Shown in pieces: positions 1-55,794 of a DNA stretch of 55,794 nt (positions are counted from its first letter, which is position 1; each line of letters starts with the position of its first letter). The position numbers were made by a program, and so were the translations under genes. The stretch lies in IMG/VR virus record IMGVR_UViG_3300034374_009302, positions 1 through 55,794 of that record. One strand, given 5' to 3'. Under the pieces are notes generated by a model that was not told the origin of the DNA, searched no databases, and was given only the letters and a program-made list of their open reading frames with translations. Source of the DNA: a virus.

Positions 1-474
1 CTCTTCACCCATAGCCTTGAAAACCTTTAAGATTTCCTCGTCAGATGCATCAGTTAAATCCAAAGGAAGTAAAACTTCTTCTTCATCATCGACTTCCATA
101 TCGTCACCAGGTAAGTCCATCATTAACATGTCAGCCATGTCAACTTCTTCACCTTCGTCTTCCATTTCGTCTTCTGATTCTTCATCAGAGTCCATGTCCA
201 TATCCATGTCCATATCCTCTTCTTCGTCGTCAATGTCAAGTCCCATTTCTTGTTCGTCCATTTTGTATGAACCTTCTTCTACTTCTGAACCTTCTTCCAT
301 TGCCACGTCTTCAATCTCAACATCCTCCTCAGACAGAGATTCCTTTACTAATTCGCTGATTTCTTCCTTCATAGTAGAAGCAAGTATTCCTTTTGCGTTT
401 TGAGTAACGGCTTCTTCCAAATTTTTCATTTGTAATAGTGCCTCTTCAACTAATGATTTTTTGTTTTCGCTCAT
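1..474 (-). CDS. Acidic prohead scaffold-like protein (T4 gp22-like position), partial
   Basis: The reading frame opens with ATG at 474 (MSENKKSLVEEALLQMKNLE) and runs off the left edge, so the C-terminus is missing. A helical N-terminal 55 residues is followed by a very acidic stretch rich in Asp, Glu and Met. It lies just downstream of the prohead protease on the same strand, where T4 has the scaffold gene 22 before the capsid gene 23. Scaffold function is inferred from position and composition only, because acidic proteins are common in this block. The plus-strand Ser-rich frames over this gene are its mirror image. Confidence 0.6.
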   Translation of the reverse strand, partial: MSENKKSLVEEALLQMKNLEEAVTQNAKGILASTMKEEISELVKESLSEEDVEIEDVAMEEGSEVEEGSYKMDEQEMGLDIDDEEEDMDMDMDMDSDEESEDEMEDEGEEVDMADMLMMDLPGDDMEVDDEEEVLLPLDLTDASDEEILKVFKAMGEE

Positions 475-505
475 TATAATTTTTTGCGCAAGAGTTTATT
501 TTCTC

Positions 506-513
506 TATAAATA
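506..513 (-). promoter_or_regulatory. Phage TATTTATA motif before the scaffold-like gene
   Basis: The minus strand reads TATTTATA 31 bases before the ATG at 474. It is one of 21 sense-oriented copies in the window and is a probable phage promoter element. Confidence 0.5.
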
Positions 514-559
514 TTGCGAAAACATAAAAAATTTATTTTATTATATATAAGAGCATAAA

Positions 560-583
560 AAAATCGGGTTTTAGCCCGATTTT
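560..583 (-). terminator. Rho-independent terminator
   Basis: AAAATCGGG and CCCGATTTT form a 9-bp stem around a 6-base loop, with a U-run in the minus transcript. It ends the transcript leaving the 608-817 gene and separates it from the scaffold-like gene. Confidence 0.8.
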
Positions 584-607
584 TACAGTTAATAAGATTA
601 AGATTTT

Positions 608-817
608 TTACTCAAACACCTCATCGATTTTACTTTCAACACACGCAGTGATTCTCCAATCGTGTGGAAAGCCCTCGAAATTTTTGGTTACTTTGGCTTC
701 AACATCAGTAACGTTGATACCCTTAACGAGTTTCTCTTCTCTGACTTTTTTGATTTTACCTGAATTTTCATCAGGGAGGTCATAACTGATTTTCGCAACG
801 AAATACTTTTCTTCCAT
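608..817 (-). CDS. Small protein resembling the DUF4494 N-terminus
   Basis: This 69-residue protein begins MEEKYFVAKISYDLPDENSG and continues with KIKKVREEKLVKGINVTDVEAKV. The pattern of an extended strand, KKVxExxLV and xxTxxEAxV resembles the start of the Bacteroidetes family DUF4494, which is usually about twice as long. A GTG nine bases upstream (826) is possible, but the ATG at 817 is preferred. It sits between the protease and the scaffold-like gene. Function unknown. Confidence 0.6.
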   Translation of the reverse strand: MEEKYFVAKISYDLPDENSGKIKKVREEKLVKGINVTDVEAKVTKNFEGFPHDWRITACVESKIDEVFE

Positions 818-837
818 AATTGACACTTATTTAGTTT

Positions 838-1557
838 TTAATACCCTAAATAATCGGACAATCTTTTCATTAAGTCAATAGATGCACCCATACCACCATC
901 TAAACGTGGTTCATTTTGTGGTCTTTTTTCCTCTTCCAAGTTTTCGTCATACTTCATTTTGTCGTCTTTGTTCAAGAAAAGATACGCACCTGGTGTAGAT
1001 GGTGATGATACCAAGTCAAAACAAATAAGTTCAAAATCTTCTTGAACTTCGTTTCTTTCACCCTTTTTAGCTAAAGAACCCACACCACGAGAAGATACCC
1101 CCATAGTCACACCTTGTCTCATAAGGTTTGCCGCTTGGTCACCTGGACATGAAACAACACCTTCCTTATGGAAACCTGGTGAGGTTAGAAGTTTAATCTT
1201 ACCCATCAATGTATTACCTTCCCACCACATATCTGTGATAAGGTGAGACACACGGTCCAAATCAATCAATGATGATTCAGGGTGATTAAGTTCAGATATG
1301 GACAATCCTTTTTTGATTGCTCCTTGATATCTGTCGGCTTCTCTACGTAAAATCTTTTCAGGATATACACGACCGTTTCTGTTTGGGGTGTCGTATTTTT
1401 GTAGGACGGCATAGAACTCAAACGGCTTTGAATGGTCCAACTGTCCATAAGACTCTTTAATCACTTCAGCATTCCTTCTTTCTTTTGGGTCGATAAATCC
1501 TGCGTCCCATTCTATTAAAATGCCCTTACCTGTATCTTGTGGTCCTAAAACTCTCAT
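838..1557 (-). CDS. Prohead core protease (T4 gp21-like)
   Basis: At 239 residues it is close to the length of T4 gp21. Signature segments are NRNGRVYP (59-66), ELNHPESS with candidate catalytic His92, and GVSSRGVGS with candidate Ser155/156, followed by FDLVSSPS. This fold is a herpes-type assembly protease that cleaves scaffold and prohead proteins after (L/I)xE motifs during head maturation. The neighbours (portal, terminase, acidic scaffold-like protein) support the call. Its likely substrates include many proteins of this window that have (L/I)xE near the N-terminus. Confidence 0.9.
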   Translation of the reverse strand: MRVLGPQDTGKGILIEWDAGFIDPKERRNAEVIKESYGQLDHSKPFEFYAVLQKYDTPNRNGRVYPEKILRREADRYQGAIKKGLSISELNHPESSLIDLDRVSHLITDMWWEGNTLMGKIKLLTSPGFHKEGVVSCPGDQAANLMRQGVTMGVSSRGVGSLAKKGERNEVQEDFELICFDLVSSPSTPGAYLFLNKDDKMKYDENLEEEKRPQNEPRLDGGMGASIDLMKRLSDYLGY

Positions 1558-1573
1558 AGTAATAATTCTTTAT

Positions 1574-1581
1574 TATAAATA
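1574..1581 (-). promoter_or_regulatory. Phage TATTTATA motif before the prohead protease
   Basis: TATTTATA lies 16 bases before the protease ATG, followed by an A/T-rich spacer. Confidence 0.5.
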
Positions 1582-1595
1582 CTCTTAAATGGAGA

Positions 1596-1991
1596 TTATT
1601 CTATAATGATATCCCACTCAGTAATATTAACTCCGAGATACTTTGTATATTTTTTATTCATAATATTTGCAACATGAATAGATATATCTGTACCTAACGG
1701 TAAATCATCACCTGTATAAATGTCTTTTATTGCCCATATGTTTGCAAATTCTGTCACGTCTTTCTCACCATAGTATTCGTATAAAACCTTGTCTATGGAT
1801 ACCAAAACACTTAACCCATCTTCAATATCTCCTTCCAACATTACTTTGTTAAAAGTCACAGTGGTAAATTCCTTTTCAAATATAAATTGGGCGGGGTCAA
1901 TACGATTATTAAGGTCATCAATGACGGTATTAGCCTCATTGATAACCTTTTTTAATCTTTTTAATTGTGATTCTGTAATTGTGATTTTCAC
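1596..1991 (-). CDS. Unknown protein with ITESQLKRL leader
   Basis: This 131-residue protein starts with GTG at 1991; no ATG lies nearby upstream. The first 20 residues, MKITITESQLKRLKKVINEA, form a basic helix ending in INE|A, which fits the T4 gp21 cleavage pattern. The rest is a mixed alpha/beta protein without a motif I recognise. It sits in the head block, so it may be a packaged or processed head protein (inference). Confidence 0.65.
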   Translation of the reverse strand: MKITITESQLKRLKKVINEANTVIDDLNNRIDPAQFIFEKEFTTVTFNKVMLEGDIEDGLSVLVSIDKVLYEYYGEKDVTEFANIWAIKDIYTGDDLPLGTDISIHVANIMNKKYTKYLGVNITEWDIIIE

Positions 1992-2005
1992 CGATTAAGT
2001 TTTAA

Positions 2006-2013
2006 TATAAATA
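2006..2013 (-). promoter_or_regulatory. Phage TATTTATA motif before the 1596-1991 gene
   Basis: TATTTATA lies 14 bases before the GTG start. It falls just downstream of the preceding gene's coding end, so the 1596-1991 gene could be transcribed on its own. Confidence 0.45.
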
Positions 2014-2451
2014 TTAAACTTTCACCGATTTTGTTTTGTAGAAGGTAAAATACTCTGAATTCATCAGTTCGTCATTATAAACTGACTTACAAATATCTTT
2101 AATTTTTTGTCTTAATATTGGTGATTTAAAATCTACAGGATTTTTAATGAATAGTGTAATTTCTAAATTCATAAAACTTCTCTTTCCCAACTGAATTCCA
2201 CTACTTCGTAAATCTAAGTCTACAATATTTTTTTGTTCGAACGTTAATGGGTCTACTGACTCCAATAAATTGTGTTTTATTTCTCTACACATATTCCCCG
2301 TTACACGGTCCCAGTTTGTGGCTTCTTTTTTTGGTTGGACCCACGATTGAATGGAGATATAAAGTGATTTAAATTCTTGGGAATCTACTGTCCCGTAATT
2401 ACATTTTGCGTTTTTAAAAATGTCTAATTTTGAAGTCTTCCCTTTTTTCAT
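2014..2451 (-). CDS. Unknown protein in the head block
   Basis: The protein has 145 residues and starts MKKGKTSKLDIFKNAKCNYG. It has a basic N-terminus and a predicted alpha/beta body; the segment from about residue 85 (RSSGIQLGKRSFMNLEITLF) alternates like beta strands. No family recognised. It lies between the bS21 gene and the protease, where small head-completion or neck proteins can occur, but nothing in the sequence decides this. Confidence 0.6.
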   Translation of the reverse strand: MKKGKTSKLDIFKNAKCNYGTVDSQEFKSLYISIQSWVQPKKEATNWDRVTGNMCREIKHNLLESVDPLTFEQKNIVDLDLRSSGIQLGKRSFMNLEITLFIKNPVDFKSPILRQKIKDICKSVYNDELMNSEYFTFYKTKSVKV

Positions 2452-2536
2452 ACATTGTTTTCATATACTTCGTTTATTTACTGTTAATAATAGCAAATAA
2501 CTCCTTGTGTGTCAAATTTGATTTTTTAGAGATATT

Positions 2537-2544
2537 TATTTATA
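2537..2544 (+). promoter_or_regulatory. Phage TATTTATA motif before bS21
   Basis: TATTTATA on the plus strand lies 12 bases before the bS21 ATG. A plus-strand copy before a plus-strand gene supports the motif being directional. Confidence 0.5.
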
Positions 2545-2556
2545 TTGAAGTAATAT

Positions 2557-2748
2557 ATGTTAATAGTAAAAGTAAACAAAGGTGAAAATATCGACCGAGC
2601 CCTAAAGAGGTATCGTTATAAGGTCATTCAAACAAAACAGTTGGTGGACTTAAAGGAAGGTCGTGAATATGAAAAGCCGTCACAGAAAAAAAGAAAGAAG
2701 ATGGCAAAAGCCAAATATATAGAAAAAAGAAAGGGTTTAGAAGACTAA
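2557..2748 (+). CDS. rpsU: Phage-encoded ribosomal protein bS21
   Basis: This 63-residue protein matches Bacteroidetes bS21 along its length: MLIVKVNKGENIDRALKRY, a variable middle, then KPSQKKRKKMAKAKYIEKR. bS21 binds the 30S platform near the 3' end of 16S rRNA. In Flavobacteriia, bS21 with bS18 and bS6 holds the anti-Shine-Dalgarno sequence out of reach, and Tyr54 is reported as part of that pocket; this protein keeps a Tyr at residue 54. No Shine-Dalgarno sequence precedes its ATG, unlike the host rpsU as I recall it. It stands alone on the plus strand inside a minus-strand head block and ends in a strong terminator. Confidence 0.9.
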   Translation: MLIVKVNKGENIDRALKRYRYKVIQTKQLVDLKEGREYEKPSQKKRKKMAKAKYIEKRKGLED

Positions 2749-2758
2749 ACCCTTTTTT
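2731..2758 (+). terminator. Terminator of the bS21 gene
   Basis: AAGGGTTTAG and CTAAACCCTT form a 10-bp stem with a 4-base loop followed by six T. The bS21 stop codon lies inside the stem. It also faces the end of the convergent 2763-3491 gene. Confidence 0.85.
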
Positions 2759-2762
2759 AATT

Positions 2763-3491
2763 TTATAATCCCTCGTTAAGTTGTTTTAACTTATATAAGT
2801 TTACTAAGTCGTTTGGACTCTCTTTAATCTTTTGAATGGTTTGTTGAACTTTATCACTAAGTTCCATATCCTCAGAGTTTGTAGTATTTTTTAACTTTTC
2901 AATTACTGATTCTCTTAAAGAAGTCATTTCACTTTCAATATCTTTTTTACTTAAAGAAAGTAATGACTGTAACTCCATTTTTTCTGATTCCGAAATACTA
3001 CCGTATTCTTTGTTAAATGTATTGGTTGCAATCTTCAACATTGACGATAATGGAATGTTTGTAGATTCAGAAATTTGTTTCTCAATTTTTGGAGAAGTGA
3101 TTAATTTTTTAATCTCTTTTTTTGACTCCAAAACGGTCTCCAAATTTTTCATTCCTTTGTTATATAATACCTTATCAATATTTGAATATTCGTCTGTAGA
3201 TTCGCCTAATAACGTATCTACCCAATCAGATAACTCTTGGATATCTTTTTGATTTTTCTTAATAATGATTTGTAACTCGTTGAATGACTCCATGATGTAA
3301 TCAGGAGCGATGTCCATATCCATACCTTTTGGTGTTGACAATTGGTCGTAAATGTAGAACGCTTCGGCCAAAGATTTTTTATTCAAAACCTTTTCTTTGA
3401 AGTTTTTCATCATCGGTTTGAACGTATCCTTACCGTATGCTTTAGTAAGACTATTTTCAATTTTTGACTTTAAAATACCAATCTTATTCAT
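2763..3491 (-). CDS. Helical protein between portal and protease, possible prohead core protein
   Basis: The 242-residue protein is almost entirely helical and rich in Lys, Glu and Ser, with long coiled-coil-like stretches from about residue 60 onward. It ends in QLNEGL, so an LNE|G processing site sits at the extreme C-terminus. T4 places the prohead core genes 67 and 68 between portal (20) and protease (21), the same position as here. No direct similarity is visible, so the role is inferred from position. Confidence 0.6.
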   Translation of the reverse strand: MNKIGILKSKIENSLTKAYGKDTFKPMMKNFKEKVLNKKSLAEAFYIYDQLSTPKGMDMDIAPDYIMESFNELQIIIKKNQKDIQELSDWVDTLLGESTDEYSNIDKVLYNKGMKNLETVLESKKEIKKLITSPKIEKQISESTNIPLSSMLKIATNTFNKEYGSISESEKMELQSLLSLSKKDIESEMTSLRESVIEKLKNTTNSEDMELSDKVQQTIQKIKESPNDLVNLYKLKQLNEGL

Positions 3492-3504
3492 TTTTCTTTT
3501 TTTT

Positions 3505-3512
3505 AATAAATA
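3505..3512 (-). promoter_or_regulatory. Phage TATTTATT motif before the 2763-3491 gene
   Basis: TATTTATT lies 13 bases before the ATG at 3491 and just downstream of the portal stop. Confidence 0.45.
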
Positions 3513-5414
3513 TTACGAATCTAGTAAGTCATTCAGTTTTTTCTCAATCTCACCTAAAGACTGACGACCTTTTGACAAATCTATTGTCGTGTCGTTACCA
3601 AATAATGAACTATCTTCTAAGATTAAATCTAAGTCTTTGTTCTTAACCAACGATTCAGGAGTAATCTCTCCACCGGCACCTGCACCGACCTCAGTTTCAC
3701 CTGCCGTCTCAGCACCTAAGTCACCTCCAAGGTCACCACCTAAGTCTGCACCACCACCAAAGTCAGAACCTCCACCGAAGTCACTTCCAAAGTCAGAGCC
3801 ACCTCCAAAGTCGTCTCCACCTTCTTCACTTCCTGCTTCACCTTCTGCAGCCTTACCTTTCTCACCGTATAGTTTGTCAATATTGTCAAACAGACCTGTG
3901 TGAATGATAACCTCAGCAGTTTTCTCAAGTTCAGCACCAACAGCTTTCTCAATACGTTGTTGTTGGATATCCAATTTAATCTCTTCATCAGAGAATCCAA
4001 GAATGTGTTTCTTAGCCCATGATGACGATACTGGTTGAATACCATTACCTGGGTCAGATACCGCATCTCTATACAACTGAATTTTCTGTTGCCATTGTTC
4101 TACCTTAAGAAGGTCAGCTTGAGTTGATGGGTTAGTCAATCCTAATGTAAAGTTATTCAATTCGTCCTCAAAACCTAAGATATATAAGTGGATGATTGCA
4201 ATCTTATTCAATTCCTGAATCATCGACCTTTGAATTCTGTTGATAGTTCTTGCAAAACGAATATCCTGTAATGCCAAGTTCTTACCTTCACCAGTAACCT
4301 CCTCAAAACCTAAGAATGCCTTAGGAACACGAAGTGCTGTCAATAGTTTCTTTTGGATGTATTCAATATCCGCAATCTCTGACAGGTTCTGTGCACCTGG
4401 TAAAGTATCAATAGGGTTCGGAGCGTTAGGGTCACGAACAGGAATAAAGTAATCTTGGTCAACGGCCATTTGGTTCATACGTAGGTCGACATTACCCGTT
4501 GCTGGGTCTGCGACCTGGTCACGTTTGAACTTATTGGCGACTCGCTGTACATACGGTTCAACATCTTTGTCGTCCATGTTACCGACGAATACTTTAAACA
4601 CCCTTCTCTCAGGTGCTCTCGATGTTCTATAGATTAACATCGCATCTTCAGAAAGAATAAGTTGTTTCCAAATTCTTCTGGCTTTCTCCAACATAGACGT
4701 TCCGTAAGGAAGTTTTCTGTCATCACCCAATAATCTAAAGTGAGCAATCTCCCAAGTGTTGAACTCCATGTCTTTGTTTTTCCACGTGAACTTCATCGCC
4801 TCAGTTTGTTCACCATCGTGAGATAAACTGTATTGATTGTGAGAACCACTCTTCATACCTCTCTCCAATCTTTCGATTTCAATGTTCGGCATTTGAACAC
4901 CACCCATTACACCCTTATCAGGGTCTAACTTCAGGTATACGAAGTTATCACCATACTTACAGGTGTTTCTTGTCCACATCGGTAAGTTGGTGTCAATATC
5001 CAATCTGTTGTTGAATAGGTCCGCCAATACCGACTTAATACGATTACTCTCAGAGTAAATTTGTAAGATGTAACCATCTTCGTTTGCAGTTGTAGATTCC
5101 TCAGAATAGATATCCAACGCTGCAGATATCTCAGGAGTATATTCCATACTCTCATAATCATAGAACGCAGCCAAACGTGTTGGTTCATAATAGACGGCTT
5201 GAGTATATAAGTTATTTTCTACTTTCTGCCATTGTTGACCCAAATAAAGAGTTTGTTGAGCTTGAAGTTTTTCTCTCTCATACTCTTGCTTATCAGGGGT
5301 TTTTAACAGTTCCTTCTTGTCAAACTTATATACAGGAGTTTGCTGGTCCAATGATGAATCAGGACCAAATACTTTGGTAAGTCTCTGCCAAACTGTATAA
5401 TTATTCTCCGCCAT
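3513..5414 (-). CDS. Portal vertex protein (T4 gp20-like)
   Basis: The protein has 633 residues; T4 gp20 has 524. The core carries portal-type segments such as WEIAHFRLLGDDRKLPYG and YRTSRAPERRVFKVFVGN, the latter typical of myovirus portals. The portal dodecamer is the DNA entry channel and docks the terminase encoded upstream. Residues about 520-582 are a low-complexity Gly/Asp run with repeated SDFGGG and GGDLGG, followed by a normal 50-residue tail (EITPESLVKNKDLDL...). This insertion explains most of the extra length and is unusual for a portal. Confidence 0.9.
   Translation of the reverse strand: MAENNYTVWQRLTKVFGPDSSLDQQTPVYKFDKKELLKTPDKQEYEREKLQAQQTLYLGQQWQKVENNLYTQAVYYEPTRLAAFYDYESMEYTPEISAALDIYSEESTTANEDGYILQIYSESNRIKSVLADLFNNRLDIDTNLPMWTRNTCKYGDNFVYLKLDPDKGVMGGVQMPNIEIERLERGMKSGSHNQYSLSHDGEQTEAMKFTWKNKDMEFNTWEIAHFRLLGDDRKLPYGTSMLEKARRIWKQLILSEDAMLIYRTSRAPERRVFKVFVGNMDDKDVEPYVQRVANKFKRDQVADPATGNVDLRMNQMAVDQDYFIPVRDPNAPNPIDTLPGAQNLSEIADIEYIQKKLLTALRVPKAFLGFEEVTGEGKNLALQDIRFARTINRIQRSMIQELNKIAIIHLYILGFEDELNNFTLGLTNPSTQADLLKVEQWQQKIQLYRDAVSDPGNGIQPVSSSWAKKHILGFSDEEIKLDIQQQRIEKAVGAELEKTAEVIIHTGLFDNIDKLYGEKGKAAEGEAGSEEGGDDFGGGSDFGSDFGGGSDFGGGADLGGDLGGDLGAETAGETEVGAGAGGEITPESLVKNKDLDLILEDSSLFGNDTTIDLSKGRQSLGEIEKKLNDLLDS
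3675..3855 (-). repeat. Gly/Asp-rich repeat region in the portal gene
   Basis: Short in-frame repeats encode SDFGGG, SDFG and GGDLGG units near the portal C-terminus. The DNA repeats are imperfect, so slippage alone has not made them. A flexible or ion-binding linker is possible. Confidence 0.7.
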
Positions 5415-5429
5415 TTTTTTCTTTGTTTA

Positions 5430-5437
5430 ATAAATAG
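5430..5437 (-). promoter_or_regulatory. Phage TATTTATT motif before the portal gene
   Basis: ACTATTTATT lies 15 bases before the portal ATG. Confidence 0.45.
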
Positions 5438-5475
5438 TAAGAACTTAATTCAATAATTAAACTTTACTATTTTAT

Positions 5476-7257
5476 TTATCTTCTACCCCCGAATAACCAT
5501 AAATAGTCTTGATAATCACTTCTTGACGGATTACCTCCCATTCTGTGTTGATTCCCATAAGGGTCTGCCGGCATTGTTGGAACACCTGGGTTAAAATTAC
5601 CCACAGGGTTTTTAACGGGATTTTCATTTACCGTCCAACTTTCTACCATCGCTTTGGTTTGTTCTGTAACCTTCTCTAAACTACTAAAGGAGTTCTCACC
5701 AACGTATATTGCCATTGCAAGGGCCATAATAAGGTCATCGTGTTGACCCTTTTGGTGGTCAGGTCTACCATTGATATAAACAAACGTATTAAGTTCATTT
5801 AAACACCTTACAGACCTTAATTGGAAGTTGTGTCTTAACGCCTCCTCAAAGGAGGCAACAATCTGAACCCTTTTAGAGTTAAAGTTAAGTCCAGGTATCT
5901 TCTCTTGTAGTTTAGGGTTATACTTCCACTTATCCGCGGCATTCATACCTTCAACATATAGACTTTGGTAACCCATCTCTTGAAGCTTTCGGGATGTTGA
6001 TACTCCCATACCACCAGTAATATCAATAACCACAAATGCATTATACATTGTCGCCCATTTAAATGCCACCTCAGCGGCAACATCAGGTGGTATCTTACCT
6101 AAGTATTCCAATACCTGTTCTCTCTCGTCAAAGTCCACAATACTAAAGGTCGTAAAATCCTCACTATCACCACGAGAAACATCAATACCCATAATGTATT
6201 TATGACCTTCAATTGGCTCTTTCCATTGCCACAATGCACCACCCATAAACTTATTCTCAGGGTCACGAATGTAGTTTTCCTTAATCATCTCCACAGTCTC
6301 AGGTGGAATAACGTTATCCCCCGAACCTAAGAAGTTACACTCCAATTCCTGAGAAATCTTTCTACGGTCAAACTTTAACTTCTTAGCCATGTTTTCAAAC
6401 CAAGAAGAATACGGTTTATATCCTTCAATAAATCTTTCTTTAATCTCCTCAAAATCACGAGTCATAGGGTCCAAATGTGAATAGTCGATAATAATTTTAC
6501 TATCGTCATAATCTTCTCTATTCAACATATAATGAACAATATCCTTCGTCTTTATAAGTTTTAAGTCTTTGGCATAACGAGGGTCACGGTACCAATACAT
6601 CTCAGTAATCTTGAAATCATTCATCTTTCTTACCGCTTGTTCGTAAATGGTGTAGTAGATAGGGTCAAAACCGTTAGGTGTTGAAATTACAATCACCTTA
6701 CCACCCGTAGACAACGACGCCATACACGCAGACCAGAAGTCATCATCTGCTTCGATAAAGGCCGCCTCATCAAAAATAAGAATAGTAGGGGTATAACCAC
6801 GCAAGGCATCCTTTGACGTAGCAACGGCTTTTACTTCACACCCATTGGTTAACTTAAAGTGTCGTTGTGAGTTTTTCTCCTGTGAGAATTTAACACCCAA
6901 CCAATCCGGCCATTGGTCAACGAATGACCTTACCTTATTGGCAAATTCCATAGAGGTGTCCAATTTGTTGGCAATGATTAGAATCTTCTCAGGTTTTTTC
7001 TTCTGAGCAGTCACCAACTTTTTTGAAGCCCAAGCGGCGGTAACTGTAGATACCCCCGCCTGTCTATACTTCAATGCAATATTTTCTTCGAAATTGTCGT
7101 AGTCGTTAATGAGATGTTCCTGGTCGGGAAATAAATCCAACGGAACATACATTGACTGTGTGTTATCGTAAGTCTGTAGATATGTTTTTAGAGCATATGG
7201 CGTATCCTTGACAATTTTTGCATACTCTAATAATACTTTTTCTCTGGTTAACGCCAT
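5476..7257 (-). CDS. Large terminase subunit (T4 gp17-like)
   Basis: The 593-residue protein has the two-domain layout of myovirus packaging motors. The ATPase domain shows a Walker A-like RQAGVST (65-71), Walker B ILIFDEAAF (159-167) and coupling motif STPNG (192-196). The nuclease domain has Asp359 in GIDVSRGD, Asp412 in VIDITGG and HDDLIMA (506-512). It cuts concatemeric DNA and pumps it through the portal encoded directly downstream. Walker A is the RQxGxST variant and not the classical GxxxxGK(T/S), as is usual in this family. No small terminase subunit was recognised in the window. Confidence 0.95.
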   Translation of the reverse strand: MALTREKVLLEYAKIVKDTPYALKTYLQTYDNTQSMYVPLDLFPDQEHLINDYDNFEENIALKYRQAGVSTVTAAWASKKLVTAQKKKPEKILIIANKLDTSMEFANKVRSFVDQWPDWLGVKFSQEKNSQRHFKLTNGCEVKAVATSKDALRGYTPTILIFDEAAFIEADDDFWSACMASLSTGGKVIVISTPNGFDPIYYTIYEQAVRKMNDFKITEMYWYRDPRYAKDLKLIKTKDIVHYMLNREDYDDSKIIIDYSHLDPMTRDFEEIKERFIEGYKPYSSWFENMAKKLKFDRRKISQELECNFLGSGDNVIPPETVEMIKENYIRDPENKFMGGALWQWKEPIEGHKYIMGIDVSRGDSEDFTTFSIVDFDEREQVLEYLGKIPPDVAAEVAFKWATMYNAFVVIDITGGMGVSTSRKLQEMGYQSLYVEGMNAADKWKYNPKLQEKIPGLNFNSKRVQIVASFEEALRHNFQLRSVRCLNELNTFVYINGRPDHQKGQHDDLIMALAMAIYVGENSFSSLEKVTEQTKAMVESWTVNENPVKNPVGNFNPGVPTMPADPYGNQHRMGGNPSRSDYQDYLWLFGGRR

Positions 7258-7277
7258 ACTCCATGATACTTACTTTT

Positions 7278-8561
7278 TTATGATAAAGAAATACCTAAGT
7301 CACCCAAAAAGTCTCTGAACTCATCATCGTCATCATCGTCATCGTAATCAGATAATGCATCCTCCAAATCATATTGACGTAACTCCTCAATGATTTCATC
7401 AACCATTCTGTTTAAGATTTGTTTTCCTTTGTCGGTACCCTTTAGAATCTCACGAGCTACCTCAAAGAACTCCTCTGTTGACAACATTGAGAAACGTGAG
7501 AACAAATAGTTCTGAATCTCTCTTAAGTCATCTTCGAACAATCTTTCAGGATATGCCTCCACGAATTTTTCCCAAATAACAGGTCCCAAACGTAAATCCC
7601 AAATTTCGTAAGGAAGGGTATCCTGTGAACCCATAACCAATTCCGCGGCTTTAGGGTCGTCAGGTAGACCTTGAGTTCCCAATGCTTCATATACACCTTT
7701 TAAAAGTTCGTGTATCAATACAGGGAAGAATAACCCCTTAGCTTTGATTGTTGGTGGGTCGGTTTCATCATCAACTTCTTCAGAACCCTGAACACCTTCA
7801 CCTTCACCCGCCATCATCTGAGTCATTTGGTCAGGAATAATCCAATACATAATGTCAGCAATTGACATCAATACACCATAAAGATTCAATAGTTGTGGGT
7901 CGAGACGGTTAAGTTCATCCGATACCAAATTATACATATAGTGACCCTTTTTAGATGCCCCTTGAATAAGTGAGTTAATGAAACGACGTTTTGCCTTTTC
8001 CATGTCAAATTTATCCATCGCATCCATAAACGCATCGATATCGTCTTCCATATCATCAGCATCTTGGTCACCGAAGGCTTTCATAATTTCCTCCTCATCG
8101 GGTTCTTCATCTGACTGACCTCTCATTTTAGAGGTGTCAATCTCACCCATACCTGAAAGTAGTTCAACGTCGTATTGGAATGCATCATCAGGAAGACCCA
8201 TTTCTTTTTTTACCAAATCAATGGCTAAGTTTTCCAAATACTCTTCATTGTTTGACTCGATAGATTTTACCTGTTGAACTGCTCTTTGAAGCATCATCTG
8301 CAATTCCATGAAGGCGTTAGGTCCTGAGATGTCTTGCATCCCAGTGTATTGTTTTACCTTATCAACAACATCACCAAATCTTTTAGATGCCAATTTTTCT
8401 TCAAACGAACTAACAACACCATCACCGTCAACATCAATATCCAATGCTGGGTTATCTGATAAAGGTGTCTCACGACCCTGAATCTTTGCCTGAATATCAG
8501 GTGCCATTCTTTCTGGTCTATCACCGTAATCTATTGGTGCTTCATTAATCTTCTTGCTCAT
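7278..8561 (-). CDS. Acidic protein with an EF-hand-like loop, probable virion protein
   Basis: The 427-residue protein starts MSKKINEAPIDYG, with INE|A right after the start. Residues 43-54 (DVDGDGVVSSFE) match a canonical EF-hand calcium loop: Asp at 1, 3 and 5, Gly at 6, Val at 8, Glu at 12. Acidic helical segments follow (about 150-190), and the C-terminal part ends in DYDDDDDDDEFRDFLGDL. Its ATG overlaps the downstream end of the extended frame from the preceding gene. It sits just upstream of the terminase. Function unknown; a structural role is inferred from the neighbourhood. Confidence 0.7.
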   Translation of the reverse strand: MSKKINEAPIDYGDRPERMAPDIQAKIQGRETPLSDNPALDIDVDGDGVVSSFEEKLASKRFGDVVDKVKQYTGMQDISGPNAFMELQMMLQRAVQQVKSIESNNEEYLENLAIDLVKKEMGLPDDAFQYDVELLSGMGEIDTSKMRGQSDEEPDEEEIMKAFGDQDADDMEDDIDAFMDAMDKFDMEKAKRRFINSLIQGASKKGHYMYNLVSDELNRLDPQLLNLYGVLMSIADIMYWIIPDQMTQMMAGEGEGVQGSEEVDDETDPPTIKAKGLFFPVLIHELLKGVYEALGTQGLPDDPKAAELVMGSQDTLPYEIWDLRLGPVIWEKFVEAYPERLFEDDLREIQNYLFSRFSMLSTEEFFEVAREILKGTDKGKQILNRMVDEIIEELRQYDLEDALSDYDDDDDDDEFRDFLGDLGISLS

Positions 8562-8676
8562 CTCTAAATTTGATATTTAATTCGTTAAACTTTAAGAAAC
8601 TTGGTAATTCTTTTTCTACCGCCTTTGGGGCTGGTTTGTGTTTTGGTTGGTATGGAGTCTTTCTACCTGGTTTTTC
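8545..8676 (-). other. In-frame 43-codon continuation after the stop of the 8677-9285 gene
   Basis: Directly after the TAA at 8677-8679 the same frame stays open for 43 codons, reading EKPGRKTPYQPKHKPAPKAV and ending ...NIKFRDEQED before a TAA. It repeats the KPxRKSPYKPKHKPAPKA motif found just before the stop and overlaps the next gene's ATG, as a natural gene end would. It may be made by readthrough, or mark a recent nonsense mutation or a base error. Confidence 0.6.
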
Positions 8677-8775
8677 TTACGTACCAGGTTTAACTCTTGA
8701 GGGTGCAACTTCAGTATCTGCAGCCTTTGGAGCCGGTTTGTGTTTCGGCTTATAAGGTGACTTTCTCTCAGGTTT
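8621..8775 (-). repeat. Direct repeat pair encoding KPxRKxPYxPKHKPAPKA
   Basis: Two diverged copies (8621-8674 and about 8722-8775) encode nearly the same basic Pro/Lys motif. One lies before and one after the TAA of the 8677-9285 gene. Between them, ACCTGGT (8665-8671) and ACCAGGT (8683-8689) can pair into a hairpin with the stop codon in its loop. Confidence 0.7.
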
Positions 8776-9285
8776 AGTCCTCGTTGGTGTCTTTACAGGG
8801 GCTTCCTTTGTACCAGGTGCCTGTTCCAACATCTTTAATAGGTCTTTCTTACTCATCGTCTCTTCAGGGATATATTTACGAATCAAAGATACTAAAGATT
8901 CTTCGATTTGTCTAATCTTTTCCTCTTTATTCTCCTCACCCATCATAGCTCTGTTGTTATCTGAATCGTCATCCATACCGTCAGGTGCCATATCGTTCTC
9001 ATCGTGTGGACCCTCTTGACCTGTGTAATCCTGACGAGCCAAATCTTCAAGACCGTCTTCATTCTCGTCCAATTCTTCCTCACCAACTAAATCATTCTTT
9101 AATTGTTGAGTCATTTGTCTGGCTTGTTGAATTTTAGAAGTTACCTCATCAGCCGCCGCTGACGCATCCTCCTGTTCTTTGATAATTGCCCCATATAATG
9201 AATCTATCTGAGACTCCGACAAATTTTTAAGGGTTTCAAACTTCAACCCTCTATCTAATAGTCTTGCAACTTTCTTATTATTCAT
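8677..9285 (-). CDS. Charged virion-type protein with basic Pro/Lys tail
   Basis: The 202-residue protein starts MNNKKVARLLDRGLKFETLK and has NLSE|S near residue 24. The middle is acidic (DENEDGLEDLARQ, MDDDSDNNR), followed by a helix and a Lys/Pro-rich tail (KSPYKPKHKPAPKA). It overlaps its neighbour at 9278 by 8 bases, so it belongs to one transcription unit running 11169 to 5476. The TAA at 8677 interrupts a frame that stays coding-like for 43 more codons. Function unknown. Confidence 0.65.
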   Translation of the reverse strand: MNNKKVARLLDRGLKFETLKNLSESQIDSLYGAIIKEQEDASAAADEVTSKIQQARQMTQQLKNDLVGEEELDENEDGLEDLARQDYTGQEGPHDENDMAPDGMDDDSDNNRAMMGEENKEEKIRQIEESLVSLIRKYIPEETMSKKDLLKMLEQAPGTKEAPVKTPTRTKPERKSPYKPKHKPAPKAADTEVAPSRVKPGT

Positions 9286-9685
9286 GACTCATTAAACTTT
9301 TTTCCCAAGACAACACTATGTCTCTTTCGTATAATTTATCCTTAACCTTTTCCTCAGTCTCCCCGTATCTAAAAACCAAACGGGTAAACTTTTGGTCAAC
9401 GATGGCTTCACTCTCTGCATCTTCCCAAGCCAATGCAATAACATCTTCAGTAGCATCATATACAGAGAAAAAGTCAGAATTTTGAATTAAGTTCAACTCA
9501 ATATCGGTATTCTTCAAAATTCCTACCTTCTTTATAAAATGTATAAGGGGTGGAGTTGGGTTACCACCGGCAGGTTCCTTATCCCAATCTTCACCCCATA
9601 CATCGTCAATATCACTAAAAATAAACTCGTAAATATTATCCCCCTTAAAGTTGGGACCGAGTTCATTAACGTATACTAGTTTCAT
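9278..9685 (-). CDS. Conserved virion-block protein, unknown
   Basis: The 135-residue protein starts MKLVYVNELGPNFKGDNIYE. It contains GEDWDKEPAGG and VIALAWEDAESE and looks like a compact alpha/beta domain. From memory, similar proteins occur beside terminase genes in marine T4-like phages. It overlaps the upstream gene by 4 bases (ATGA) and the downstream gene by 8, which indicates translational coupling. No function can be assigned. Confidence 0.7.
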   Translation of the reverse strand: MKLVYVNELGPNFKGDNIYEFIFSDIDDVWGEDWDKEPAGGNPTPPLIHFIKKVGILKNTDIELNLIQNSDFFSVYDATEDVIALAWEDAESEAIVDQKFTRLVFRYGETEEKVKDKLYERDIVLSWEKSLMSHE

Positions 9686-11169
9686 AGTAACTCACCCTTT
9701 TGAGAAACTTTAATCTGTTGACCTTCGTTCTCAAATACTAAGTTACCTTTGTTTGTTTTACCTAAAAATTTAATATCAGAATTTTCTCTCAATAGGAAGT
9801 CTGCAGTCATTTCTTGTTCTACAGTCTCACACATTGACTTCATTTCTTTTCTGACAGTTACTTTCTGAACTTTCTCAGCGATGAATCTTTTGATGTTTTT
9901 TTGTTCACTCATCACTTTTTCGTCTTCAGAAACTACAAAATACTTAGAAAGAACTTTATCGATTTTTGACTCAGAAAAAATTTCATCCATTAGTTTCCCA
10001 CCCATGTCCATGTTTCTTCTCTTACGTAGTTTGAATGGTTGACCATATTTTTCTTTATACATATCAAACATTCTTCTACCACTACTACTCATACCTAAAT
10101 CTCTTTTGTCACTATCGTCAGGTCTAAACCATTTTTGTTTTGCCCCGTATCTTGACATCAAATCATCAAAGTCTTCGATTTCTTCTTCATCGTAGTCAAA
10201 ATCAAATTCTCCTTTATATTCACTATCATTTCTATTAAACCAAGGTTGGTCACCAATAGATAAGAACATATCATCGTAGTCTTCTTTCATTTCACCCATT
10301 TCAGCTTCAGGTTCTTCGTCACCTAAGTCAAAATCCATGTCCAAATCTAATTCATCACCTGCATCAACATCTAAGTCTGCTTCATCATCTACACCGTAGT
10401 CGATTTCGTCTTCTTCAAAGTTAGCTAAGATATCTTCTTTATCTTCTTCACTTAACTTATCCAAATCAATTGCTGAAATGATTGAATTCAAAACGTATTT
10501 GATATCTTCTGAAGTTAAACCTTCCTGGGAGTCGATGGTTCTTAACTTCTGACCTAATTTACCTGTTAGTTTTTGAATTACTTTGATTGATACTTCTTCT
10601 TCTTGGTCATCCATTTCTTGGTCCATTTCAGGTTCCATATCCATGTCTAAATCCAAGTCCATATCTTCTTCACCTTCAGGAGTGTCCAAACCTAAATCTA
10701 AATCTAAGTCTTCACCACCCATATCACTATCAGCAGATGCCGACAAGTCTAAATCCATTTCAGGTTCTACTGCCGGAGCTTCAGGTTTTGGTGTTTTTAG
10801 AACAAACTTCTTTTCTTGCTCTCCGAAAAGGTTCAACCCTTCTTCGTTTTCGTGAAGTCTGTTTAATTCTGCAGCCATCAAATTGAATTTCTTCAAAGCT
10901 TTTGAGTATGAACTCATATACTTTCTGTTGGCCATTGGTTCGTTGTAATCCATTTCTGATTCATTCAAACCACTTTTGATGATATATCCGTTTTTCTCAA
11001 ATACAATACCGTAATATTTTCCATCGGCTAACTGTCTTTGATACTCCACAGAATTCGATTCGTTCAATTCTGAACGGTCTGTTTCGTTATAACGAGCAAT
11101 TTCCATGATACGTTTTAGTTTGTCCGTACCCTGTAATTTCTCACTACCTAAAGGTCTTAAATCTCCCAT
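9682..11169 (-). CDS. Large acidic virion-type protein
   Basis: The 495-residue protein has SELNE|S near residue 37. A long Asp/Leu/Met/Glu run (about 140-195, repeated DLDLD and MDMEPEM units) is followed by a helical domain (VIQKLTGKLGQKLRTIDSQE, then EDIKYVLNSIISAIDLDKL). The C-terminal half mixes acidic linkers with a basic patch (KLRKRRNMDMGGK). It heads the unit leading to the terminase. Acidic low-complexity proteins here could be core or neck components, but no family was recognised. Confidence 0.7.
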   Translation of the reverse strand: MGDLRPLGSEKLQGTDKLKRIMEIARYNETDRSELNESNSVEYQRQLADGKYYGIVFEKNGYIIKSGLNESEMDYNEPMANRKYMSSYSKALKKFNLMAAELNRLHENEEGLNLFGEQEKKFVLKTPKPEAPAVEPEMDLDLSASADSDMGGEDLDLDLGLDTPEGEEDMDLDLDMDMEPEMDQEMDDQEEEVSIKVIQKLTGKLGQKLRTIDSQEGLTSEDIKYVLNSIISAIDLDKLSEEDKEDILANFEEDEIDYGVDDEADLDVDAGDELDLDMDFDLGDEEPEAEMGEMKEDYDDMFLSIGDQPWFNRNDSEYKGEFDFDYDEEEIEDFDDLMSRYGAKQKWFRPDDSDKRDLGMSSSGRRMFDMYKEKYGQPFKLRKRRNMDMGGKLMDEIFSESKIDKVLSKYFVVSEDEKVMSEQKNIKRFIAEKVQKVTVRKEMKSMCETVEQEMTADFLLRENSDIKFLGKTNKGNLVFENEGQQIKVSQKGELL

Positions 11170-11194
11170 TTTATATTATTTATAAAACTTTATT

Positions 11195-11344
11195 TTAATT
11201 AAAAACACCGCCACCACCAAGGAGGACAGAGCCACATTGTATTACTTCTTCACCATCACTATTAGTATAGATAGGATGAGGAGTTGCCGTTCCACCTGAG
11301 AACGCTTCATATTCGTTGTGCGAGTTACAAGTATTAATTGGCAT
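11195..11344 (-). CDS. Small 49-residue protein
   Basis: The frame starts with ATG at 11344 (MPINTCNSHNEYEAFSGGTA) and ends ...VIQCGSVLLGGGGVFN. It fills the otherwise empty gap 11170-11410, and a TATTTATT motif lies 12 bases before the ATG as for neighbouring genes. Two Cys and a Gly-rich tail are the only features. Function unknown. Confidence 0.6.
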   Translation of the reverse strand: MPINTCNSHNEYEAFSGGTATPHPIYTNSDGEEVIQCGSVLLGGGGVFN

Positions 11345-11356
11345 AACTTTTTTTCT

Positions 11357-11364
11357 AATAAATA
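11357..11364 (-). promoter_or_regulatory. Phage TATTTATT motif before the 49-residue gene
   Basis: TATTTATT followed by AGAAAAAAAG lies 12 bases before the ATG at 11344. Confidence 0.45.
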
Positions 11365-11410
11365 TATTGAAAAATAAGATTTTTCCTTTTTACACTATAA
11401 TTAGTAAAAA

Positions 11411-12151
11411 TTATTCTTCAATCTCCTGTTCTAATGACAGGTTTTTATCCACAAGTTCGTTGGTAAAATCAAATAGTTTTTGAACGTATCCGTTTCTTCT
11501 TAAGAATTTGAATACTAAGTTCTCGTAAGAATATTCACCCTCACTCTCTAATCCACAACTACGGTATTTCTTTAGTTGGTCTTTGAATTTGTCAATCGTT
11601 TCTAAGGCTTGGTCGAGGTCTTCATCTTCAACAGTATCTAAAAGATTATCAATCTTATCCATCCAAGATTCTACTTTCTCCTGTAATCTCTCTTCGTCAA
11701 TTTTAACCTCTTCTTTAGATGGTTCTTCTATCCACTCGTCAAATAATACCGAATATACCCCTGTTGAAAAGTGTGATTCATTAAGGTCCTGAACGTATAA
11801 TTCTACTTCATAACCTTTTACTGTGATGTCGTGAGTAGAGTTAAATAATGTTTTCTTTAATTTAAATAATTCTTTAATAAGTTCCTTATCATCTCCTGAC
11901 TCATCAAAGTCATACATAATGTGTAAATCAACATCAGAGAATTTGGACCAGTTGTAATTTGCCAAAGAACCTGTCATAGTAATATCTGAGACAAAGATAG
12001 GTAAACCTAAAAATTCAATAAATTCATTGGCTATATCGATAAGGGATTGACGCACATCAGAATGCATAGACATGTCCTCATTATCCCATATCTCAGGATT
12101 GAGTTCGTCTTGCACATAAAAACTTGATACTATTTCATCAAATTTACCCAT
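11411..12151 (-). CDS. Nucleotidyltransferase-fold protein (pol beta superfamily)
   Basis: The 246-residue protein carries the minimal nucleotidyltransferase signature: Gly61-Ser62 in MTGSLANYNWSKF, then Asp73 and Asp75 in SDVDLHI, with a likely third carboxylate in YEVELYVQD (115-119). Proteins of this fold transfer nucleotides to RNA, proteins or small molecules; the substrate here is unknown. The C-terminal half is helical. ATG at 12151 is preferred to the TTG at 12157, which falls inside the upstream motif. Confidence 0.8.
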   Translation of the reverse strand: MGKFDEIVSSFYVQDELNPEIWDNEDMSMHSDVRQSLIDIANEFIEFLGLPIFVSDITMTGSLANYNWSKFSDVDLHIMYDFDESGDDKELIKELFKLKKTLFNSTHDITVKGYEVELYVQDLNESHFSTGVYSVLFDEWIEEPSKEEVKIDEERLQEKVESWMDKIDNLLDTVEDEDLDQALETIDKFKDQLKKYRSCGLESEGEYSYENLVFKFLRRNGYVQKLFDFTNELVDKNLSLEQEIEE

Positions 12152-12155
12152 TAAC

Positions 12156-12163
12156 AATAAATA
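12156..12163 (-). promoter_or_regulatory. Phage TATTTATT motif before the nucleotidyltransferase
   Basis: GGTATTTATTGTTA runs directly into the ATG at 12151, only 4 bases away. If it is a -10 element the mRNA would be nearly leaderless. Confidence 0.45.
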
Positions 12164-12173
12164 CCACGAAGAC

Positions 12174-12422
12174 TTACTTTGTTATTTTTTTGTATTCGTA
12201 TTTCTTCGCAATCTCTTTGTTGAAGAAACTTCCTTGAGATTCTGCCATTCTAAATTGGGTATAAACTTTGTGTGGAACATCTTTGTATTCGTATTCCATG
12301 CCGTTTTTGAATGTTGCTGTTAGTTTCTTTTGGTCGAGGTCATAGATAGTCTTAGTGATGTTTGAAGACTCTACCTCATTGATGATTTGTTTACCTACGA
12401 TTTTTTCACTCTTGATTGCCAT
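12174..12422 (-). CDS. KTSC-domain protein
   Basis: The 82-residue protein matches the KTSC domain pattern: VESSNITKTIYD, LTATFKNGMEYEYKDVP, then FRMAESQGSFFNKEI and a C-terminal Tyr. KTSC domains occur alone or at the ends of phage and bacterial proteins, and their role is not established, although nucleic-acid binding has been suggested. The gene overlaps the upstream one (12406-12720) by 17 bases. Confidence 0.8.
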   Translation of the reverse strand: MAIKSEKIVGKQIINEVESSNITKTIYDLDQKKLTATFKNGMEYEYKDVPHKVYTQFRMAESQGSFFNKEIAKKYEYKKITK

Positions 12423-12720
12423 TGTTTAAAGGATATTTTTCTTCTAACTTAGACAACTTTCTTGAAATGTAACTATCAAAATTCTTTTTGACATCATCAT
12501 TCCACATACCGTATTTCATTAATTGTTGATTTACGTTTTGAATATTATTAAGAACTTCATCTCTTAACCTAAACACCTCAGCAGGTGCCGATGAGATACT
12601 TTTTAAGTCTTCTTCTGTAAAACCAGCATCTCTAAGTGCCATTCTAAGTTTTATGAATGACTCTTCTATAGAGCCCACATCACCAAACTTTGTAATATAT
12701 TCTAACCACGGTTGTTTCAT
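12406..12720 (-). CDS. Unknown helical protein
   Basis: The protein has about 104 residues and starts MKQPWLEYITKFGDVGSIEE. It is mostly helical, with a basic C-terminal region (SYISRKLSKLEEKYPLNNG). An ATG six bases upstream (12726) overlaps the TATTTATG motif, so the ATG at 12720 is preferred. It is translationally linked to the KTSC gene. No family recognised. Confidence 0.65.
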   Translation of the reverse strand: MKQPWLEYITKFGDVGSIEESFIKLRMALRDAGFTEEDLKSISSAPAEVFRLRDEVLNNIQNVNQQLMKYGMWNDDVKKNFDSYISRKLSKLEEKYPLNNGNQE

Positions 12721-12723
12721 AAC

Positions 12724-12731
12724 CATAAATA
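12724..12731 (-). promoter_or_regulatory. Phage TATTTATG motif before the 12406-12720 gene
   Basis: ATATTTATGG abuts the start region, with 3 bases between the motif and the preferred ATG. This is another near-leaderless arrangement. Confidence 0.4.
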
Positions 12732-12735
12732 TAAA

Positions 12736-12764
12736 AAAACCCCGATTTCTCGGGGTTTTCAGGA
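12736..12764 (-). terminator. Terminator after the UVR-motif gene
   Basis: AAAACCCCGA and TCGGGGTTTT form a 10-bp stem with a TTTC loop, followed in the minus direction by a T-run. It ends transcription from the 13197 start. Confidence 0.85.
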
Positions 12765-12765
12765 A

Positions 12766-13197
12766 TTAGTCCTCCAATTTTTTTATCTCGTCACGAAGTT
12801 CGATGGCCCTTTCGAAGTTTTCTTTTGAGATTGCCAATTGGAGTTCTTCTTTTAAGTCGGTTATTTTCTTGTTATTCTTTTCTAAGTTTTTGATTTGGTC
12901 TCTTAGTTCTGCAGCTTTTTCAAACTCTTGATTTTCAACATACTTCTGTAGTTTGTTCTTTAATTCTAAAGTTTTATCACTTTCTGTTGTGGTTGTAGAA
13001 TCGTTTACCCTAACGATAGATGTTACTGAATAAGTTCCGTCGTTAGAAGTAAAAGTTTCTTTGGTCCACTTTCCGTGTTCATCACTTCCTTCCTCAACCT
13101 TACTCTTACCCTGAATATAGGTAGGTGAGTTGAACATAGAGTTTAATTCATTAAACATAGAATCGAATTCTGATAACCAATTTCTTCTTCCAAACAT
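12766..13197 (-). CDS. Double UVR-motif protein (McsA-like Clp adaptor candidate)
   Basis: The 143-residue protein has two UVR motifs, EFEKAAELRDQIKNLE (91-106) and NFERAIELRDEIKKLE (127-142), joined by a charged helix. The N-terminus (MFGRRNWLSEFDSMFNELNS) is amphipathic, followed by a short beta region (40-70). UVR motifs mediate helical pairing in UvrB/UvrC and in ClpC-associated McsA. The gene is divergent from a phage ClpC whose own middle domain contains a matching motif ([19 protein letters not shown]). An adaptor role for ClpC is inferred. The zinc-binding Cys of McsA are absent. Confidence 0.75.
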   Translation of the reverse strand: MFGRRNWLSEFDSMFNELNSMFNSPTYIQGKSKVEEGSDEHGKWTKETFTSNDGTYSVTSIVRVNDSTTTTESDKTLELKNKLQKYVENQEFEKAAELRDQIKNLEKNNKKITDLKEELQLAISKENFERAIELRDEIKKLED

Positions 13198-13276
13198 AAT
13201 TTTGTATTTTTAAAAAATTTATTTTACATTTGTTCTCTCATAGAAAAATGTGCCAAATTGAAAATCGGGTATGTTG

Positions 13277-13315
13277 ACTGACATAATGTCAGTTGTAAAT
13301 AAAATTTACTGACAT
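13277..13315. promoter_or_regulatory. Operator-like palindrome plus half-site between the UVR gene and clpC
   Basis: ACTGACAT-A-ATGTCAGT (13277-13293) is a perfect 8-1-8 palindrome, and a third ACTGACAT half-site follows at 13308-13315. It lies upstream of the clpC promoter in the divergent gap, where an activator or repressor of either gene would bind. No other copy was seen in the window. Confidence 0.6.
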
Positions 13316-13350
13316 TTTGAGTTAATGTGTTTTTTGTCCCGATTTTTGTT

Positions 13351-13358
13351 TATCTTTG
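13351..13358 (+). promoter_or_regulatory. Host-type -7 box of clpC
   Basis: TATCTTTG matches the Bacteroidetes TAnnTTTG box, 30 bases before the ATG. No clear TTTG lies at the usual distance upstream, which would fit an activator-dependent promoter. Confidence 0.55.
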
Positions 13359-13387
13359 TAGTGTTAAAAATTAAAAACGATTGATAT

Positions 13388-15400
13388 ATGATTGAGTCTG
13401 TAGACCCTAATGACAACCCACGTGGAGACAAGAAAAAATCCAACTCACCAACTCCGGTGTTGGACAACTTCTCTCGTGATTTGAATAAGTTAGCGGAGAT
13501 GGGAAAACTCGACCCTGTGGTGGGTCGTGAACGTGAGATTGACCGAATCGCACAAATCCTTTCTCGTAGAAAGAAAAACAACCCTATCATCATTGGCGAG
13601 CCAGGCGCTGGTAAGACCGCCATTGTTGAAGGATTGGCGATGAAGATTTTCGAAGGTGATTGTCCTCGTAATCTTTGTGATAAACGCATCGTTTCTTTGG
13701 ACCTCACATCCATCGTTGCAGGAACTAAGTATCGTGGACAGTTTGAGGAACGTCTAAAGGTTATTTTGGATGAACTTCACGACAATCCTGATATCATCAT
13801 CTTCATCGATGAGATTCACACCATTATTGGTACTGGTAACGCATCAGGTTCATTGGATGCATCCAACATCTTCAAACCGGCACTTGCTCGTGGTGAACTA
13901 CAATGTATCGGAGCAACGACTCTTGACGAATACCGTGAGAACATTGAGAAGGACGGAGCATTGGAACGTCGTTTCCAAAAAGTAGTCGTGGACGGGGCAA
14001 CACCTGAAGAGACAATGATTATCCTTTCCAACCTCAAGTCTCGTTACGAGTCTCACCACAAAGTAAACTACACTGACAAATCGTTAGAAGCATGTGTATA
14101 CTTAGCTGACCGTTACATCACAGACCGTGAGTTCCCTGATAAAGCTATTGACATCATGGATGAGGTGGGTGCACGAACACAGATTTCTGTGAAACTACCT
14201 GAAGAGATTGAGGTATTGAAGGAAGAGGCACTCAAAATCAAGCAGGAGAAAATTGACGTGGTAAAACGTCAGGACTATGAGAAAGCAGCACATCTACGTG
14301 ACAAAGAACGTAAGGTATTGGAAAAGTTAGAGAAGGTTAAGGAAGATTTTGAAAAGAAGCAAGATACCGAGCGTAAAGATGTCACTGAAGAAATGGTTTA
14401 TGATGTGGTGGCAAACATGACCAAGATTCCAGTATCCAAACTCAACCAAAATGAGATGGATGGTTTGTTGGAGTTGGAAAACAGCCTCAATAAGACGGTC
14501 ATCGGTCAAGAACCAGCGGTTAAGAAGATTGCAAAAGCTATCCGTCGTAACCGTGTGGGTATCAAAGACCCCAACCGACCAATCGGTTCTTTCATCTTCT
14601 TAGGTTCAACTGGTATTGGTAAGACTCACTTGGCAAAACAGTTGGCGAAAGAAATCTTCGGTGACGAAGACGCACTCATCCGAGTGGATATGAGTGAATA
14701 CCAAGAGAAATACACCATGTCTCGTTTGATTGGTTCTCCTCCAGGATATGTGGGTCACGACCAAGGTGGTCAACTTACCGAGGCGGTGAAGAACAAACCT
14801 TACTCAGTGGTATTGTTTGATGAGATTGAAAAGGCAAACAAAGACATCTTCTCACTTCTTCTTCAGATGATGGACGATGGTCACCTAACAGACAGTTTCG
14901 GTCGCAAGATTAACTTCAAAAACTGTTTAATTATTATGACATCAAACTTGGGTGTTAAGAAACTTCAAGACTTCGGAGCGGGTGTAGGTTTTGATACCAA
15001 CGCAAGAATGAGTGGTGATGAGGACCTGAAAAAGGCTCTCCTTCAAAAAGAGTTGAAGAACCACTTTACCCCTGAGTTCTTAAACCGTTTGGATGAGGTG
15101 ATTGTCTTCAACCCTCTCAAAGAAACTGAAGTTCGTCAGATTGTGGACATCGAGTTATCTAAACTCAGCAAACGTTTGGATAAGTTGGGTTACAACATCG
15201 ACATTACCAAAGAACTACGTGATATGTTGGCAGATATCGGTTTCGATGAGAAATACGGAGCACGTCCTATCAAACGAGCAATCCAAGAGAAGATTGAAGA
15301 TTTTATCTCTGAAGAAGTTCTTCGTGGTAAGATTAAAATCGGAAACTCTTACACCTTAGAGGTTGAGGAAGAGAATGTTGTATTAAAAGAGGGGAATTAA
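13388..15400 (+). CDS. clpC: ClpC-type AAA+ unfoldase lacking the N-domain
   Basis: The 670-residue protein has both ClpC ATPase rings: D1 with GEPGAGKT (70-77), IIIFIDE (136-142) and ERRFQ; D2 with GSTGIGKT (406-413), VVLFDE (474-479) and the C-terminal domain. A short middle domain (about 275-330) contains a UVR-like [23 protein letters not shown] tripeptide at 533-535 sits where ClpC contacts ClpP, so host ClpP could be used. Host ClpC is about 820-850 residues; here the adaptor-binding N-domain is absent and the protein opens just before D1. Neighbours are a UVR protein and a peptidase. Codons end in C more often than in adjacent genes, possibly from recent host acquisition. Confidence 0.93.
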
Positions 15401-15415
15401 CCCCCTCTTTTTTTG
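15385..15415 (+). terminator. Terminator of clpC
   Basis: AGAGGGG pairs with CCCCTCT, followed by seven T. The clpC stop codon lies in the loop. Confidence 0.85.
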
Positions 15416-15442
15416 GCAACTCAAAAAAAAGATGTATATTTG
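15412..15442 (+). promoter_or_regulatory. Host-type promoter of the M20 peptidase gene
   Basis: TTTG (15412-15415), 19 bases, then TATATTTG (15435-15442) match the Bacteroidetes consensus. The upstream element overlaps the clpC terminator T-run. Confidence 0.75.
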
Positions 15443-15460
15443 TAGACTAAATTAAAAACA

Positions 15461-16558
15461 ATGAACAAAGAAACCTTAACTCGTTTTAAAGACTTGCTCT
15501 CAGTCCCCTCGAAAACATATCAAGAGGACCAGATGGTGGAATACATCTCATGGGTATTGGATACCATTCCTGGTGTTGAATACTACACCGATGAGATGAA
15601 CAACATCTACGCAACCAAGAAACAAGAGGGTTTCAACGGACATTTTCCAATGTTCATTGCCCATACCGACACGGTCCACTCGTTGGTACCAGAAATTGTC
15701 GTTGAGGAGCAATATCTTCCCAAACCACCTACCTTCGGAAAAACATTCGATGACACAGAACATCATGTCCTAAAGGCATACACGCCAGATGGTAATCCGA
15801 CAGGTATTGGTGGTGATGATAAAGCGGGAATATTCATTTGTCTCGAACTACTCCGCGTTCTATCAAATGTGAAAGTAGGGTTATTCGTTTCTGAAGAGAC
15901 CGGATGTCACGGTTCAAGCAAATGTGATATTGACTTCCTCAACGACGTCGGTTACGCCATTCAATTCGACGCACCTGGTGACCACCTAATTACCGAGTAT
16001 TGCTCGGGAGTTCAACTCTTTGAACGTGATAGTGAGTTTGGTGAACGTGCCATTCGTGTGATTGAAAACACTATGGGTACCAAATTAGAACTACAGTCTC
16101 ACCCCTATACCGATGTGTCACAAATCAAAATGAAGTCTGACTTCGTTTGTTTGAATATGTCTTGTGGGTATTACAATATGCACACAGCCAATGAATTCAT
16201 CTCAACTGAAGATGTGGACAAAGCAATTCGTAGTGGTATCAATTTGGTTAACGAATTGGGTTTTGAAAAGTATGAATATCACTTTAAGAAAAACAACCTA
16301 ACCTATGGTTACGGAAACTTATTTGATGTGGACAGTCTTAGAGATGATGATTTTGACGATTGGGATTCTACATTAGGTGACGGTCTTTACGATGAAGAAG
16401 ATACCGTAGAGTTGGATGACAACATTGTCCACAAAGAATGGTCAGGGGTGAGTATCATCTCAAAACATACGGGTGAATCTGTATGGTTGAGTGATGAAGA
16501 ATGTGCTTCTCTTTACGAAATTATTCGTGAGAAGGTATTATTCAAAGGGGTCGAATAA
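15461..16558 (+). CDS. M20-family metallopeptidase (peptidase T-like)
   Basis: The 365-residue protein shows the co-catalytic zinc peptidase pattern: His68-x-Asp70 in AHTDTV, GGDDKAG (117-123), SEETGCHGS (144-152), Asp170 in FDAPG and His241 in MHTANEF. PepT-type enzymes remove residues from tripeptides left by proteases. It follows clpC directly with its own host-type promoter, so it could recycle ClpCP products (inference). An acidic insertion after residue 290 (DDDFDDWDSTLGDGLYDEED) and a C-terminal tail are not part of the usual family core. The 3' end overlaps the convergent gene by 21 bases. Confidence 0.85.
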   Translation: MNKETLTRFKDLLSVPSKTYQEDQMVEYISWVLDTIPGVEYYTDEMNNIYATKKQEGFNGHFPMFIAHTDTVHSLVPEIVVEEQYLPKPPTFGKTFDDTEHHVLKAYTPDGNPTGIGGDDKAGIFICLELLRVLSNVKVGLFVSEETGCHGSSKCDIDFLNDVGYAIQFDAPGDHLITEYCSGVQLFERDSEFGERAIRVIENTMGTKLELQSHPYTDVSQIKMKSDFVCLNMSCGYYNMHTANEFISTEDVDKAIRSGINLVNELGFEKYEYHFKKNNLTYGYGNLFDVDSLRDDDFDDWDSTLGDGLYDEEDTVELDDNIVHKEWSGVSIISKHTGESVWLSDEECASLYEIIREKVLFKGVE

Positions 16559-18388
16559 CGAATAGTTATTCATCATGTTGTAAATTGAGGAGAGCTTGGC
16601 TCTCCCTTTTTTTATCTCGTAGGCATCTTTTTCAGAGTCAAATCTCTTCAGTTTGAAGTTTACCTTATTGGTTTCAGGGTCAATTCCCTCAATACTAATA
16701 AACACACCTTCTTGAGATGGAACTTTATTATTCTTACCTAATCTACCAAACTCTTCCTTTACCTTTTCTAATAACTTCACGTATTCTTTAAAATCTACAA
16801 AGTAATCGGCATCGTCCAAATCAGAATAGATATCTTCCAATACACTTAATGTTGGACCATTAAACTCCTCATTAAAGGTTTTATCATCCTCACTTTCATA
16901 CGCCATCTCATAAGGGTAATCATATGGGAAAGATATGTTTACAGTTACCAAATCTCGTATCATATCCATCACACCCATACCCATATAGTGTTCACTATTT
17001 TCGTATAAGTTAATGACTTCATCTAAGGAAATTTCATAGTTATAAAAACATTCACCGTCTTTAGTCACTCCAATGTCATCTAAGATGTTACAAAGACCTT
17101 CCGTGAATTCCTTTTTCAAACCTTCAACTATTGATTGGTTTTTGGCTTGGGTAAATTCTTCAGATAACCTCTCTAAGTCACGACTAGATAAAGTCTCGGC
17201 CATAAACTCACCAATCTTATTGGCTTCCTCACGGTCCACATCCAAACCACCTTCTGTCTCTTTAATAAGTTCGGCAATTTTAGGGTCATACACTTCAAGA
17301 ATATCTTTTAGAACACTCAAATGTTCTTGATTTAAATAAAACAGGTAATACCCATCTTTTAACTCTTCATCCCAATTATATGGGTCGTAGTAATCAGCAT
17401 CAAAACCATATGGTTGTTCAATGGCATATTCAATATACTTTAAGTCTTCTTCACTAACCTCGTCTTCGAAAAGGCTTAAGAACTTTTCAATACCTTCAAA
17501 GTTAATCTTAATAGTGTAGTCACCTTTACTACCATCAACACCTGTAATTAAAGGGTCTCTAAGTTTAACCATTTTTGGCTCTATCTCTCCGAGTTGTAAT
17601 TTTTTCAACATCTCGTATTGATTACCACCTTTGATTAATTTTCTAATCTCAGAAGATATCGGTTCAAACTTTTCCAATAAGACATTTAATGTTCTTATGG
17701 AGTCCTTTTGGTCATAAACCTCAAGCTTACCATTATCCCTAACCAATAATGCCATCTTACCGAAAATACTATCGGGAGACTTCTTATCTATGATATAATA
17801 CAAACTACCTTCTTCAGTATATTTGTCAAAGTATCTGGTGTCGTCTTTTGTAGTGGTACACCATTTGGTATTTGCACCATAATAACAGGATGCTCCGTGA
17901 GACATTGGCTCAACAATTAAAAAACGGTCATCTTCATAAATTCTGTTGACCTCTTTTTTTATTTCCTTCTCTTTTTCCTTTTCAACTTTTCTACGACGAA
18001 CTGCAGTCATTAACGCTTGAAGTCCCCAAATGGAATCATATTTGTTAATGTCTTTTGGTGCCAATTTAATCTTATCACCATTTACCAATGATGATATGGA
18101 TTCAGCATAGTCAACATCCTCAGGTGTAATAGATGTTGCCGATTTATGGAACTGTTCAATAAGGTCGATGAATAGATTTACGTTATCGGCAACAGAGAAT
18201 GTCATTGGGTTACCCAAACTAATCATTTGTTTAATCATCCACTCGGAATATTTTTTGGTGGATGAAGGGTCACCGTCAATAAGTTTTTCCAGTAACTCAG
18301 GTGCATCGGCAAAGGTAGGACTGTCCTTGTATTTATCTATAAGGTTCTCCTTTTTACCTTCGAGTAGTATGTTCTGAAATTTAATCAT
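16538..18388 (-). CDS. Large virion-block protein with YGANTKWCT motif
   Basis: The 616-residue protein opens MIKFQNILLEGKKENLIDKY, with LLE|G at residues 8-11 fitting prohead-protease cleavage. A conserved-looking centre reads SCYYGANTKWCTTTKDDTRY followed by SLYYIIDKKSPDSIFGK. I recall this TKWCT pattern in unannotated proteins of many large phages, without a function. The C-terminal half is acidic and helical. Its last 20 codons overlap the convergent peptidase gene and contain that gene's terminator hairpin. Confidence 0.7.
   Translation of the reverse strand: MIKFQNILLEGKKENLIDKYKDSPTFADAPELLEKLIDGDPSSTKKYSEWMIKQMISLGNPMTFSVADNVNLFIDLIEQFHKSATSITPEDVDYAESISSLVNGDKIKLAPKDINKYDSIWGLQALMTAVRRRKVEKEKEKEIKKEVNRIYEDDRFLIVEPMSHGASCYYGANTKWCTTTKDDTRYFDKYTEEGSLYYIIDKKSPDSIFGKMALLVRDNGKLEVYDQKDSIRTLNVLLEKFEPISSEIRKLIKGGNQYEMLKKLQLGEIEPKMVKLRDPLITGVDGSKGDYTIKINFEGIEKFLSLFEDEVSEEDLKYIEYAIEQPYGFDADYYDPYNWDEELKDGYYLFYLNQEHLSVLKDILEVYDPKIAELIKETEGGLDVDREEANKIGEFMAETLSSRDLERLSEEFTQAKNQSIVEGLKKEFTEGLCNILDDIGVTKDGECFYNYEISLDEVINLYENSEHYMGMGVMDMIRDLVTVNISFPYDYPYEMAYESEDDKTFNEEFNGPTLSVLEDIYSDLDDADYFVDFKEYVKLLEKVKEEFGRLGKNNKVPSQEGVFISIEGIDPETNKVNFKLKRFDSEKDAYEIKKGRAKLSSIYNMMNNYSLFDPFE
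16589..16613 (+). terminator. Terminator of the peptidase gene, inside the convergent CDS
   Basis: GGAGAGC-TTG-GCTCTCC followed by C and seven T forms a plus-strand terminator. The same bases encode part of the C-terminus of the 16538-18388 protein, so the sequence serves two purposes. Confidence 0.8.
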
Positions 18389-18398
18389 AAAAGTTAAC

Positions 18399-18406
18399 TA
18401 TAAATA
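18399..18406 (-). promoter_or_regulatory. Phage TATTTATA motif before the TKWCT gene
   Basis: GTATTTATAGTTAAC lies 10 bases before the ATG at 18388, back to back with the host-type promoter of the plus-strand gene. Confidence 0.5.
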
Positions 18407-18414
18407 CTTGACAG

Positions 18415-18446
18415 TTTGGATAATTGATAAATAACCCTTATATTTG
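18415..18446 (+). promoter_or_regulatory. Host-type promoter of the CAP-like gene
   Basis: TTTG (18415-18418), 20 bases, then TATATTTG (18439-18446), 19 bases before the ATG. Confidence 0.75.
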
Positions 18447-18465
18447 AAGTATAAATAAACAACCT

Positions 18466-19008
18466 ATGAAAAAACTACTTTTTTTATTCTTATTGATTCC
18501 TAATCTAATGTTCTCACAAACCAAAGAGCAAATAGATTCTGTTAATTACTACTTCGGTATCTTACTTCGTCAAGACCGTGACAGTGTAAACCAATATAGA
18601 ATCGAAAACGGTATGAAACAATTGAACACCGTTGAAATTGAAACTAACCGTAAGTTATTTGTAAATCCTGATGAACATATTGATTACTGTATTCGTAAGT
18701 GTCACAATGCAGAGGTGTTCTACCCACACAAAGGTATCTACCGTGAAAACTTTTATGCTGAGACTTCTATGGAGGATGACTCCAAGGAATATCAAGACCC
18801 ACAAAAAGTTGCAACTTTATTATATGATAGTTGGAAACATTCACCCAAAGGACATTTTTATCTGATGATGAGTGACCCTAACTTCTCTGAAGGGTTTGAC
18901 TACGAAACATTTATTGTGAGATATAAATTTTCATTTAAGGAAAATGTCAAATGTCCATGGTTGATGATTGCCACCTTCACCGTATATACCTCAGAGGATA
19001 GAAAATAA
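18466..19008 (+). CDS. Exported CAP/SCP-family protein
   Basis: The 180-residue protein has a Sec signal peptide (MKKLLFLFLLIPNLMFSQ, cleavage near residue 17). The body resembles a CAP domain: SVNQYRIENGMKQL, then RENFYAETS, and WKHSPKGHFYLMMSDPN, which corresponds to the family's WxxSxxHxxxxMxP segment. CAP proteins are secreted and act in lipid binding, proteolysis or surface interactions. A monocistronic gene with a host-type promoter suggests expression before the virion genes. Family assignment is by pattern only. Confidence 0.7.
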   Translation: MKKLLFLFLLIPNLMFSQTKEQIDSVNYYFGILLRQDRDSVNQYRIENGMKQLNTVEIETNRKLFVNPDEHIDYCIRKCHNAEVFYPHKGIYRENFYAETSMEDDSKEYQDPQKVATLLYDSWKHSPKGHFYLMMSDPNFSEGFDYETFIVRYKFSFKENVKCPWLMIATFTVYTSEDRK

Positions 19009-19010
19009 AA

Positions 19011-19035
19011 AAAAGGACTCCGAGTCCTTTTTTTT
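19011..19035. terminator. Bidirectional terminator
   Basis: AAAAGGACT and AGTCCTTTT form a stem flanked by A and T runs, between the convergent genes 18466-19008 and 19037-20161. Confidence 0.8.
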
Positions 19036-19036
19036 A

Positions 19037-20161
19037 TTATTTGTATGCATCACACATGATTGGGTCCGGTGTCCAACTTCCGCCACCTTGTATACTGAAA
19101 TCAAAACCACCCCACTTAAAAGGTTTCCTTGGTTTTCTTGATTTTCTTTTTCTACCTCCCATTGTAACAGCAAAAGACTCGACCTCAAAAGTATCCTCTT
19201 CAGGTTCAATATTTTTAGGTTTAATTTTTGTTCTAACCGCAAATGTAAATCCAATATCTGCTCTTTGGAACTTTTGAAGTGACTTTTTATCGTCACCCTT
19301 TTTCCAAATAGGACCACGAGTACACTCATAATCACCACTGTTCCAATTATCGTATTGTGGTGCGTTTGTGGTGTTAATATTTAATTGGAAATCTGAACTC
19401 GGTTTGATGTTTACACTTGCAAACGCATTCAATACATAATCTTTAACCGCTTGAGCCCTTGCTTCTGATAATTCACAGAAAGTTGGGACTTTCCCAGGAA
19501 ATGTCACTTTACTCTCCAAATTAGGTATTGTTGATGATGATGCAATAACCGTCATAGACTTTAATTCACCAACACCTCTTGAATCTGGAGTTACTTTTAT
19601 TGATTCACCCGCCTTTGTTACAACATCATTGATGTATGATTTGAACTCATTAGTTAAAACCGCTTCATTATATTCGAACTGATTTTTCAAATCCGCAGAT
19701 AATGAAGAAAATTTTAACCCTGGTTCTTCTACTTTACCTGGATTCTCAACTTCTTTAATTGATAATGTGTTTTCTGCAGTTATAAATTGTTTTCTGAGTT
19801 CATCAACCTTTCTATTATAAAAGTTAACACAGTAGAATTGAAATGATGCTGGCATTGAATTGAAGATATTAATACTTTCTTCATCCATCAATTCCATCAT
19901 CTCATCACGCTTAGATTTATTATTTCCTCTTGACATTTTCCATTGAAGATATTCTTCAATATCTTTGTCCTTATTTTCTCCTGTACGTAATGTTGCTTGC
20001 CTTTCTACAAACTCTTTGTATTCAGAATCCTGAGGAGTCAAAAGATAAAATTTTTCTCTTGCTTTGCCCTTGATTTTAATTTCATTCAACTCTTGACCAA
20101 TAATTCTATCTACAATCTTTTGTATGTCGGCTTCATTCAAACGTATTACTTTCTTTGCCAT
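19037..20161 (-). CDS. Probable virion protein with a weak OmpA-like segment
   Basis: The 374-residue protein begins MAKKVIRLNEADIQKIVDRI and has LNE|A and LNE|I in its first 30 residues. A segment near 230-250 (CELSEARAQAVKDYVLNAF) resembles the peptidoglycan-binding helix of OmpA-type domains, but the match is short. The tail contains a basic patch (GGRKRKSRKPRKPFKWGG). A phage promoter motif precedes it. Virion location is inferred from the leader and motif. Confidence 0.6.
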   Translation of the reverse strand: MAKKVIRLNEADIQKIVDRIIGQELNEIKIKGKAREKFYLLTPQDSEYKEFVERQATLRTGENKDKDIEEYLQWKMSRGNNKSKRDEMMELMDEESINIFNSMPASFQFYCVNFYNRKVDELRKQFITAENTLSIKEVENPGKVEEPGLKFSSLSADLKNQFEYNEAVLTNEFKSYINDVVTKAGESIKVTPDSRGVGELKSMTVIASSSTIPNLESKVTFPGKVPTFCELSEARAQAVKDYVLNAFASVNIKPSSDFQLNINTTNAPQYDNWNSGDYECTRGPIWKKGDDKKSLQKFQRADIGFTFAVRTKIKPKNIEPEEDTFEVESFAVTMGGRKRKSRKPRKPFKWGGFDFSIQGGGSWTPDPIMCDAYK

Positions 20162-20178
20162 AATTAAAAATCTTTTTA

Positions 20179-20186
20179 TATAAATA
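20179..20186 (-). promoter_or_regulatory. Phage TATTTATA motif before the 19037-20161 gene
   Basis: ATATTTATATAAAAAG lies 17 bases before the ATG at 20161, divergent from the tmRNA promoter. Confidence 0.5.
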
Positions 20187-20187
20187 T

Positions 20188-20218
20188 ATTGTCAGAAGAA
20201 AAAAAGTATTTATATTTG
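20188..20218 (+). promoter_or_regulatory. Host-type promoter of the tmRNA
   Basis: ATTG (20188-20191), 19 bases, then TATATTTG (20211-20218). Transcription would start about 25 bases before the mature 5' end. Confidence 0.7.
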
Positions 20219-20248
20219 TAGTCAGAAAGAAAGGTTCTTTGAAAATAT

Positions 20249-20645
20249 GGGGGTGAATTGGAATCGATTGGCGTAGATAGTCATACGGGGCACGTAGTGA
20301 GATGTTATCTATCACTTTAATCTATGGTGACACTTTTTTTAACTGGCGAAACAATCGCAAAACTTCAGGCTGTCGGTCTTATCCGCACTGAAGAAGTAAC
20401 TGTGGCGTAAGACGCAACAGTGAAACGGGTCGGTGGACATATAACCTTTGAACAGAAGTCTGTATATGGGAGTCACAGGTCAGAGCTCTCTTAAATAACT
20501 CTGAGACCAGGTTGTTTATTGGTTTGTTTCCCACACACATCAAACCATTTATTTCGGAATGTTGAGAACCAACATTGACCTAAACGTGTAGTCCTTTATG
20601 GGTGATGCGAACAAGACTCGGGTTCGACTCCCGACACCTCCACCA
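20249..20645 (+). ncRNA. ssrA: tmRNA with an unusual 21-codon tag
   Basis: This 397-base RNA has tmRNA ends. The 5' GGGGGTG pairs over 7 bp with CACCTCC before the encoded A-CCA, and the third pair is G-U, the alanine identity element. GGGTTCGACTCCC forms the T arm, and AACTGGCGAA marks the resume site as in other Bacteroidetes. The tag frame runs from GGC at 20345 to TAA at 20408: GETIAKLQAV, GL, IRTEEVTVA. The stop lies in the loop of the hairpin CTGT-GCGT/ACGC-ACAG. Bacteroidetes tags I recall are about nine residues and end ALAA (for example GETNYALAA), so this tag is longer and ends VTVA. No smpB was seen in the window. Confidence 0.93.
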
Positions 20646-20649
20646 ATAA

Positions 20650-20671
20650 CCCCTCTTCGGAGGGGTTTTTT
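20650..20671 (+). terminator. Terminator of the tmRNA gene
   Basis: CCCCTC-TTCG-GAGGGG with a C(UUCG)G tetraloop and a T-run, starting five bases after the CCA end. Confidence 0.9.
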
Positions 20672-20749
20672 ATGATTACTAATACCATATAGACATTATC
20701 TATTGGATTTTTAATTTTATTAAACTATTTTAAATAAAAACATTTTATT

Positions 20750-21385
20750 ATGAGCTACGTAGGAAAACATTTCCCAAATATCACGGTCAACGCCATCGAT
20801 GAGATGGGTGATACATTCAAGTTGAATGTCGTTGAAAAAGCAAAATCAGAATCTAAGAAAGTCTTATTGTTCTGGTACCCTAAAGATTTTACCTTCGTTT
20901 GTCCAACGGAGATTCACGCCTTCCAAGAAAAGTTAAAAGACTTTGAAGACCGTAACACTATGGTCATCGGAGCGTCTTGTGACACCGCTGAGGTTCACTT
21001 CGCATGGTTGAATACAGAAAAAGACAACGGTGGTATTGAAGGAGTAACATTCCCATTAATCGCTGACACTACTCGTGAATTGTCAAATAGATTAGGTATC
21101 TTAGACCTCACAGAAACTTTTGATACGACCAATGGTGGTATCAGAATTGAAGGTGATAACGTTACTTACCGTGCGACTTACCTAATTGATGAGGACGGTA
21201 AAGTATTCCACGAATCAGTAAACGACATGCCATTGGGTAGAAACGTGGATGAATACATTCGTCTTATCGACGCTTACTCTCACGTTCAAAAACACGGTGA
21301 GGTATGTCCTGCAAACTGGGAAGAAGGTAAAGAAGCGATGTCAGCAACTCGTGAAGGTGTATCAACGTATTTAAGTAACAACTAA
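20750..21385 (+). CDS. ahpC: Peroxiredoxin, 2-Cys AhpC type
   Basis: The 211-residue protein has the peroxidatic Cys51 in FTFVCPTE and the resolving Cys186 in GEVCPANW, with the usual length and the WYPKDFTFVCP context. It reduces hydrogen peroxide and organic peroxides and is recycled by a thioredoxin, here encoded one base downstream of its stop. The C-terminal AHP tail (SATREGVSTYLSNN) is present. No clear promoter box was found, so transcription may use an unrecognised site between 20672 and 20749. The gene appears intact. Confidence 0.95.
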   Translation: MSYVGKHFPNITVNAIDEMGDTFKLNVVEKAKSESKKVLLFWYPKDFTFVCPTEIHAFQEKLKDFEDRNTMVIGASCDTAEVHFAWLNTEKDNGGIEGVTFPLIADTTRELSNRLGILDLTETFDTTNGGIRIEGDNVTYRATYLIDEDGKVFHESVNDMPLGRNVDEYIRLIDAYSHVQKHGEVCPANWEEGKEAMSATREGVSTYLSNN

Positions 21386-21386
21386 G

Positions 21387-21698
21387 ATGACTGAATTAAC
21401 ACAAGACAATTTGGGTGAAATCTTATCGTCAAACAATAAGGTTATGGTCCAATACGGTGCAGGATGGTGTGGTAACTGTCGTTTGACAAAACCTAAGTTC
21501 AAAAGAATGTCCTCAGAAAATCAGGACATCACATTCGTTTATGTGGATGCTGAGAAACTACCAGGTTCACGTCAGTTCGCAGATGTTTCAAACCTACCAA
21601 CCTTCGCAGGATTTGTGGACGGCAAGTTGGTGAAACAATCTCAAGGAAATAAAATTGAAGTTATACAAGACGTATTACATGAGGTTACCAATCATTAA
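21387..21698 (+). CDS. Thioredoxin-family protein (WCGNC)
   Basis: The 103-residue protein has the redox motif WCGNC (Cys28, Cys31) and the cis-Pro segment NLPTFAGF. It is the probable reductant of the peroxiredoxin encoded immediately upstream. Its 3' end overlaps the next gene by 20 bases. The same trio of genes in this order is found in Flavobacteriia (from memory), so the block looks like a captured host operon. Confidence 0.9.
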   Translation: MTELTQDNLGEILSSNNKVMVQYGAGWCGNCRLTKPKFKRMSSENQDITFVYVDAEKLPGSRQFADVSNLPTFAGFVDGKLVKQSQGNKIEVIQDVLHEVTNH

Positions 21699-21930
21699 GA
21701 CATTAGTAGAGTCTGGTGAATTCGATGAAGATTACATGGAGGAGGCGATTGAAGTCCTCCTCCTAATCTCCGAAGCACGAGGTGTTAAAGACGAGGAGAT
21801 GGAAGTTATCGGTGAACTGATATCCAACATCTCAGGGGCTCAAGAAGTGATGAGAGAAATCAAAAATGGAACCCCTCAGAAAGAAGCCCTCAATGGGTTT
21901 ATGAAAAGAGTCGTCGGAGCAATCAATTAA
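21679..21930 (+). CDS. Small peroxiredoxin-operon protein (DUF6952-like)
   Basis: The start at 21679 gives 83 residues, MRLPIIKTLVESGEFDEDYM..., which matches the small helical protein that follows peroxiredoxin and thioredoxin in Flavobacteriia; an upstream ATG at 21655 would add eight residues without support. The segments DEEMEVIGELISNISGAQEV and ALNGFMKRVVGAIN are family-like. Its biochemical role is unknown. The overlap with the thioredoxin gene suggests coupled translation. Confidence 0.8.
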   Translation: MRLPIIKTLVESGEFDEDYMEEAIEVLLLISEARGVKDEEMEVIGELISNISGAQEVMREIKNGTPQKEALNGFMKRVVGAIN

Positions 21931-21954
21931 TTTTAATCGGCAAGTAAGATTTTA

Positions 21955-21985
21955 TTTGGCAGAGTCCAAATTATGCTTATCTTTG
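21955..21985 (+). promoter_or_regulatory. Host-type promoter of the DUF6011 gene
   Basis: TTTG (21955-21958), 19 bases, then TATCTTTG (21978-21985): a full match to the Bacteroidetes consensus. Confidence 0.85.
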
Positions 21986-22017
21986 TAGTGTTAATAACAA
22001 CATAAACCCTACAAGAC

Positions 22018-22770
22018 ATGGCAGTAACAGGAATCAACATCGAAGAAAAAGTAAAAAACTACGAAGGAACCAGCAACTTCCTAAACTCTCTAAAAGCTAA
22101 CTTGAGCAAATACGGTCGTCTCACTCCAAAACAATACACTGCGGCTGAGAAAATCATCGTATCTGAATCTCGCAAAGACGAGGTTAACGTAGAAGAACTA
22201 CCTGCAAACCTCAAAGCCATCGTTACCTACAAAGGTGAGAGCACGTTCATCAACGACCTCAAAGACAAATACATGAAATACCGTCGTCTGACTGAGAAGC
22301 AAGTAATTGCAGGTTCTCAAGCAGTTGACCGTGAGGTTCAGAAAAACTCTCAAAAAGACCTTAACATCCCACTTGTAGGGGACACCATCAAAATCGGTCG
22401 CAAGATTGCCCTCGAAATCAAAAAAAGTTACGACTTGGATTTCCACCCGATTTTGGTTGACGTTACCAAATTGGTAAAATCTTCAAACCGAGCACTCCTC
22501 ATCCGAGCAAAACTCACAAAAGAAAACGGTGGTATCTGCCGTTGTTGTGGAAAGACCCTCACTGATGAGATGTCTCAAATGACAGGTATCGGTCCGGTAT
22601 GTGCGACTTACGTAGGTGTTAAACACCCCGCAAGTCGTCGTGACATCCCTCAATTCCAAGAGGAAATTGCAAAGAAAATCGACGAGATTGGTGAGTTCGA
22701 GTTTTGGATACCAAAGAGCTCAATCCAAAAGTGGACAGGAACAGGAGCAGTCCTAATGAAAATCTTCTAA
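22018..22770 (+). CDS. DUF6011 zinc-ribbon protein
   Basis: The 250-residue protein contains CRCCGKTLTDEMSQMTGIGP followed by VCA, the DUF6011 pattern of a four-Cys zinc site with S...GIGPxC. The N-terminal half holds two copies of a helical repeat (FLNSLKANLSKYGRLTPKQY and FINDLKDKYMKYRRLTEKQV). Such proteins are common in phages and plasmids; nucleic-acid binding is likely but unproven. The codons end in C unusually often, which may reflect high expression or recent acquisition. The strong promoter suggests abundant product. Confidence 0.8.
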   Translation: MAVTGINIEEKVKNYEGTSNFLNSLKANLSKYGRLTPKQYTAAEKIIVSESRKDEVNVEELPANLKAIVTYKGESTFINDLKDKYMKYRRLTEKQVIAGSQAVDREVQKNSQKDLNIPLVGDTIKIGRKIALEIKKSYDLDFHPILVDVTKLVKSSNRALLIRAKLTKENGGICRCCGKTLTDEMSQMTGIGPVCATYVGVKHPASRRDIPQFQEEIAKKIDEIGEFEFWIPKSSIQKWTGTGAVLMKIF

Positions 22771-22781
22771 GAACCAACAAC

Positions 22782-22802
22782 GGGGAGGGAAACCTCCCCT
22801 TA
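22782..22802 (+). terminator. Hairpin between DUF6011 and lectin genes, weak terminator
   Basis: GGGGAGG-GAAA-CCTCCCC is a very stable GNRA-loop hairpin, but only TTAAC follows. It may attenuate transcription or stabilise the upstream mRNA while allowing readthrough into the lectin gene. Confidence 0.6.
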
Positions 22803-22814
22803 ACACCATAACAA

Positions 22815-23678
22815 ATGAAAAAACTACTTACCCTTTTACTCCTACCTCTGACCGTATTGTCTCAACCCACATTTACCAATACTAACTATTTGGGTGAATA
22901 CGAAGATGCATACTACTACATGTCAACCAATACATTCAGTTATTGGGACGCTGTGGATGATTTAAAAGAAAAAGATTCTACCCTCACCCTTATTTCTATT
23001 CACTCTCAGGGAGAGATGGACTTCATTGACTCAACAATGAATTACGGACCTGGTCAACATTACGCATGGATTGGTGCCACTGATACTGCTGAAGAAGGTG
23101 TGTTTGAGTGGTTGGACGGAACCCTATGGGATTTTGAATACTTCTCTCAAGGTGAACCGAGCAACGGTGTTAATACAGGTGGTTACGAGGAAAACTATGT
23201 AATGATTAACTACACTCAAGATGTTTACGGTCGTCACTGGAATGATGCAACCAACCTAACCGATAACTTCTTCTATCTTTTTAAAGTTGAAAAGGGTGGG
23301 AGTTCATCTCCGATGGATAGTGTATTTGTGATTGATGACAATATTGAATTCTCACCTGTCGTCGCAACCTCGCAAGATACGACAAATAATTCAGGTAACC
23401 AAACATGGGAAGATTTTTCCGCTTACGATATTCAAATTTATCCAAACCCCTTTAAGTCTTCATACGAACACTTTTACTTTCGTTCACCGTGGAGGGGTGA
23501 CGCACTAATCGCAATCAAAGACCGTTCAGGGAAAGTTGTTCACCATCAGATTCATACCATCACCGAACGGGACCATCGAGTAGATGTCGGATATCTAAGT
23601 CCAGGTAGTTACATCGGAATTGTTAAGATGGTAAACCAAAAACTAAAATATAAGTTTGTAGTTATAGTTGTTGATTAA
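22815..23678 (+). CDS. Secreted C-type lectin-domain protein with T9SS sorting domain
   Basis: The 287-residue protein has a signal peptide (1-16), a C-type lectin fold (about 30-157) with WIGATDTAEEGVFEWLDG, GEPSNG (113-118) and HWND (141-144), a Ser/Thr linker, and a C-terminal type A sorting domain (205-287: IQIYPNPF, DRSGKVV, YLSPGSYIGIV). T9SS domains direct export across the outer membrane of Bacteroidetes and are removed on secretion. The lectin domain implies binding of glycan or protein at the cell surface. No reverse transcriptase or template repeat was seen, so a diversity-generating element is unlikely. Confidence 0.85.
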   Translation: MKKLLTLLLLPLTVLSQPTFTNTNYLGEYEDAYYYMSTNTFSYWDAVDDLKEKDSTLTLISIHSQGEMDFIDSTMNYGPGQHYAWIGATDTAEEGVFEWLDGTLWDFEYFSQGEPSNGVNTGGYEENYVMINYTQDVYGRHWNDATNLTDNFFYLFKVEKGGSSSPMDSVFVIDDNIEFSPVVATSQDTTNNSGNQTWEDFSAYDIQIYPNPFKSSYEHFYFRSPWRGDALIAIKDRSGKVVHHQIHTITERDHRVDVGYLSPGSYIGIVKMVNQKLKYKFVVIVVD

Positions 23679-24412
23679 GCATCGGGAGAGGTTAGGGAGT
23701 TACCTAAACTCTCCCATCTTGTTTGACCCACAAAGTTCTTCTTCGTAGCAATTGCATTAATATTGGAGATAAACATCTCTCTAATATCACTACGAGGATG
23801 TGAAGCTATAACTGCAGAAAGAAACTCATCACTAACAATGATATTCTGTTTCAATATTGGTAAATGTTGTTCAACCAATTTCTCCAACGCACTTCTCCTT
23901 AAAATATAACTGTGGGTGTTGTAAAAGAATGTGGGTTTTACCCAATGATTAAGACCGATTCTAATCGGTGTTGAAATATTATGAAAGTTATCGTGTAATG
24001 AGTTGTGAGCCAATAAGGCCATTTCCCACTCATAACCCTGAGTCTCATCAAAGATATTCCAATCGATAGGTTCCATAGAGATAAAGTCATCTTCCAATAT
24101 CATAATGGTCTTATAACCCTTCTCATACGCATCTTCCCATATTTTGGTGTGGGATATCATTCCACCGGCCTCACCCCATGTTGTGGGTCTATTCCAAAAT
24201 CCATATTCAATAACCTCAGGAGACAACGCCCAACCGTCATACAACTTATATGGGAGGTTTTCTTCCGTTTGTAGTCTCTTACCTACAAAACCTTCAAATA
24301 CTTTAATAGGGGTCCCCTCAGGGAATGGGAGACCTTTTGCCCTGTCCAATAGCTCTTCAATATATTCTTCTCTCAAATCTATTGAGATGATGTAGACCTG
24401 GTCTATCTGCAT
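23675..24412 (-). CDS. Glycosyltransferase family 25
   Basis: The 245-residue protein matches GT25: VYIISIDLREEYIEELL near the N-terminus, WGEAGGMISHTKIWEDAY, and IMILEDDFIS as the metal-binding acidic motif. GT25 enzymes add hexoses to lipooligosaccharide or proteins, so the likely target is host surface glycan or a virion protein. Its last bases overlap the convergent lectin gene by 4, and it follows the endolysin gene by one base, so both are on one transcript. Confidence 0.85.
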   Translation of the reverse strand: MQIDQVYIISIDLREEYIEELLDRAKGLPFPEGTPIKVFEGFVGKRLQTEENLPYKLYDGWALSPEVIEYGFWNRPTTWGEAGGMISHTKIWEDAYEKGYKTIMILEDDFISMEPIDWNIFDETQGYEWEMALLAHNSLHDNFHNISTPIRIGLNHWVKPTFFYNTHSYILRRSALEKLVEQHLPILKQNIIVSDEFLSAVIASHPRSDIREMFISNINAIATKKNFVGQTRWESLGNSLTSPDA

Positions 24413-24413
24413 A

Positions 24414-25358
24414 TTATAAACTAACTAACATATCCAACAGTTCCTGTTGTGGGAACATATCGAACTTATCTTTCCTTACATTGGTGTGGGAGAATAATCC
24501 TTTTATATCTCCTCTTCTAGCAGATTCAGAATAATCAAATGCTTTAGCACCAACGTTACTTACCCATTTAGGTAAACCTTCACAGATGTCGATACCGTCT
24601 CTTTCTGCAATATATAATATGTTTTCTTTCAACGCAAATAGTGATTCATCCGAATACCTGTGCCAATATTGGTGACCTCTAAACGGTTCTTTTAGTTTTA
24701 CAATTTGAGATTCTGTAGCCTCAACACCAACATAGTTGTAATACTTACCTTTAGTTTTATCTATCCAAACGTTTTTCTTATTTACCTTATCCCATTTATA
24801 ATAACCACCTTCGGTTAAATATCCAAAGTTACAGACCTCAATACCTACAGAGTTTCTATGCATATAACTGTTACCAGTACCCAAATGCCAACCGTAATTA
24901 CCGTCAGGGAATGCTTGAACAATCTCACCATCATATTTGTCGTTATTACCTTTAATTGATTGACCACCAATAACAAACTCTGTGGCAATATTACCACGTT
25001 TATCTCTACCCCAATCTCTTATCACATTATATGGGTTTTCCCAACCTGCGGTGTGGTGAATAAAAAGGTATTCAGGTTTTCCATTCATTCTAAAATACTC
25101 ATCACTCGGCAAATAGTCCTGTCGAATAATCATACCACCTGGTGTTGTTAATAATGCTTCGGTATTGTCTGTGCTAATAATACCCATAGCATTTAATGTT
25201 TTAGGTCCAACAATACCGTCAGGCGTTAAACCATTTTTCCTTTGCCAATTCTTCACTTCCATTTCAGTCATCGGACCAAAATCACCATCAGTAACGATAC
25301 CCAAAAATTCTTGGAGTAGTTTGACTTCATCACCTTTGGAACCTAATTTTAATATCAT
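24414..25358 (-). CDS. N-acetylmuramoyl-L-alanine amidase endolysin
   Basis: The 314-residue protein has an N-terminal peptidoglycan-binding domain (1-60; GSKGDEVKLLQEFL, DGIVGPKTLNAMG) and an Amidase_2 domain (about 95-265) with FIHHTAGW (His101/102), YGWHLGTGN and VGIEVCNFG. It cleaves the amide bond between N-acetylmuramic acid and the peptide stem at lysis. There is no signal peptide, so it needs a holin; the membrane protein at 39391-40071 is one candidate. Confidence 0.9.
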   Translation of the reverse strand: MILKLGSKGDEVKLLQEFLGIVTDGDFGPMTEMEVKNWQRKNGLTPDGIVGPKTLNAMGIISTDNTEALLTTPGGMIIRQDYLPSDEYFRMNGKPEYLFIHHTAGWENPYNVIRDWGRDKRGNIATEFVIGGQSIKGNNDKYDGEIVQAFPDGNYGWHLGTGNSYMHRNSVGIEVCNFGYLTEGGYYKWDKVNKKNVWIDKTKGKYYNYVGVEATESQIVKLKEPFRGHQYWHRYSDESLFALKENILYIAERDGIDICEGLPKWVSNVGAKAFDYSESARRGDIKGLFSHTNVRKDKFDMFPQQELLDMLVSL

Positions 25359-25385
25359 TTTGTTTTACGTTTGAAGTATTTATTG

Positions 25386-25393
25386 AATAAATA
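25386..25393 (-). promoter_or_regulatory. Phage TATTTATT motif before the endolysin
   Basis: GAATATTTATTCAATAAATA lies 27 bases before the ATG at 25358. A motif before a lysis gene fits late expression. Confidence 0.5.
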
Positions 25394-25443
25394 TTCTTAC
25401 TAAATTATATAACATATTTCATTAAAAGATAGTCTTTTATCAG

Positions 25444-25932
25444 ATGGAGAGAGTTTTAGTATTGAACTCAGACTTTTCACCCTTGAATGTTACCTCACTT
25501 AGAAGAGGGTTCATTTTGGTAGAAAAAGGAAAAGCTGAGGTTTTAAAGAAGGGAAAAGATATCGTTACATCAATAGGTAACTTTGTTAGACCTATTGTGA
25601 TTAGATTATTGGACTACGTTAGGTTTAGACCTAAAAATATCGGCGTTACTCGTCGTAGAGTATTCAAAAGAGATAACTACAAATGTGTTTACTGTGGTAG
25701 TGGTAAAAACCTTACCATCGACCACGTTGTTCCCAAATCTAAAGGTGGTGACAACAGTTGGACCAACCTGGTAACTTCATGCAGTAGATGTAACTGTAAT
25801 AAGGGTGATAAGACTCCTGAGGAGGCTGGAATGAAAATGTCTCACAAACCATACACTCCGAATTTGTTCTCAAGAGTTTTGGATGATTCAGTGGAGGAAA
25901 TTTGGATTGATTTCAAAAAGTTATATTACTAA
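25444..25932 (+). CDS. HNH endonuclease
   Basis: The 162-residue protein has a complete HNH domain: RRRVFKRDNYKCVYCG (Cys81, Cys84), LTIDHVVPKSKGG (Asp93-His94), Asn108, then CSRCNCNKGDKTP (Cys113, Cys116, Asn117). The N-terminal MERVLVLNSDFSPLNVTSLR is typical of stand-alone bacterial HNH proteins. It could be a homing-type or repair nuclease. It sits alone between two minus-strand units. Confidence 0.9.
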   Translation: MERVLVLNSDFSPLNVTSLRRGFILVEKGKAEVLKKGKDIVTSIGNFVRPIVIRLLDYVRFRPKNIGVTRRRVFKRDNYKCVYCGSGKNLTIDHVVPKSKGGDNSWTNLVTSCSRCNCNKGDKTPEEAGMKMSHKPYTPNLFSRVLDDSVEEIWIDFKKLYY

Positions 25933-25934
25933 CA

Positions 25935-25960
25935 AAAAAAGGTGTCCAAATGGACACCTT
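25935..25960 (-). terminator. Terminator of the 31672-25997 minus-strand unit
   Basis: AAGGTGTCC-AAAT-GGACACCTT forms a 9-bp stem; the U-run is on the minus strand, so it serves the minus-strand unit. Confidence 0.8.
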
Positions 25961-25996
25961 CCTTAGATAAACCTAACCTCCTTTTCTTTTGTTGGT

Positions 25997-26584
25997 TTAT
26001 GAAACGATATTATCTCTAATATCCTTCATCTTCGCGTCCATTTTGGTGTTAATGTCACCCATCACTGGACTCAACATGTCAACAAACATGTCTTCTAATT
26101 CTTTCTCACTATTTGGGTCCTGAGCAAGTTTTGCAACTTTGCTTTTCATAAACTCAGGTAGATTGTCTAAATATTCAGTTGAAAAGTCTTCGTTGTAAAC
26201 CTCAGCCAATTTAGAGGCCAAGAAACGAGGTTCCGTAAATAATTTAGGAACATCTTCAATGTCAGTATCACCAACCGCTTTCTCAACAACTTTTTTCTCA
26301 AACTCACCAATGTTTAACTTACTCATCAAAAAATCTGTAAGTTTACTTTTTACGGTTTCCATAAATTGTGGTCCATCATCTTCAAACATTTGATTAAGAA
26401 CAACCAAAAGGTTTTCATTAACCAATTCAGTGTTGTAATTTTGTTTTCTTAAATACTTCACCTCAGAAACTATACCCGAAACATTTTCAGCAATCATCAA
26501 ACGAGTTTTAATAACCTTAGATTCGTTAAGTTTCTTTTCTGAAGTTTTTTTAATCTCAGTTATATGTCTTTTTAAATTTTTCAT
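25997..26584 (-). CDS. Helical protein, last gene of the internal-protein cluster
   Basis: The 195-residue protein starts MKNLKRHITEIKKTSEKKLN and has LNE|S at 20-22, a possible processing site. It is helical throughout, without Cys or recognised motif. It overlaps the upstream gene by one base (the A of ATG is the last base of that stop codon), so translation is coupled. Virion-internal location is inferred from the leader and the cluster. Confidence 0.6.
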   Translation of the reverse strand: MKNLKRHITEIKKTSEKKLNESKVIKTRLMIAENVSGIVSEVKYLRKQNYNTELVNENLLVVLNQMFEDDGPQFMETVKSKLTDFLMSKLNIGEFEKKVVEKAVGDTDIEDVPKLFTEPRFLASKLAEVYNEDFSTEYLDNLPEFMKSKVAKLAQDPNSEKELEDMFVDMLSPVMGDINTKMDAKMKDIRDNIVS

Positions 26585-27936
26585 TATTTAAATTTTTGAC
26601 CTGAAACTGTATTATCTGACCAATTTATTCTAAACTCAGGTGAGAAACTACTCATACGGTCTAAACGAAAATCGGTACCACTTTTTCTTAATTTACCTTC
26701 AACAAATTCAACATCACCAATTCCCCACTTACCACCGTGTTGGTCTCTACAACGGTCTAAATAAAGTGCGGTAGCTTTAAGGTTGTCAATATCAATAGCA
26801 TAATCATCAGTTGCTAATTCATAGAATGATTTAGTTGCAGTTTTACAAAATTCTTTAGTGACTTTTCCACTCTCAATAATATTATTTAAATTCTGTGAAA
26901 TTTCATCACCACTTCTTTTTTTCATTCTATACATAGGTAATGATGTAAAACCTAAACCTTCAAAGACTGTTGGATTTAATTTTACCAAATCAACCACTTC
27001 ATAACTGTTAATAGTTTCATCACCAGGGAAGGTTAACACATAATCTTCTCTCATTTTATTTTCAATGGCAGTTTTAACTCCCTGATATTTTGAATCTGAT
27101 AGAATATTTTTAATTCCTCCCCATCCTTCGACTGACGCCTTTTTCTGAATTTGGTCACCATTCAAACCTACTTCTTCTTCAGGTCTCTTTTCAGGTTCTG
27201 TAGATGATTGTTGACCTTGTTGCTGTCCTTGTTGCTGTCCTTGTTGTGGTTCTTGTTCTAACTCAACAGGTTTTTGACTTTTTCTCACATAAGCAGATTT
27301 AATCTTTTCTAATTGATTATCTGTCAAATCAGACGATACAATATCAAACTTTGAACTTCCAGGTGTATAGAAAATATAACCTCTATCAGCCCCTCTACTC
27401 TGTTCTTTAACAACCGCACGACTCTCAATCAATAAACTTTCTAATCCCAATCTAAACTTATTCTCCTGAATGGTGTCAAATTCTATATCAAAGAAATTAG
27501 GGTCATACTCAAAATAAAATGGATGTTTTTTCTTATCAACCAAATACCTGACCATATAATCCACAAATAAATCATCTCTATTGTTGTCATTCAATTGTCC
27601 ATTTGTTTCTAATGACAATAATATAGACGATATCGAGTTTAAAGCATCTTCTTCATCAAACCTAATCGGAGTCTCACTCTGTCCATTATAAAACTTAACA
27701 GTCTTCATAAGACCAGCTAATTTATCTCTTAAATCACCACCTTGATTATCATCTACGACGACGACATCATCACCCTGTTTATTATCTACAGGTGCATCAT
27801 TAGGACTTACACCTTGGTCTACACTTCCTTGTTCTGAGCTTCCTTGTTCTTCGCCACTAGTTTCAGTATCGACGACTGGTGGTCTAACGGGGTCAGGTCT
27901 TTCTTGTTCTAATAATACGGCTAATCCTTTTTTCAT
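26584..27936 (-). CDS. Virion-cluster protein with Gln/Gly repeat
   Basis: The 450-residue protein starts MKKGLAVLLEQERPDPVRPP (LLE|Q at 8-10). Two disordered segments are visible: an acidic Ser/Gly/Gln region (about 20-65) and a QQGQQQGQQQGQQ repeat near residue 235. Folded regions lie between and after, with LYLDRCRDQHGGKWG near residue 390. No family recognised. It lies within the five-gene cluster 25997-31672, probably virion-internal or baseplate-linked proteins. Confidence 0.65.
   Translation of the reverse strand: MKKGLAVLLEQERPDPVRPPVVDTETSGEEQGSSEQGSVDQGVSPNDAPVDNKQGDDVVVVDDNQGGDLRDKLAGLMKTVKFYNGQSETPIRFDEEDALNSISSILLSLETNGQLNDNNRDDLFVDYMVRYLVDKKKHPFYFEYDPNFFDIEFDTIQENKFRLGLESLLIESRAVVKEQSRGADRGYIFYTPGSSKFDIVSSDLTDNQLEKIKSAYVRKSQKPVELEQEPQQGQQQGQQQGQQSSTEPEKRPEEEVGLNGDQIQKKASVEGWGGIKNILSDSKYQGVKTAIENKMREDYVLTFPGDETINSYEVVDLVKLNPTVFEGLGFTSLPMYRMKKRSGDEISQNLNNIIESGKVTKEFCKTATKSFYELATDDYAIDIDNLKATALYLDRCRDQHGGKWGIGDVEFVEGKLRKSGTDFRLDRMSSFSPEFRINWSDNTVSGQKFK
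27196..27252 (-). repeat. Gln/Gly triplet repeat
   Basis: Three near-identical copies of CAGCAACAAGGA-type units encode QGQQQGQQQGQQ inside the 26584-27936 gene. It is a slippage-prone stretch. Confidence 0.7.
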
Positions 27937-27948
27937 TTTATTATTGAC

Positions 27949-29859
27949 TTATTTATAATCACTTAATTTTATTTTTTGTGTACCAATATCGACAACATAC
28001 TCATTGTTTTCAATGAATACTTTATAATCAACGGGTACTTGAACAGTGTTTCCACTACTATCTTTTTCTTCTCTGTAACTAGCAATAAGAATCTCTCCGT
28101 CCTTTTCCCAAATCGCATTCTTAACTAGTTCAGGTGCAGCTTCCTTAACGGCATCTACTGTTAATTCTAAAGTTCCTTCCTCATCAAAATCTATACCTTC
28201 TTCTTTCCCTTGACCTGTAATTGCATCCCAAGCACTACTTAGTCCAGAGGTCAAACCATTGGCAGCATCTTTTAAAAGTGTCCAAACATCGCCAACACCA
28301 TATCCTTTTGGGTTACCTGAAGCCCAAGCTAATAATTTTGATAATGCCGACTTTTCAAAGGTACCTACAATTGGAATTGCCCATTCAAATTCACCATCGG
28401 CAAATGTTTCTTTCAAATTTCTACCAGTTTTAACAATGAATTCTTCAATGAAACTTTCAAATTCTTCTTGAGATTCGGCTTCCGCATTTGGGTATGGAGC
28501 ATCTAAACCAAAAGAGGTGAATATTTTATTAATACCTAATTGAATATTTAATGACGACGCTAATGCTTGACCTGCATCGTAAATGACATTGGCCATAATA
28601 CTACCGTATTCCGCATATATTAAACTTACCATTGCATATGATAGAACTGCAGCTTTAGATGATGCTGAACTATTTCTTACGGCAATTTTATATAATTTAG
28701 AAAATTTAGCCCATTGACCTGTAATAAGATATTGTTTTAAATCTTCAGGCCAAACAACCTTAATCCATTTGGCACCTTTTTTCATATTAGAAGTTGTCGG
28801 TGTTGTACCTCCAATCCAATTTAACATTTGTTTTCTAAATGGAATAATATTTTTTATATTTTCACCTATTTCAACTCTTGGAATTATTTGTCCAAAAAAA
28901 CGTTTACCTAAATCATATATGTTAGAAGCAAAATTCGATGGGTCCTCTCTTCTTATTTCTCTAAAAATCTTAAAGGTGTCTTTATCAGAATTTTGAATAA
29001 CATTTTTTAATCTACTATCAATATCTAACTCCATTAAAGCTTTGGCAGCACCCTTATTTGCTTGCATCTCAAGTAGATTCAATTCTCTACTAATCGCTAC
29101 AGAATATGCATCTATTAATTCTTGAGCCTTTACAGGGTCAGTAATAGTATCCATATCGTTAGCAAATTGTTCACTTAATGCAATCATTCTTGCCTTTATT
29201 TTTTCAGTATCTTTAAATAAAGCCCTATAAAAATCACCAAACCATGTTTTACCACCTTTTGCGTTCGCGGCTTTGGCTAATTTTGAAATATTTAATTTTA
29301 TATAATCAGCGGAGTCTGCTAAATCACCCAATGACGTTTTTCTAAAAAATCTTCTTAGTGAGTCTTCAACAAACTTAGGTAGTGGGAGGTCAGAACCGCC
29401 TTGCATGAATTCTATAAATTCATCTGCAGTATTATACTCATCCACAATTCTGGCTAAATCCGAAACATCTGTTCCCGCAAGAATTTCAGCAATACTTTCC
29501 ATTAAAACTGCATCTATTTCAGGAACACCCTTACCTGCTAACTCTCTAAATACATATTTTAATGTTTCATCACTAAACTCATCTAAATTTGCAACAAATG
29601 AATCTAAACTATCAATATTTTTTAATTCCTTCTTAATAATGGAGTTAGGAGATTTTTTACCCGCAATGAATACATCATCAAACACTTTAGGGTCAATTGT
29701 TTGATATAATTTATTAGACTTAAATTTTCCAAATAATGACGTTAAAATATCATCTACAGCACCAGTTGATGCTTCACTAATAACATCCTTATTATAAGGT
29801 GTTACTTGAAATCCCATCAATTCTTTAATTCTAATATTTTCTTTTAATAGAGCGTCCAT
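27949..29859 (-). CDS. Large probable internal virion protein
   Basis: The 636-residue protein starts MDALLKENIRIKELMGFQVT, a helical leader that ends near VISE|A (about 26-29). Most of the body is helical. One stretch near 400-430 (AAVLSYAMVSLIYAEYGSIM) is hydrophobic enough to enter a membrane. The C-terminal 60 residues look like a small beta domain. The leader is close to that of the 31394-31672 protein (ELLKEDISRIKEIMGLDEEL). Cleavage and ejection with DNA are inferred. Confidence 0.65.
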   Translation of the reverse strand: MDALLKENIRIKELMGFQVTPYNKDVISEASTGAVDDILTSLFGKFKSNKLYQTIDPKVFDDVFIAGKKSPNSIIKKELKNIDSLDSFVANLDEFSDETLKYVFRELAGKGVPEIDAVLMESIAEILAGTDVSDLARIVDEYNTADEFIEFMQGGSDLPLPKFVEDSLRRFFRKTSLGDLADSADYIKLNISKLAKAANAKGGKTWFGDFYRALFKDTEKIKARMIALSEQFANDMDTITDPVKAQELIDAYSVAISRELNLLEMQANKGAAKALMELDIDSRLKNVIQNSDKDTFKIFREIRREDPSNFASNIYDLGKRFFGQIIPRVEIGENIKNIIPFRKQMLNWIGGTTPTTSNMKKGAKWIKVVWPEDLKQYLITGQWAKFSKLYKIAVRNSSASSKAAVLSYAMVSLIYAEYGSIMANVIYDAGQALASSLNIQLGINKIFTSFGLDAPYPNAEAESQEEFESFIEEFIVKTGRNLKETFADGEFEWAIPIVGTFEKSALSKLLAWASGNPKGYGVGDVWTLLKDAANGLTSGLSSAWDAITGQGKEEGIDFDEEGTLELTVDAVKEAAPELVKNAIWEKDGEILIASYREEKDSSGNTVQVPVDYKVFIENNEYVVDIGTQKIKLSDYK

Positions 29860-29870
29860 GTCTTTTAATT

Positions 29871-29878
29871 TATAAATA
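29871..29878 (-). promoter_or_regulatory. Phage TATTTATA motif before the 27949-29859 gene
   Basis: ATATTTATAAATTAAAAG lies 11 bases before the ATG. Confidence 0.5.
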
Positions 29879-29897
29879 TGTCTTATTTTTAATTATA

Positions 29898-31400
29898 CTA
29901 ATTTGAATTTAACTCATCCTCTATGTCTTTAAACATATCATCTTGTGAGAAATCATCAAATGTTGGTGTTGGTAAATTGTCATATGCCTTTATCGAATCT
30001 GACTTAGCTCGTACCAATAAGTGAAAGGCCGGTCTATGTTTTATTGAATCACCCACCATACCACTAAATGTTTTTGATGCTTTTTGAACTATTTTTTTAC
30101 CCTCTCTTGTGTTTGTATCAATACCGGAAGATAAACTATCAATTACTGTTTTCATATCATCAGGGTTATCAATTCCATTAGAGACAAACTCCTGAGCAGT
30201 TTCATATCCGTAATTATCAACTATACTTTGAACTAATAAATTCATTCTTTTATATTGCTCTTGACTAAAAGTGGTTGTATTAAAAATCTTCCAAATAACA
30301 ATCGTTAACGCCGTACCACCTTGCATACCAAGCTCTTTCCACCAGTCACGGTCCTTAAATGCCAATTTCTTTAAGAATTTCTGGCTTTTTGTGGTTTGTT
30401 TAACTATTTGTTGAATATCTTTAGCTATTAATTCTGGATTTTGTTTTATTACTCTCGAAAATGCATATTGTAAAGCTTCACCATTTGGTTCATTCTTTAA
30501 ACTATCATAAAATCTAGCCATATCGTCCGCATTCTTTATACCTGCTTTACTAACTCTTTCTGATAATTCTGCTGCCATCTCTTTAGTCAATTTACCCGCA
30601 AGACCCATAGACCTTAAAAGTCCCGGACTTAATACAGGTAAAAAAGAAAATACTATACTAAGATTGGCAGCAACAGGGTCACCTAAACTTCTTTCAGCAA
30701 TAGAGATTGGTATGTTTAGTGCTAATTCAAGACCAATTTCAAGTAATATTTTAAGAACTAAAGGTGTTGCAGTACCCGCAGTAAAAAACTCAACAGCAAT
30801 AATGATAAGGATACTACCAATTATTTGTATTGTAGTTCCCCATTCTTTAACTGTCTTTTCCCACCATGACATAAAATCTTCAGGATTTGGTGCTTCATAA
30901 AATGTACCATCCTTTGACCTATATCCGTTAAATACCCATTTATATTCTGTTTCTTTATTCAATAATATTGAGGTTCCATATTTCTTTCCTTTATCGGTGA
31001 AGCTTGAAACTGTCCCCAAGGGTAATAACCTATTTAAAACTTCTGCAGTTAAATCTTGGAAAAAGATATCATGGTTAGGATTTGCTTCTCTCCATTTCTG
31101 AATATATTCTACCGCATATGGGTAGTCAGAAGGAACTGCAATACTTTCTCTCATCTTTAGACTACCATTATCGGGAAAATAATTAGCGACAGGTCGTAGT
31201 GACCCATTATTAGGTGGTACCCCACCCGAAGGTTGATACTGTGTGATATACCCCGGTATTGGATATATATCCTCATCAGTAATTCCTTTATTTGGCTGTT
31301 CAGTTAAATTTTGAACTTTTACATTCTCACTAAGAGTTTTTGATAAATCATAACTCATTTTAAGTAAGATGTCCCTTAATATTTGTTCGTTTCTCACCAT
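29898..31400 (-). CDS. Probable internal virion protein with membrane segments
   Basis: The 500-residue protein has a helical leader with TLSE|N and NLTE|Q in its first 34 residues. Hydrophobic segments near 190-245 (IQIIGSILIIIAVEFFTAGT, then PLVLKILLEIGLELALNIPI) could insert into a membrane. The region around 345-375 (LTIVIWKIF) is also apolar. Such proteins are often packed in the head and ejected to help DNA cross the envelope; this is inference. It overlaps the upstream 92-residue gene by 7 bases. Confidence 0.65.
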   Translation of the reverse strand: MVRNEQILRDILLKMSYDLSKTLSENVKVQNLTEQPNKGITDEDIYPIPGYITQYQPSGGVPPNNGSLRPVANYFPDNGSLKMRESIAVPSDYPYAVEYIQKWREANPNHDIFFQDLTAEVLNRLLPLGTVSSFTDKGKKYGTSILLNKETEYKWVFNGYRSKDGTFYEAPNPEDFMSWWEKTVKEWGTTIQIIGSILIIIAVEFFTAGTATPLVLKILLEIGLELALNIPISIAERSLGDPVAANLSIVFSFLPVLSPGLLRSMGLAGKLTKEMAAELSERVSKAGIKNADDMARFYDSLKNEPNGEALQYAFSRVIKQNPELIAKDIQQIVKQTTKSQKFLKKLAFKDRDWWKELGMQGGTALTIVIWKIFNTTTFSQEQYKRMNLLVQSIVDNYGYETAQEFVSNGIDNPDDMKTVIDSLSSGIDTNTREGKKIVQKASKTFSGMVGDSIKHRPAFHLLVRAKSDSIKAYDNLPTPTFDDFSQDDMFKDIEDELNSN

Positions 31401-31672
31401 ACCGGATTAGCTTTATCTCTACTTATCCCTGTTTCCCACTTAGAGGTCGTATCTATTGGATTGGCCTTACCTCTTGTTAAACCAGTTGTCCATACATCCA
31501 TTGCAGGTCCTGAAGGTGCTGGTTCACCCTCACCTTCTTGTTCATCAATCTCACCCTCATTTACGTCTTCATCATCAGGATAACAGTCACAACTTTCATC
31601 GTAACCATCCAACTCCTCGTCAAGACCCATGATTTCTTTAATTCGTGAAATATCTTCTTTTAACAATTCCAT
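31394..31672 (-). CDS. Small acidic protein with duplicated WxTG(L/I)(T/S)RxKANP motif
   Basis: The 92-residue protein starts MELLKEDISRIKEIMGLDEE. After an acidic, Cys-containing middle (DESCDCYPDDEDVNEGEID) the C-terminus holds two copies of a 14-residue motif, WTTGLTRGKANPID and WETGISRDKANPVW. It is the first gene of the minus-strand cluster that ends at 25997. Function unknown. Confidence 0.65.
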   Translation of the reverse strand: MELLKEDISRIKEIMGLDEELDGYDESCDCYPDDEDVNEGEIDEQEGEGEPAPSGPAMDVWTTGLTRGKANPIDTTSKWETGISRDKANPVW

Positions 31673-31687
31673 AAGGAAACATTTCTC

Positions 31688-31695
31688 TATAAATA
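31688..31695 (-). promoter_or_regulatory. Phage TATTTATA motif before the internal-protein cluster
   Basis: ACTATTTATAGAG lies 15 bases before the ATG at 31672, back to back with a host-type promoter on the plus strand. Confidence 0.5.
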
Positions 31696-31696
31696 G

Positions 31697-31727
31697 TTTG
31701 TTAGTAAAGAAAATAAAACATATATTT
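31697..31727 (+). promoter_or_regulatory. Host-type promoter of the 31733 gene
   Basis: TTTG (31697-31700), 19 bases, then TATATTTG (31720-31727). The ATG at 31733 follows within 5 bases, so the mRNA is leaderless or starts at the second ATG (31742). Confidence 0.7.
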
Positions 31728-31732
31728 GTATT

Positions 31733-32104
31733 ATGAATGAAATGTATGAAATAGGATACCCCGTCTATGTAACTAGAAAAAACATTGTTGTCACAATTGA
31801 AGAATCTGAAATTGTGGAGGACACATTACTTTTTTATACTTCTGACGGATTATGTTACGCATATAATGAACTCATATTTTTAAAAGTACCCAATTATCAG
31901 GACCCAATACAAAATATGGTCAAGACTAGGTTAATGGAGTGCTTCACAAAAGAATCTTTACTATTAAAACAAATTGAAATTAAAAAACGTTTATCCGAAT
32001 ATGATAAAAGAAAAACTACTACCACTACTAATCTCACTTTTTTTGGTTGGTTGCGAAAAGTCCTATCCAACATACCCTTTATTGGACGGAGAATACGTAA
32101 TTGA
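31733..32104 (+). CDS. Small unknown protein overlapping a lipoprotein gene
   Basis: The 123-residue protein starts MNEMYEIGYPVYVTRKNIVV. Its first 90 residues look like a small beta-rich domain followed by a helix. The last 35 residues (from TTTTTNLTFFGWLRKVLSNI) are encoded by bases that also encode the signal peptide of the lipoprotein in another frame. The start may be the second ATG, given the promoter position. No family recognised. Confidence 0.6.
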   Translation: MNEMYEIGYPVYVTRKNIVVTIEESEIVEDTLLFYTSDGLCYAYNELIFLKVPNYQDPIQNMVKTRLMECFTKESLLLKQIEIKKRLSEYDKRKTTTTTNLTFFGWLRKVLSNIPFIGRRIRN

Positions 32105-32522
32105 TATCGTTGTTGCAAATTATGAATACCTAAATCAAAGGTATGACACCACATATTACGACGGTACATTCGTATTACCGAACCCAATAAGTCCACTGGA
32201 CTCTTTCGAGGTGGGCAAGACCAGATTTAAAATATCTTACAACAACCAAAGATTCTATTGGGATAAAGGAACTAATATCAATGGGTCACCTTGGGACTAC
32301 TCACCATATGCTGAAATGACTTTAGGAACCAACGTATATGGTCAATGGGAAAAATTTATATTGGATTTTTGGGATTTGAATGGTGAGAACATCCGAAGAC
32401 CTTTTATATTGATAGAACCACAGTCTACTGAACAATTTACATTAAGGATGACTCAATACCCTGATGTTGAAATGGGTTCGTCCGACGATATTAAGTTTGT
32501 GTTCTACAAAGTAGGTTTATAA
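32001..32522 (+). CDS. Lipoprotein, unknown
   Basis: With ATG at 32001 the protein has 173 residues and begins MIKEKLLPLLISLFLVGCEK, a lipoprotein signal with the lipobox LVGC. An earlier ATG at 31974 would spoil the signal. The mature part is beta-rich with many Tyr and Trp. It overlaps the upstream gene by 104 bases in a different frame. It is likely anchored to an outer-membrane leaflet and could modify the host surface. Confidence 0.7.
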   Translation: MIKEKLLPLLISLFLVGCEKSYPTYPLLDGEYVIDIVVANYEYLNQRYDTTYYDGTFVLPNPISPLDSFEVGKTRFKISYNNQRFYWDKGTNINGSPWDYSPYAEMTLGTNVYGQWEKFILDFWDLNGENIRRPFILIEPQSTEQFTLRMTQYPDVEMGSSDDIKFVFYKVGL

Positions 32523-32523
32523 A

Positions 32524-32554
32524 AAAAGGAGGGTTTCCCCTCCTTTTATTTTTT
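32524..32554. terminator. Bidirectional terminator
   Basis: AAAAGGAGGG-TTTC-CCCTCCTTTT, flanked by A and T runs, lies between convergent genes. Confidence 0.85.
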
Positions 32555-33001
32555 TAGTATCTCTTGAATTGTTTCAATATTCTTAATGAACTTCTCAGGA
32601 TTGTTTTTCGCCCACTCTTTAATCGATGGTGGAAGTTGTGATTTCTCCAATTCTTCCATCACCAACACTGATAACTCTTTGTCTTTATCTTTAACCTGTT
32701 CACTCATTACATCACCGAAGACATGATATAACTGTCTGTTCAATGATGGTACACTCGTCTTAAATGAAATTTCATATCCGTTCTCATTTGCCCATTTCGT
32801 TAAACTCTTTGGGTCTAAAAACTTATCTTTCTGAAAGGGGAATTTACTCTTAAGTCTCTCTGGAGATGTATAAATACCGAAAATCTTCATTGACGGACTA
32901 ACAATCAAGGTTATCTTTTGACTATCAAGACCGAACATTGTTGATTTTTTTAGGTATATTTTACCTAATAGCTTCGATATTAATTCTTTTATATTCTCCA
33001 T
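32546..33001 (-). CDS. Unknown protein
   Basis: With ATG at 33001 it has 151 residues and starts MENIKELISKLLGKIYLKKS. An ATG at 33019 would place the TATTTATT motif inside the gene, so the later start is preferred. It is a small alpha/beta protein with a helical, basic C-terminus. No motif recognised. Confidence 0.6.
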   Translation of the reverse strand: MENIKELISKLLGKIYLKKSTMFGLDSQKITLIVSPSMKIFGIYTSPERLKSKFPFQKDKFLDPKSLTKWANENGYEISFKTSVPSLNRQLYHVFGDVMSEQVKDKDKELSVLVMEELEKSQLPPSIKEWAKNNPEKFIKNIETIQEILKK

Positions 33002-33004
33002 ACC

Positions 33005-33012
33005 AATAAATA
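33005..33012 (-). promoter_or_regulatory. Phage TATTTATT motif before the 32546-33001 gene
   Basis: GATATTTATTGGT lies directly before the ATG at 33001. Confidence 0.4.
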
Positions 33013-33015
33013 TCA

Positions 33016-33315
33016 TCAACCCAACTCTGCGTCAGGTAAATTTCCCTTTACTATATAATATTCGTTCAAAAATGAGATGAGACTATCTTCGTCCATGTAT
33101 TCATCACCGTCTTCATCATCCCAATCCCATTCATCATCTTCCTCATCAAAGAAACCTTCAAATGTCTCCTCAACATATCCAAACTCCTCTAAAAACTCGT
33201 ATTCAATGATATCTTTTCTGACCATATCAAAGTCATCTTCCATCGTTCTGAACTCGACAGATAGAACGTTAGAATCTTTATTTATATAATGTGAAATTAT
33301 TTCTACTACTTCCAT
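33016..33315 (-). CDS. Small very acidic protein
   Basis: The 99-residue protein is strongly acidic (FFDEEDDEWDWDDEDGDEYM near 54-73), with a beta-like N-terminus. Acidic proteins of this size in phages sometimes mimic DNA to block host nucleases, but no specific similarity supports that here. It lies just upstream of the 32546-33001 gene on the same strand. Confidence 0.6.
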   Translation of the reverse strand: MEVVEIISHYINKDSNVLSVEFRTMEDDFDMVRKDIIEYEFLEEFGYVEETFEGFFDEEDDEWDWDDEDGDEYMDEDSLISFLNEYYIVKGNLPDAELG

Positions 33316-33392
33316 TTTAATTTTTGAATTAAATTCTTATTTTATTACAAATATCAAATTTTATCCCAAAAGATACACTTTAAACAAGATTT

Positions 33393-34031
33393 ATGAAAAT
33401 AACTTCAACAAACTTCGACAACGTTTACTTAATTGAGGAGGACGTTCATTTCGATGACCGAGGCTTTTTTATGGAAACATGGAATGAAATGTCTTATTCT
33501 GCAAAAGGTCTAATCAATGATTTACCTGGCGAGATGGCAGCCAAAGATGATGGTACAATGTTCAATACCTATTTTGTTCAGGATAACCTGTCTCAATCAA
33601 AACAAGGGGTTTTCAGAGGACTTCATTACCAAACAGGTCTACATGGTCAATCCAAATTAGTTAGAGTCTTACGTGGGGCGGTAGTGGATTTCATCGTTGA
33701 CTTAAGAGAGAAGTCAGACACCTACGGCAAGTTCGATTACTTCCTATTAAATGAATGGAATAAAAAATCTTTGTTTATCCCTCCGTATTTTGCTCACGGT
33801 TTCTTATCTTTGGAGGACGATACGATATTCACCTATAAGTGTGGAAACTATTACGACAAAACATCTGAGGGTAGTATTAATTACTCAGACCCTATCATCA
33901 GACACGTAAAAGATAATGACAGCACCATTGTGGATATCATATCAAGTTACATTCCTTATATTAATGAGGATAGTTTGAATATATCATATAAAGATAAACA
34001 CGCACCTAAATTCTTAAAACGTAAATACTGA
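33393..34031 (+). CDS. rfbC: dTDP-4-dehydrorhamnose 3,5-epimerase-like protein
   Basis: The 212-residue protein matches RmlC/RfbC: DDRGFFMETW, FVQDNLSQSKQGVFRGLHYQ with catalytic His78, KLVRVLRGAVVDFIVDLR, and IPPYFAHGFLSLED. The enzyme epimerises dTDP-4-keto-6-deoxyglucose on the way to dTDP-rhamnose. The other rhamnose genes are absent from the window, so it would act on host dTDP-sugar or make a variant sugar with the phage GT25. The loop GEMAAKDDGTMFN (46-58) is longer than usual. Confidence 0.9.
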   Translation: MKITSTNFDNVYLIEEDVHFDDRGFFMETWNEMSYSAKGLINDLPGEMAAKDDGTMFNTYFVQDNLSQSKQGVFRGLHYQTGLHGQSKLVRVLRGAVVDFIVDLREKSDTYGKFDYFLLNEWNKKSLFIPPYFAHGFLSLEDDTIFTYKCGNYYDKTSEGSINYSDPIIRHVKDNDSTIVDIISSYIPYINEDSLNISYKDKHAPKFLKRKY

Positions 34032-34032
34032 T

Positions 34033-34224
34033 ATGGAAATCATTAAAAACATGCAAGCTTTAGACAAAGCACGAAACATTATTCATTCTTGTGAGACTTA
34101 CAAACAATTGGACACAGCTCAAAGATTCTGTGAGTTATATTACGAAATGTTTGAAGACCGAGTAAACTACGAACGTTTACTTCGTGACATCACCGTTCGT
34201 AGAGCCGAACTTACTTTTGAATAA
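34033..34224 (+). CDS. Small helical protein after rfbC
   Basis: The 63-residue protein starts MEIIKNMQALDKARNIIHSC and is two charged helices with two Cys. It begins one base after the rfbC stop and ends at a terminator, so it shares that transcript. Function unknown. Confidence 0.65.
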   Translation: MEIIKNMQALDKARNIIHSCETYKQLDTAQRFCELYYEMFEDRVNYERLLRDITVRRAELTFE

Positions 34225-34227
34225 TAA

Positions 34228-34258
34228 AAAACCCCTCACTTGGAGGGGTTTTATTTTT
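34228..34258. terminator. Bidirectional terminator
   Basis: AAAACCCCTC and GAGGGGTTTT form a stem with A and T runs on either side, between convergent genes. Confidence 0.85.
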
Positions 34259-35033
34259 AATATGCTACTTTACTACAACCACTTTTAATACAATCTTTTT
34301 CCCATGCTTGAAGTTCTTTTGTATTAGGTCCTTTCATTCTGTTAATATATTTAGGACAATCCCCACATTCCTTATTTCCACCTTTTTTAGGTCCACCTGC
34401 TCTCATACATTGGAAGAACGTATTTTGGAAACAATTACTATCATTAGATGATTTACACTTTTCAATGGCACTATACAAACATTTATTAATGGACTCAGAG
34501 TCTTTCATTTTAGAACTCCCACCATCAATTAAAGTCCACCAATCTTCTCTACCTTCTTTATCTTTATCTTTTGGTTTTTCGTTACAATCACATTGAGGTA
34601 ATTGTATACACCCACCCACTGGACTTGCATTTTGACTACCGAGTGCCGTAAGAGTTTTCTTACCAACAGACCCATCAACCGTCAATTTCATTGTCTCTTG
34701 AAATTCTTTAACCGCCTTTTGAGTTTCTTTTCTAAATTTACCATCACATTTAGTCCAGTCTTCTTTACACCCTTTGTTGATACCACCACCTTCTTTTTCA
34801 ACATTGAAACCACATTTAACCAATGCGTTTTGAATTTTTTTAACTACATCTCCATTTGACCCGAACTTTGCTTGTTTTCTTTCACAAAGAATATCACAAA
34901 GGTCATCGCCTTGTTGTATGATAGGTAATCTAGCCTCATTAATGACCGATTCTAAACTTTCCATAATAAGTCTTTCTTCCAATAATTTATTGGCTTCTTG
35001 AATATGTCTTATTTTGCTATAACTCTTTCTCAT
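34257..35033 (-). CDS. Cys-rich protein with peptidoglycan-binding domain
   Basis: The 258-residue protein has a helical leader (KLLEERLIMESLESVINE|A) with processing-type sites. A PG_binding_1-like domain follows (about 58-132; GSNGDVVKKIQNALVKCGFN and LTVDGSVGKKTLTALG). The C-terminal half has clustered Cys (QCDCNEK, ECGDCPK, DCIKSGC); 16 Cys in total is remarkable for a phage protein. It could be a virion protein that meets the cell wall, with Cys forming disulfides or metal sites outside the cytoplasm. Confidence 0.75.
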   Translation of the reverse strand: MRKSYSKIRHIQEANKLLEERLIMESLESVINEARLPIIQQGDDLCDILCERKQAKFGSNGDVVKKIQNALVKCGFNVEKEGGGINKGCKEDWTKCDGKFRKETQKAVKEFQETMKLTVDGSVGKKTLTALGSQNASPVGGCIQLPQCDCNEKPKDKDKEGREDWWTLIDGGSSKMKDSESINKCLYSAIEKCKSSNDSNCFQNTFFQCMRAGGPKKGGNKECGDCPKYINRMKGPNTKELQAWEKDCIKSGCSKVAY

Positions 35034-35035
35034 GA

Positions 35036-35500
35036 TTAATTAAATTTCTTAAATCTGTTAAAATTCTCTAAGATTGATTCTCTCTGAGTTTTGAATGATT
35101 CGTGTAGGTCCTCGTCGATTTCTTCATACATACCACATTCCATACATTCTCCTTCTACTAATGCTGAACCACATTCTTCACACATTTCTTTTTCTTCCAA
35201 CTCCTCAACTGTTTCACCACCTTCCGGTCCTTGTGAAATAAAGTCATATGCCGGGTCAACAGCCGATACATCCATATCTGGAGCGTCAATAACCATTTGT
35301 TCGTGTAAGTTGTTGTCGTAAACTTTTACATCACCAGTATTACTTACCTGAAGACCGTTTTTATCTTGTGCCAAATCCTCAACCGTTAATGGTGTTTGGT
35401 TAGATGGAACATTTCCTGTCGCATAACCATCATAGAAACTTCTATGTGTGTTGAGGATTGATGCTCTCTCCTCGTCTGAAATCATTGTGTAACCTCTCAT
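35036..35500 (-). CDS. Protein with a small zinc-ribbon, virion-type
   Basis: The 154-residue protein starts MRGYTMISDEERASILNTHR, continues with YDGYATGNVPSNQTPLTVED, and carries CEECGSALVEGECMECG, a CxxC-x9-CxxC metal site. From memory, this N-terminal segment is found in virion-region proteins of marine T4-like phages. It lies two bases upstream of the Cys-rich peptidoglycan-binding gene and shares its promoter. Confidence 0.7.
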   Translation of the reverse strand: MRGYTMISDEERASILNTHRSFYDGYATGNVPSNQTPLTVEDLAQDKNGLQVSNTGDVKVYDNNLHEQMVIDAPDMDVSAVDPAYDFISQGPEGGETVEELEEKEMCEECGSALVEGECMECGMYEEIDEDLHESFKTQRESILENFNRFKKFN

Positions 35501-35515
35501 AATGTAGTATTTTTA

Positions 35516-35523
35516 TATAAATA
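35516..35523 (-). promoter_or_regulatory. Phage TATTTATA motif before the 35036-35500 gene
   Basis: ACTATTTATATAAAAA lies 15 bases before the ATG, divergent from a host-type promoter. Confidence 0.5.
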
Positions 35524-35526
35524 GTG

Positions 35527-35558
35527 TTTGATTATGAAAATTTCTTATCTTACCTTTG
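35527..35558 (+). promoter_or_regulatory. Host-type promoter of the 35575 gene
   Basis: TTTG (35527-35530), 20 bases, then TACCTTTG (35551-35558). Confidence 0.75.
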
Positions 35559-35574
35559 TATAAACGGATAAAAT

Positions 35575-35847
35575 ATGGAATACATGAACCTCACAAGAGA
35601 CGACATCAACGAAATGGCAGAAGGTGCCATAATTTTAGATAACTTAGACGGAGCCATTATTGGTGTTACAGAAGAGTTCGGTAACGGACCACGAATTCTC
35701 TATTCTGTAAATAAAATATTAGACATCCTCACCAATGGAGGTGCTATCGACCGAGAGGAAGCATTAGAATACTACTACTACAATATCGTTGGTGGGTATT
35801 TCGGTGAACAAAACCCAATTTTTTTATCCGACCATTTGGTATATTAA
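35575..35847 (+). CDS. Small conserved phage protein
   Basis: The 90-residue protein starts MEYMNLTRDDINEMAEGAII and contains DGAIIGVTEEFGNGPRILYS and GGYFGEQNPIF. I recall similar small proteins in T4-like phages, all of unknown function. It has its own host-type promoter and no downstream partner on the same transcript before the next promoter. Confidence 0.7.
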   Translation: MEYMNLTRDDINEMAEGAIILDNLDGAIIGVTEEFGNGPRILYSVNKILDILTNGGAIDREEALEYYYYNIVGGYFGEQNPIFLSDHLVY

Positions 35848-35866
35848 TTCATAAACCTTATCTTTG
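35835..35866 (+). promoter_or_regulatory. Host-type promoter of the 35890 gene
   Basis: TTTG (35835-35838), 20 bases, then TATCTTTG (35859-35866). The -33 element lies inside the end of the upstream gene. Confidence 0.75.
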
Positions 35867-35889
35867 TTTAAGAATTAAAGATAAGAGTT

Positions 35890-36279
35890 ATGACAGTTAT
35901 TTCACCAAAGACCATCGGAACCGACTACAAAGAGAACAAGAAACTTGGACGTTTTATTCGTCAACAACGTTTCAACGTTAAGGACGAGGGTGGTTTGTCA
36001 GAAATAGACTTTCGTATTACCTATATCAAGCCTCACGATACTTGGGTTGGTGAAATCAAAGTCAATATCGTAGCAGCAGGTAAACTGAAGAGATGTTATT
36101 GGTATTCAACCAACGAGTCACTTTCATTAAAAGAGTATGGTTCTCGCACTTCATCTCGTAACCGCAATGAAGAAATCAGAAGAATGGCACGTGCAGAGTT
36201 GAGTAGTTTCCTGAAATACTTCGGTGTTAAAGGTTACAATATCACTGTAGGGACAATCAAAGTCGTAGATTCACTATAG
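35890..36279 (+). CDS. Unknown basic protein
   Basis: The 129-residue protein starts MTVISPKTIGTDYKENKKLG and contains beta-type segments (EIDFRITYIKPHDTWVGEIK) and an Arg-rich helix (SRTSSRNRNEEIRRMARAEL). The positive charge suggests nucleic-acid or ribosome binding, but no family was recognised. Its stop overlaps the convergent PPK2-fusion gene by 6 bases. Confidence 0.65.
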   Translation: MTVISPKTIGTDYKENKKLGRFIRQQRFNVKDEGGLSEIDFRITYIKPHDTWVGEIKVNIVAAGKLKRCYWYSTNESLSLKEYGSRTSSRNRNEEIRRMARAELSSFLKYFGVKGYNITVGTIKVVDSL

Positions 36280-39200
36280 ACTCTTTCTCATAATAAAGGA
36301 CCTGAGAGCAAGACGGGCTAACTGACGGATTTCACTATTCAAGTTTTCTAAGGTTGGCTCGATTTCTTTTTTCTCCAAACTATCAAACGCCAATCCAACC
36401 ATAGTGTGTTTTGCTTTCTCAGCCAAATCATAAAGTTCTTCAAACTCTTCCTCGTTGTAGTTACCGTATTTTTCGTGTTGAATGAAACTTTTTAGATAAT
36501 CGGCACCTGAATAGATAAAGTTTGTAGATTCCAACATATTGATAACACCTGACATCCTTAGAGCTTCAAAGAAATCATAAATATTCTGATTAGGTTTACC
36601 CAAAACTGATTGGACACCTTCCCAATCTTTCCAATGGTAATTTGCACCTTCAGTCATCTCCTTCTCTTTGATGGTTGTAACCACCTCAGGGTACACAGAA
36701 CCAACGTTCTCTTCTTCTTTACCCTCGTAGTCCACCACCTTTAATAAGTGTCTAAAAGCGTTTAGAATACCCGCTCTCTTATCATTGGTGTCAACCACAG
36801 TCCATGGTTTGGCTTCCTTTGTTTGTTTTAATACCTTGTTTTTATACTCAGTATACTTATCCCACTTATCAATAGACTTCTCATCATTCGGTGAGAACTT
36901 CCAATACTTAAGTGGTGACGCCTTTCTAAGTTCAAATCTTTTTTTCTGAGTTTCAGGTGTAATACTTAACCAGAACTTTACTAACTCAATACCCTTATCC
37001 AATAGGGATTGTTCAAACTGATTTACATTCTCCATAAAATCCAAATATTCCTCCTGAGACGAATAACCCATTACTGGTTCAACAATACCTCTGTTGTACC
37101 AACTCCTATCGAAGAAGTTAATCTTTCCTGGCTGGATTTCTTTTTCATAACGACCAAACCAATCCTTTCTCTCCTCAGGGGTTGGAATACCCAATGCAAT
37201 AACATTAAAATACTTAGGGTCCAAGTATTCTGTCATTTTTTTGATGGTACTTCCCTTACCTGCTGAATCTCTACCTTCAAAAACTACTGCTATGGCTTTA
37301 CCTGTTTTCTTCACGTATTCTTGTAGTTTTAATAACTCAACCTGAAGTGGTAATATCTCTTTCTTAAATTGTTTTCTACCAATCTTAGACTTCTCAGGTT
37401 CTTCACCACCATATAAAAATTCATCTTCCACGTCGAAGTCATCGTTAGGGTCTTGTTCTGTTCTTTTTGATAAAGAATCCACGTAGTTTTCAATATAATC
37501 CTTAACATTTTTATCCTTATCACCCCCTTTAAATAATTTACGGTCTAAGTTCCTTAAAAATAAATCTGTAATGTCATCGTCACTCAATTCATCTAATAAA
37601 CTGTTAAGTAATTCAATATCTATATGACTATCAACTAATTTGTTAGTTAAATCCTCTTTTGTTTGTTCGGTTAAAGATTGAATGTAATTTTGAACTTCAG
37701 GTCTATCACCATATAAATCTAAAACTCTTTTAACAAATCTATCAGGGTTTTTTCTAATATATTGTACCAAGAATGGATTTAAGTTTGAACCTCTATCACC
37801 AAATAAGTTCATAATTTCCACATCTCTTGAATCATCACCCTCTTTACCCTTTTTACTTAACTTGGCCTTTGTTGTATAGAGTTGTTTTTGGTTTGTATTA
37901 GATAACTCTTTTAATTTTTCTAATATAGCTTTAGAATTTTCAACCTCAATACGTCCACTTTCAATTGCACGTATATCTCCAATAATTGCTTGATTAATAA
38001 AATCTAATTTATTTTCTTTATTGATTGGCTTCACTCCTTTTAATAATTCAACGAAATAATCAATTTCATCACCATCTTTTACTATTCGTCTGACTCTACC
38101 AATCACATCACCTGATTTGTTTTTGATTGATAATGCAACACTATTATGGCTTAAATCATAGATTGAACGACCTCTTTTTGTTGTGTCAGTGCGTCTTCTG
38201 TCTGTTCTGGTGTATTGAGGGAATTGAACCAATAATTTACTTGACGGTACCCCTCCCAAATTTTTAACATAAAGTCTTCCTTGAGAATTTACCGAAAAAT
38301 TTTCAGTGCTTGACATTATGTGATTAATAATATCACTTTTTTTGTATTGATATATAATGATTTCATTCAGGTTTCCTTCAGTTGCAAATAAGAACCAATC
38401 AATGGTATCAAATGAATCATCAGAAGTGTAAATTTTTTCTACTATATCTTTCACCCCTTTCTTATCAAAGTGAAGGTATAGTCTATTCAAAATTTGACTA
38501 ATTGCCGGTGAAGTAAACTTCAAATCATTACCACTGGGTCTCACACTCGGTAAATCACGGATTAAAGACTTTATCAATGAGGTGCCTTCACCTTTAACAT
38601 GTTTCTGAACCGCTTTTGTGATACCACCAATCGATTGTGAGCCTTCAGGACTAAATGATTTATTAAACTTGACTGATATATTCTGACCCTCAGAAGGACC
38701 GGTTATAATCTTCACATCAGTTTTATCAGCATTACCCTGATTCTCATTACCCTCAACATTACCCCCAAAAATACCAGCAATCAAACCTTCAAAGGTTTTA
38801 CCTCTGGTTCCTGCAGAATCATAGTTGATAATAACATCATCATACCATTGAATAAAACGTTGTTGAGTTTCAGGTTTGGTCTTTTTAAGTTTTTCAGTTT
38901 TATCAACACCAGGTAATTTATAAACTCCTGACTCACCCAAAGGTTGTGGCCATGTTTCAATGATACCTTCTTCATAGTAAGTTGATAATGCCTGTTTCAT
39001 TGCTGCAGATGTACCCTGAGCAGTTGCGTTGAATGGGGAACTTCTACCGATAGACTTCCCATATTGTTTTTCCAACTCATTATCTTCCTGCTCTTTGAGG
39101 CTCATACTCTTCTTTTTGTAGTCTGAATACAACATCCACAAATCTTCAGTAGATACCAAGCTAAGACCGCGACCATTTTCCCAATCCACACTTATAATGA

Positions 39201-39330
39201 GTCCGTCTTCTTCAAAAGGGTCTTTTGTAATTTTTTCAACTACACCTCTCAGACCTGGAGACATACCAGACTCACCTGCCATACTCACTAAAACTATTTG
39301 GTCACCTTCTTTTACCTCTGGATTAAGCAT
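36274..39330 (-). CDS. Multidomain protein: DUF4314-like, PD-(D/E)XK-like and PPK2 polyphosphate kinase
   Basis: The 1018-residue protein joins several domains. Residues 5-68 (EGDQIVLVSM...SVDWENGRGLSLV) resemble DUF4314. Residues 175-235 have FEGLIAGIFGG (Glu181), TDVKI (Asp205) and ISVKF (Lys221), a plausible PD-(D/E)XK site. A helical middle follows. Residues 650-868 are a full PPK2 kinase: Walker A GRDSAGKGS (686-694), NFFDRSWYNR (738-747) and lid region SPLKYWKFSPND (805-816). PPK2 enzymes move phosphate between polyphosphate and nucleotides. A helical C-terminal domain (about 890-1018) is unrecognised. PPK2 proteins are usually 230-500 residues, so this fusion is unusual. A phage promoter motif lies upstream. 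Confidence 0.88.
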   Translation of the reverse strand: MLNPEVKEGDQIVLVSMAGESGMSPGLRGVVEKITKDPFEEDGLIISVDWENGRGLSLVSTEDLWMLYSDYKKKSMSLKEQEDNELEKQYGKSIGRSSPFNATAQGTSAAMKQALSTYYEEGIIETWPQPLGESGVYKLPGVDKTEKLKKTKPETQQRFIQWYDDVIINYDSAGTRGKTFEGLIAGIFGGNVEGNENQGNADKTDVKIITGPSEGQNISVKFNKSFSPEGSQSIGGITKAVQKHVKGEGTSLIKSLIRDLPSVRPSGNDLKFTSPAISQILNRLYLHFDKKGVKDIVEKIYTSDDSFDTIDWFLFATEGNLNEIIIYQYKKSDIINHIMSSTENFSVNSQGRLYVKNLGGVPSSKLLVQFPQYTRTDRRRTDTTKRGRSIYDLSHNSVALSIKNKSGDVIGRVRRIVKDGDEIDYFVELLKGVKPINKENKLDFINQAIIGDIRAIESGRIEVENSKAILEKLKELSNTNQKQLYTTKAKLSKKGKEGDDSRDVEIMNLFGDRGSNLNPFLVQYIRKNPDRFVKRVLDLYGDRPEVQNYIQSLTEQTKEDLTNKLVDSHIDIELLNSLLDELSDDDITDLFLRNLDRKLFKGGDKDKNVKDYIENYVDSLSKRTEQDPNDDFDVEDEFLYGGEEPEKSKIGRKQFKKEILPLQVELLKLQEYVKKTGKAIAVVFEGRDSAGKGSTIKKMTEYLDPKYFNVIALGIPTPEERKDWFGRYEKEIQPGKINFFDRSWYNRGIVEPVMGYSSQEEYLDFMENVNQFEQSLLDKGIELVKFWLSITPETQKKRFELRKASPLKYWKFSPNDEKSIDKWDKYTEYKNKVLKQTKEAKPWTVVDTNDKRAGILNAFRHLLKVVDYEGKEEENVGSVYPEVVTTIKEKEMTEGANYHWKDWEGVQSVLGKPNQNIYDFFEALRMSGVINMLESTNFIYSGADYLKSFIQHEKYGNYNEEEFEELYDLAEKAKHTMVGLAFDSLEKKEIEPTLENLNSEIRQLARLALRSFIMRKSL

Positions 39331-39346
39331 ATAATGATGTTTTTAG

Positions 39347-39354
39347 TATAAATA
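39347..39354 (-). promoter_or_regulatory. Phage TATTTATA motif before the PPK2 fusion gene
   Basis: GGTATTTATACTAAAAAC lies 16 bases before the ATG. A plus-strand copy sits 12 bases away, facing the other direction. Confidence 0.5.
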
Positions 39355-39366
39355 CCACCAAGAATA

Positions 39367-39374
39367 TATTTATA
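39367..39374 (+). promoter_or_regulatory. Phage TATTTATA motif before the holin-like gene
   Basis: ATATTTATACATAAAG lies 16 bases before the plus-strand ATG at 39391. This divergent pair shows that the motif is oriented with the gene. Confidence 0.55.
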
Positions 39375-39390
39375 CATAAAGTAGTATAAA

Positions 39391-40071
39391 ATGCAATACG
39401 TAATAACTGAAGAGCAATACAGAAGAGTCCTAACAGAGAACTTCTTCAAAAGAACGGAAACTCGTTTGAAAAATGGTTACAATGAACTTAAAAATGTAAT
39501 CAATTCTGTCGCTCAACAAATGAAAATGTCGTTCAGGTTCTTACTTACCTATGGTGCTGGTATCAACGGTATTTTTGAGATGGTTAAAAACAGCATGGGT
39601 AAGTTATCGATGGATATCGGTGATGCAAATATGAACTACTTAATCCTATCAGCTATCAGTTTGGTATTCTTTGGTTATAGTGACTACAGAAAAATCTATA
39701 AAAGAGTTAAGAGTGAGGGATTAGAAGACCCATTCAAAGTGGCGCTTCAGGAAACTTTAAGTATTAAAGAAAGATTACAGGTAATCTTAAATGATATTTT
39801 AAAGGACCCAATCTACACCGCAATCGATATCTTAGCCTACACACACTTATTATTTGTCTTACCTCTTGCGGAATTAGAATTCTTTAACAATCCTGAACAG
39901 CTTGAAATCGCCGCTGAAGCGTTAATGAAATCTTCATTCATCACAGCGTCAGGGGTTGTCGTTAAAAAGTTTATCGAAAGTTTAAAAGAAAAACTTTCCT
40001 CCAAAAAGAGCGAGAGTGGTGTTGATGAACCTCAGGATGGACTCCAAGAACCTCAGTCAGATATCGCATAA
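39391..40071 (+). CDS. Membrane protein, holin candidate
   Basis: The 226-residue protein starts MQYVITEEQYRRVLTENFFK, with LTE|N near residue 16. Apolar segments at about 45-65, 83-97 (YLILSAISLVFFGYSDYRKI) and 145-165 (AIDILAYTHLLFVLPLAELE) suggest two to four membrane passes, followed by a charged Ser/Lys/Glu tail. Size and layout fit a large holin or an envelope-spanning virion protein. It is one of few plus-strand genes with the phage motif, consistent with late expression. Confidence 0.6.
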   Translation: MQYVITEEQYRRVLTENFFKRTETRLKNGYNELKNVINSVAQQMKMSFRFLLTYGAGINGIFEMVKNSMGKLSMDIGDANMNYLILSAISLVFFGYSDYRKIYKRVKSEGLEDPFKVALQETLSIKERLQVILNDILKDPIYTAIDILAYTHLLFVLPLAELEFFNNPEQLEIAAEALMKSSFITASGVVVKKFIESLKEKLSSKKSESGVDEPQDGLQEPQSDIA

Positions 40072-40273
40072 TTGATGAGTGAGCTTCCTCCAACGTATTA
40101 TTCTGTTGGTATTTGTGTGGAATCTTATCGGTATTGTATTTCTTTTTCCAAATAAAGGAACGGTCTCGTTTTTTGATTAAAAACAATCTGTTACCATTTT
40201 CATCATGTTTCTCCTCAATAATAAATTGTTTGAGTAGATACTGAGGAAATTGGTCAAATGTCGGCATAATCAT
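39971..40273 (-). CDS. Small basic protein overlapping the holin-like gene
   Basis: The frame encodes up to 100 residues (MIMPTFDQFPQYLLKQFIIE), with basic segments (KKRDRSFIWKKKY). Its ATG overlaps the stop of the upstream SAP gene (ATGA), which favours translation. Its last 100 bases lie opposite the 3' end of the holin-like gene, so the C-terminus may be mostly incidental. Function unknown. Confidence 0.55.
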   Translation of the reverse strand: MIMPTFDQFPQYLLKQFIIEEKHDENGNRLFLIKKRDRSFIWKKKYNTDKIPHKYQQNNTLEEAHSSIMRYLTEVLGVHPEVHQHHSRSFWRKVFLLNFR

Positions 40274-40596
40274 ACGAAATTAAAATCTTTATTTACTTCG
40301 AAGTAGTGAACTCCCATTGAATAATAAATAAGTTTGGCATTTCCTTTTTCCACCTGATTTCCCATTTGTTTGTATTTTTCAGCCTCACCATTTTTAATTC
40401 CAACCATCTTTCTACCTGGTACGGTTATACTTTCAGTGTGACTATTGACTAAAATGGGTTGAGGTTTTGAAAAGTCCCAAATCTTATTTATGAGTTGAGT
40501 TTTTGTTCCTGAGACACCGAGTCCCATACCTTTACTGATAATCTTCAACTCTTGAAGGGATAGTTTTTTTAATTGGTCTTTTGATGTTACTTCCAT
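40270..40596 (-). CDS. SAP-domain protein
   Basis: The 108-residue protein has an N-terminal SAP motif (LKKLSLQELKIISKGMGLGV, then SGTKTQLINKIWDF), a helix-turn-helix DNA-binding motif. The C-terminal 70 residues are beta-rich (TESITVPGRKMVGIKNGEAE). It overlaps the membrane-protein gene upstream by 10 bases. A DNA-bound role is likely; the target is unknown. Confidence 0.75.
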   Translation of the reverse strand: MEVTSKDQLKKLSLQELKIISKGMGLGVSGTKTQLINKIWDFSKPQPILVNSHTESITVPGRKMVGIKNGEAEKYKQMGNQVEKGNAKLIYYSMGVHYFEVNKDFNFV

Positions 40597-40928
40597 AAAA
40601 TCTGAATTAAAACAATTACAAATGATAATATCAAAGAAACAAGGTTTTTGGTGGTTAATTCTTCACCCAAAACAAAATAGGTGAGTGACATCATTGCGAA
40701 GATACCGATGGAGTATTGGATAAGTCTAGCACTCCATGCTGACCCCATCATATCGTATGCAAAACGAGCACCATAAATAAATAAAAAGGACAATGGAACG
40801 CCGATTACAATGGCATTGAACCATGGGTGTTCTCTAAACCACGGCCACTTCACCTGTGCAAATTGTTGGAACCACGCACCCGTTTGGGCTAGTGTAAGAA
40901 ATAATATGGCTAATAACGCTTGTTTCAT
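40587..40928 (-). CDS. Four-pass membrane protein, DMT-like
   Basis: With ATG at 40928 it has 113 residues and about four membrane segments (MKQALLAILFLTLAQTGAWF, NAIVIGVPLSFLFIYG, IQYSIGIFAMMSLTYFVLG, VSLILSFVIVLIQILW). Half-length relatives of the DMT transporter fold look like this. The upstream ATG at 40946 would place extra charged residues before the first segment and is less likely. Substrate unknown. Confidence 0.7.
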   Translation of the reverse strand: MKQALLAILFLTLAQTGAWFQQFAQVKWPWFREHPWFNAIVIGVPLSFLFIYGARFAYDMMGSAWSARLIQYSIGIFAMMSLTYFVLGEELTTKNLVSLILSFVIVLIQILWK

Positions 40929-40933
40929 CGTTA

Positions 40934-40964
40934 CAAATATACGCAAATAAAAAGAAACATCAAA
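40934..40964 (-). promoter_or_regulatory. Host-type promoter of the membrane-protein gene
   Basis: On the minus strand TTTG (40964-40961), 19 bases, then TATATTTG (40941-40934). This is one of two minus-strand genes with a host-type promoter; here the ATG follows 5 bases later. Confidence 0.65.
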
Positions 40965-40966
40965 AG

Positions 40967-41131
40967 TTATTCTGACGTTTCTCCGTATGTCAACTCGTGT
41001 AGGTCCTCCAAAAACTCGTTATCGTAGTCCCAGTCGTAATACGCAGATGCGTCAAAAGGTGCCTCATCCAAAGAGTGTTTGTTAGGTCTTACAAGAGTCG
41101 TTATTTTAAAATAATCAACTCTGTTTTTCAT
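40967..41131 (-). CDS. Small acidic 54-residue protein
   Basis: The frame starts with ATG at 41131 (MKNRVDYFKITTLVRPNKHS) and ends ...FLEDLHELTYGETSE. A TATTTATT motif lies 28 bases upstream, and it fills the gap 40947-41209. The second half is acidic and aromatic (ASAYYDWDYDNEF). Function unknown. Confidence 0.6.
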   Translation of the reverse strand: MKNRVDYFKITTLVRPNKHSLDEAPFDASAYYDWDYDNEFLEDLHELTYGETSE

Positions 41132-41159
41132 AAAAATTAGGGGATTTTGGTCCGTTACT

Positions 41160-41167
41160 AATAAATA
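41160..41167 (-). promoter_or_regulatory. Phage TATTTATT motif before the 54-residue gene
   Basis: GTATTTATTAGTAACGG lies 28 bases before the ATG and is enclosed by the inverted repeat GGTCC/GGACC. Confidence 0.45.
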
Positions 41168-41209
41168 CTTTTTATGGACCTAATAAGACAGTAAAAAATC
41201 AAAAAGTTT

Positions 41210-41653
41210 TTAACTTTCTAACTCGATGTCCCAAGCACTATATTCGTAACCAAATTTGACCGTTGTATTGTTGGCTTCACCACCTAACATCCAGTCAAAA
41301 CTACTAGATAAAAACAATCCAATAATGTCATCACTATCGTCTAATGAAATCTCTCTTTTTCTGAACTCACCATCATTAAAAAGTTCTAAATCCTTAAAGA
41401 ATCTAAATTGTATTCCTTGGAATTTATCTAACTCATGATTAAAAGAACCAATATCTGGGTCAGGTGTGTTAAATGTAAATTCTCCCTCAAAATAGAGCTC
41501 ACAAGTATGATTTTTTCCGTCGGATGGTTTCCACCAATTAAAATTTAAATTACTAATCTTAGGTTGAGTGTTTCTACCGTTTTTAGATTGGAAGACAAAC
41601 ATCTGAACCTGTATGGACCTTTTTACTCTTTCTTCAAATGTCTTCTTATCCAT
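41210..41653 (-). CDS. Unknown protein
   Basis: The 147-residue protein starts MDKKTFEERVKRSIQVQMFV and is beta-rich with aromatic clusters (NFNWWKPSDGKNHTCELYFE). It overlaps the upstream metalloprotease-like gene by 8 bases, so the two are co-translated. No family recognised. Confidence 0.65.
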   Translation of the reverse strand: MDKKTFEERVKRSIQVQMFVFQSKNGRNTQPKISNLNFNWWKPSDGKNHTCELYFEGEFTFNTPDPDIGSFNHELDKFQGIQFRFFKDLELFNDGEFRKREISLDDSDDIIGLFLSSSFDWMLGGEANNTTVKFGYEYSAWDIELES

Positions 41654-42443
41654 ATATCTTTTTGTATTCTTTGGTTAAGAAGTCGACCAACTCTTCAATG
41701 TCGTCATTTGAAAGTCCGTGAACCTCTGAATTTCTATAGAACCAATCACGGATTACCTCTTCAGGTTTTTGTCTTCTTAATTTGACAATTCTTCTAAATC
41801 CAGCAATCTCTGCCGGAACTTCGTGGGCTTGTTTGTAGTATTCCGTATCTTTTGAAGTATCGTATCCTTTTCTTTCGGGATTAAATACAAGTTCGTAATT
41901 CTGTAACATATGTTCCAGTTCGTGACGAACAGCATCATTTAAATCTGCAACTAAATCGTAATACGCCTCAGGAAACTTATTAGGGTTTTTTATAATCGCC
42001 ATTTCAATTACGTCATCATCATGAGAAATATCTGTGTCTATTAAGTAGTCGGGTTTAATAGATAAGTCTTCATTTACATTAATTTCAACAGTAAATTCAG
42101 GTAGGTCGGAAAAGATATAAACCATGTTATCTCCCACCAATTCTTCGGGTAAGTGGTAATAACCAGGACCTTTTTTAATTACATTTAAGATGTCTCTGAC
42201 CACGGTTCTAGTTACCTCATCCATATTTCTTCCTTCGGTAAGTAGACCTTCTTTTTCTATCGACTCGTAAATTTTATTTTTCATCAAATCAATAATCTCC
42301 TGAGGGTTTTGGTCCTCATAAAAAGCAGTCTTAATTCTGAAGTAAAACTTTCTAAGAAGGTGTGATGCCATTTTTGGTTTCGCCCCCAACTTAATAAGTT
42401 CTTCTCTTATACCATTAATATAATCATCGAATTCTGGTCCCAT
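41646..42443 (-). CDS. Putative HExxH metalloprotease
   Basis: With ATG at 42443 it has 265 residues. HELEH (174-178) in VRHELEHMLQNYEL is a zinc-protease motif, and HEVPAEIAGFRR about 35 residues later may supply the third ligand (Glu). The N-terminal 170 residues are helical with a beta stretch (YIFSDLPEFTVEINVNEDLS). The ATG at 42449 overlaps a second TATTTATG, so the later start is preferred. Possible roles are virion-protein processing or cleavage of host proteins. No signal peptide is present. Confidence 0.7.
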   Translation of the reverse strand: MGPEFDDYINGIREELIKLGAKPKMASHLLRKFYFRIKTAFYEDQNPQEIIDLMKNKIYESIEKEGLLTEGRNMDEVTRTVVRDILNVIKKGPGYYHLPEELVGDNMVYIFSDLPEFTVEINVNEDLSIKPDYLIDTDISHDDDVIEMAIIKNPNKFPEAYYDLVADLNDAVRHELEHMLQNYELVFNPERKGYDTSKDTEYYKQAHEVPAEIAGFRRIVKLRRQKPEEVIRDWFYRNSEVHGLSNDDIEELVDFLTKEYKKIYG

Positions 42444-42462
42444 ATTCATAAATACTGTGTAT

Positions 42463-42470
42463 TATAAATA
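42463..42470 (-). promoter_or_regulatory. Phage TATTTATA motif before the metalloprotease gene
   Basis: GATATTTATAATACACAG lies 19 bases before the ATG at 42443, directly after the stop of the upstream gene. Confidence 0.5.
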
Positions 42471-42923
42471 TCACAAAGCATTTAATCGGGTCGGTATGGA
42501 TAGTCCAAAACCAATTTCAGGAGTTTTTGAGATATTCAACATAAGTGATACGTCCACCATTCTGTTTTGTTGTGTCAACATCTTAAGGGGATGAACACGA
42601 ATTAAAAAGTCAGGATAAACCTCATATTCGTCAAAGGGTAAGAAATCTACAGAAACACCAGCACCCACATTAACACCATTATTAAAGAGGGCTAAGTTTA
42701 TCCCTAATGTTCGTGGAAAGTAGTTTTGGTATTGTGTTGAGTTATCTAACCTTCCATAGTCATATATTGTATACATTCCGAAGGGTGAGTATTCGGTGGT
42801 AAGGTTGATATTGTCAGTGCAAAGGACCACATCCTGAGTTGCAGGAATAAATCCGATGGTTGATGATTGTGAGTATCCTTTAATACCCAACAATAAAAGT
42901 AATGTTACTATTGTCCGTCTCAT
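42471..42923 (-). CDS. Exported beta-rich protein, possible small outer-membrane barrel
   Basis: The 150-residue protein has a signal peptide (MRRTIVTLLLLLGIKGYSQ, cleavage near residue 18). The mature part alternates polar and apolar residues (LGINLALFNNGVNVGAGVSV, then VDVSLMLNISKTPEIGFGLS), as in outer-membrane beta-hairpins. It may insert into or line the outer membrane, where it could alter phage receptors. A host-type box precedes it. Confidence 0.65.
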   Translation of the reverse strand: MRRTIVTLLLLLGIKGYSQSSTIGFIPATQDVVLCTDNINLTTEYSPFGMYTIYDYGRLDNSTQYQNYFPRTLGINLALFNNGVNVGAGVSVDFLPFDEYEVYPDFLIRVHPLKMLTQQNRMVDVSLMLNISKTPEIGFGLSIPTRLNAL

Positions 42924-42942
42924 AAAATTTGTCTATTATCTA

Positions 42943-42950
42943 CAAAGATA
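42943..42950 (-). promoter_or_regulatory. Host-type -7 box of the exported-protein gene
   Basis: TATCTTTG on the minus strand lies 19 bases before the ATG at 42923. The matching -33 element is not clear. Confidence 0.5.
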
Positions 42951-42964
42951 CAAAAAAAATTTAA

Positions 42965-43111
42965 ATGGGACTACTAAAAGAATATTTTTTGAATAATTTA
43001 CCTAACAACGATGATACGTTGGAAGAAATGTATTATCTTTGTCTCAAAGAAAAAGAATACGATGAGCAATTTGAAGGACATATTCAAGAAGGAACTACAA
43101 CTCAAAGGTGA
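42965..43111 (+). CDS. Possible 48-residue protein
   Basis: An open frame from ATG at 42965 (MGLLKEYFLNNLPNNDDTLE) to TGA at 43109 has phage-like composition. It overlaps the start of the next gene by 50 bases, and the promoter of that gene lies inside it. It may be a real overlapping small gene or chance. Confidence 0.4.
   Translation: MGLLKEYFLNNLPNNDDTLEEMYYLCLKEKEYDEQFEGHIQEGTTTQR
43034..43041 (+). promoter_or_regulatory. Host-type -7 box of the 43062 gene
   Basis: TATCTTTG lies 20 bases before the ATG at 43062; no clear -33 element. Confidence 0.5.
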
Positions 43112-43493
43112 TAAAGCGTTGTTGGATGCTCGCTATATGGGTATCGGACACGATGATATCTTTACAGCATACGATGAGTTGGGTATGGACCTACCAATCA
43201 AGATTATAAAAAATACTTGGTCACAGGGTTTTACGGACCACGGTTGGGGTAATGGATATGTTCGCATTGCTGAGGGTCATAAATACTACGGTAAGACTTA
43301 TGATGATATTCCTGTCAATGTTCACGGAGGATTAACTTTTGGTGACCACGTTATGGATAGTAACAAATGGTCTGACGGATACTGGGTAGGATTTGATACC
43401 GCACATTACGGAGATAACTCAGATACTTGGACCATAGATGCGGTATCGGATGAGACCATACATTTATTTAATGAAATCTACGGGTTATCCTAA
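43062..43493 (+). CDS. Conserved phage protein with HGGLTF and GFDTAH motifs
   Basis: The start at 43062 (MSNLKDIFKKELQLKGDKAL) gives 143 residues; an in-frame ATG at 43011 lies upstream of the promoter box and is rejected. VNVHGGLTFGDHV and WVGFDTAHYGDNSDTWT resemble a compact protein found in many bacteria and phages whose function I do not know. The conserved His and Asp could bind metal. Confidence 0.7.
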   Translation: MSNLKDIFKKELQLKGDKALLDARYMGIGHDDIFTAYDELGMDLPIKIIKNTWSQGFTDHGWGNGYVRIAEGHKYYGKTYDDIPVNVHGGLTFGDHVMDSNKWSDGYWVGFDTAHYGDNSDTWTIDAVSDETIHLFNEIYGLS

Positions 43494-43564
43494 TGTTAAG
43501 TTTATAACATTTCCCTTTGTTTAGCTATACCTATATGTAGTTATAGTCAAATTACTAATAACAG

Positions 43565-44569
43565 ATGAAAAAAATCATTTTAGGTATTCTCCTTACACTC
43601 TCGATTGTAAGTTGTAAAACAAATACCGAACCTCAACCTGAGGAAAAAGTCATATCGGGATTATTAACTGAAGATACTTATTGGTATTCTGACACCATCT
43701 ATGAAATGGCAGGAAGAGTTGTTGTTGATTCAGGTGTTGTTCTTAACATCGAACCAGGGACCATCATCAAAGCCCGAGACGGACAAGGTTCCCTATCAAC
43801 GGCACTCATCGTTGCTCGTGGTGGTATGATAAATGCTGAAGGTACACCACAAAATCCAATCGTATTTACATCCATCTACGACAACGGTGATAATTTAGAT
43901 GTTTCAGACCAAGGATTATGGGGTGGTATCGTTATCTTAGGAAACGCACCAATATCTGCAGATGCTACTGAAGCATTAATCGAAGGACTACCAGCAAATG
44001 AAACATTTGGATTATACGGAGGACAAAACCATCACGACAATTCAGGTGTTCTAAAATATGTTTCAATCAGACACGGTGGTACACTATTGGGTGACGGAAA
44101 CGAACTTAACGGTCTAACCTTAGGTGGTGTTGGTGACGGAACAACAATCTCAGATATTGAAGTTGTTGGGAACTTAGACGACGGTATCGAATGGTTCGGT
44201 GGAACTGTTGATTGTCAAAACTTAATCGTGTGGGGTCAAGGTGACGATGCATTCGATATTGACCAATCTTATGATGGTACCATTACTAACTTTATGGCAA
44301 TTTGTACTGCAGACTCAGACCACGCATTGGAAATTGATGGTGGTGAAGGAACAATGAATAACCCATTTAGAATGGAGTATGGAACTCTATACTCTCCTGA
44401 CACAGCTCAGGTACACTTAAGAGACGGAGCAAAAGGATATATCTCAATTGCAGGTATTTTTAATGTTGAGTCAGATGCGGGAACAGATGTTGTTGTAGAT
44501 TCTTTAGTTATCGGTGTCGATGAAATGATATTTGATTGGACTTATTCATATTCTAAAGGAGCTTACTAA
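43565..44569 (+). CDS. Surface lipoprotein with right-handed beta-helix
   Basis: The 334-residue protein has a lipoprotein signal, MKKIILGILLTLSIVSCKTN (lipobox IVSC). The mature protein has the repeating pattern of a bacteroidete beta-helix family: VVVDSGVVLNIEPGTIIKAR, GLWGGIVILGNAPIS, GVLKYVSIRHGGTLLG, LTLGGVGDGTTI, VGNLDDGIEWFGGT. Free-living Bacteroidetes encode many such surface proteins, and this copy looks host-derived. It is probably displayed on the cell and may bind glycan or mask a receptor. The upstream region has TTTG but only a poor -7 box. Confidence 0.8.
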   Translation: MKKIILGILLTLSIVSCKTNTEPQPEEKVISGLLTEDTYWYSDTIYEMAGRVVVDSGVVLNIEPGTIIKARDGQGSLSTALIVARGGMINAEGTPQNPIVFTSIYDNGDNLDVSDQGLWGGIVILGNAPISADATEALIEGLPANETFGLYGGQNHHDNSGVLKYVSIRHGGTLLGDGNELNGLTLGGVGDGTTISDIEVVGNLDDGIEWFGGTVDCQNLIVWGQGDDAFDIDQSYDGTITNFMAICTADSDHALEIDGGEGTMNNPFRMEYGTLYSPDTAQVHLRDGAKGYISIAGIFNVESDAGTDVVVDSLVIGVDEMIFDWTYSYSKGAY

Positions 44570-44593
44570 TACTTATACAAACGTAATAAACTC

Positions 44594-44622
44594 AAAGGGG
44601 GCTTTACAGTCCCCTTTTTTTA
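44594..44622 (+). terminator. Terminator after the beta-helix lipoprotein gene
   Basis: AAAGGGG and CCCCTTT form a stem around a 10-base loop with seven T following. Confidence 0.8.
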
Positions 44623-44668
44623 TTTTACAATAAACGAAAACGAGAAAACTATGAGATGGGACACATTT

Positions 44669-45259
44669 ATGAAGAAATTATTGTTTGGGGTATTACTATC
44701 CTTTGGTTCGCATTCCTTATATGGCAACACAGAAAAAACGGACACCATAAAGACTAATATTTTTGAGATTGTCTACTCAGAAACATTAGAACAACCTTTA
44801 TGGATTAGATATAAGGTTTTGTGTCCTATGGGAACCGAAAAACGTTCAGGATTAGACTTCTATACCAACGATAGTATCCATACCTCAGACGTTGAAGATT
44901 ATAAGGATAATGTTTACGACAGAGGTCACTTGGCACCTGCGGCTGCGTTTAGTTGTAATAGAGACACACTTAAACAGACCTTCACTTATTTAAACTGTGC
45001 ACTTCAACACGAAGGGTTAAACAGAGGTCCATGGAAAGACTTAGAAGAGATTGAAAGAGGGTTACCTTTATTTGTTGGTGAAGTGTGGGTGGAAATCTAT
45101 GTAAGGTTCGATGAAACCCCTAAAAAGGTAGATGGTGGTGCATCTATCCCAAAAGGATTTGACAAATTCATTTATTTTAACGATACTGTGGTTAAGTTCT
45201 CATTTCCAAATGTGGATGTAGCAGGAGAACCATGGGAAAATTTCAGAGTAATAGAATAA
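44669..45259 (+). CDS. Secreted DNA/RNA non-specific endonuclease
   Basis: With ATG at 44669 the protein has 196 residues and begins with a signal peptide (MKKLLFGVLLSFGSHSLYGN). The NUC-family active site DRGHLAPAAAF (84-94) holds the general base His87, and LNCALQHEGLNRGPWKDLE contains the metal-binding Asn (about 118). An upstream ATG (44651) would bury the signal. The enzyme is exported, so it would degrade DNA in the periplasm or outside, not phage DNA in the cytoplasm. Its stop overlaps the next start (TAATG). Confidence 0.88.
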   Translation: MKKLLFGVLLSFGSHSLYGNTEKTDTIKTNIFEIVYSETLEQPLWIRYKVLCPMGTEKRSGLDFYTNDSIHTSDVEDYKDNVYDRGHLAPAAAFSCNRDTLKQTFTYLNCALQHEGLNRGPWKDLEEIERGLPLFVGEVWVEIYVRFDETPKKVDGGASIPKGFDKFIYFNDTVVKFSFPNVDVAGEPWENFRVIE

Positions 45260-45660
45260 TGGAGTTATTAAACACACACCCGATTAAGAAATCAGATTTA
45301 GGTTTTCACGGAAACCTATTCGGAGGAAAATTATTAGCATGGTTGGATGCCAGTGCTGCGGCTTACGCCATGCAAGTTTGTGACACACCGAGAATGGTTA
45401 CAGTAAAAATTGATGAATGTGTTTTCAGTAAACCCGCAAAAGAAGGTCAACTTCTTAAGATTTATGCTGAAGTGGTTTCTTTTGGAAACACGTCCATTAC
45501 CATTTATATGGAAGCACGTTCTCACAATGTTTATTCAGGAAAACAGAACGTCATTTTGTCTACTAACATAAAATTTGTTAGAATTGATGAAGTGGGAGAC
45601 CCCGTCCCAATCTCAGAAAGGGTAAAACAAAAATATGAACATAAATTAAATTCAAAATAA
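45259..45660 (+). CDS. Hotdog-fold acyl-CoA thioesterase
   Basis: The start at 45259 (MELLNTHPIKKSDLGFHGNL) gives 133 residues. GNLFGGKLLAWLDASAAAYA with Asn19 and Asp30, then VTVKIDECVFSKPAKEGQLL, match YciA-type acyl-CoA thioesterases. It hydrolyses acyl-CoA to free acid and CoA. It is coupled to the nuclease gene by TAATG and followed by an FKBP gene, which suggests a captured host cluster. A role in lipid change during infection is possible. Confidence 0.85.
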   Translation: MELLNTHPIKKSDLGFHGNLFGGKLLAWLDASAAAYAMQVCDTPRMVTVKIDECVFSKPAKEGQLLKIYAEVVSFGNTSITIYMEARSHNVYSGKQNVILSTNIKFVRIDEVGDPVPISERVKQKYEHKLNSK

Positions 45661-45665
45661 GTAAC

Positions 45666-46094
45666 ATGGAAGTAAAACAAGGAGACCAAGTAAAGGTCAA
45701 TTACATCGGAACATTAAACGACGGAACTGAATTCGACAACTCATATAAAAGAGGAGAACCTTTGACATTCACAGCTGGTACGGGTATGATGATTGAAGGT
45801 TTTGATAACGCAGTTATGGGTATGACTGTAGGTGATAAGAAAACCGTTAACATTCCTAACGAACAAGCTTATGGACCACAAAACCCTGATGCGTTTATGC
45901 CAGTACCTAAGACTAACTTCCCACCAGACTTCAAAGCTGTTGTAGGTGAGATGGTTCAAGGTCAGACAGAAACAGGACAACCTGTGACTGCAGCAATCGT
46001 AGAAGTAACAGAAAACGACATCGTTTTGGACCTCAACCACCCACTCGCAGGTGAGGACCTAAACTTCGAAATTGAGTTAGTCGAAATCGGTTAA
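45666..46094 (+). CDS. FKBP-type peptidyl-prolyl isomerase, SlyD-like
   Basis: The 142-residue protein has the FKBP core (VKVNYIGTLNDGTEFDNSY, MIEGFDNAVMGMTVGDKKTV, QAYG) with an inserted flap (about 72-120, PDAFMPVPKTNFPPDF), as in SlyD. There is no His-rich tail. It speeds prolyl isomerisation and can act as a chaperone. It begins five bases after the thioesterase stop and is the last gene before the small RNA. Confidence 0.9.
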   Translation: MEVKQGDQVKVNYIGTLNDGTEFDNSYKRGEPLTFTAGTGMMIEGFDNAVMGMTVGDKKTVNIPNEQAYGPQNPDAFMPVPKTNFPPDFKAVVGEMVQGQTETGQPVTAAIVEVTENDIVLDLNHPLAGEDLNFEIELVEIG

Positions 46095-46111
46095 TTTGGG
46101 TAAGTAACTGA

Positions 46112-46119
46112 TATTTATT
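46112..46119 (+). promoter_or_regulatory. Phage TATTTATT motif before the small RNA
   Basis: GATATTTATTAGTG lies in the 193-base gap after the FKBP gene. No ORF follows within reach, so it would drive a non-coding transcript. Confidence 0.5.
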
Positions 46120-46125
46120 AGTGAA

Positions 46126-46258
46126 CGTTCAAAGGAAGGTATGAGACGTAGATAGACTGAAGAGTAAAGCGTTAAGGGTTGGAGCCCCGTAGGTCAATTA
46201 ACTTGTCAAAATGCCGAATTTATAAAAGACCAATACTTTAAGTGTTGGTCTTTTTTTT
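46126..46258 (+). ncRNA. Probable small non-coding RNA
   Basis: Between the motif at 46112 and a strong terminator at 46224-46259 lie about 130 bases without a usable ORF. GTTAA (about 46170) can pair with TTAAC around an inner GGG/CCC hairpin. No tRNA arms or tmRNA features are present. The 5' end is estimated. A late-expressed phage RNA is likely; its role is unknown. Confidence 0.55.
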
Positions 46259-46259
46259 T
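46224..46259 (+). terminator. Terminator of the small RNA
   Basis: AGACCAATACT and AGTGTTGGTCT form an 11-bp stem with one G-U pair and a TTA loop, followed by nine T. Confidence 0.9.
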
Positions 46260-46287
46260 ATCCTTAGTGTAAACTATAATTTCTAGT

Positions 46288-48132
46288 ATGAACATTATCG
46301 GAATACACACTGGTCATGATGCGGCACTGTCTCTAATAAAAGACGGAAGACTTCATACCGCAATTTCAATGGAGCGTCTATCGAGAATCAAAAAAGATGC
46401 TGAGGTAACAAAAGAAAACTTTGATTTATTTTTAGATAAATGTGGTATTACATTGGATGATGTGGATGCCATTACTATGGCGTATTGGGACCATGGTTTT
46501 GCTAGATTCATGAGAATCTATTCCCCTGAAAATGAAAAATATCCTCTGAGTATATTTGGTAAATACGGTATGGAGTCGGCGGTAATGAACCATTTAGAAA
46601 GTTATTGGAGACCTGACCGAATGCCACAATATGTTAGTGGTGTGGGTTATACCTTACCTGACGTATTAGACCGATTAAGACCTCCAATGATATCAACATG
46701 GTCGACTTTTAGACCATTTATAAATTTAAATGTTACCATTGAAGGTTACGACCGAGTGATACCTGGTTATTTTATTGACCACCATATTGCACATGCAGCT
46801 TCAACGTTCTTCACCTCACCCTATAAAAAGGCAACAATATTCACGGCAGACGCCTCAATGTTTAATGATACATCATGTAGTGGTTATTTTTGGGGTATAG
46901 ATAATAGGTTAAATTACTTCAGAAACCCTGGATATATGTGGGGTAACTTTTATGATGTAGCAACTGAATTCTGTGGTTTAGGACCTGGCACTTTAAAAGC
47001 TGGAACACTAATGGGTTTATCTTCATATGGAACTGTTAGTAAGAACGCAAGGGACAATTGGGAGTTTTGGACTCGACCTCAACATGAAGTTGGGACTGAA
47101 GCCATTTATTATGATGATTGGTTGTTCTTACAAATCTCAGGAAAATATCCATACATAGGTGATATTCGAGAAGAGATAGATAATAACGAACCTGGTTCTT
47201 GGCATTATACCAGAGAATACCAATATGTTTACCCTAAAGAGATGGTGGACAGCAAAGAGGTTATGGATATTGCAGCAGACATTCAATACGTAACGGAAAG
47301 GTCTTTGGTTAAATATAGTGAGGATTTATATAACGAAAGTAAGACTATCAATGATGGCAACTTATGTTTGGCTGGTGGGACGTTCTTAAATTGTAACGCA
47401 AACTATAAAATCAAAACTGAAACAAGTTTTGATAATGTTCACATATTTCCAGCTTGTGGCGATGATGGTGTCACTGTTGGTTCTTCACTTTTTGCACTCC
47501 ATACTTTAATGGGTTATAAAAGAGAAGTTTATCAACCAAAAGATTTAATGTATTTAGGTTTTGAATACGACCATCAACCTGAAAGTCCATATAAATCAAT
47601 GGATTTAGATTTAAGATTTGTTGCTGAACAAATTGCTGAAGGTAAGATTGTTTGTTGGTTCCAGGGTCGTTCAGAGTTTGGTCCACGAGCATTAGGTAGT
47701 CGTTCATTCATCAGTGACCCTCGCAGGGTGGAGATGAAAGATATTCTTAATTCACGAGTCAAGTTTAGAGAGTGGTTTAGACCGTTCGCACCTGTAGTAT
47801 TAAAAGAACATAAGGAAGAATGGTTCGATATGGATTTTGATAGTCCGTTTATGTTACACACCGTTCCATGTAAAAGGCCAACTGAAATTCCTTCTGCCGT
47901 TCATATTGACAACACATCAAGGGTTCAGACAATTGATAAGTCTGACAATGAAAGATTCTACGATTTGATTTATAATTTCTATGAACTTACAGGTGTACCC
48001 GTAGTTATGAACACCTCATTAAACATTAAAGGACAACCGATTGTGGAAACACCTGAGGATGTGATGGAACTATTTGTGGAGTCCGATGTCGATGTGTTAG
48101 TAATAAACGATAAAGTATATTTGAAGGAGTAA
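46288..48132 (+). CDS. Carbamoyltransferase (NodU/TobZ family), copy 1
   Basis: The 614-residue protein begins MNIIGIHTGHDAALSLIKDG and has the metal/substrate motif IDHHIAHAAS (163-172), LCLAGGTFLNCNANYKI, WFQGRSEFGPRALGSRSF and NTSLNIKGQPIVETPED. This family transfers carbamoyl from carbamoyl phosphate, via carbamoyl-AMP, to a hydroxyl group. Phage-encoded members have been reported to carbamoylate 5-hydroxymethylcytosine in DNA; sugar or lipid targets are also known in the family. A second copy lies 1.2 kb downstream. No cytosine hydroxymethylase was seen in the window, so the acceptor is open. Confidence 0.9.
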   Translation: MNIIGIHTGHDAALSLIKDGRLHTAISMERLSRIKKDAEVTKENFDLFLDKCGITLDDVDAITMAYWDHGFARFMRIYSPENEKYPLSIFGKYGMESAVMNHLESYWRPDRMPQYVSGVGYTLPDVLDRLRPPMISTWSTFRPFINLNVTIEGYDRVIPGYFIDHHIAHAASTFFTSPYKKATIFTADASMFNDTSCSGYFWGIDNRLNYFRNPGYMWGNFYDVATEFCGLGPGTLKAGTLMGLSSYGTVSKNARDNWEFWTRPQHEVGTEAIYYDDWLFLQISGKYPYIGDIREEIDNNEPGSWHYTREYQYVYPKEMVDSKEVMDIAADIQYVTERSLVKYSEDLYNESKTINDGNLCLAGGTFLNCNANYKIKTETSFDNVHIFPACGDDGVTVGSSLFALHTLMGYKREVYQPKDLMYLGFEYDHQPESPYKSMDLDLRFVAEQIAEGKIVCWFQGRSEFGPRALGSRSFISDPRRVEMKDILNSRVKFREWFRPFAPVVLKEHKEEWFDMDFDSPFMLHTVPCKRPTEIPSAVHIDNTSRVQTIDKSDNERFYDLIYNFYELTGVPVVMNTSLNIKGQPIVETPEDVMELFVESDVDVLVINDKVYLKE

Positions 48133-48151
48133 GATTAATTTCATATCTTTG
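48120..48151 (+). promoter_or_regulatory. Host-type promoter of the 48176 gene
   Basis: TTTG (48120-48123), 20 bases, then TATCTTTG (48144-48151). The -33 element lies inside the carbamoyltransferase end. Confidence 0.75.
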
Positions 48152-48175
48152 TAGAGAACTTAAAAATTAGAAGTC

Positions 48176-48673
48176 ATGGGAACAAATTATTACAGGATTC
48201 CAAAAGTTGATGAGATTAACTCTCGTTACCAAAAACTTACTCGACGTCTACAAGAGATGGATATGTGGAACCCTTCACTTATTGAAGATGGTTACCGTTT
48301 TATTGAAAACCCTGAAGATGAGTGGTCAAGACTCAGTCCGTGGGATGAATTTACTGAGGGGACAAGTGTTCACTTAGGAAAACGAAGTATGGGTTGGAAG
48401 TTTTGTTGGAATTTCAACAACAACAAATACTACAGTAATAAAGAAGAACTTTTAGATTTCATCAGAAAGGGAAGAGTGGTGGATGAGTATGGGTTACCGA
48501 TGAAGGTTGAAGAGTTCATTGAGATGTCACTAAGTTGGGGTCAACCTGACGGTATGGTGGCAGATAAAGAATACTTCGATAAACACGAACGTTTATCTTG
48601 GTTTAACAGTGAAGACCACTATGACAAAGAAATTGACGGACTCAGAGTCTCAAGCTCAACAGAATTCTCCTAA
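48176..48673 (+). CDS. MGTNYY-family phage protein
   Basis: The 165-residue protein starts MGTNYYRIPKVDEINSRYQK and has VHLGKRSMGWKFCWNF and GRVVDEYGLPMKVEEF, the layout of a common phage family that begins MGTNYY. Members often have a Cys zinc site, which is missing here. Function unknown. It overlaps the next small gene by 53 bases. Confidence 0.7.
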   Translation: MGTNYYRIPKVDEINSRYQKLTRRLQEMDMWNPSLIEDGYRFIENPEDEWSRLSPWDEFTEGTSVHLGKRSMGWKFCWNFNNNKYYSNKEELLDFIRKGRVVDEYGLPMKVEEFIEMSLSWGQPDGMVADKEYFDKHERLSWFNSEDHYDKEIDGLRVSSSTEFS

Positions 48674-48770
48674 GAAAAGAAAAAAATGGACTGGTTCATT
48701 CCACAACACATCTGACATTGGTTATGATGATGAGTGGTATAATGATGATGATTTAAATAAAGATAAATGA
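48621..48770 (+). CDS. Small 49-residue protein, overlapping both neighbours
   Basis: The frame starts at 48621 (MTKKLTDSESQAQQNSPKKR), overlaps the MGTNYY gene by 53 bases and ends in ATGA with the glucosaminidase start at 48767. It has a basic centre (PKKRKKW) and an acidic end (GYDDEWYNDDDLN). The tight overlap with the downstream start supports a real, translated gene. Confidence 0.6.
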   Translation: MTKKLTDSESQAQQNSPKKRKKWTGSFHNTSDIGYDDEWYNDDDLNKDK

Positions 48771-49342
48771 AATTATATTGGTTCGATAGTCACCACCTAA
48801 CTTATAAGCTAGTCCCTGTTCGTTGGGTGGTGTTTTTATTAGTATTTTTGGGAGTTTCAATATTCTCAATAGGTTATAAAATTAATTCACCCACTGAATT
48901 TGAAGACCTTACCAAATATGAACAGGAACTATTAATATTATCTATTAAGGATACTATCCACAACTTTAATGAGGATAAATTAATTGACCTTATGAAACAG
49001 TTGAATATTAAGTTTCCACACATAGTTTTAGCTCAATCTAAGATTGAAACAGGTCATTACTCTTCTCGTATTTTTAGAGAAAATCATAACCTATTTGGTA
49101 TGAAAGAAGCCAGAACGAGAATCAAAACCGCAAAGGGAACACAATACTCTCACGCTTATTATGCGAATTGGAGGGAGAGTGTTTATGATTATGCGTTTTA
49201 CCAATGTCGATATTTGGGTAGAATTACCGATGAAGAAGAATACCTAACATATCTTTCTCAGAGTTATGCCGAGGACCCTAATTATATCTCAAAGATTAGG
49301 AAGCTAATAAAAGACGAAGATTTAAGAAGTAAGTTCGAATGA
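48767..49342 (+). CDS. Membrane-anchored glucosaminidase-like lysis protein
   Basis: The 191-residue protein has one membrane segment at 19-37 (RWVVFLLVFLGVSIFSIGYK) and then a glucosaminidase domain: LAQSKIETGHYSSRIFRENH with catalytic Glu94, NLFGMKEAR, AYYANWRESVYDYAFYQ. It would hydrolyse peptidoglycan glycan strands from the outer face of the inner membrane. With the amidase endolysin it is the second wall hydrolase in the window; signal-anchor tethering is typical of holin-independent endolysins, which is inference here. Its stop overlaps the second carbamoyltransferase start. Confidence 0.8.
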   Translation: MKLYWFDSHHLTYKLVPVRWVVFLLVFLGVSIFSIGYKINSPTEFEDLTKYEQELLILSIKDTIHNFNEDKLIDLMKQLNIKFPHIVLAQSKIETGHYSSRIFRENHNLFGMKEARTRIKTAKGTQYSHAYYANWRESVYDYAFYQCRYLGRITDEEEYLTYLSQSYAEDPNYISKIRKLIKDEDLRSKFE

Positions 49343-51015
49343 TAATAATGGGATTTTTACACGGTCATGATGCCGGTGCGACGTTAATAATAGATGGAGA
49401 GATTGTTGTCTCAATTTCTGAAGAAAGATTAAATAGGAAAAAGAAGAATATTGCTTCGTATTTGAAATACCCGCCCGTTCAATCGATGCAGTATTGTGTA
49501 AGTTATGCGGGTATTACATTAGAGGATGTAGACCTGTTTGTTTATAACGAAACTGACCGAAGTATCGACCCCATTCATTTTTTATCTTACACATTTGGAC
49601 TTGACCCTGAAAAATTCAAATACTTAACTCATCACGATGCCCACATCTATTCCACTTACTTAACTTCAAACTTTAAAGAAACAAATGTGGTCATTGCCGA
49701 TGGTGCGGGTGAAGATTTAATTAAGGGTAAACGTGGGTATAATTACTTTGAAAACCGTGGGTATAATTTAGCCGACACATCTGACTTAGACCATAACTTT
49801 ACCGAAGGTTGGACCATATCTTTTATGAATGGACAAGACCATATGGACACAAATAAGAAATGGTTAAAGACACTTAAAAAACCATGGGATTATATGGATG
49901 AAGCATCCATCGGTCTTATGTATGATATTGCTGCGTGGCAATTGGTTTCAAACCATAAAAATTGGCCAAGTGCGGGTAAGGTAATGGGTTTAGCGTCTTA
50001 TGCTAATAAAAAATGGGTAAACCAACAAGAACGAAACTACTATATCGATGGTGAAGATTTGGTAATCCCACATAGACAATTACATTCAGATGTAAATAAA
50101 GACTCAGACTTTCAGGACAAAGCTAATGTTGCTGGTGTTTACCAAAGAGAGCAAGAGGAAACAACAATGTTCCTAATCGAAAAATCAAAGAAACTTACAG
50201 ACGTAGAAAACCTATGTGTTGCCGGTGGCTCATTTTTGAACTGTAATACAAACTACAACATCCTAAAATCAGGGTTATATAAGAATGTTCATTTATTTCC
50301 ACCTTTGGATGACTCAGGGGTATCTTTAGGTTGTGCATTGTGGGGAGCATTCAAATACGATAAATTAAACAGAAAAGACTTTTTCAATCCATATTTGGGT
50401 AGACCATATTCCGATATTGAAATTTTCAATGTTATATCTCAAAATGATAAGGTGAGGTATGAAGAGTATAATAACGATACTCTTCTAACTAAAAAGGTTG
50501 CTGAATTATTAAACGAGGATAAGGTTATTGGTTGGTATCAGGGAGGTGCTGAGATTGGTCCGAGAGCGTTAGGTAACAGAAGTATTTTAGCATCACCAAG
50601 ACCTGATTGGATGAGAGACCACATTAACAATAACGTTAAGTTAAGAGAATGGTATAGACCATTCGCACCTGCAGTCTTATTTGAAAGACAGTCTGAGATT
50701 TTTGATTTGGATTACTTCTCACCATACATGTTGGTAACGGCTCAGGTTAATGAAGAATGGAGGGATAAGATTCCAGCGGTGACTCATCACGACAACACTG
50801 CCAGGTACCAGTCGGTTACCGAACAAACAAACAGTAAATTCTACAACCTAATTAAGGAGTTTGACAATCTGACAGGTATCCCTGTTTTGTTAAACACCAG
50901 CTTCAACGGTCCAACGGAACCAATAGTTGAAACACCTGAGGATGCATTAAAATCATTTTTGGAATTGGATATTGATATTTTAGTGATGGACAATTTTGTA
51001 ATTAGCAAAAAATGA
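49339..51015 (+). CDS. Carbamoyltransferase (NodU/TobZ family), copy 2
   Basis: The 558-residue protein starts MIIMGFLHGHDAGATLIIDG and has YLTHHDAHIYSTYLTS, LCVAGGSFLNCNTNYNIL, WYQGGAEIGPRALGNRSILA and NTSFNGPTEPIVETPED. It shares the overall layout of copy 1 but differs widely in sequence, so it is an old paralogue or a separate acquisition. The family reaction is carbamoyl transfer to a hydroxyl; the two enzymes may act on different acceptors. The ATGA overlap at 49339 supports the first ATG. Confidence 0.9.
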   Translation: MIIMGFLHGHDAGATLIIDGEIVVSISEERLNRKKKNIASYLKYPPVQSMQYCVSYAGITLEDVDLFVYNETDRSIDPIHFLSYTFGLDPEKFKYLTHHDAHIYSTYLTSNFKETNVVIADGAGEDLIKGKRGYNYFENRGYNLADTSDLDHNFTEGWTISFMNGQDHMDTNKKWLKTLKKPWDYMDEASIGLMYDIAAWQLVSNHKNWPSAGKVMGLASYANKKWVNQQERNYYIDGEDLVIPHRQLHSDVNKDSDFQDKANVAGVYQREQEETTMFLIEKSKKLTDVENLCVAGGSFLNCNTNYNILKSGLYKNVHLFPPLDDSGVSLGCALWGAFKYDKLNRKDFFNPYLGRPYSDIEIFNVISQNDKVRYEEYNNDTLLTKKVAELLNEDKVIGWYQGGAEIGPRALGNRSILASPRPDWMRDHINNNVKLREWYRPFAPAVLFERQSEIFDLDYFSPYMLVTAQVNEEWRDKIPAVTHHDNTARYQSVTEQTNSKFYNLIKEFDNLTGIPVLLNTSFNGPTEPIVETPEDALKSFLELDIDILVMDNFVISKK

Positions 51016-51024
51016 TTATCTTTG
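50995..51024 (+). promoter_or_regulatory. Host-type promoter inside the end of carbamoyltransferase 2
   Basis: TTTG (50995-50998), 18 bases, then TATCTTTG (51017-51024), only 4 bases before the ATG at 51029, so the mRNA is leaderless or nearly so. Confidence 0.7.
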
Positions 51025-51028
51025 TCCT

Positions 51029-51394
51029 ATGACAACGAGAGAATGGACAAAAATACTGAAAGAAAACCCAAAAATTTCGACCATCGAAGTTAGTGGTGAA
51101 TTTGTAAAAGGTAAAGTATCCATCACTCGTCATAGAATACTTGAAAAAGAGAAAAGTGTTTATTCTTACGGTTCTAACGAAGTTATTACGGTAAAGGAGA
51201 GTGAGATTGATGTTACCTTTGACGGTCAGGTAAAATCTTCGATGGGTAATTGGTACCCACCAAAGGATTACAATAAAAGACAATTGAACAACTGGTTCAG
51301 GGCTAGTAAGGATATTAACAGAGAACTTAAAATGAGATTAAAACTCATCGGAGGTTCATCAGAATATAAAATAAAGAAAATCACATGTTTGTAG
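51029..51394 (+). CDS. Unknown protein
   Basis: The 121-residue protein starts MTTREWTKILKENPKISTIE. It has a beta-rich first part (SGEFVKGKVSITRHRI) and a basic helical C-terminus. Positive charge suggests nucleic-acid binding. No family recognised. It has its own promoter and probably shares the transcript with 51415-52050. Confidence 0.65.
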   Translation: MTTREWTKILKENPKISTIEVSGEFVKGKVSITRHRILEKEKSVYSYGSNEVITVKESEIDVTFDGQVKSSMGNWYPPKDYNKRQLNNWFRASKDINRELKMRLKLIGGSSEYKIKKITCL

Positions 51395-51414
51395 GTTAAA
51401 AAAACTATATTACT

Positions 51415-52050
51415 ATGGAACCTGAAAAAGATATATTTGAACAATGGAAGGAAGAAAGAGAATCTCGTTCTTGGTTGAGAAGAAAAATAGATTACATCTC
51501 ACTATGGTGGAAACATGATGGTCGATATATGGGTAAAGAATTTATTCGTGGTGTTAAAAGCGTTTGGTATTGGTTACCTGTTATTTGGAAAGACCGTAAT
51601 TGGGACCATCGTTTTATCTTTGACGTATTTGCACACAAGTTAAAGTCTCAGGCCAAATACATTGGCAAATATGGACTTCACCTTACCAATTGGAAAGATG
51701 AAAGAGATATGATGATTTGTGTTCGTCTTATCGAAAGAATCAAAGATGATTTCTATGGTATGGAATATTCTGACTACCATAAGGACAAACATTGGTTTGA
51801 ATCAATCCCTGATAAAGAAGGGTATTCAGAATGGAAGTCTCGTGAGTTGGAAGAGAATTTCGATGATTACTTTGCAAAATATCCATTGATTTACAAACGA
51901 GTAATGAATGGTGAAGGAGTATTCAGCCGAGAAGGACGTGAAGATGATAAAAAAATCATAGCGATGAATATTGCCAAAATCAATCACGAGAGAGCAAGAA
52001 AACTCTTGTTCAAGATTATGGAACAAGAAATTGAGAGATGGTGGGATTAA
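51415..52050 (+). CDS. Conserved Trp-rich phage protein
   Basis: The 211-residue protein contains VIWKDRNWDHRFIFDVFAHK and WKDERDMMICVRLIERIKDD, segments I recall in many phage proteins of unknown role. It has 11 Trp, unusually many, and is helical. It has no signal or membrane segment. Confidence 0.7.
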   Translation: MEPEKDIFEQWKEERESRSWLRRKIDYISLWWKHDGRYMGKEFIRGVKSVWYWLPVIWKDRNWDHRFIFDVFAHKLKSQAKYIGKYGLHLTNWKDERDMMICVRLIERIKDDFYGMEYSDYHKDKHWFESIPDKEGYSEWKSRELEENFDDYFAKYPLIYKRVMNGEGVFSREGREDDKKIIAMNIAKINHERARKLLFKIMEQEIERWWD

Positions 52051-52065
52051 TTGAAAAATTATCTT

Positions 52066-52073
52066 TATCTTTG
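52066..52073 (+). promoter_or_regulatory. Host-type -7 box of the metallophosphoesterase gene
   Basis: TATCTTTG lies 14 bases before the ATG; the -33 element is weak. Confidence 0.5.
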
Positions 52074-52087
52074 AAAAAAATAACAAG

Positions 52088-52777
52088 ATGAAAATCACGT
52101 TCATATCAGATACGCACACAAAACATCATCAGGTAACCTCACAGTTGCCAGGTGGTGATTTGTTGGTCCATGCTGGTGACTTTTCTTCGCGAGGTTATGA
52201 ACATGAGATAGATGGATTCTTTGATTGGTTCAACGGTTTGGATAACTACACCAATAAGATTGTCATCGCTGGTAACCACGACCTTATGTTTGAGGACGAC
52301 CCAATGTTTGCTAAAGACATTATAAGTCACTATCCTAATGTCACTTACCTTCAGGACGACATCGAAGTCATCGGTGAGGATTACTCATCATCAGTAAAAG
52401 TATACGGTTCTCCGTGGCAACCTGAGTTTTATAATTGGGCATTTAATTTACCACGAATGGGTTGGGAACTTCAACAAAAATGGGATGATATTCCTCATAA
52501 CATGGACATCGTGGTCACTCACGGTCCCGCGTGGGGTCATTTGGACACCGTTGTTGGACAATCTATGAACTTGGGGTGTGAGTTGTTGGCTGAGAGACTA
52601 AAGGTCGTTAAACCAAAGATACACGTGTGTGGACACATCCACAGTGGGTACGGTTATAAGTTCCATGAAGGGACACATTACTTCAACGCTGCGGTACTCG
52701 GTGAGGACTATGTATTCACACAGAAACCGATGACAGTGGAGTGGGACCCTGAAACTAATGAAATAGAATTTGTTTAA
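52088..52777 (+). CDS. Calcineurin-like metallophosphoesterase
   Basis: The 229-residue protein has the five family motifs: ISDTHTKH (Asp8, His10), LLVHAGDFSS, VIAGNHDLMF, VVTHGPAWG and VCGHIHSGYG. These bind two metals and hydrolyse phosphomonoesters or diesters; relatives closest in layout act on cyclic nucleotides or nucleic acids. The substrate is unknown; a cyclic-nucleotide defence signal is one possible target. Confidence 0.85.
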   Translation: MKITFISDTHTKHHQVTSQLPGGDLLVHAGDFSSRGYEHEIDGFFDWFNGLDNYTNKIVIAGNHDLMFEDDPMFAKDIISHYPNVTYLQDDIEVIGEDYSSSVKVYGSPWQPEFYNWAFNLPRMGWELQQKWDDIPHNMDIVVTHGPAWGHLDTVVGQSMNLGCELLAERLKVVKPKIHVCGHIHSGYGYKFHEGTHYFNAAVLGEDYVFTQKPMTVEWDPETNEIEFV

Positions 52778-52799
52778 TCAAATTTTTTTATTATAATTG
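52769..52799 (+). promoter_or_regulatory. Host-type promoter of the 52816 gene and the right-end operon
   Basis: TTTG (52769-52772), 19 bases, then TATAATTG (52792-52799). All following genes to the window end overlap or nearly touch, so it may drive the whole small-gene operon. Confidence 0.65.
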
Positions 52800-52815
52800 T
52801 AAAAAATAAACAACA

Positions 52816-53439
52816 ATGAAGTATAAATTAGAAATGTATGGGTGGGAGGTTGAAGCGACTGGTCACTCACTAACAGATGAACAAGTTAAATCTATCCAAG
52901 ATTTAATGGAAACCAATGGTGCTGACGAACTATGGGAAGTTCGTCATGATATCGAAATGGAAGGTATAGTGGATGACCTTTATAATCCTGACCTTTACCA
53001 CGTATCTCGTGGATTGGACAATAGTGGTCTTTGGTTTTCACTTAAAGATGACAAGGATAATGAAGTTTTAAGCTTCGAACCGTCAGATATGGAAGATATC
53101 TACGAAATGTTAGGTGATTCTGCGGATGATATCCCTTATGAAGGTTATTTAGCAATACCAGGTGAGGGTGATAAGTCTGAGGTAGATAATATACTAGCAA
53201 TATTTGATGAAAATAAAGGTGGTATTTGTGATTTTGAAATGTTCGAATCAGATGAAGTACCAACGGCAAAAGATTTCTGTATCCAACACGGGGATATAGG
53301 TACACCTGATGGTGATTGGGATTTTATATCTAAAGTATTTTACAAAGGTAAGGAGTTGGAAGTTTACGACCATTTAGACAATCGTGGTAAAGCTGCGACT
53401 GTTGAAATATACCGTAAAGATGGTTCAACAATTAGTTAA
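52816..53439 (+). CDS. Acidic protein, unknown
   Basis: The 207-residue protein starts MKYKLEMYGWEVEATGHSLT and is rich in Asp and Glu (EPSDMEDIYEMLGDSADDIP). The C-terminal 50 residues look beta-rich. It is the first gene of the compact right-end operon and overlaps the next by 20 bases. No family recognised. Confidence 0.65.
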   Translation: MKYKLEMYGWEVEATGHSLTDEQVKSIQDLMETNGADELWEVRHDIEMEGIVDDLYNPDLYHVSRGLDNSGLWFSLKDDKDNEVLSFEPSDMEDIYEMLGDSADDIPYEGYLAIPGEGDKSEVDNILAIFDENKGGICDFEMFESDEVPTAKDFCIQHGDIGTPDGDWDFISKVFYKGKELEVYDHLDNRGKAATVEIYRKDGSTIS

Positions 53440-53698
53440 AGGGGATATATTAGAGGAAGGTCCGAAGGTTAAGAAGATTCACATCAATCAACACCATATT
53501 CGGTCCAATAAGACGAAGGAAACGGACCTTCCTGTAATAACCATTAAGATTGGTAGTAAAAACTACTACTGTAACGAAATAGAAATAAACGGTCCATCGA
53601 AACTATCTTACTGTGGGAGTGGTGACCAAAAACCCCTAATCAGTTGTGGGGCAAGAGTAATTTTGGAAACGACTGCTGAAGTAAAAATAATTGATTAA
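53420..53698 (+). CDS. Conserved T4-like phage protein (VKKIHINQHHIRSN family)
   Basis: The start at 53420 gives 92 residues. GDILEEGPKVKKIHINQHHI, NGPSKLSYCGSGDQKPLISC and GARVILETTAEV resemble a small protein I recall from marine T4-like phages (cyanophages included). Function unknown. An upstream ATG at 53384 lies deep inside the previous gene. Its stop overlaps the next start (TAATG). Confidence 0.75.
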   Translation: MVQQLVKGDILEEGPKVKKIHINQHHIRSNKTKETDLPVITIKIGSKNYYCNEIEINGPSKLSYCGSGDQKPLISCGARVILETTAEVKIID

Positions 53699-54111
53699 TG
53701 AAAAAGATGTTAGTGGCCCTCGCACTTGGGTTTGGATTAAGTGTATTTGGACAACAGGAGATTAGAACTTCATTTCAAACCACTGAAATTGAAACCTCAG
53801 TGATGACTAAAAATTATTCTACAGGTGACTGGAATTTTTCTGACAATAACGATTTACAACCTTACGACGCGTTTTGGACATTCCGTTTAGGTGAGAATGG
53901 TAAGGGTGGTTATATATCTTCAGGTGATATTATTTATTCCGTATTTGATTGGGAAACCACAGAAAATGGGGTATTAGTTAATTTTTACGCACATAAAAGA
54001 AATGAGGATGGGACAGTAATTGTGGTGGTTAGACCTGACGGTAAAAATTCAATGACCTTCTTCTTACCTGAATCAAATATTTCATTAACTTTCCATGAAC
54101 CTGTGAGATAA
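53698..54111 (+). CDS. Exported protein, unknown
   Basis: The 137-residue protein has a signal peptide (MKKMLVALALGFGLSVFGQ, cleavage near residue 18). The mature part is beta-rich (NGVLVNFYAHKRNEDGTVIV). TAATG coupling to the previous gene supports the start. It is one more exported protein in this phage; target unknown. Confidence 0.7.
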   Translation: MKKMLVALALGFGLSVFGQQEIRTSFQTTEIETSVMTKNYSTGDWNFSDNNDLQPYDAFWTFRLGENGKGGYISSGDIIYSVFDWETTENGVLVNFYAHKRNEDGTVIVVVRPDGKNSMTFFLPESNISLTFHEPVR

Positions 54112-54112
54112 T

Positions 54113-54220
54113 ATGTGGCCGGATATTGTTATACAAATTGGATGGGTGATGGGTATGTTGACTTACCTATATTTTGAAGTGGACCTTTACCTATACAACA
54201 AAAATAAGAACAATGATTAA
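54113..54220 (+). CDS. Single-pass membrane microprotein, 35 residues
   Basis: The frame from ATG at 54113 reads MWPDIVIQIGWVMGMLTYLY followed by FEVDLYLYNKNKNND. One apolar segment and a basic tail suggest an inner-membrane protein. It starts one base after the previous stop and overlaps the next gene by 8 bases. Confidence 0.55.
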   Translation: MWPDIVIQIGWVMGMLTYLYFEVDLYLYNKNKNND

Positions 54221-54434
54221 CGAATTTTTAGCCAGTTACAAAGCCCTGAAAGGGACTTTACTGAGAACTTTAATATACACAATGGGTCACTTTATTATTG
54301 CTGCGGCTTGTGTGATGTATTTTACAGGTGCAGATTTTCAATCGGCAATAACAGATGCGGTTGTTGAACCTATCCTCAACGGTGTTTGGTATTTTGTTTT
54401 GGATAGGTTATGGATTACTAAAAAAGAGGAATAA
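54213..54434 (+). CDS. DUF2061-like membrane protein
   Basis: The start at 54213 (MINEFLASYKALKGTLLRTL) gives 73 residues. LKGTLLRTLIYTMGHFIIAA, then ACVMYFTGADFQSAIT and WYFVLDRLW follow the DUF2061 two-helix pattern. The role of the family is unknown. The upstream frame from 54174 is rejected because it overlaps the previous gene. It ends in TAATG with the next gene. Confidence 0.75.
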   Translation: MINEFLASYKALKGTLLRTLIYTMGHFIIAAACVMYFTGADFQSAITDAVVEPILNGVWYFVLDRLWITKKEE

Positions 54435-54595
54435 TGTTAGATTTAATTTGGTTATTGTTAACAGGTATTGCTGCAGCTACAGCTGGTGCAATTATAGTAG
54501 AGGTGTTCCGTTATGGTGCAAACCTTGAGCGTAGGAATAAAAGAACCGATTTGTGGGGAAGACCAAATAACCACATGAAAGATGATATGGATTAG
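54434..54595 (+). CDS. Membrane microprotein, 53 residues
   Basis: ATG at 54434 opens MLDLIWLLLTGIAAATAGAI followed by IVEVFRYGANLERRNKRTDL. One N-terminal membrane helix and a basic cytoplasmic tail are clear. It is coupled to the DUF2061 gene by TAATG. Function unknown. Confidence 0.65.
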   Translation: MLDLIWLLLTGIAAATAGAIIVEVFRYGANLERRNKRTDLWGRPNNHMKDDMD

Positions 54596-54597
54596 TT

Positions 54598-54684
54598 ATG
54601 ATTGAGTTTCCGGTAATGGTATTGTTATTGACTTGTTTTTTAACAGGTTTGTTTATAATCTTAAAAGATAGAAGAAAAGAATGA
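54598..54684 (+). CDS. Membrane microprotein, 28 residues
   Basis: ATG at 54598 encodes MIEFPVMVLLLTCFLTGLFI and then ILKDRRKE: a single membrane helix with a basic end. Its stop overlaps the following start (ATGA). Small size limits confidence, but the ordered overlaps support it. Confidence 0.55.
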   Translation: MIEFPVMVLLLTCFLTGLFIILKDRRKE

Positions 54685-54920
54685 GATTGTTAGGTTTTCT
54701 TGGTATTTTGCTTATGTTTGTAATTCAATGTAGTATTGATGAGAACTTTACCGTGAATGAAAAAACTGTTGACTTATCTGAGTTGGATAGTGTTGATTGT
54801 GTGGTATGGTGGGAAGTTCAGAACGACACCTTAAAGATTTGGACTGAGGAAGATGAAAGAAAAAGTGACATTGACCGTTTGAATTACATTCGTTCATTAG
54901 ACACAACAGGATGGGAATAA
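54681..54920 (+). CDS. Small lipoprotein
   Basis: The 79-residue protein begins MRLLGFLGILLMFVIQCSID, a signal with a possible lipobox (FVIQC). The mature part is short and acidic (EEDERKSDIDRLNYIRSLDT). The ATGA overlap with the previous microprotein supports the start. It precedes the TFNTKER array by one base. Confidence 0.65.
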   Translation: MRLLGFLGILLMFVIQCSIDENFTVNEKTVDLSELDSVDCVVWWEVQNDTLKIWTEEDERKSDIDRLNYIRSLDTTGWE

Positions 54921-54921
54921 G

Positions 54922-55041
54922 ATGAAAGATAAAGTATTAAGATTTAACAACGACTGGAAAGGTCGTAGACTATACGAAGAGAATAAAAAGAAAGAGTCTG
55001 TTAATAAGACTAAAACCTTTAACACCAAAGAGAATGGGTAA
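54922..55041 (+). CDS. TFNTKER-array gene 1 (39 residues, ends TFNTKENG)
   Basis: The frame reads MKDKVLRFNNDWKGRRLYEE and ends KTKTFNTKENG. The C-terminus is encoded by the first copy of the array repeat, which also carries the start codon of the next gene (8-base overlap). The body is basic and helical. No family recognised. Confidence 0.65.
   Translation: MKDKVLRFNNDWKGRRLYEENKKKESVNKTKTFNTKENG
55015..55036 (+). repeat. TFNTKER repeat copy 1
   Basis: ACCTTTAACACCAAAGAGA is followed by ATG directly; two bases shorter than the other copies, which changes the overlap from 4 to 8 bases. Confidence 0.85.
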
Positions 55042-55183
55042 ATACTTAAAGCAAGGATTTGTAAGAGCGTTAGAGTGGCAACTTAATAGAGAAGAAATCT
55101 CCTACTCAAAATGGGTTGACCTAATGGAGGAGGAGTGTATTAAGAACTACAAAGAAGAAACCTTTAACACCAAAGAGAGATGA
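55034..55183 (+). CDS. TFNTKER-array gene 2 (49 residues)
   Basis: The frame reads MGKYLKQGFVRALEWQLNRE and ends YKEETFNTKER. The body is an amphipathic helix with acidic centre (MEEECIKNYKEE). Body sequence differs from all neighbours while the last seven residues match copies 3-5. Stop and next start overlap as ATGA. Confidence 0.7.
   Translation: MGKYLKQGFVRALEWQLNREEISYSKWVDLMEEECIKNYKEETFNTKER
55160..55183 (+). repeat. TFNTKER repeat copy 2
   Basis: ACCTTTAACACCAAAGAGA followed by GATGA: encodes the tag, the stop, and the next gene's ATG. Confidence 0.9.
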
Positions 55184-55374
55184 GTGATTGGACTTATGAG
55201 ATAATTGAAATGAGTAATAGTGACAGCGAGTGGTTTGTTAAAGCAAAAGATGGAGTGCCGTCTATATTGAAAATTAAGTTTCAGAAGGAGTGTGAATTAG
55301 ATAGAATCATCACCTACACTTTTAATGATGAACAAATTCTAAATACAACAACCTTTAACACCAAAGAGAAATGA
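55180..55374 (+). CDS. TFNTKER-array gene 3 (64 residues, ends TFNTKEK)
   Basis: The 64-residue protein starts MSDWTYEIIEMSNSDSEWFV and looks like a small beta-rich domain (ILKIKFQKECELDRIITYTF) before TTTFNTKEK. The ATGA overlap sets the start. No family recognised. Confidence 0.7.
   Translation: MSDWTYEIIEMSNSDSEWFVKAKDGVPSILKIKFQKECELDRIITYTFNDEQILNTTTFNTKEK
55351..55374 (+). repeat. TFNTKER repeat copy 3
   Basis: ACCTTTAACACCAAAGAGA followed by AATGA; the last tag residue is Lys instead of Arg. Confidence 0.9.
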
Positions 55375-55655
55375 GTGAAGTAAATCCAAATTACAATCCA
55401 CAAGCAGATTTTGACAACTTTGGTGAAGAGATGGAACACATCGTTAAGACAACACCTAAAGAGGTGCTAAAAAAGGAGTGGGATAAAGTATTAGCAGAAT
55501 ATGGTACTGATACACACGACAAGATTCTATCTATGACTGGTGACTTTGTTCAGTCTAATCGTAGTGAAGGACAAACCTATGCTCATTATCACTATGATAT
55601 GATGGCAGACTTTGCTCTACATATATTAGAAACCTTTAACACCAAAGAGAGATGA
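55371..55655 (+). CDS. TFNTKER-array gene 4 (94 residues)
   Basis: The 94-residue protein starts MSEVNPNYNPQADFDNFGEE and contains VLAEYGTDTHDKILSMTGDF and YAHYHYDMMADFALHILETF, ending TFNTKER. It is acidic and helical with a His/Tyr patch (AHYHYDMM) that could bind metal. ATGA overlaps mark both ends. Confidence 0.7.
   Translation: MSEVNPNYNPQADFDNFGEEMEHIVKTTPKEVLKKEWDKVLAEYGTDTHDKILSMTGDFVQSNRSEGQTYAHYHYDMMADFALHILETFNTKER
55632..55655 (+). repeat. TFNTKER repeat copy 4
   Basis: ACCTTTAACACCAAAGAGA followed by GATGA, identical to copy 2. Confidence 0.9.
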
Positions 55656-55720
55656 AAGAAAAAGACACTGAGAAGCCCCTAGTGGTAATAGTTTACACCT
55701 TTAACACTAAAGAGAGATGA
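55652..55720 (+). CDS. TFNTKER-array gene 5 (22 residues)
   Basis: The frame encodes MKEKDTEKPLVVIVYTFNTK and then ER. Only 15 residues precede the tag. Being so short, it may be a remnant of a lost cassette or a true micropeptide. ATGA overlaps at both ends are kept. Confidence 0.55.
   Translation: MKEKDTEKPLVVIVYTFNTKER
55697..55720 (+). repeat. TFNTKER repeat copy 5
   Basis: ACCTTTAACACTAAAGAGA followed by GATGA; one silent change (ACC to ACT) from copies 2 and 4. Confidence 0.9.
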
Positions 55721-55794
55721 AAACACCAATCTATATAACACGAACTTGGTTTAGAATATTTGGATACGGATTAAGTTGGACTAAACAACCAAGA
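55717..55794 (+). CDS. TFNTKER-array gene 6, partial
   Basis: The frame opens MKTPIYITRTWFRIFGYGLS followed by WTKQPR and runs off the right edge. FRIFGYGLSWT resembles a small phage protein I recall, with FGYGLxWK near its start. Whether it too ends in TFNTKER cannot be seen. Confidence 0.6.
   Translation, partial: MKTPIYITRTWFRIFGYGLSWTKQPR

Follow-up and report, generated by a model that had tools for sequence, protein, structure and literature searches.

A recurrent stop/start joint between small phage genes, a likely point of exchange for single-gene cassettes

The window analysed here, a viral IMG/VR record of 55,794 bp taken in full, ends inside a run of small open reading frames (ORFs) that are connected by nearly the same short sequence, and this joint recurs at hundreds of junctions between small genes of many families in other phages, where the genes on its two sides reassort freely. 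We consider it likely that this end of the window marks the border of a modular array of accessory genes, in which the joint combines a stop, a translation start and a stretch of homology, and in which annealing-type recombination swaps working genes.

The run of joints at the end of the window

The joint ACCTTTAACACYAAAGAGA is present in five copies between 55015 and 55715 on the plus strand (start positions 55015, 55160, 55351, 55632 and 55697). Four copies are exact, one carries a single C>T change, and all are stop/start junctions. When up to three mismatches are allowed, 0.05 copies are expected in the window from shuffled sequence, and five or more copies were reached in none of 100 shuffles; the array of tiny genes with a repeated stop/start cassette that had been claimed in the original prediction was confirmed at all five junctions. 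A scan of the rest of the window at the same tolerance gave no sixth copy. Each of the five ORFs ending at a joint overlaps the ATG of the ORF downstream, and their C-terminal ends are, in order, TFNTKENG, TFNTKER, TFNTKEK, TFNTKER and TFNTKER. The run is laid out as follows, up to position 55794, where the record ends inside it:

54922..55041, + strand: first ORF of the run, MKDKVLRF...TFNTKENG, 39 aa, with no joint before its own ATG
55014..55036, + strand: joint 1, AACCTTTAACACCAAAGAGAATG, including the start codon of the next ORF
55034..55183, + strand: cassette ORF MGKYLKQ..., 49 aa; DNA identity 97% to the L015/G011 cassette and 86% to that of G001
55159..55182, + strand: joint 2, AACCTTTAACACCAAAGAGAGATG
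55180..55374, + strand: cassette ORF MSDWTYE..., 64 aa; 92% DNA identity to a cassette of L206, with other neighbours there
55350..55373, + strand: joint 3, AACCTTTAACACCAAAGAGAAATG
55371..55655, + strand: cassette ORF MSEVNPNY..., 94 aa; DNA identity about 100% to G001 (L052, the 212-kb phage) and 99% to L286
55631..55654, + strand: joint 4, AACCTTTAACACCAAAGAGAGATG
55652..55720, + strand: tiny cassette ORF MKEKDTEKPLVVIVYTFNTKER, 22 aa; homologue in L205
55696..55719, + strand: joint 5, CACCTTTAACACTAAAGAGAGATG, with one mismatch in the 19-base core
55717..55794, + strand: first part of the following cassette ORF, MKTPIYITRTW..., truncated where the record ends

The first ORF of the run had no relative among the fetched cassettes. 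Joint 1 is spaced one base closer to its ATG (GAGAATGG) than the other window joints, and we assigned this spacing to the downstream gene, since homologues in L136, L144 and L108 share it. The gene that follows the MGKYLKQ cassette is different in every matching phage (L015/G011 and G001), and the neighbours of the MSEVNPNY cassette in G001 and L286 also differ from those in the window. The C-terminal half of the MSEVNPNY ORF is common to cassette proteins of other phages that belong to the MKTP type described below (first ORF of L233). The tail peptide of the 22-aa ORF is not conserved, as the L205 homologue reads on in another frame.

Spread of the joint and reassortment of the cassettes

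The array loci are all metagenomic contigs. Joint and locus counts are lower bounds and, with one of the scans behind the collection picked for the MKTP gene start, do not measure prevalence. With up to three mismatches, at least 598 joints were found in 231 loci, against none in a reversed-sequence control; with up to four mismatches, a later set held at least 754. Overall, IMG/VR gave about 750 copies from some 266 loci. Two or more joints are present in 151 of the 231 loci, and mixed strands were found in none of these 151. At least 120 IMG/VR stretches contain the exact 19-mer, which is nearly absent from cellular genomes (6 stretches in 257 Gb). Among the cellular matches are a 3.8-kb contig of a 'Euryarchaeota' MAG, in which the 19-mer is followed by a leader-like sequence and then ATG, and a 6-kb contig of a 'Rickettsiaceae' MAG; the others are without array context or near chance. 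By eye, at least two of the six stretches, in short or MAG contigs, look like mis-binned virus. The MAG contigs L126, L128 and L127, called Euryarchaeota, Rickettsiaceae and Pseudomonadales, have an ATG preceded by a joint; they are probably phage sequence placed in the wrong genome bins. INPHARED isolates gave no joint match and no DNA or cassette relative, the first 50 kb of each of the isolates elemoE_10-3D and Leptolyngbya phage Lbo-JY46 held no comparable array, and a search through a flanking protein found no close relatives of the window phage. The TFNTKER peptide was not mentioned in the literature searched.

The joint consensus, WAACCTTTAAMACCAAAGAGARATGA, is about 25 bp long. Its conservation is uneven by position, with no uniform identity: the 3' part, AAMACCAAAGAGARATGA, is nearly invariant except for the bases M and R and one C/A position. 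An ATG follows directly after about 96% of the joints and is missing after about 4% (7 of 191 in one set and 30 of 754 in the larger one), which indicates that a role in translation is not universal. The base R, at joint position -1 (GAGAGATG or GAGAAATG), is nearly uniform within contigs (0.82 versus 0.50 after permutation), and the other variable bases show hardly any such homogeneity. This uniformity of R is not explained by simple crossover.

Arrays hold up to 21 copies of the joint, and arrays of 10-21 joints are present among the collected loci. Joints are spaced at a median of 218 nt, and the median ORF has 68 aa. In most contigs, including genomes of up to 212 kb, the joints are confined to one small region and the other genes have none. 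Relatives carry longer arrays, and many contigs break inside arrays. A joint lies within 600 bp of a contig end in 12 of the 32 large contigs, and near both ends in 5 of these 12, as is expected if assembly breaks at a variable array.

Reassortment was followed in pairs of deduplicated joints from different contigs. Among 466 pairs that share the right gene, the left gene was also shared in 18; for the 398 pairs that share the left gene, the right one was likewise shared in 18. The probability that the left gene is the same when the right one is the same was 0.03-0.04 at joints, against 0.44 where other, ordinary genes of these contigs start; in loci chosen by the joint alone it was 0.04. Identity falls to background exactly at the edges of the joint, and within it the linkage changes by degrees, at first following the gene on the left and then the one on the right. 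Moreover, joints cover 1.4% of the sequence, yet 41% and 28% of the ends of internal alignments lie on them. At least two contigs share each of 77 junctions, including alternative partners of one gene.

Single events could be read from nearly identical contigs. L224 and L211 differ from L290, which is 99.9% identical on both sides, by one extra 203-bp cassette (MREILLEMYERLW...) between two joints; the single joint of L290 has the M base of the first of these joints and the gene of the second, which places the crossover to the right of M. L009 and L013 (99.9%) differ by one MKTP cassette beside a tRNA-Arg gene, and their single joint matches the right-hand joint from the left of M onwards, which places the crossover to the left of M. 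The crossover point thus varies between these two informative events, as homologous recombination predicts, unlike a fixed-site recombinase. Cassette replacements were seen in L085/L029 compared with L222 and in L217/L232 compared with L227. The window itself takes part in this exchange between distant phages: its cassettes are 97-100% identical in DNA to cassettes of G011 and G001, whereas core genes of the three are about 25-50% identical, with a few metabolic genes up to 78%.

The original prediction had suggested that homologous joints let cassettes be gained and lost, and this view is strongly supported by the free reassortment, the one-cassette differences between near-identical contigs and the exchange between distant phages. 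The checks proposed with it gave the joint at gene junctions of other phage contigs and cassette exchange in the gene content of relatives. The opposite outcome, an absence of repeats from related phages or a single local duplication, was looked for and did not occur. The cassettes fall into 206 families, 144 of them singletons, and local duplication of one gene was rejected on these numbers.

Translation, recombination and alternative explanations

The joint lies flush with the ATG; its positions -14, -13, -11 and -6 are A, -12 is A or C, and -3 is G, not A. In Flavobacterium johnsoniae, A at -14 to -11 (mainly -12/-13), -6 and -3 raises translation (PMC6847099). The same A-rich -14 to -11 block precedes the non-array genes of the array phages. 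The joint matches the start context that is general in these phages only moderately well, and 10 of 300 shuffles of the consensus did equally well. By its place, its lack of structure and its A-rich features, the joint is likely to act as a ribosome-loading or translation start element, a role compatible with the data. The consensus has no GGAGG, AAAGAGA being the only similar stretch, and a Shine-Dalgarno reading was rejected because this core is absent. A role of RNA structure was also rejected, as no structure was found: the joint folds with -0.5 kcal/mol, and the window junctions fold no better than shuffles.

These features could also mean that the joint is primarily a site of regulatory or translational control, comparable to the start-associated sequences of cluster K mycobacteriophages, to which a phage factor or a modified ribosome binds, and that shuffling is a by-product of its repetition. 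Its position flush before the ATG, its single orientation, its position-dependent conservation, its match to the A-14 to -11 and A-6 determinants and the presence of genes for the ribosomal protein bS21 in the large T4-like contigs and the window all agree with such a site. However, a general control site is hard to reconcile with a joint that keeps to a single small region even where genomes reach 212 kb and is not found before other genes, that flanks noncoding cassettes and follows tRNA genes; furthermore, no bS21 gene was found in the crAss-like and podoviral array contigs, some of which are incomplete. We regard this explanation as improbable, at roughly one chance in five.

One-gene cassettes that all point the same way and share a short site recall an integron, in which an integrase acts at attC or attI, and a recombinase might work on the joint in a similar manner. 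However, neither the tyrosine recombinase family PF00589 nor the serine recombinase family PF00239 was detected in the 32 large contigs (31-212 kb, which may be incomplete), while all 14 control genomes scored in the PF00589 search. The variable crossover point (to the right of M in L290 and to the left of it in L009), the lack of a symmetric or folded structure in the joint and the recombination of MKTP genes at a second, different sequence also speak against a site-specific system. We rejected integron-type, site-specific recombination because recombinases were not found and crossover points vary; in our estimate it is decidedly unlikely. In G005, G007 and G012 the array has an Erf annealase gene at a distance of 2-3 kb, and Erf was found in only 5 of the 32 large contigs.

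The failure to find recombinases, the Erf genes near arrays and the unstructured, A-rich joint flush with the ATG led us to a reading in which the joint combines stop, start and homology. The unit of the array would be one small gene followed by the shared joint of about 25 bp. The joint would end the upstream gene, with TGA in one frame or TAA in a second, and start the next one, with ATG and an A-rich unstructured upstream sequence of the kind that Flavobacterium ribosomes favour. It would also provide identical DNA for phage homologous recombination, by which one gene may be deleted, inserted or replaced and the junction would still work. The recombination would most likely be single-strand annealing, carried out by an annealase of the phage as its DNA replicates or in co-infected cells, and the cassette genes may be conditionally useful factors of host takeover or counter-defence. 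A wider form of this annealing model, to which we give slightly less than an even chance, is a community-wide, recombinase-free exchange of cassettes among distant Bacteroidota phages, in which the joint is a common plug for any gene, inserted by annealing and translated at once, and in which a second joint inside MKTP genes, CTTGAGAAAGAGAAAGAG, adds combinatorial two-module proteins.

In length and fixity the joint may resemble the promoters of single-subunit RNA polymerases, and a promoter of a phage RNA polymerase might stand before each gene. However, nearly leaderless mRNAs would then result at every tiny gene, and the joint is confined to the array. No terminators were found in 54600-55794, and a scan of the region with a sigma-70 model, which does not cover Bacteroidota and phage promoters, gave no excess. 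A promoter reading was set aside on the lack of sigma-70 excess and the confinement of joints to arrays, and we consider it very unlikely.

Repeats of about 25 bp can mislead low-k assembly, and many contigs break in arrays, so that short repeats might have joined different genes in the metagenome assemblies. Against such an artefact, the 77 recurring junctions include alternative junctions of one gene that each recur, arrays reach 10-21 joints, and the internal joint inside genes behaves alike. Chimaeras may occur in metagenome contigs, but the recurring junctions make them unlikely as an explanation of the arrays, and we give an artefact hardly any credence.

The original prediction had also offered a common C-terminal tag that sends the products to one partner or protease, and the TFNTKE frame is indeed used at all five window junctions. 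Among 404 measured junctions with an ORF, the upstream ORF ends at the TGA of the joint (TFNTKE[RK]) in 189, at the TAA of TTTAA in another frame (..NL*) in 65, and before the joint in 121. About half of the junctions thus read another frame or lie past the upstream stop. Joints directly follow tRNA genes in L009 and L098 and lie on either side of short noncoding cassettes that hold AATAGGCGCA repeats, and there is free circulation of cassettes that lack the peptide. The synonymous positions of the joint are as fixed as its other positions. The earlier view that constraint acts on the DNA or RNA, not only on the peptide, agrees with these results. The tag appears to be a by-product, since the joint lies in several reading frames; frame use at the junctions led us to reject a tag function, which we find barely conceivable.

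Known systems, cassette contents and carrier phages

The Start Associated Sequences of cluster K mycobacteriophages (SAS/ESAS) have a 13-bp consensus, GGGATAGGAGCCC, with a Shine-Dalgarno core, and 11-19 copies over half a genome, in one cluster with one stray copy, and translation is suspected as their function (PMC3203893). They share with the joint a short asymmetric repeat in many copies and one orientation, directly before the ATG of small non-structural genes, which sometimes holds the upstream stop codon and is nearly absent from the host. The joint is placed in the manner of SAS: ATG follows about 96% of the copies, strands are mixed in none of 151 loci, and most contigs have the copies in a single region per genome. 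However, its consensus WAACCTTTAAMACCAAAGAGARATGA differs from theirs, its copies form a compact array and are not spread over half a genome, and SAS are not known to let cassettes reassort freely between unrelated phage groups.

PeSLs are intergenic early promoters with stem-loops. These promoter/terminator motifs of T4-type phages, reportedly the subject of work by Arbiol in 2010 and Comeau in 2014, are said to be, like the joint, repeated gene-border motifs that mediate modular shuffling of small accessory genes. The joint differs from PeSLs of this description in having no stem-loop or terminator, in lying inside a stop/start overlap with the start codon included, and in being common to crAss-like, podoviral and T4-like phages. 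The array looks like an integron without a recombinase: it has one-gene cassettes in one orientation, a short common site and contents from a large shared pool, whereas no integrase and no attC-type fold were found, the crossover point is not fixed and the joint lies within coding sequence. In the mosaicism of lambdoid phages and mycobacteriophages, boundary sequences between modules are short shared recombination sites at gene borders. The joint is likewise a short shared sequence at a gene border where recombination occurs, but one joint serves hundreds of junctions and many gene families, and the unit is a single small gene. The joint departs from SAS, PeSL and integron alike in a defining feature that was tested. 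We place it with the modular shuffling already known from repeated motifs at gene borders, as a variant whose reach and compact layout are unusual.

If the annealing model is correct, distant phage lineages trade single working genes without an integrase, through a junction of stop, start and homology, and the joint gives a countable handle on the old question of how the accessory genes and ORFans of phages travel and are still expressed at each new place. It could serve as a search key for an exchange pool in aquatic Bacteroidota phages, in which the cassettes would be candidate small proteins of host takeover or counter-defence.

Substitutions in the cassette ORFs are concentrated at codon position 3 (2412, against 1012 at position 1 and 637 at position 2), which indicates real genes under codon-level constraint. 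The cassette proteins gave no Pfam or PADLOC matches, and only a few matched PHROGs, all without an assigned function. The commonest family, MKTP..., accounts for 141 of 534 distinct ORFs. Its proteins have a constant start, a variable N module, a LEKEKE block, a variable C module and a constant end. The second joint, CTTGAGAAAGAGAAAGAG, is internal to these genes and differs from the main one. Sequence identity collapses at LEKEKE, and the DNA of this block is fixed beyond the protein (Leu as CTT in 97% versus 17% elsewhere, Glu as GAG in 85% versus 36%). Pairs with the same N module have unrelated C modules in 183 of 245 cases, and those with the same C module have unrelated N modules in 132 of 202. 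When clustered automatically, 122 proteins resolved into 49 N modules and 65 C modules, joined in 89 combinations; these counts depend on the threshold. The internal joint suggests combinatorial protein building in viruses. The predicted structure of the family is a helical hairpin (pLDDT 88), with no significant match among viral folds.

Some elements beside the joints are noncoding. A cassette of about 45 nt, AATAGGCGCAACCTATTAAAAATAGGCGCA, lies between two joints in L204:1269, L238, L280 and L059 (oriented loci), and GGCGCAA sequences related to it often stand directly before a joint. In L082:9341-9500, a joint is followed by a tRNA-like sequence missed by ARAGORN and by a degenerate joint, probably another noncoding cassette. 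A composite leader was seen before different genes in 17 places of 14 loci, including L121, L262, L206, L071 and L306; it consists of a joint, an ORF of 8-9 aa, MSRCTPHR(K), a hairpin and the real ATG. It had no Rfam match in the four loci searched, and its hairpin shows paired changes (GCAAAT/ATTTGC, GATAAAT/ATTTATC and GTAAAT/ATTTAC).

The carriers belong to different phage groups. By its terminase, portal and capsid, G003 (101 kb) is crAss-like. G005 belongs with the elemo-like podoviruses, and many of its genes are shared by G007, G008 and G009. Both G001 (212 kb) and the window are T4-like, and identity between the two is low. The isolates nearest to the array phages are mostly Flavobacterium and Cellulophaga phages, and these sequence relationships suggest that the array phages probably infect Bacteroidota. 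The closest isolate terminase to that of G003 is from Leptolyngbya phage Lbo-JY46 (PP438436.1, 38.9%), recorded from a cyanobacterium, and this host assignment may deserve a check.

The window encodes bS21 at 2557-2748 (+; Pfam PF01165, E 2e-12), a gene also found in array contigs above 160 kb (G001, G051-G054) and in G058, and a complete tmRNA gene lies at 20249-20645 (+), with the tag peptide AKLQAVGLIRTEEVTVA. Two carbamoyltransferases (46288-48132 and 49339-51015), a thioesterase (45232-45660), an FKBP (45666-46094), a thioredoxin (21387-21698) and a Clp ATPase (13388-15400) make up an unusual metabolic load for a phage fragment. Finally, another gene-border element is present in ten copies in G005 (contig positions 12,600-15,370, minus strand, locus L180): a GC-rich hairpin, different in sequence each time, is followed by the constant GGTTACTGATAACTTAA shortly before the ATG. 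This element looks like a PeSL-type motif, separate from the joint.
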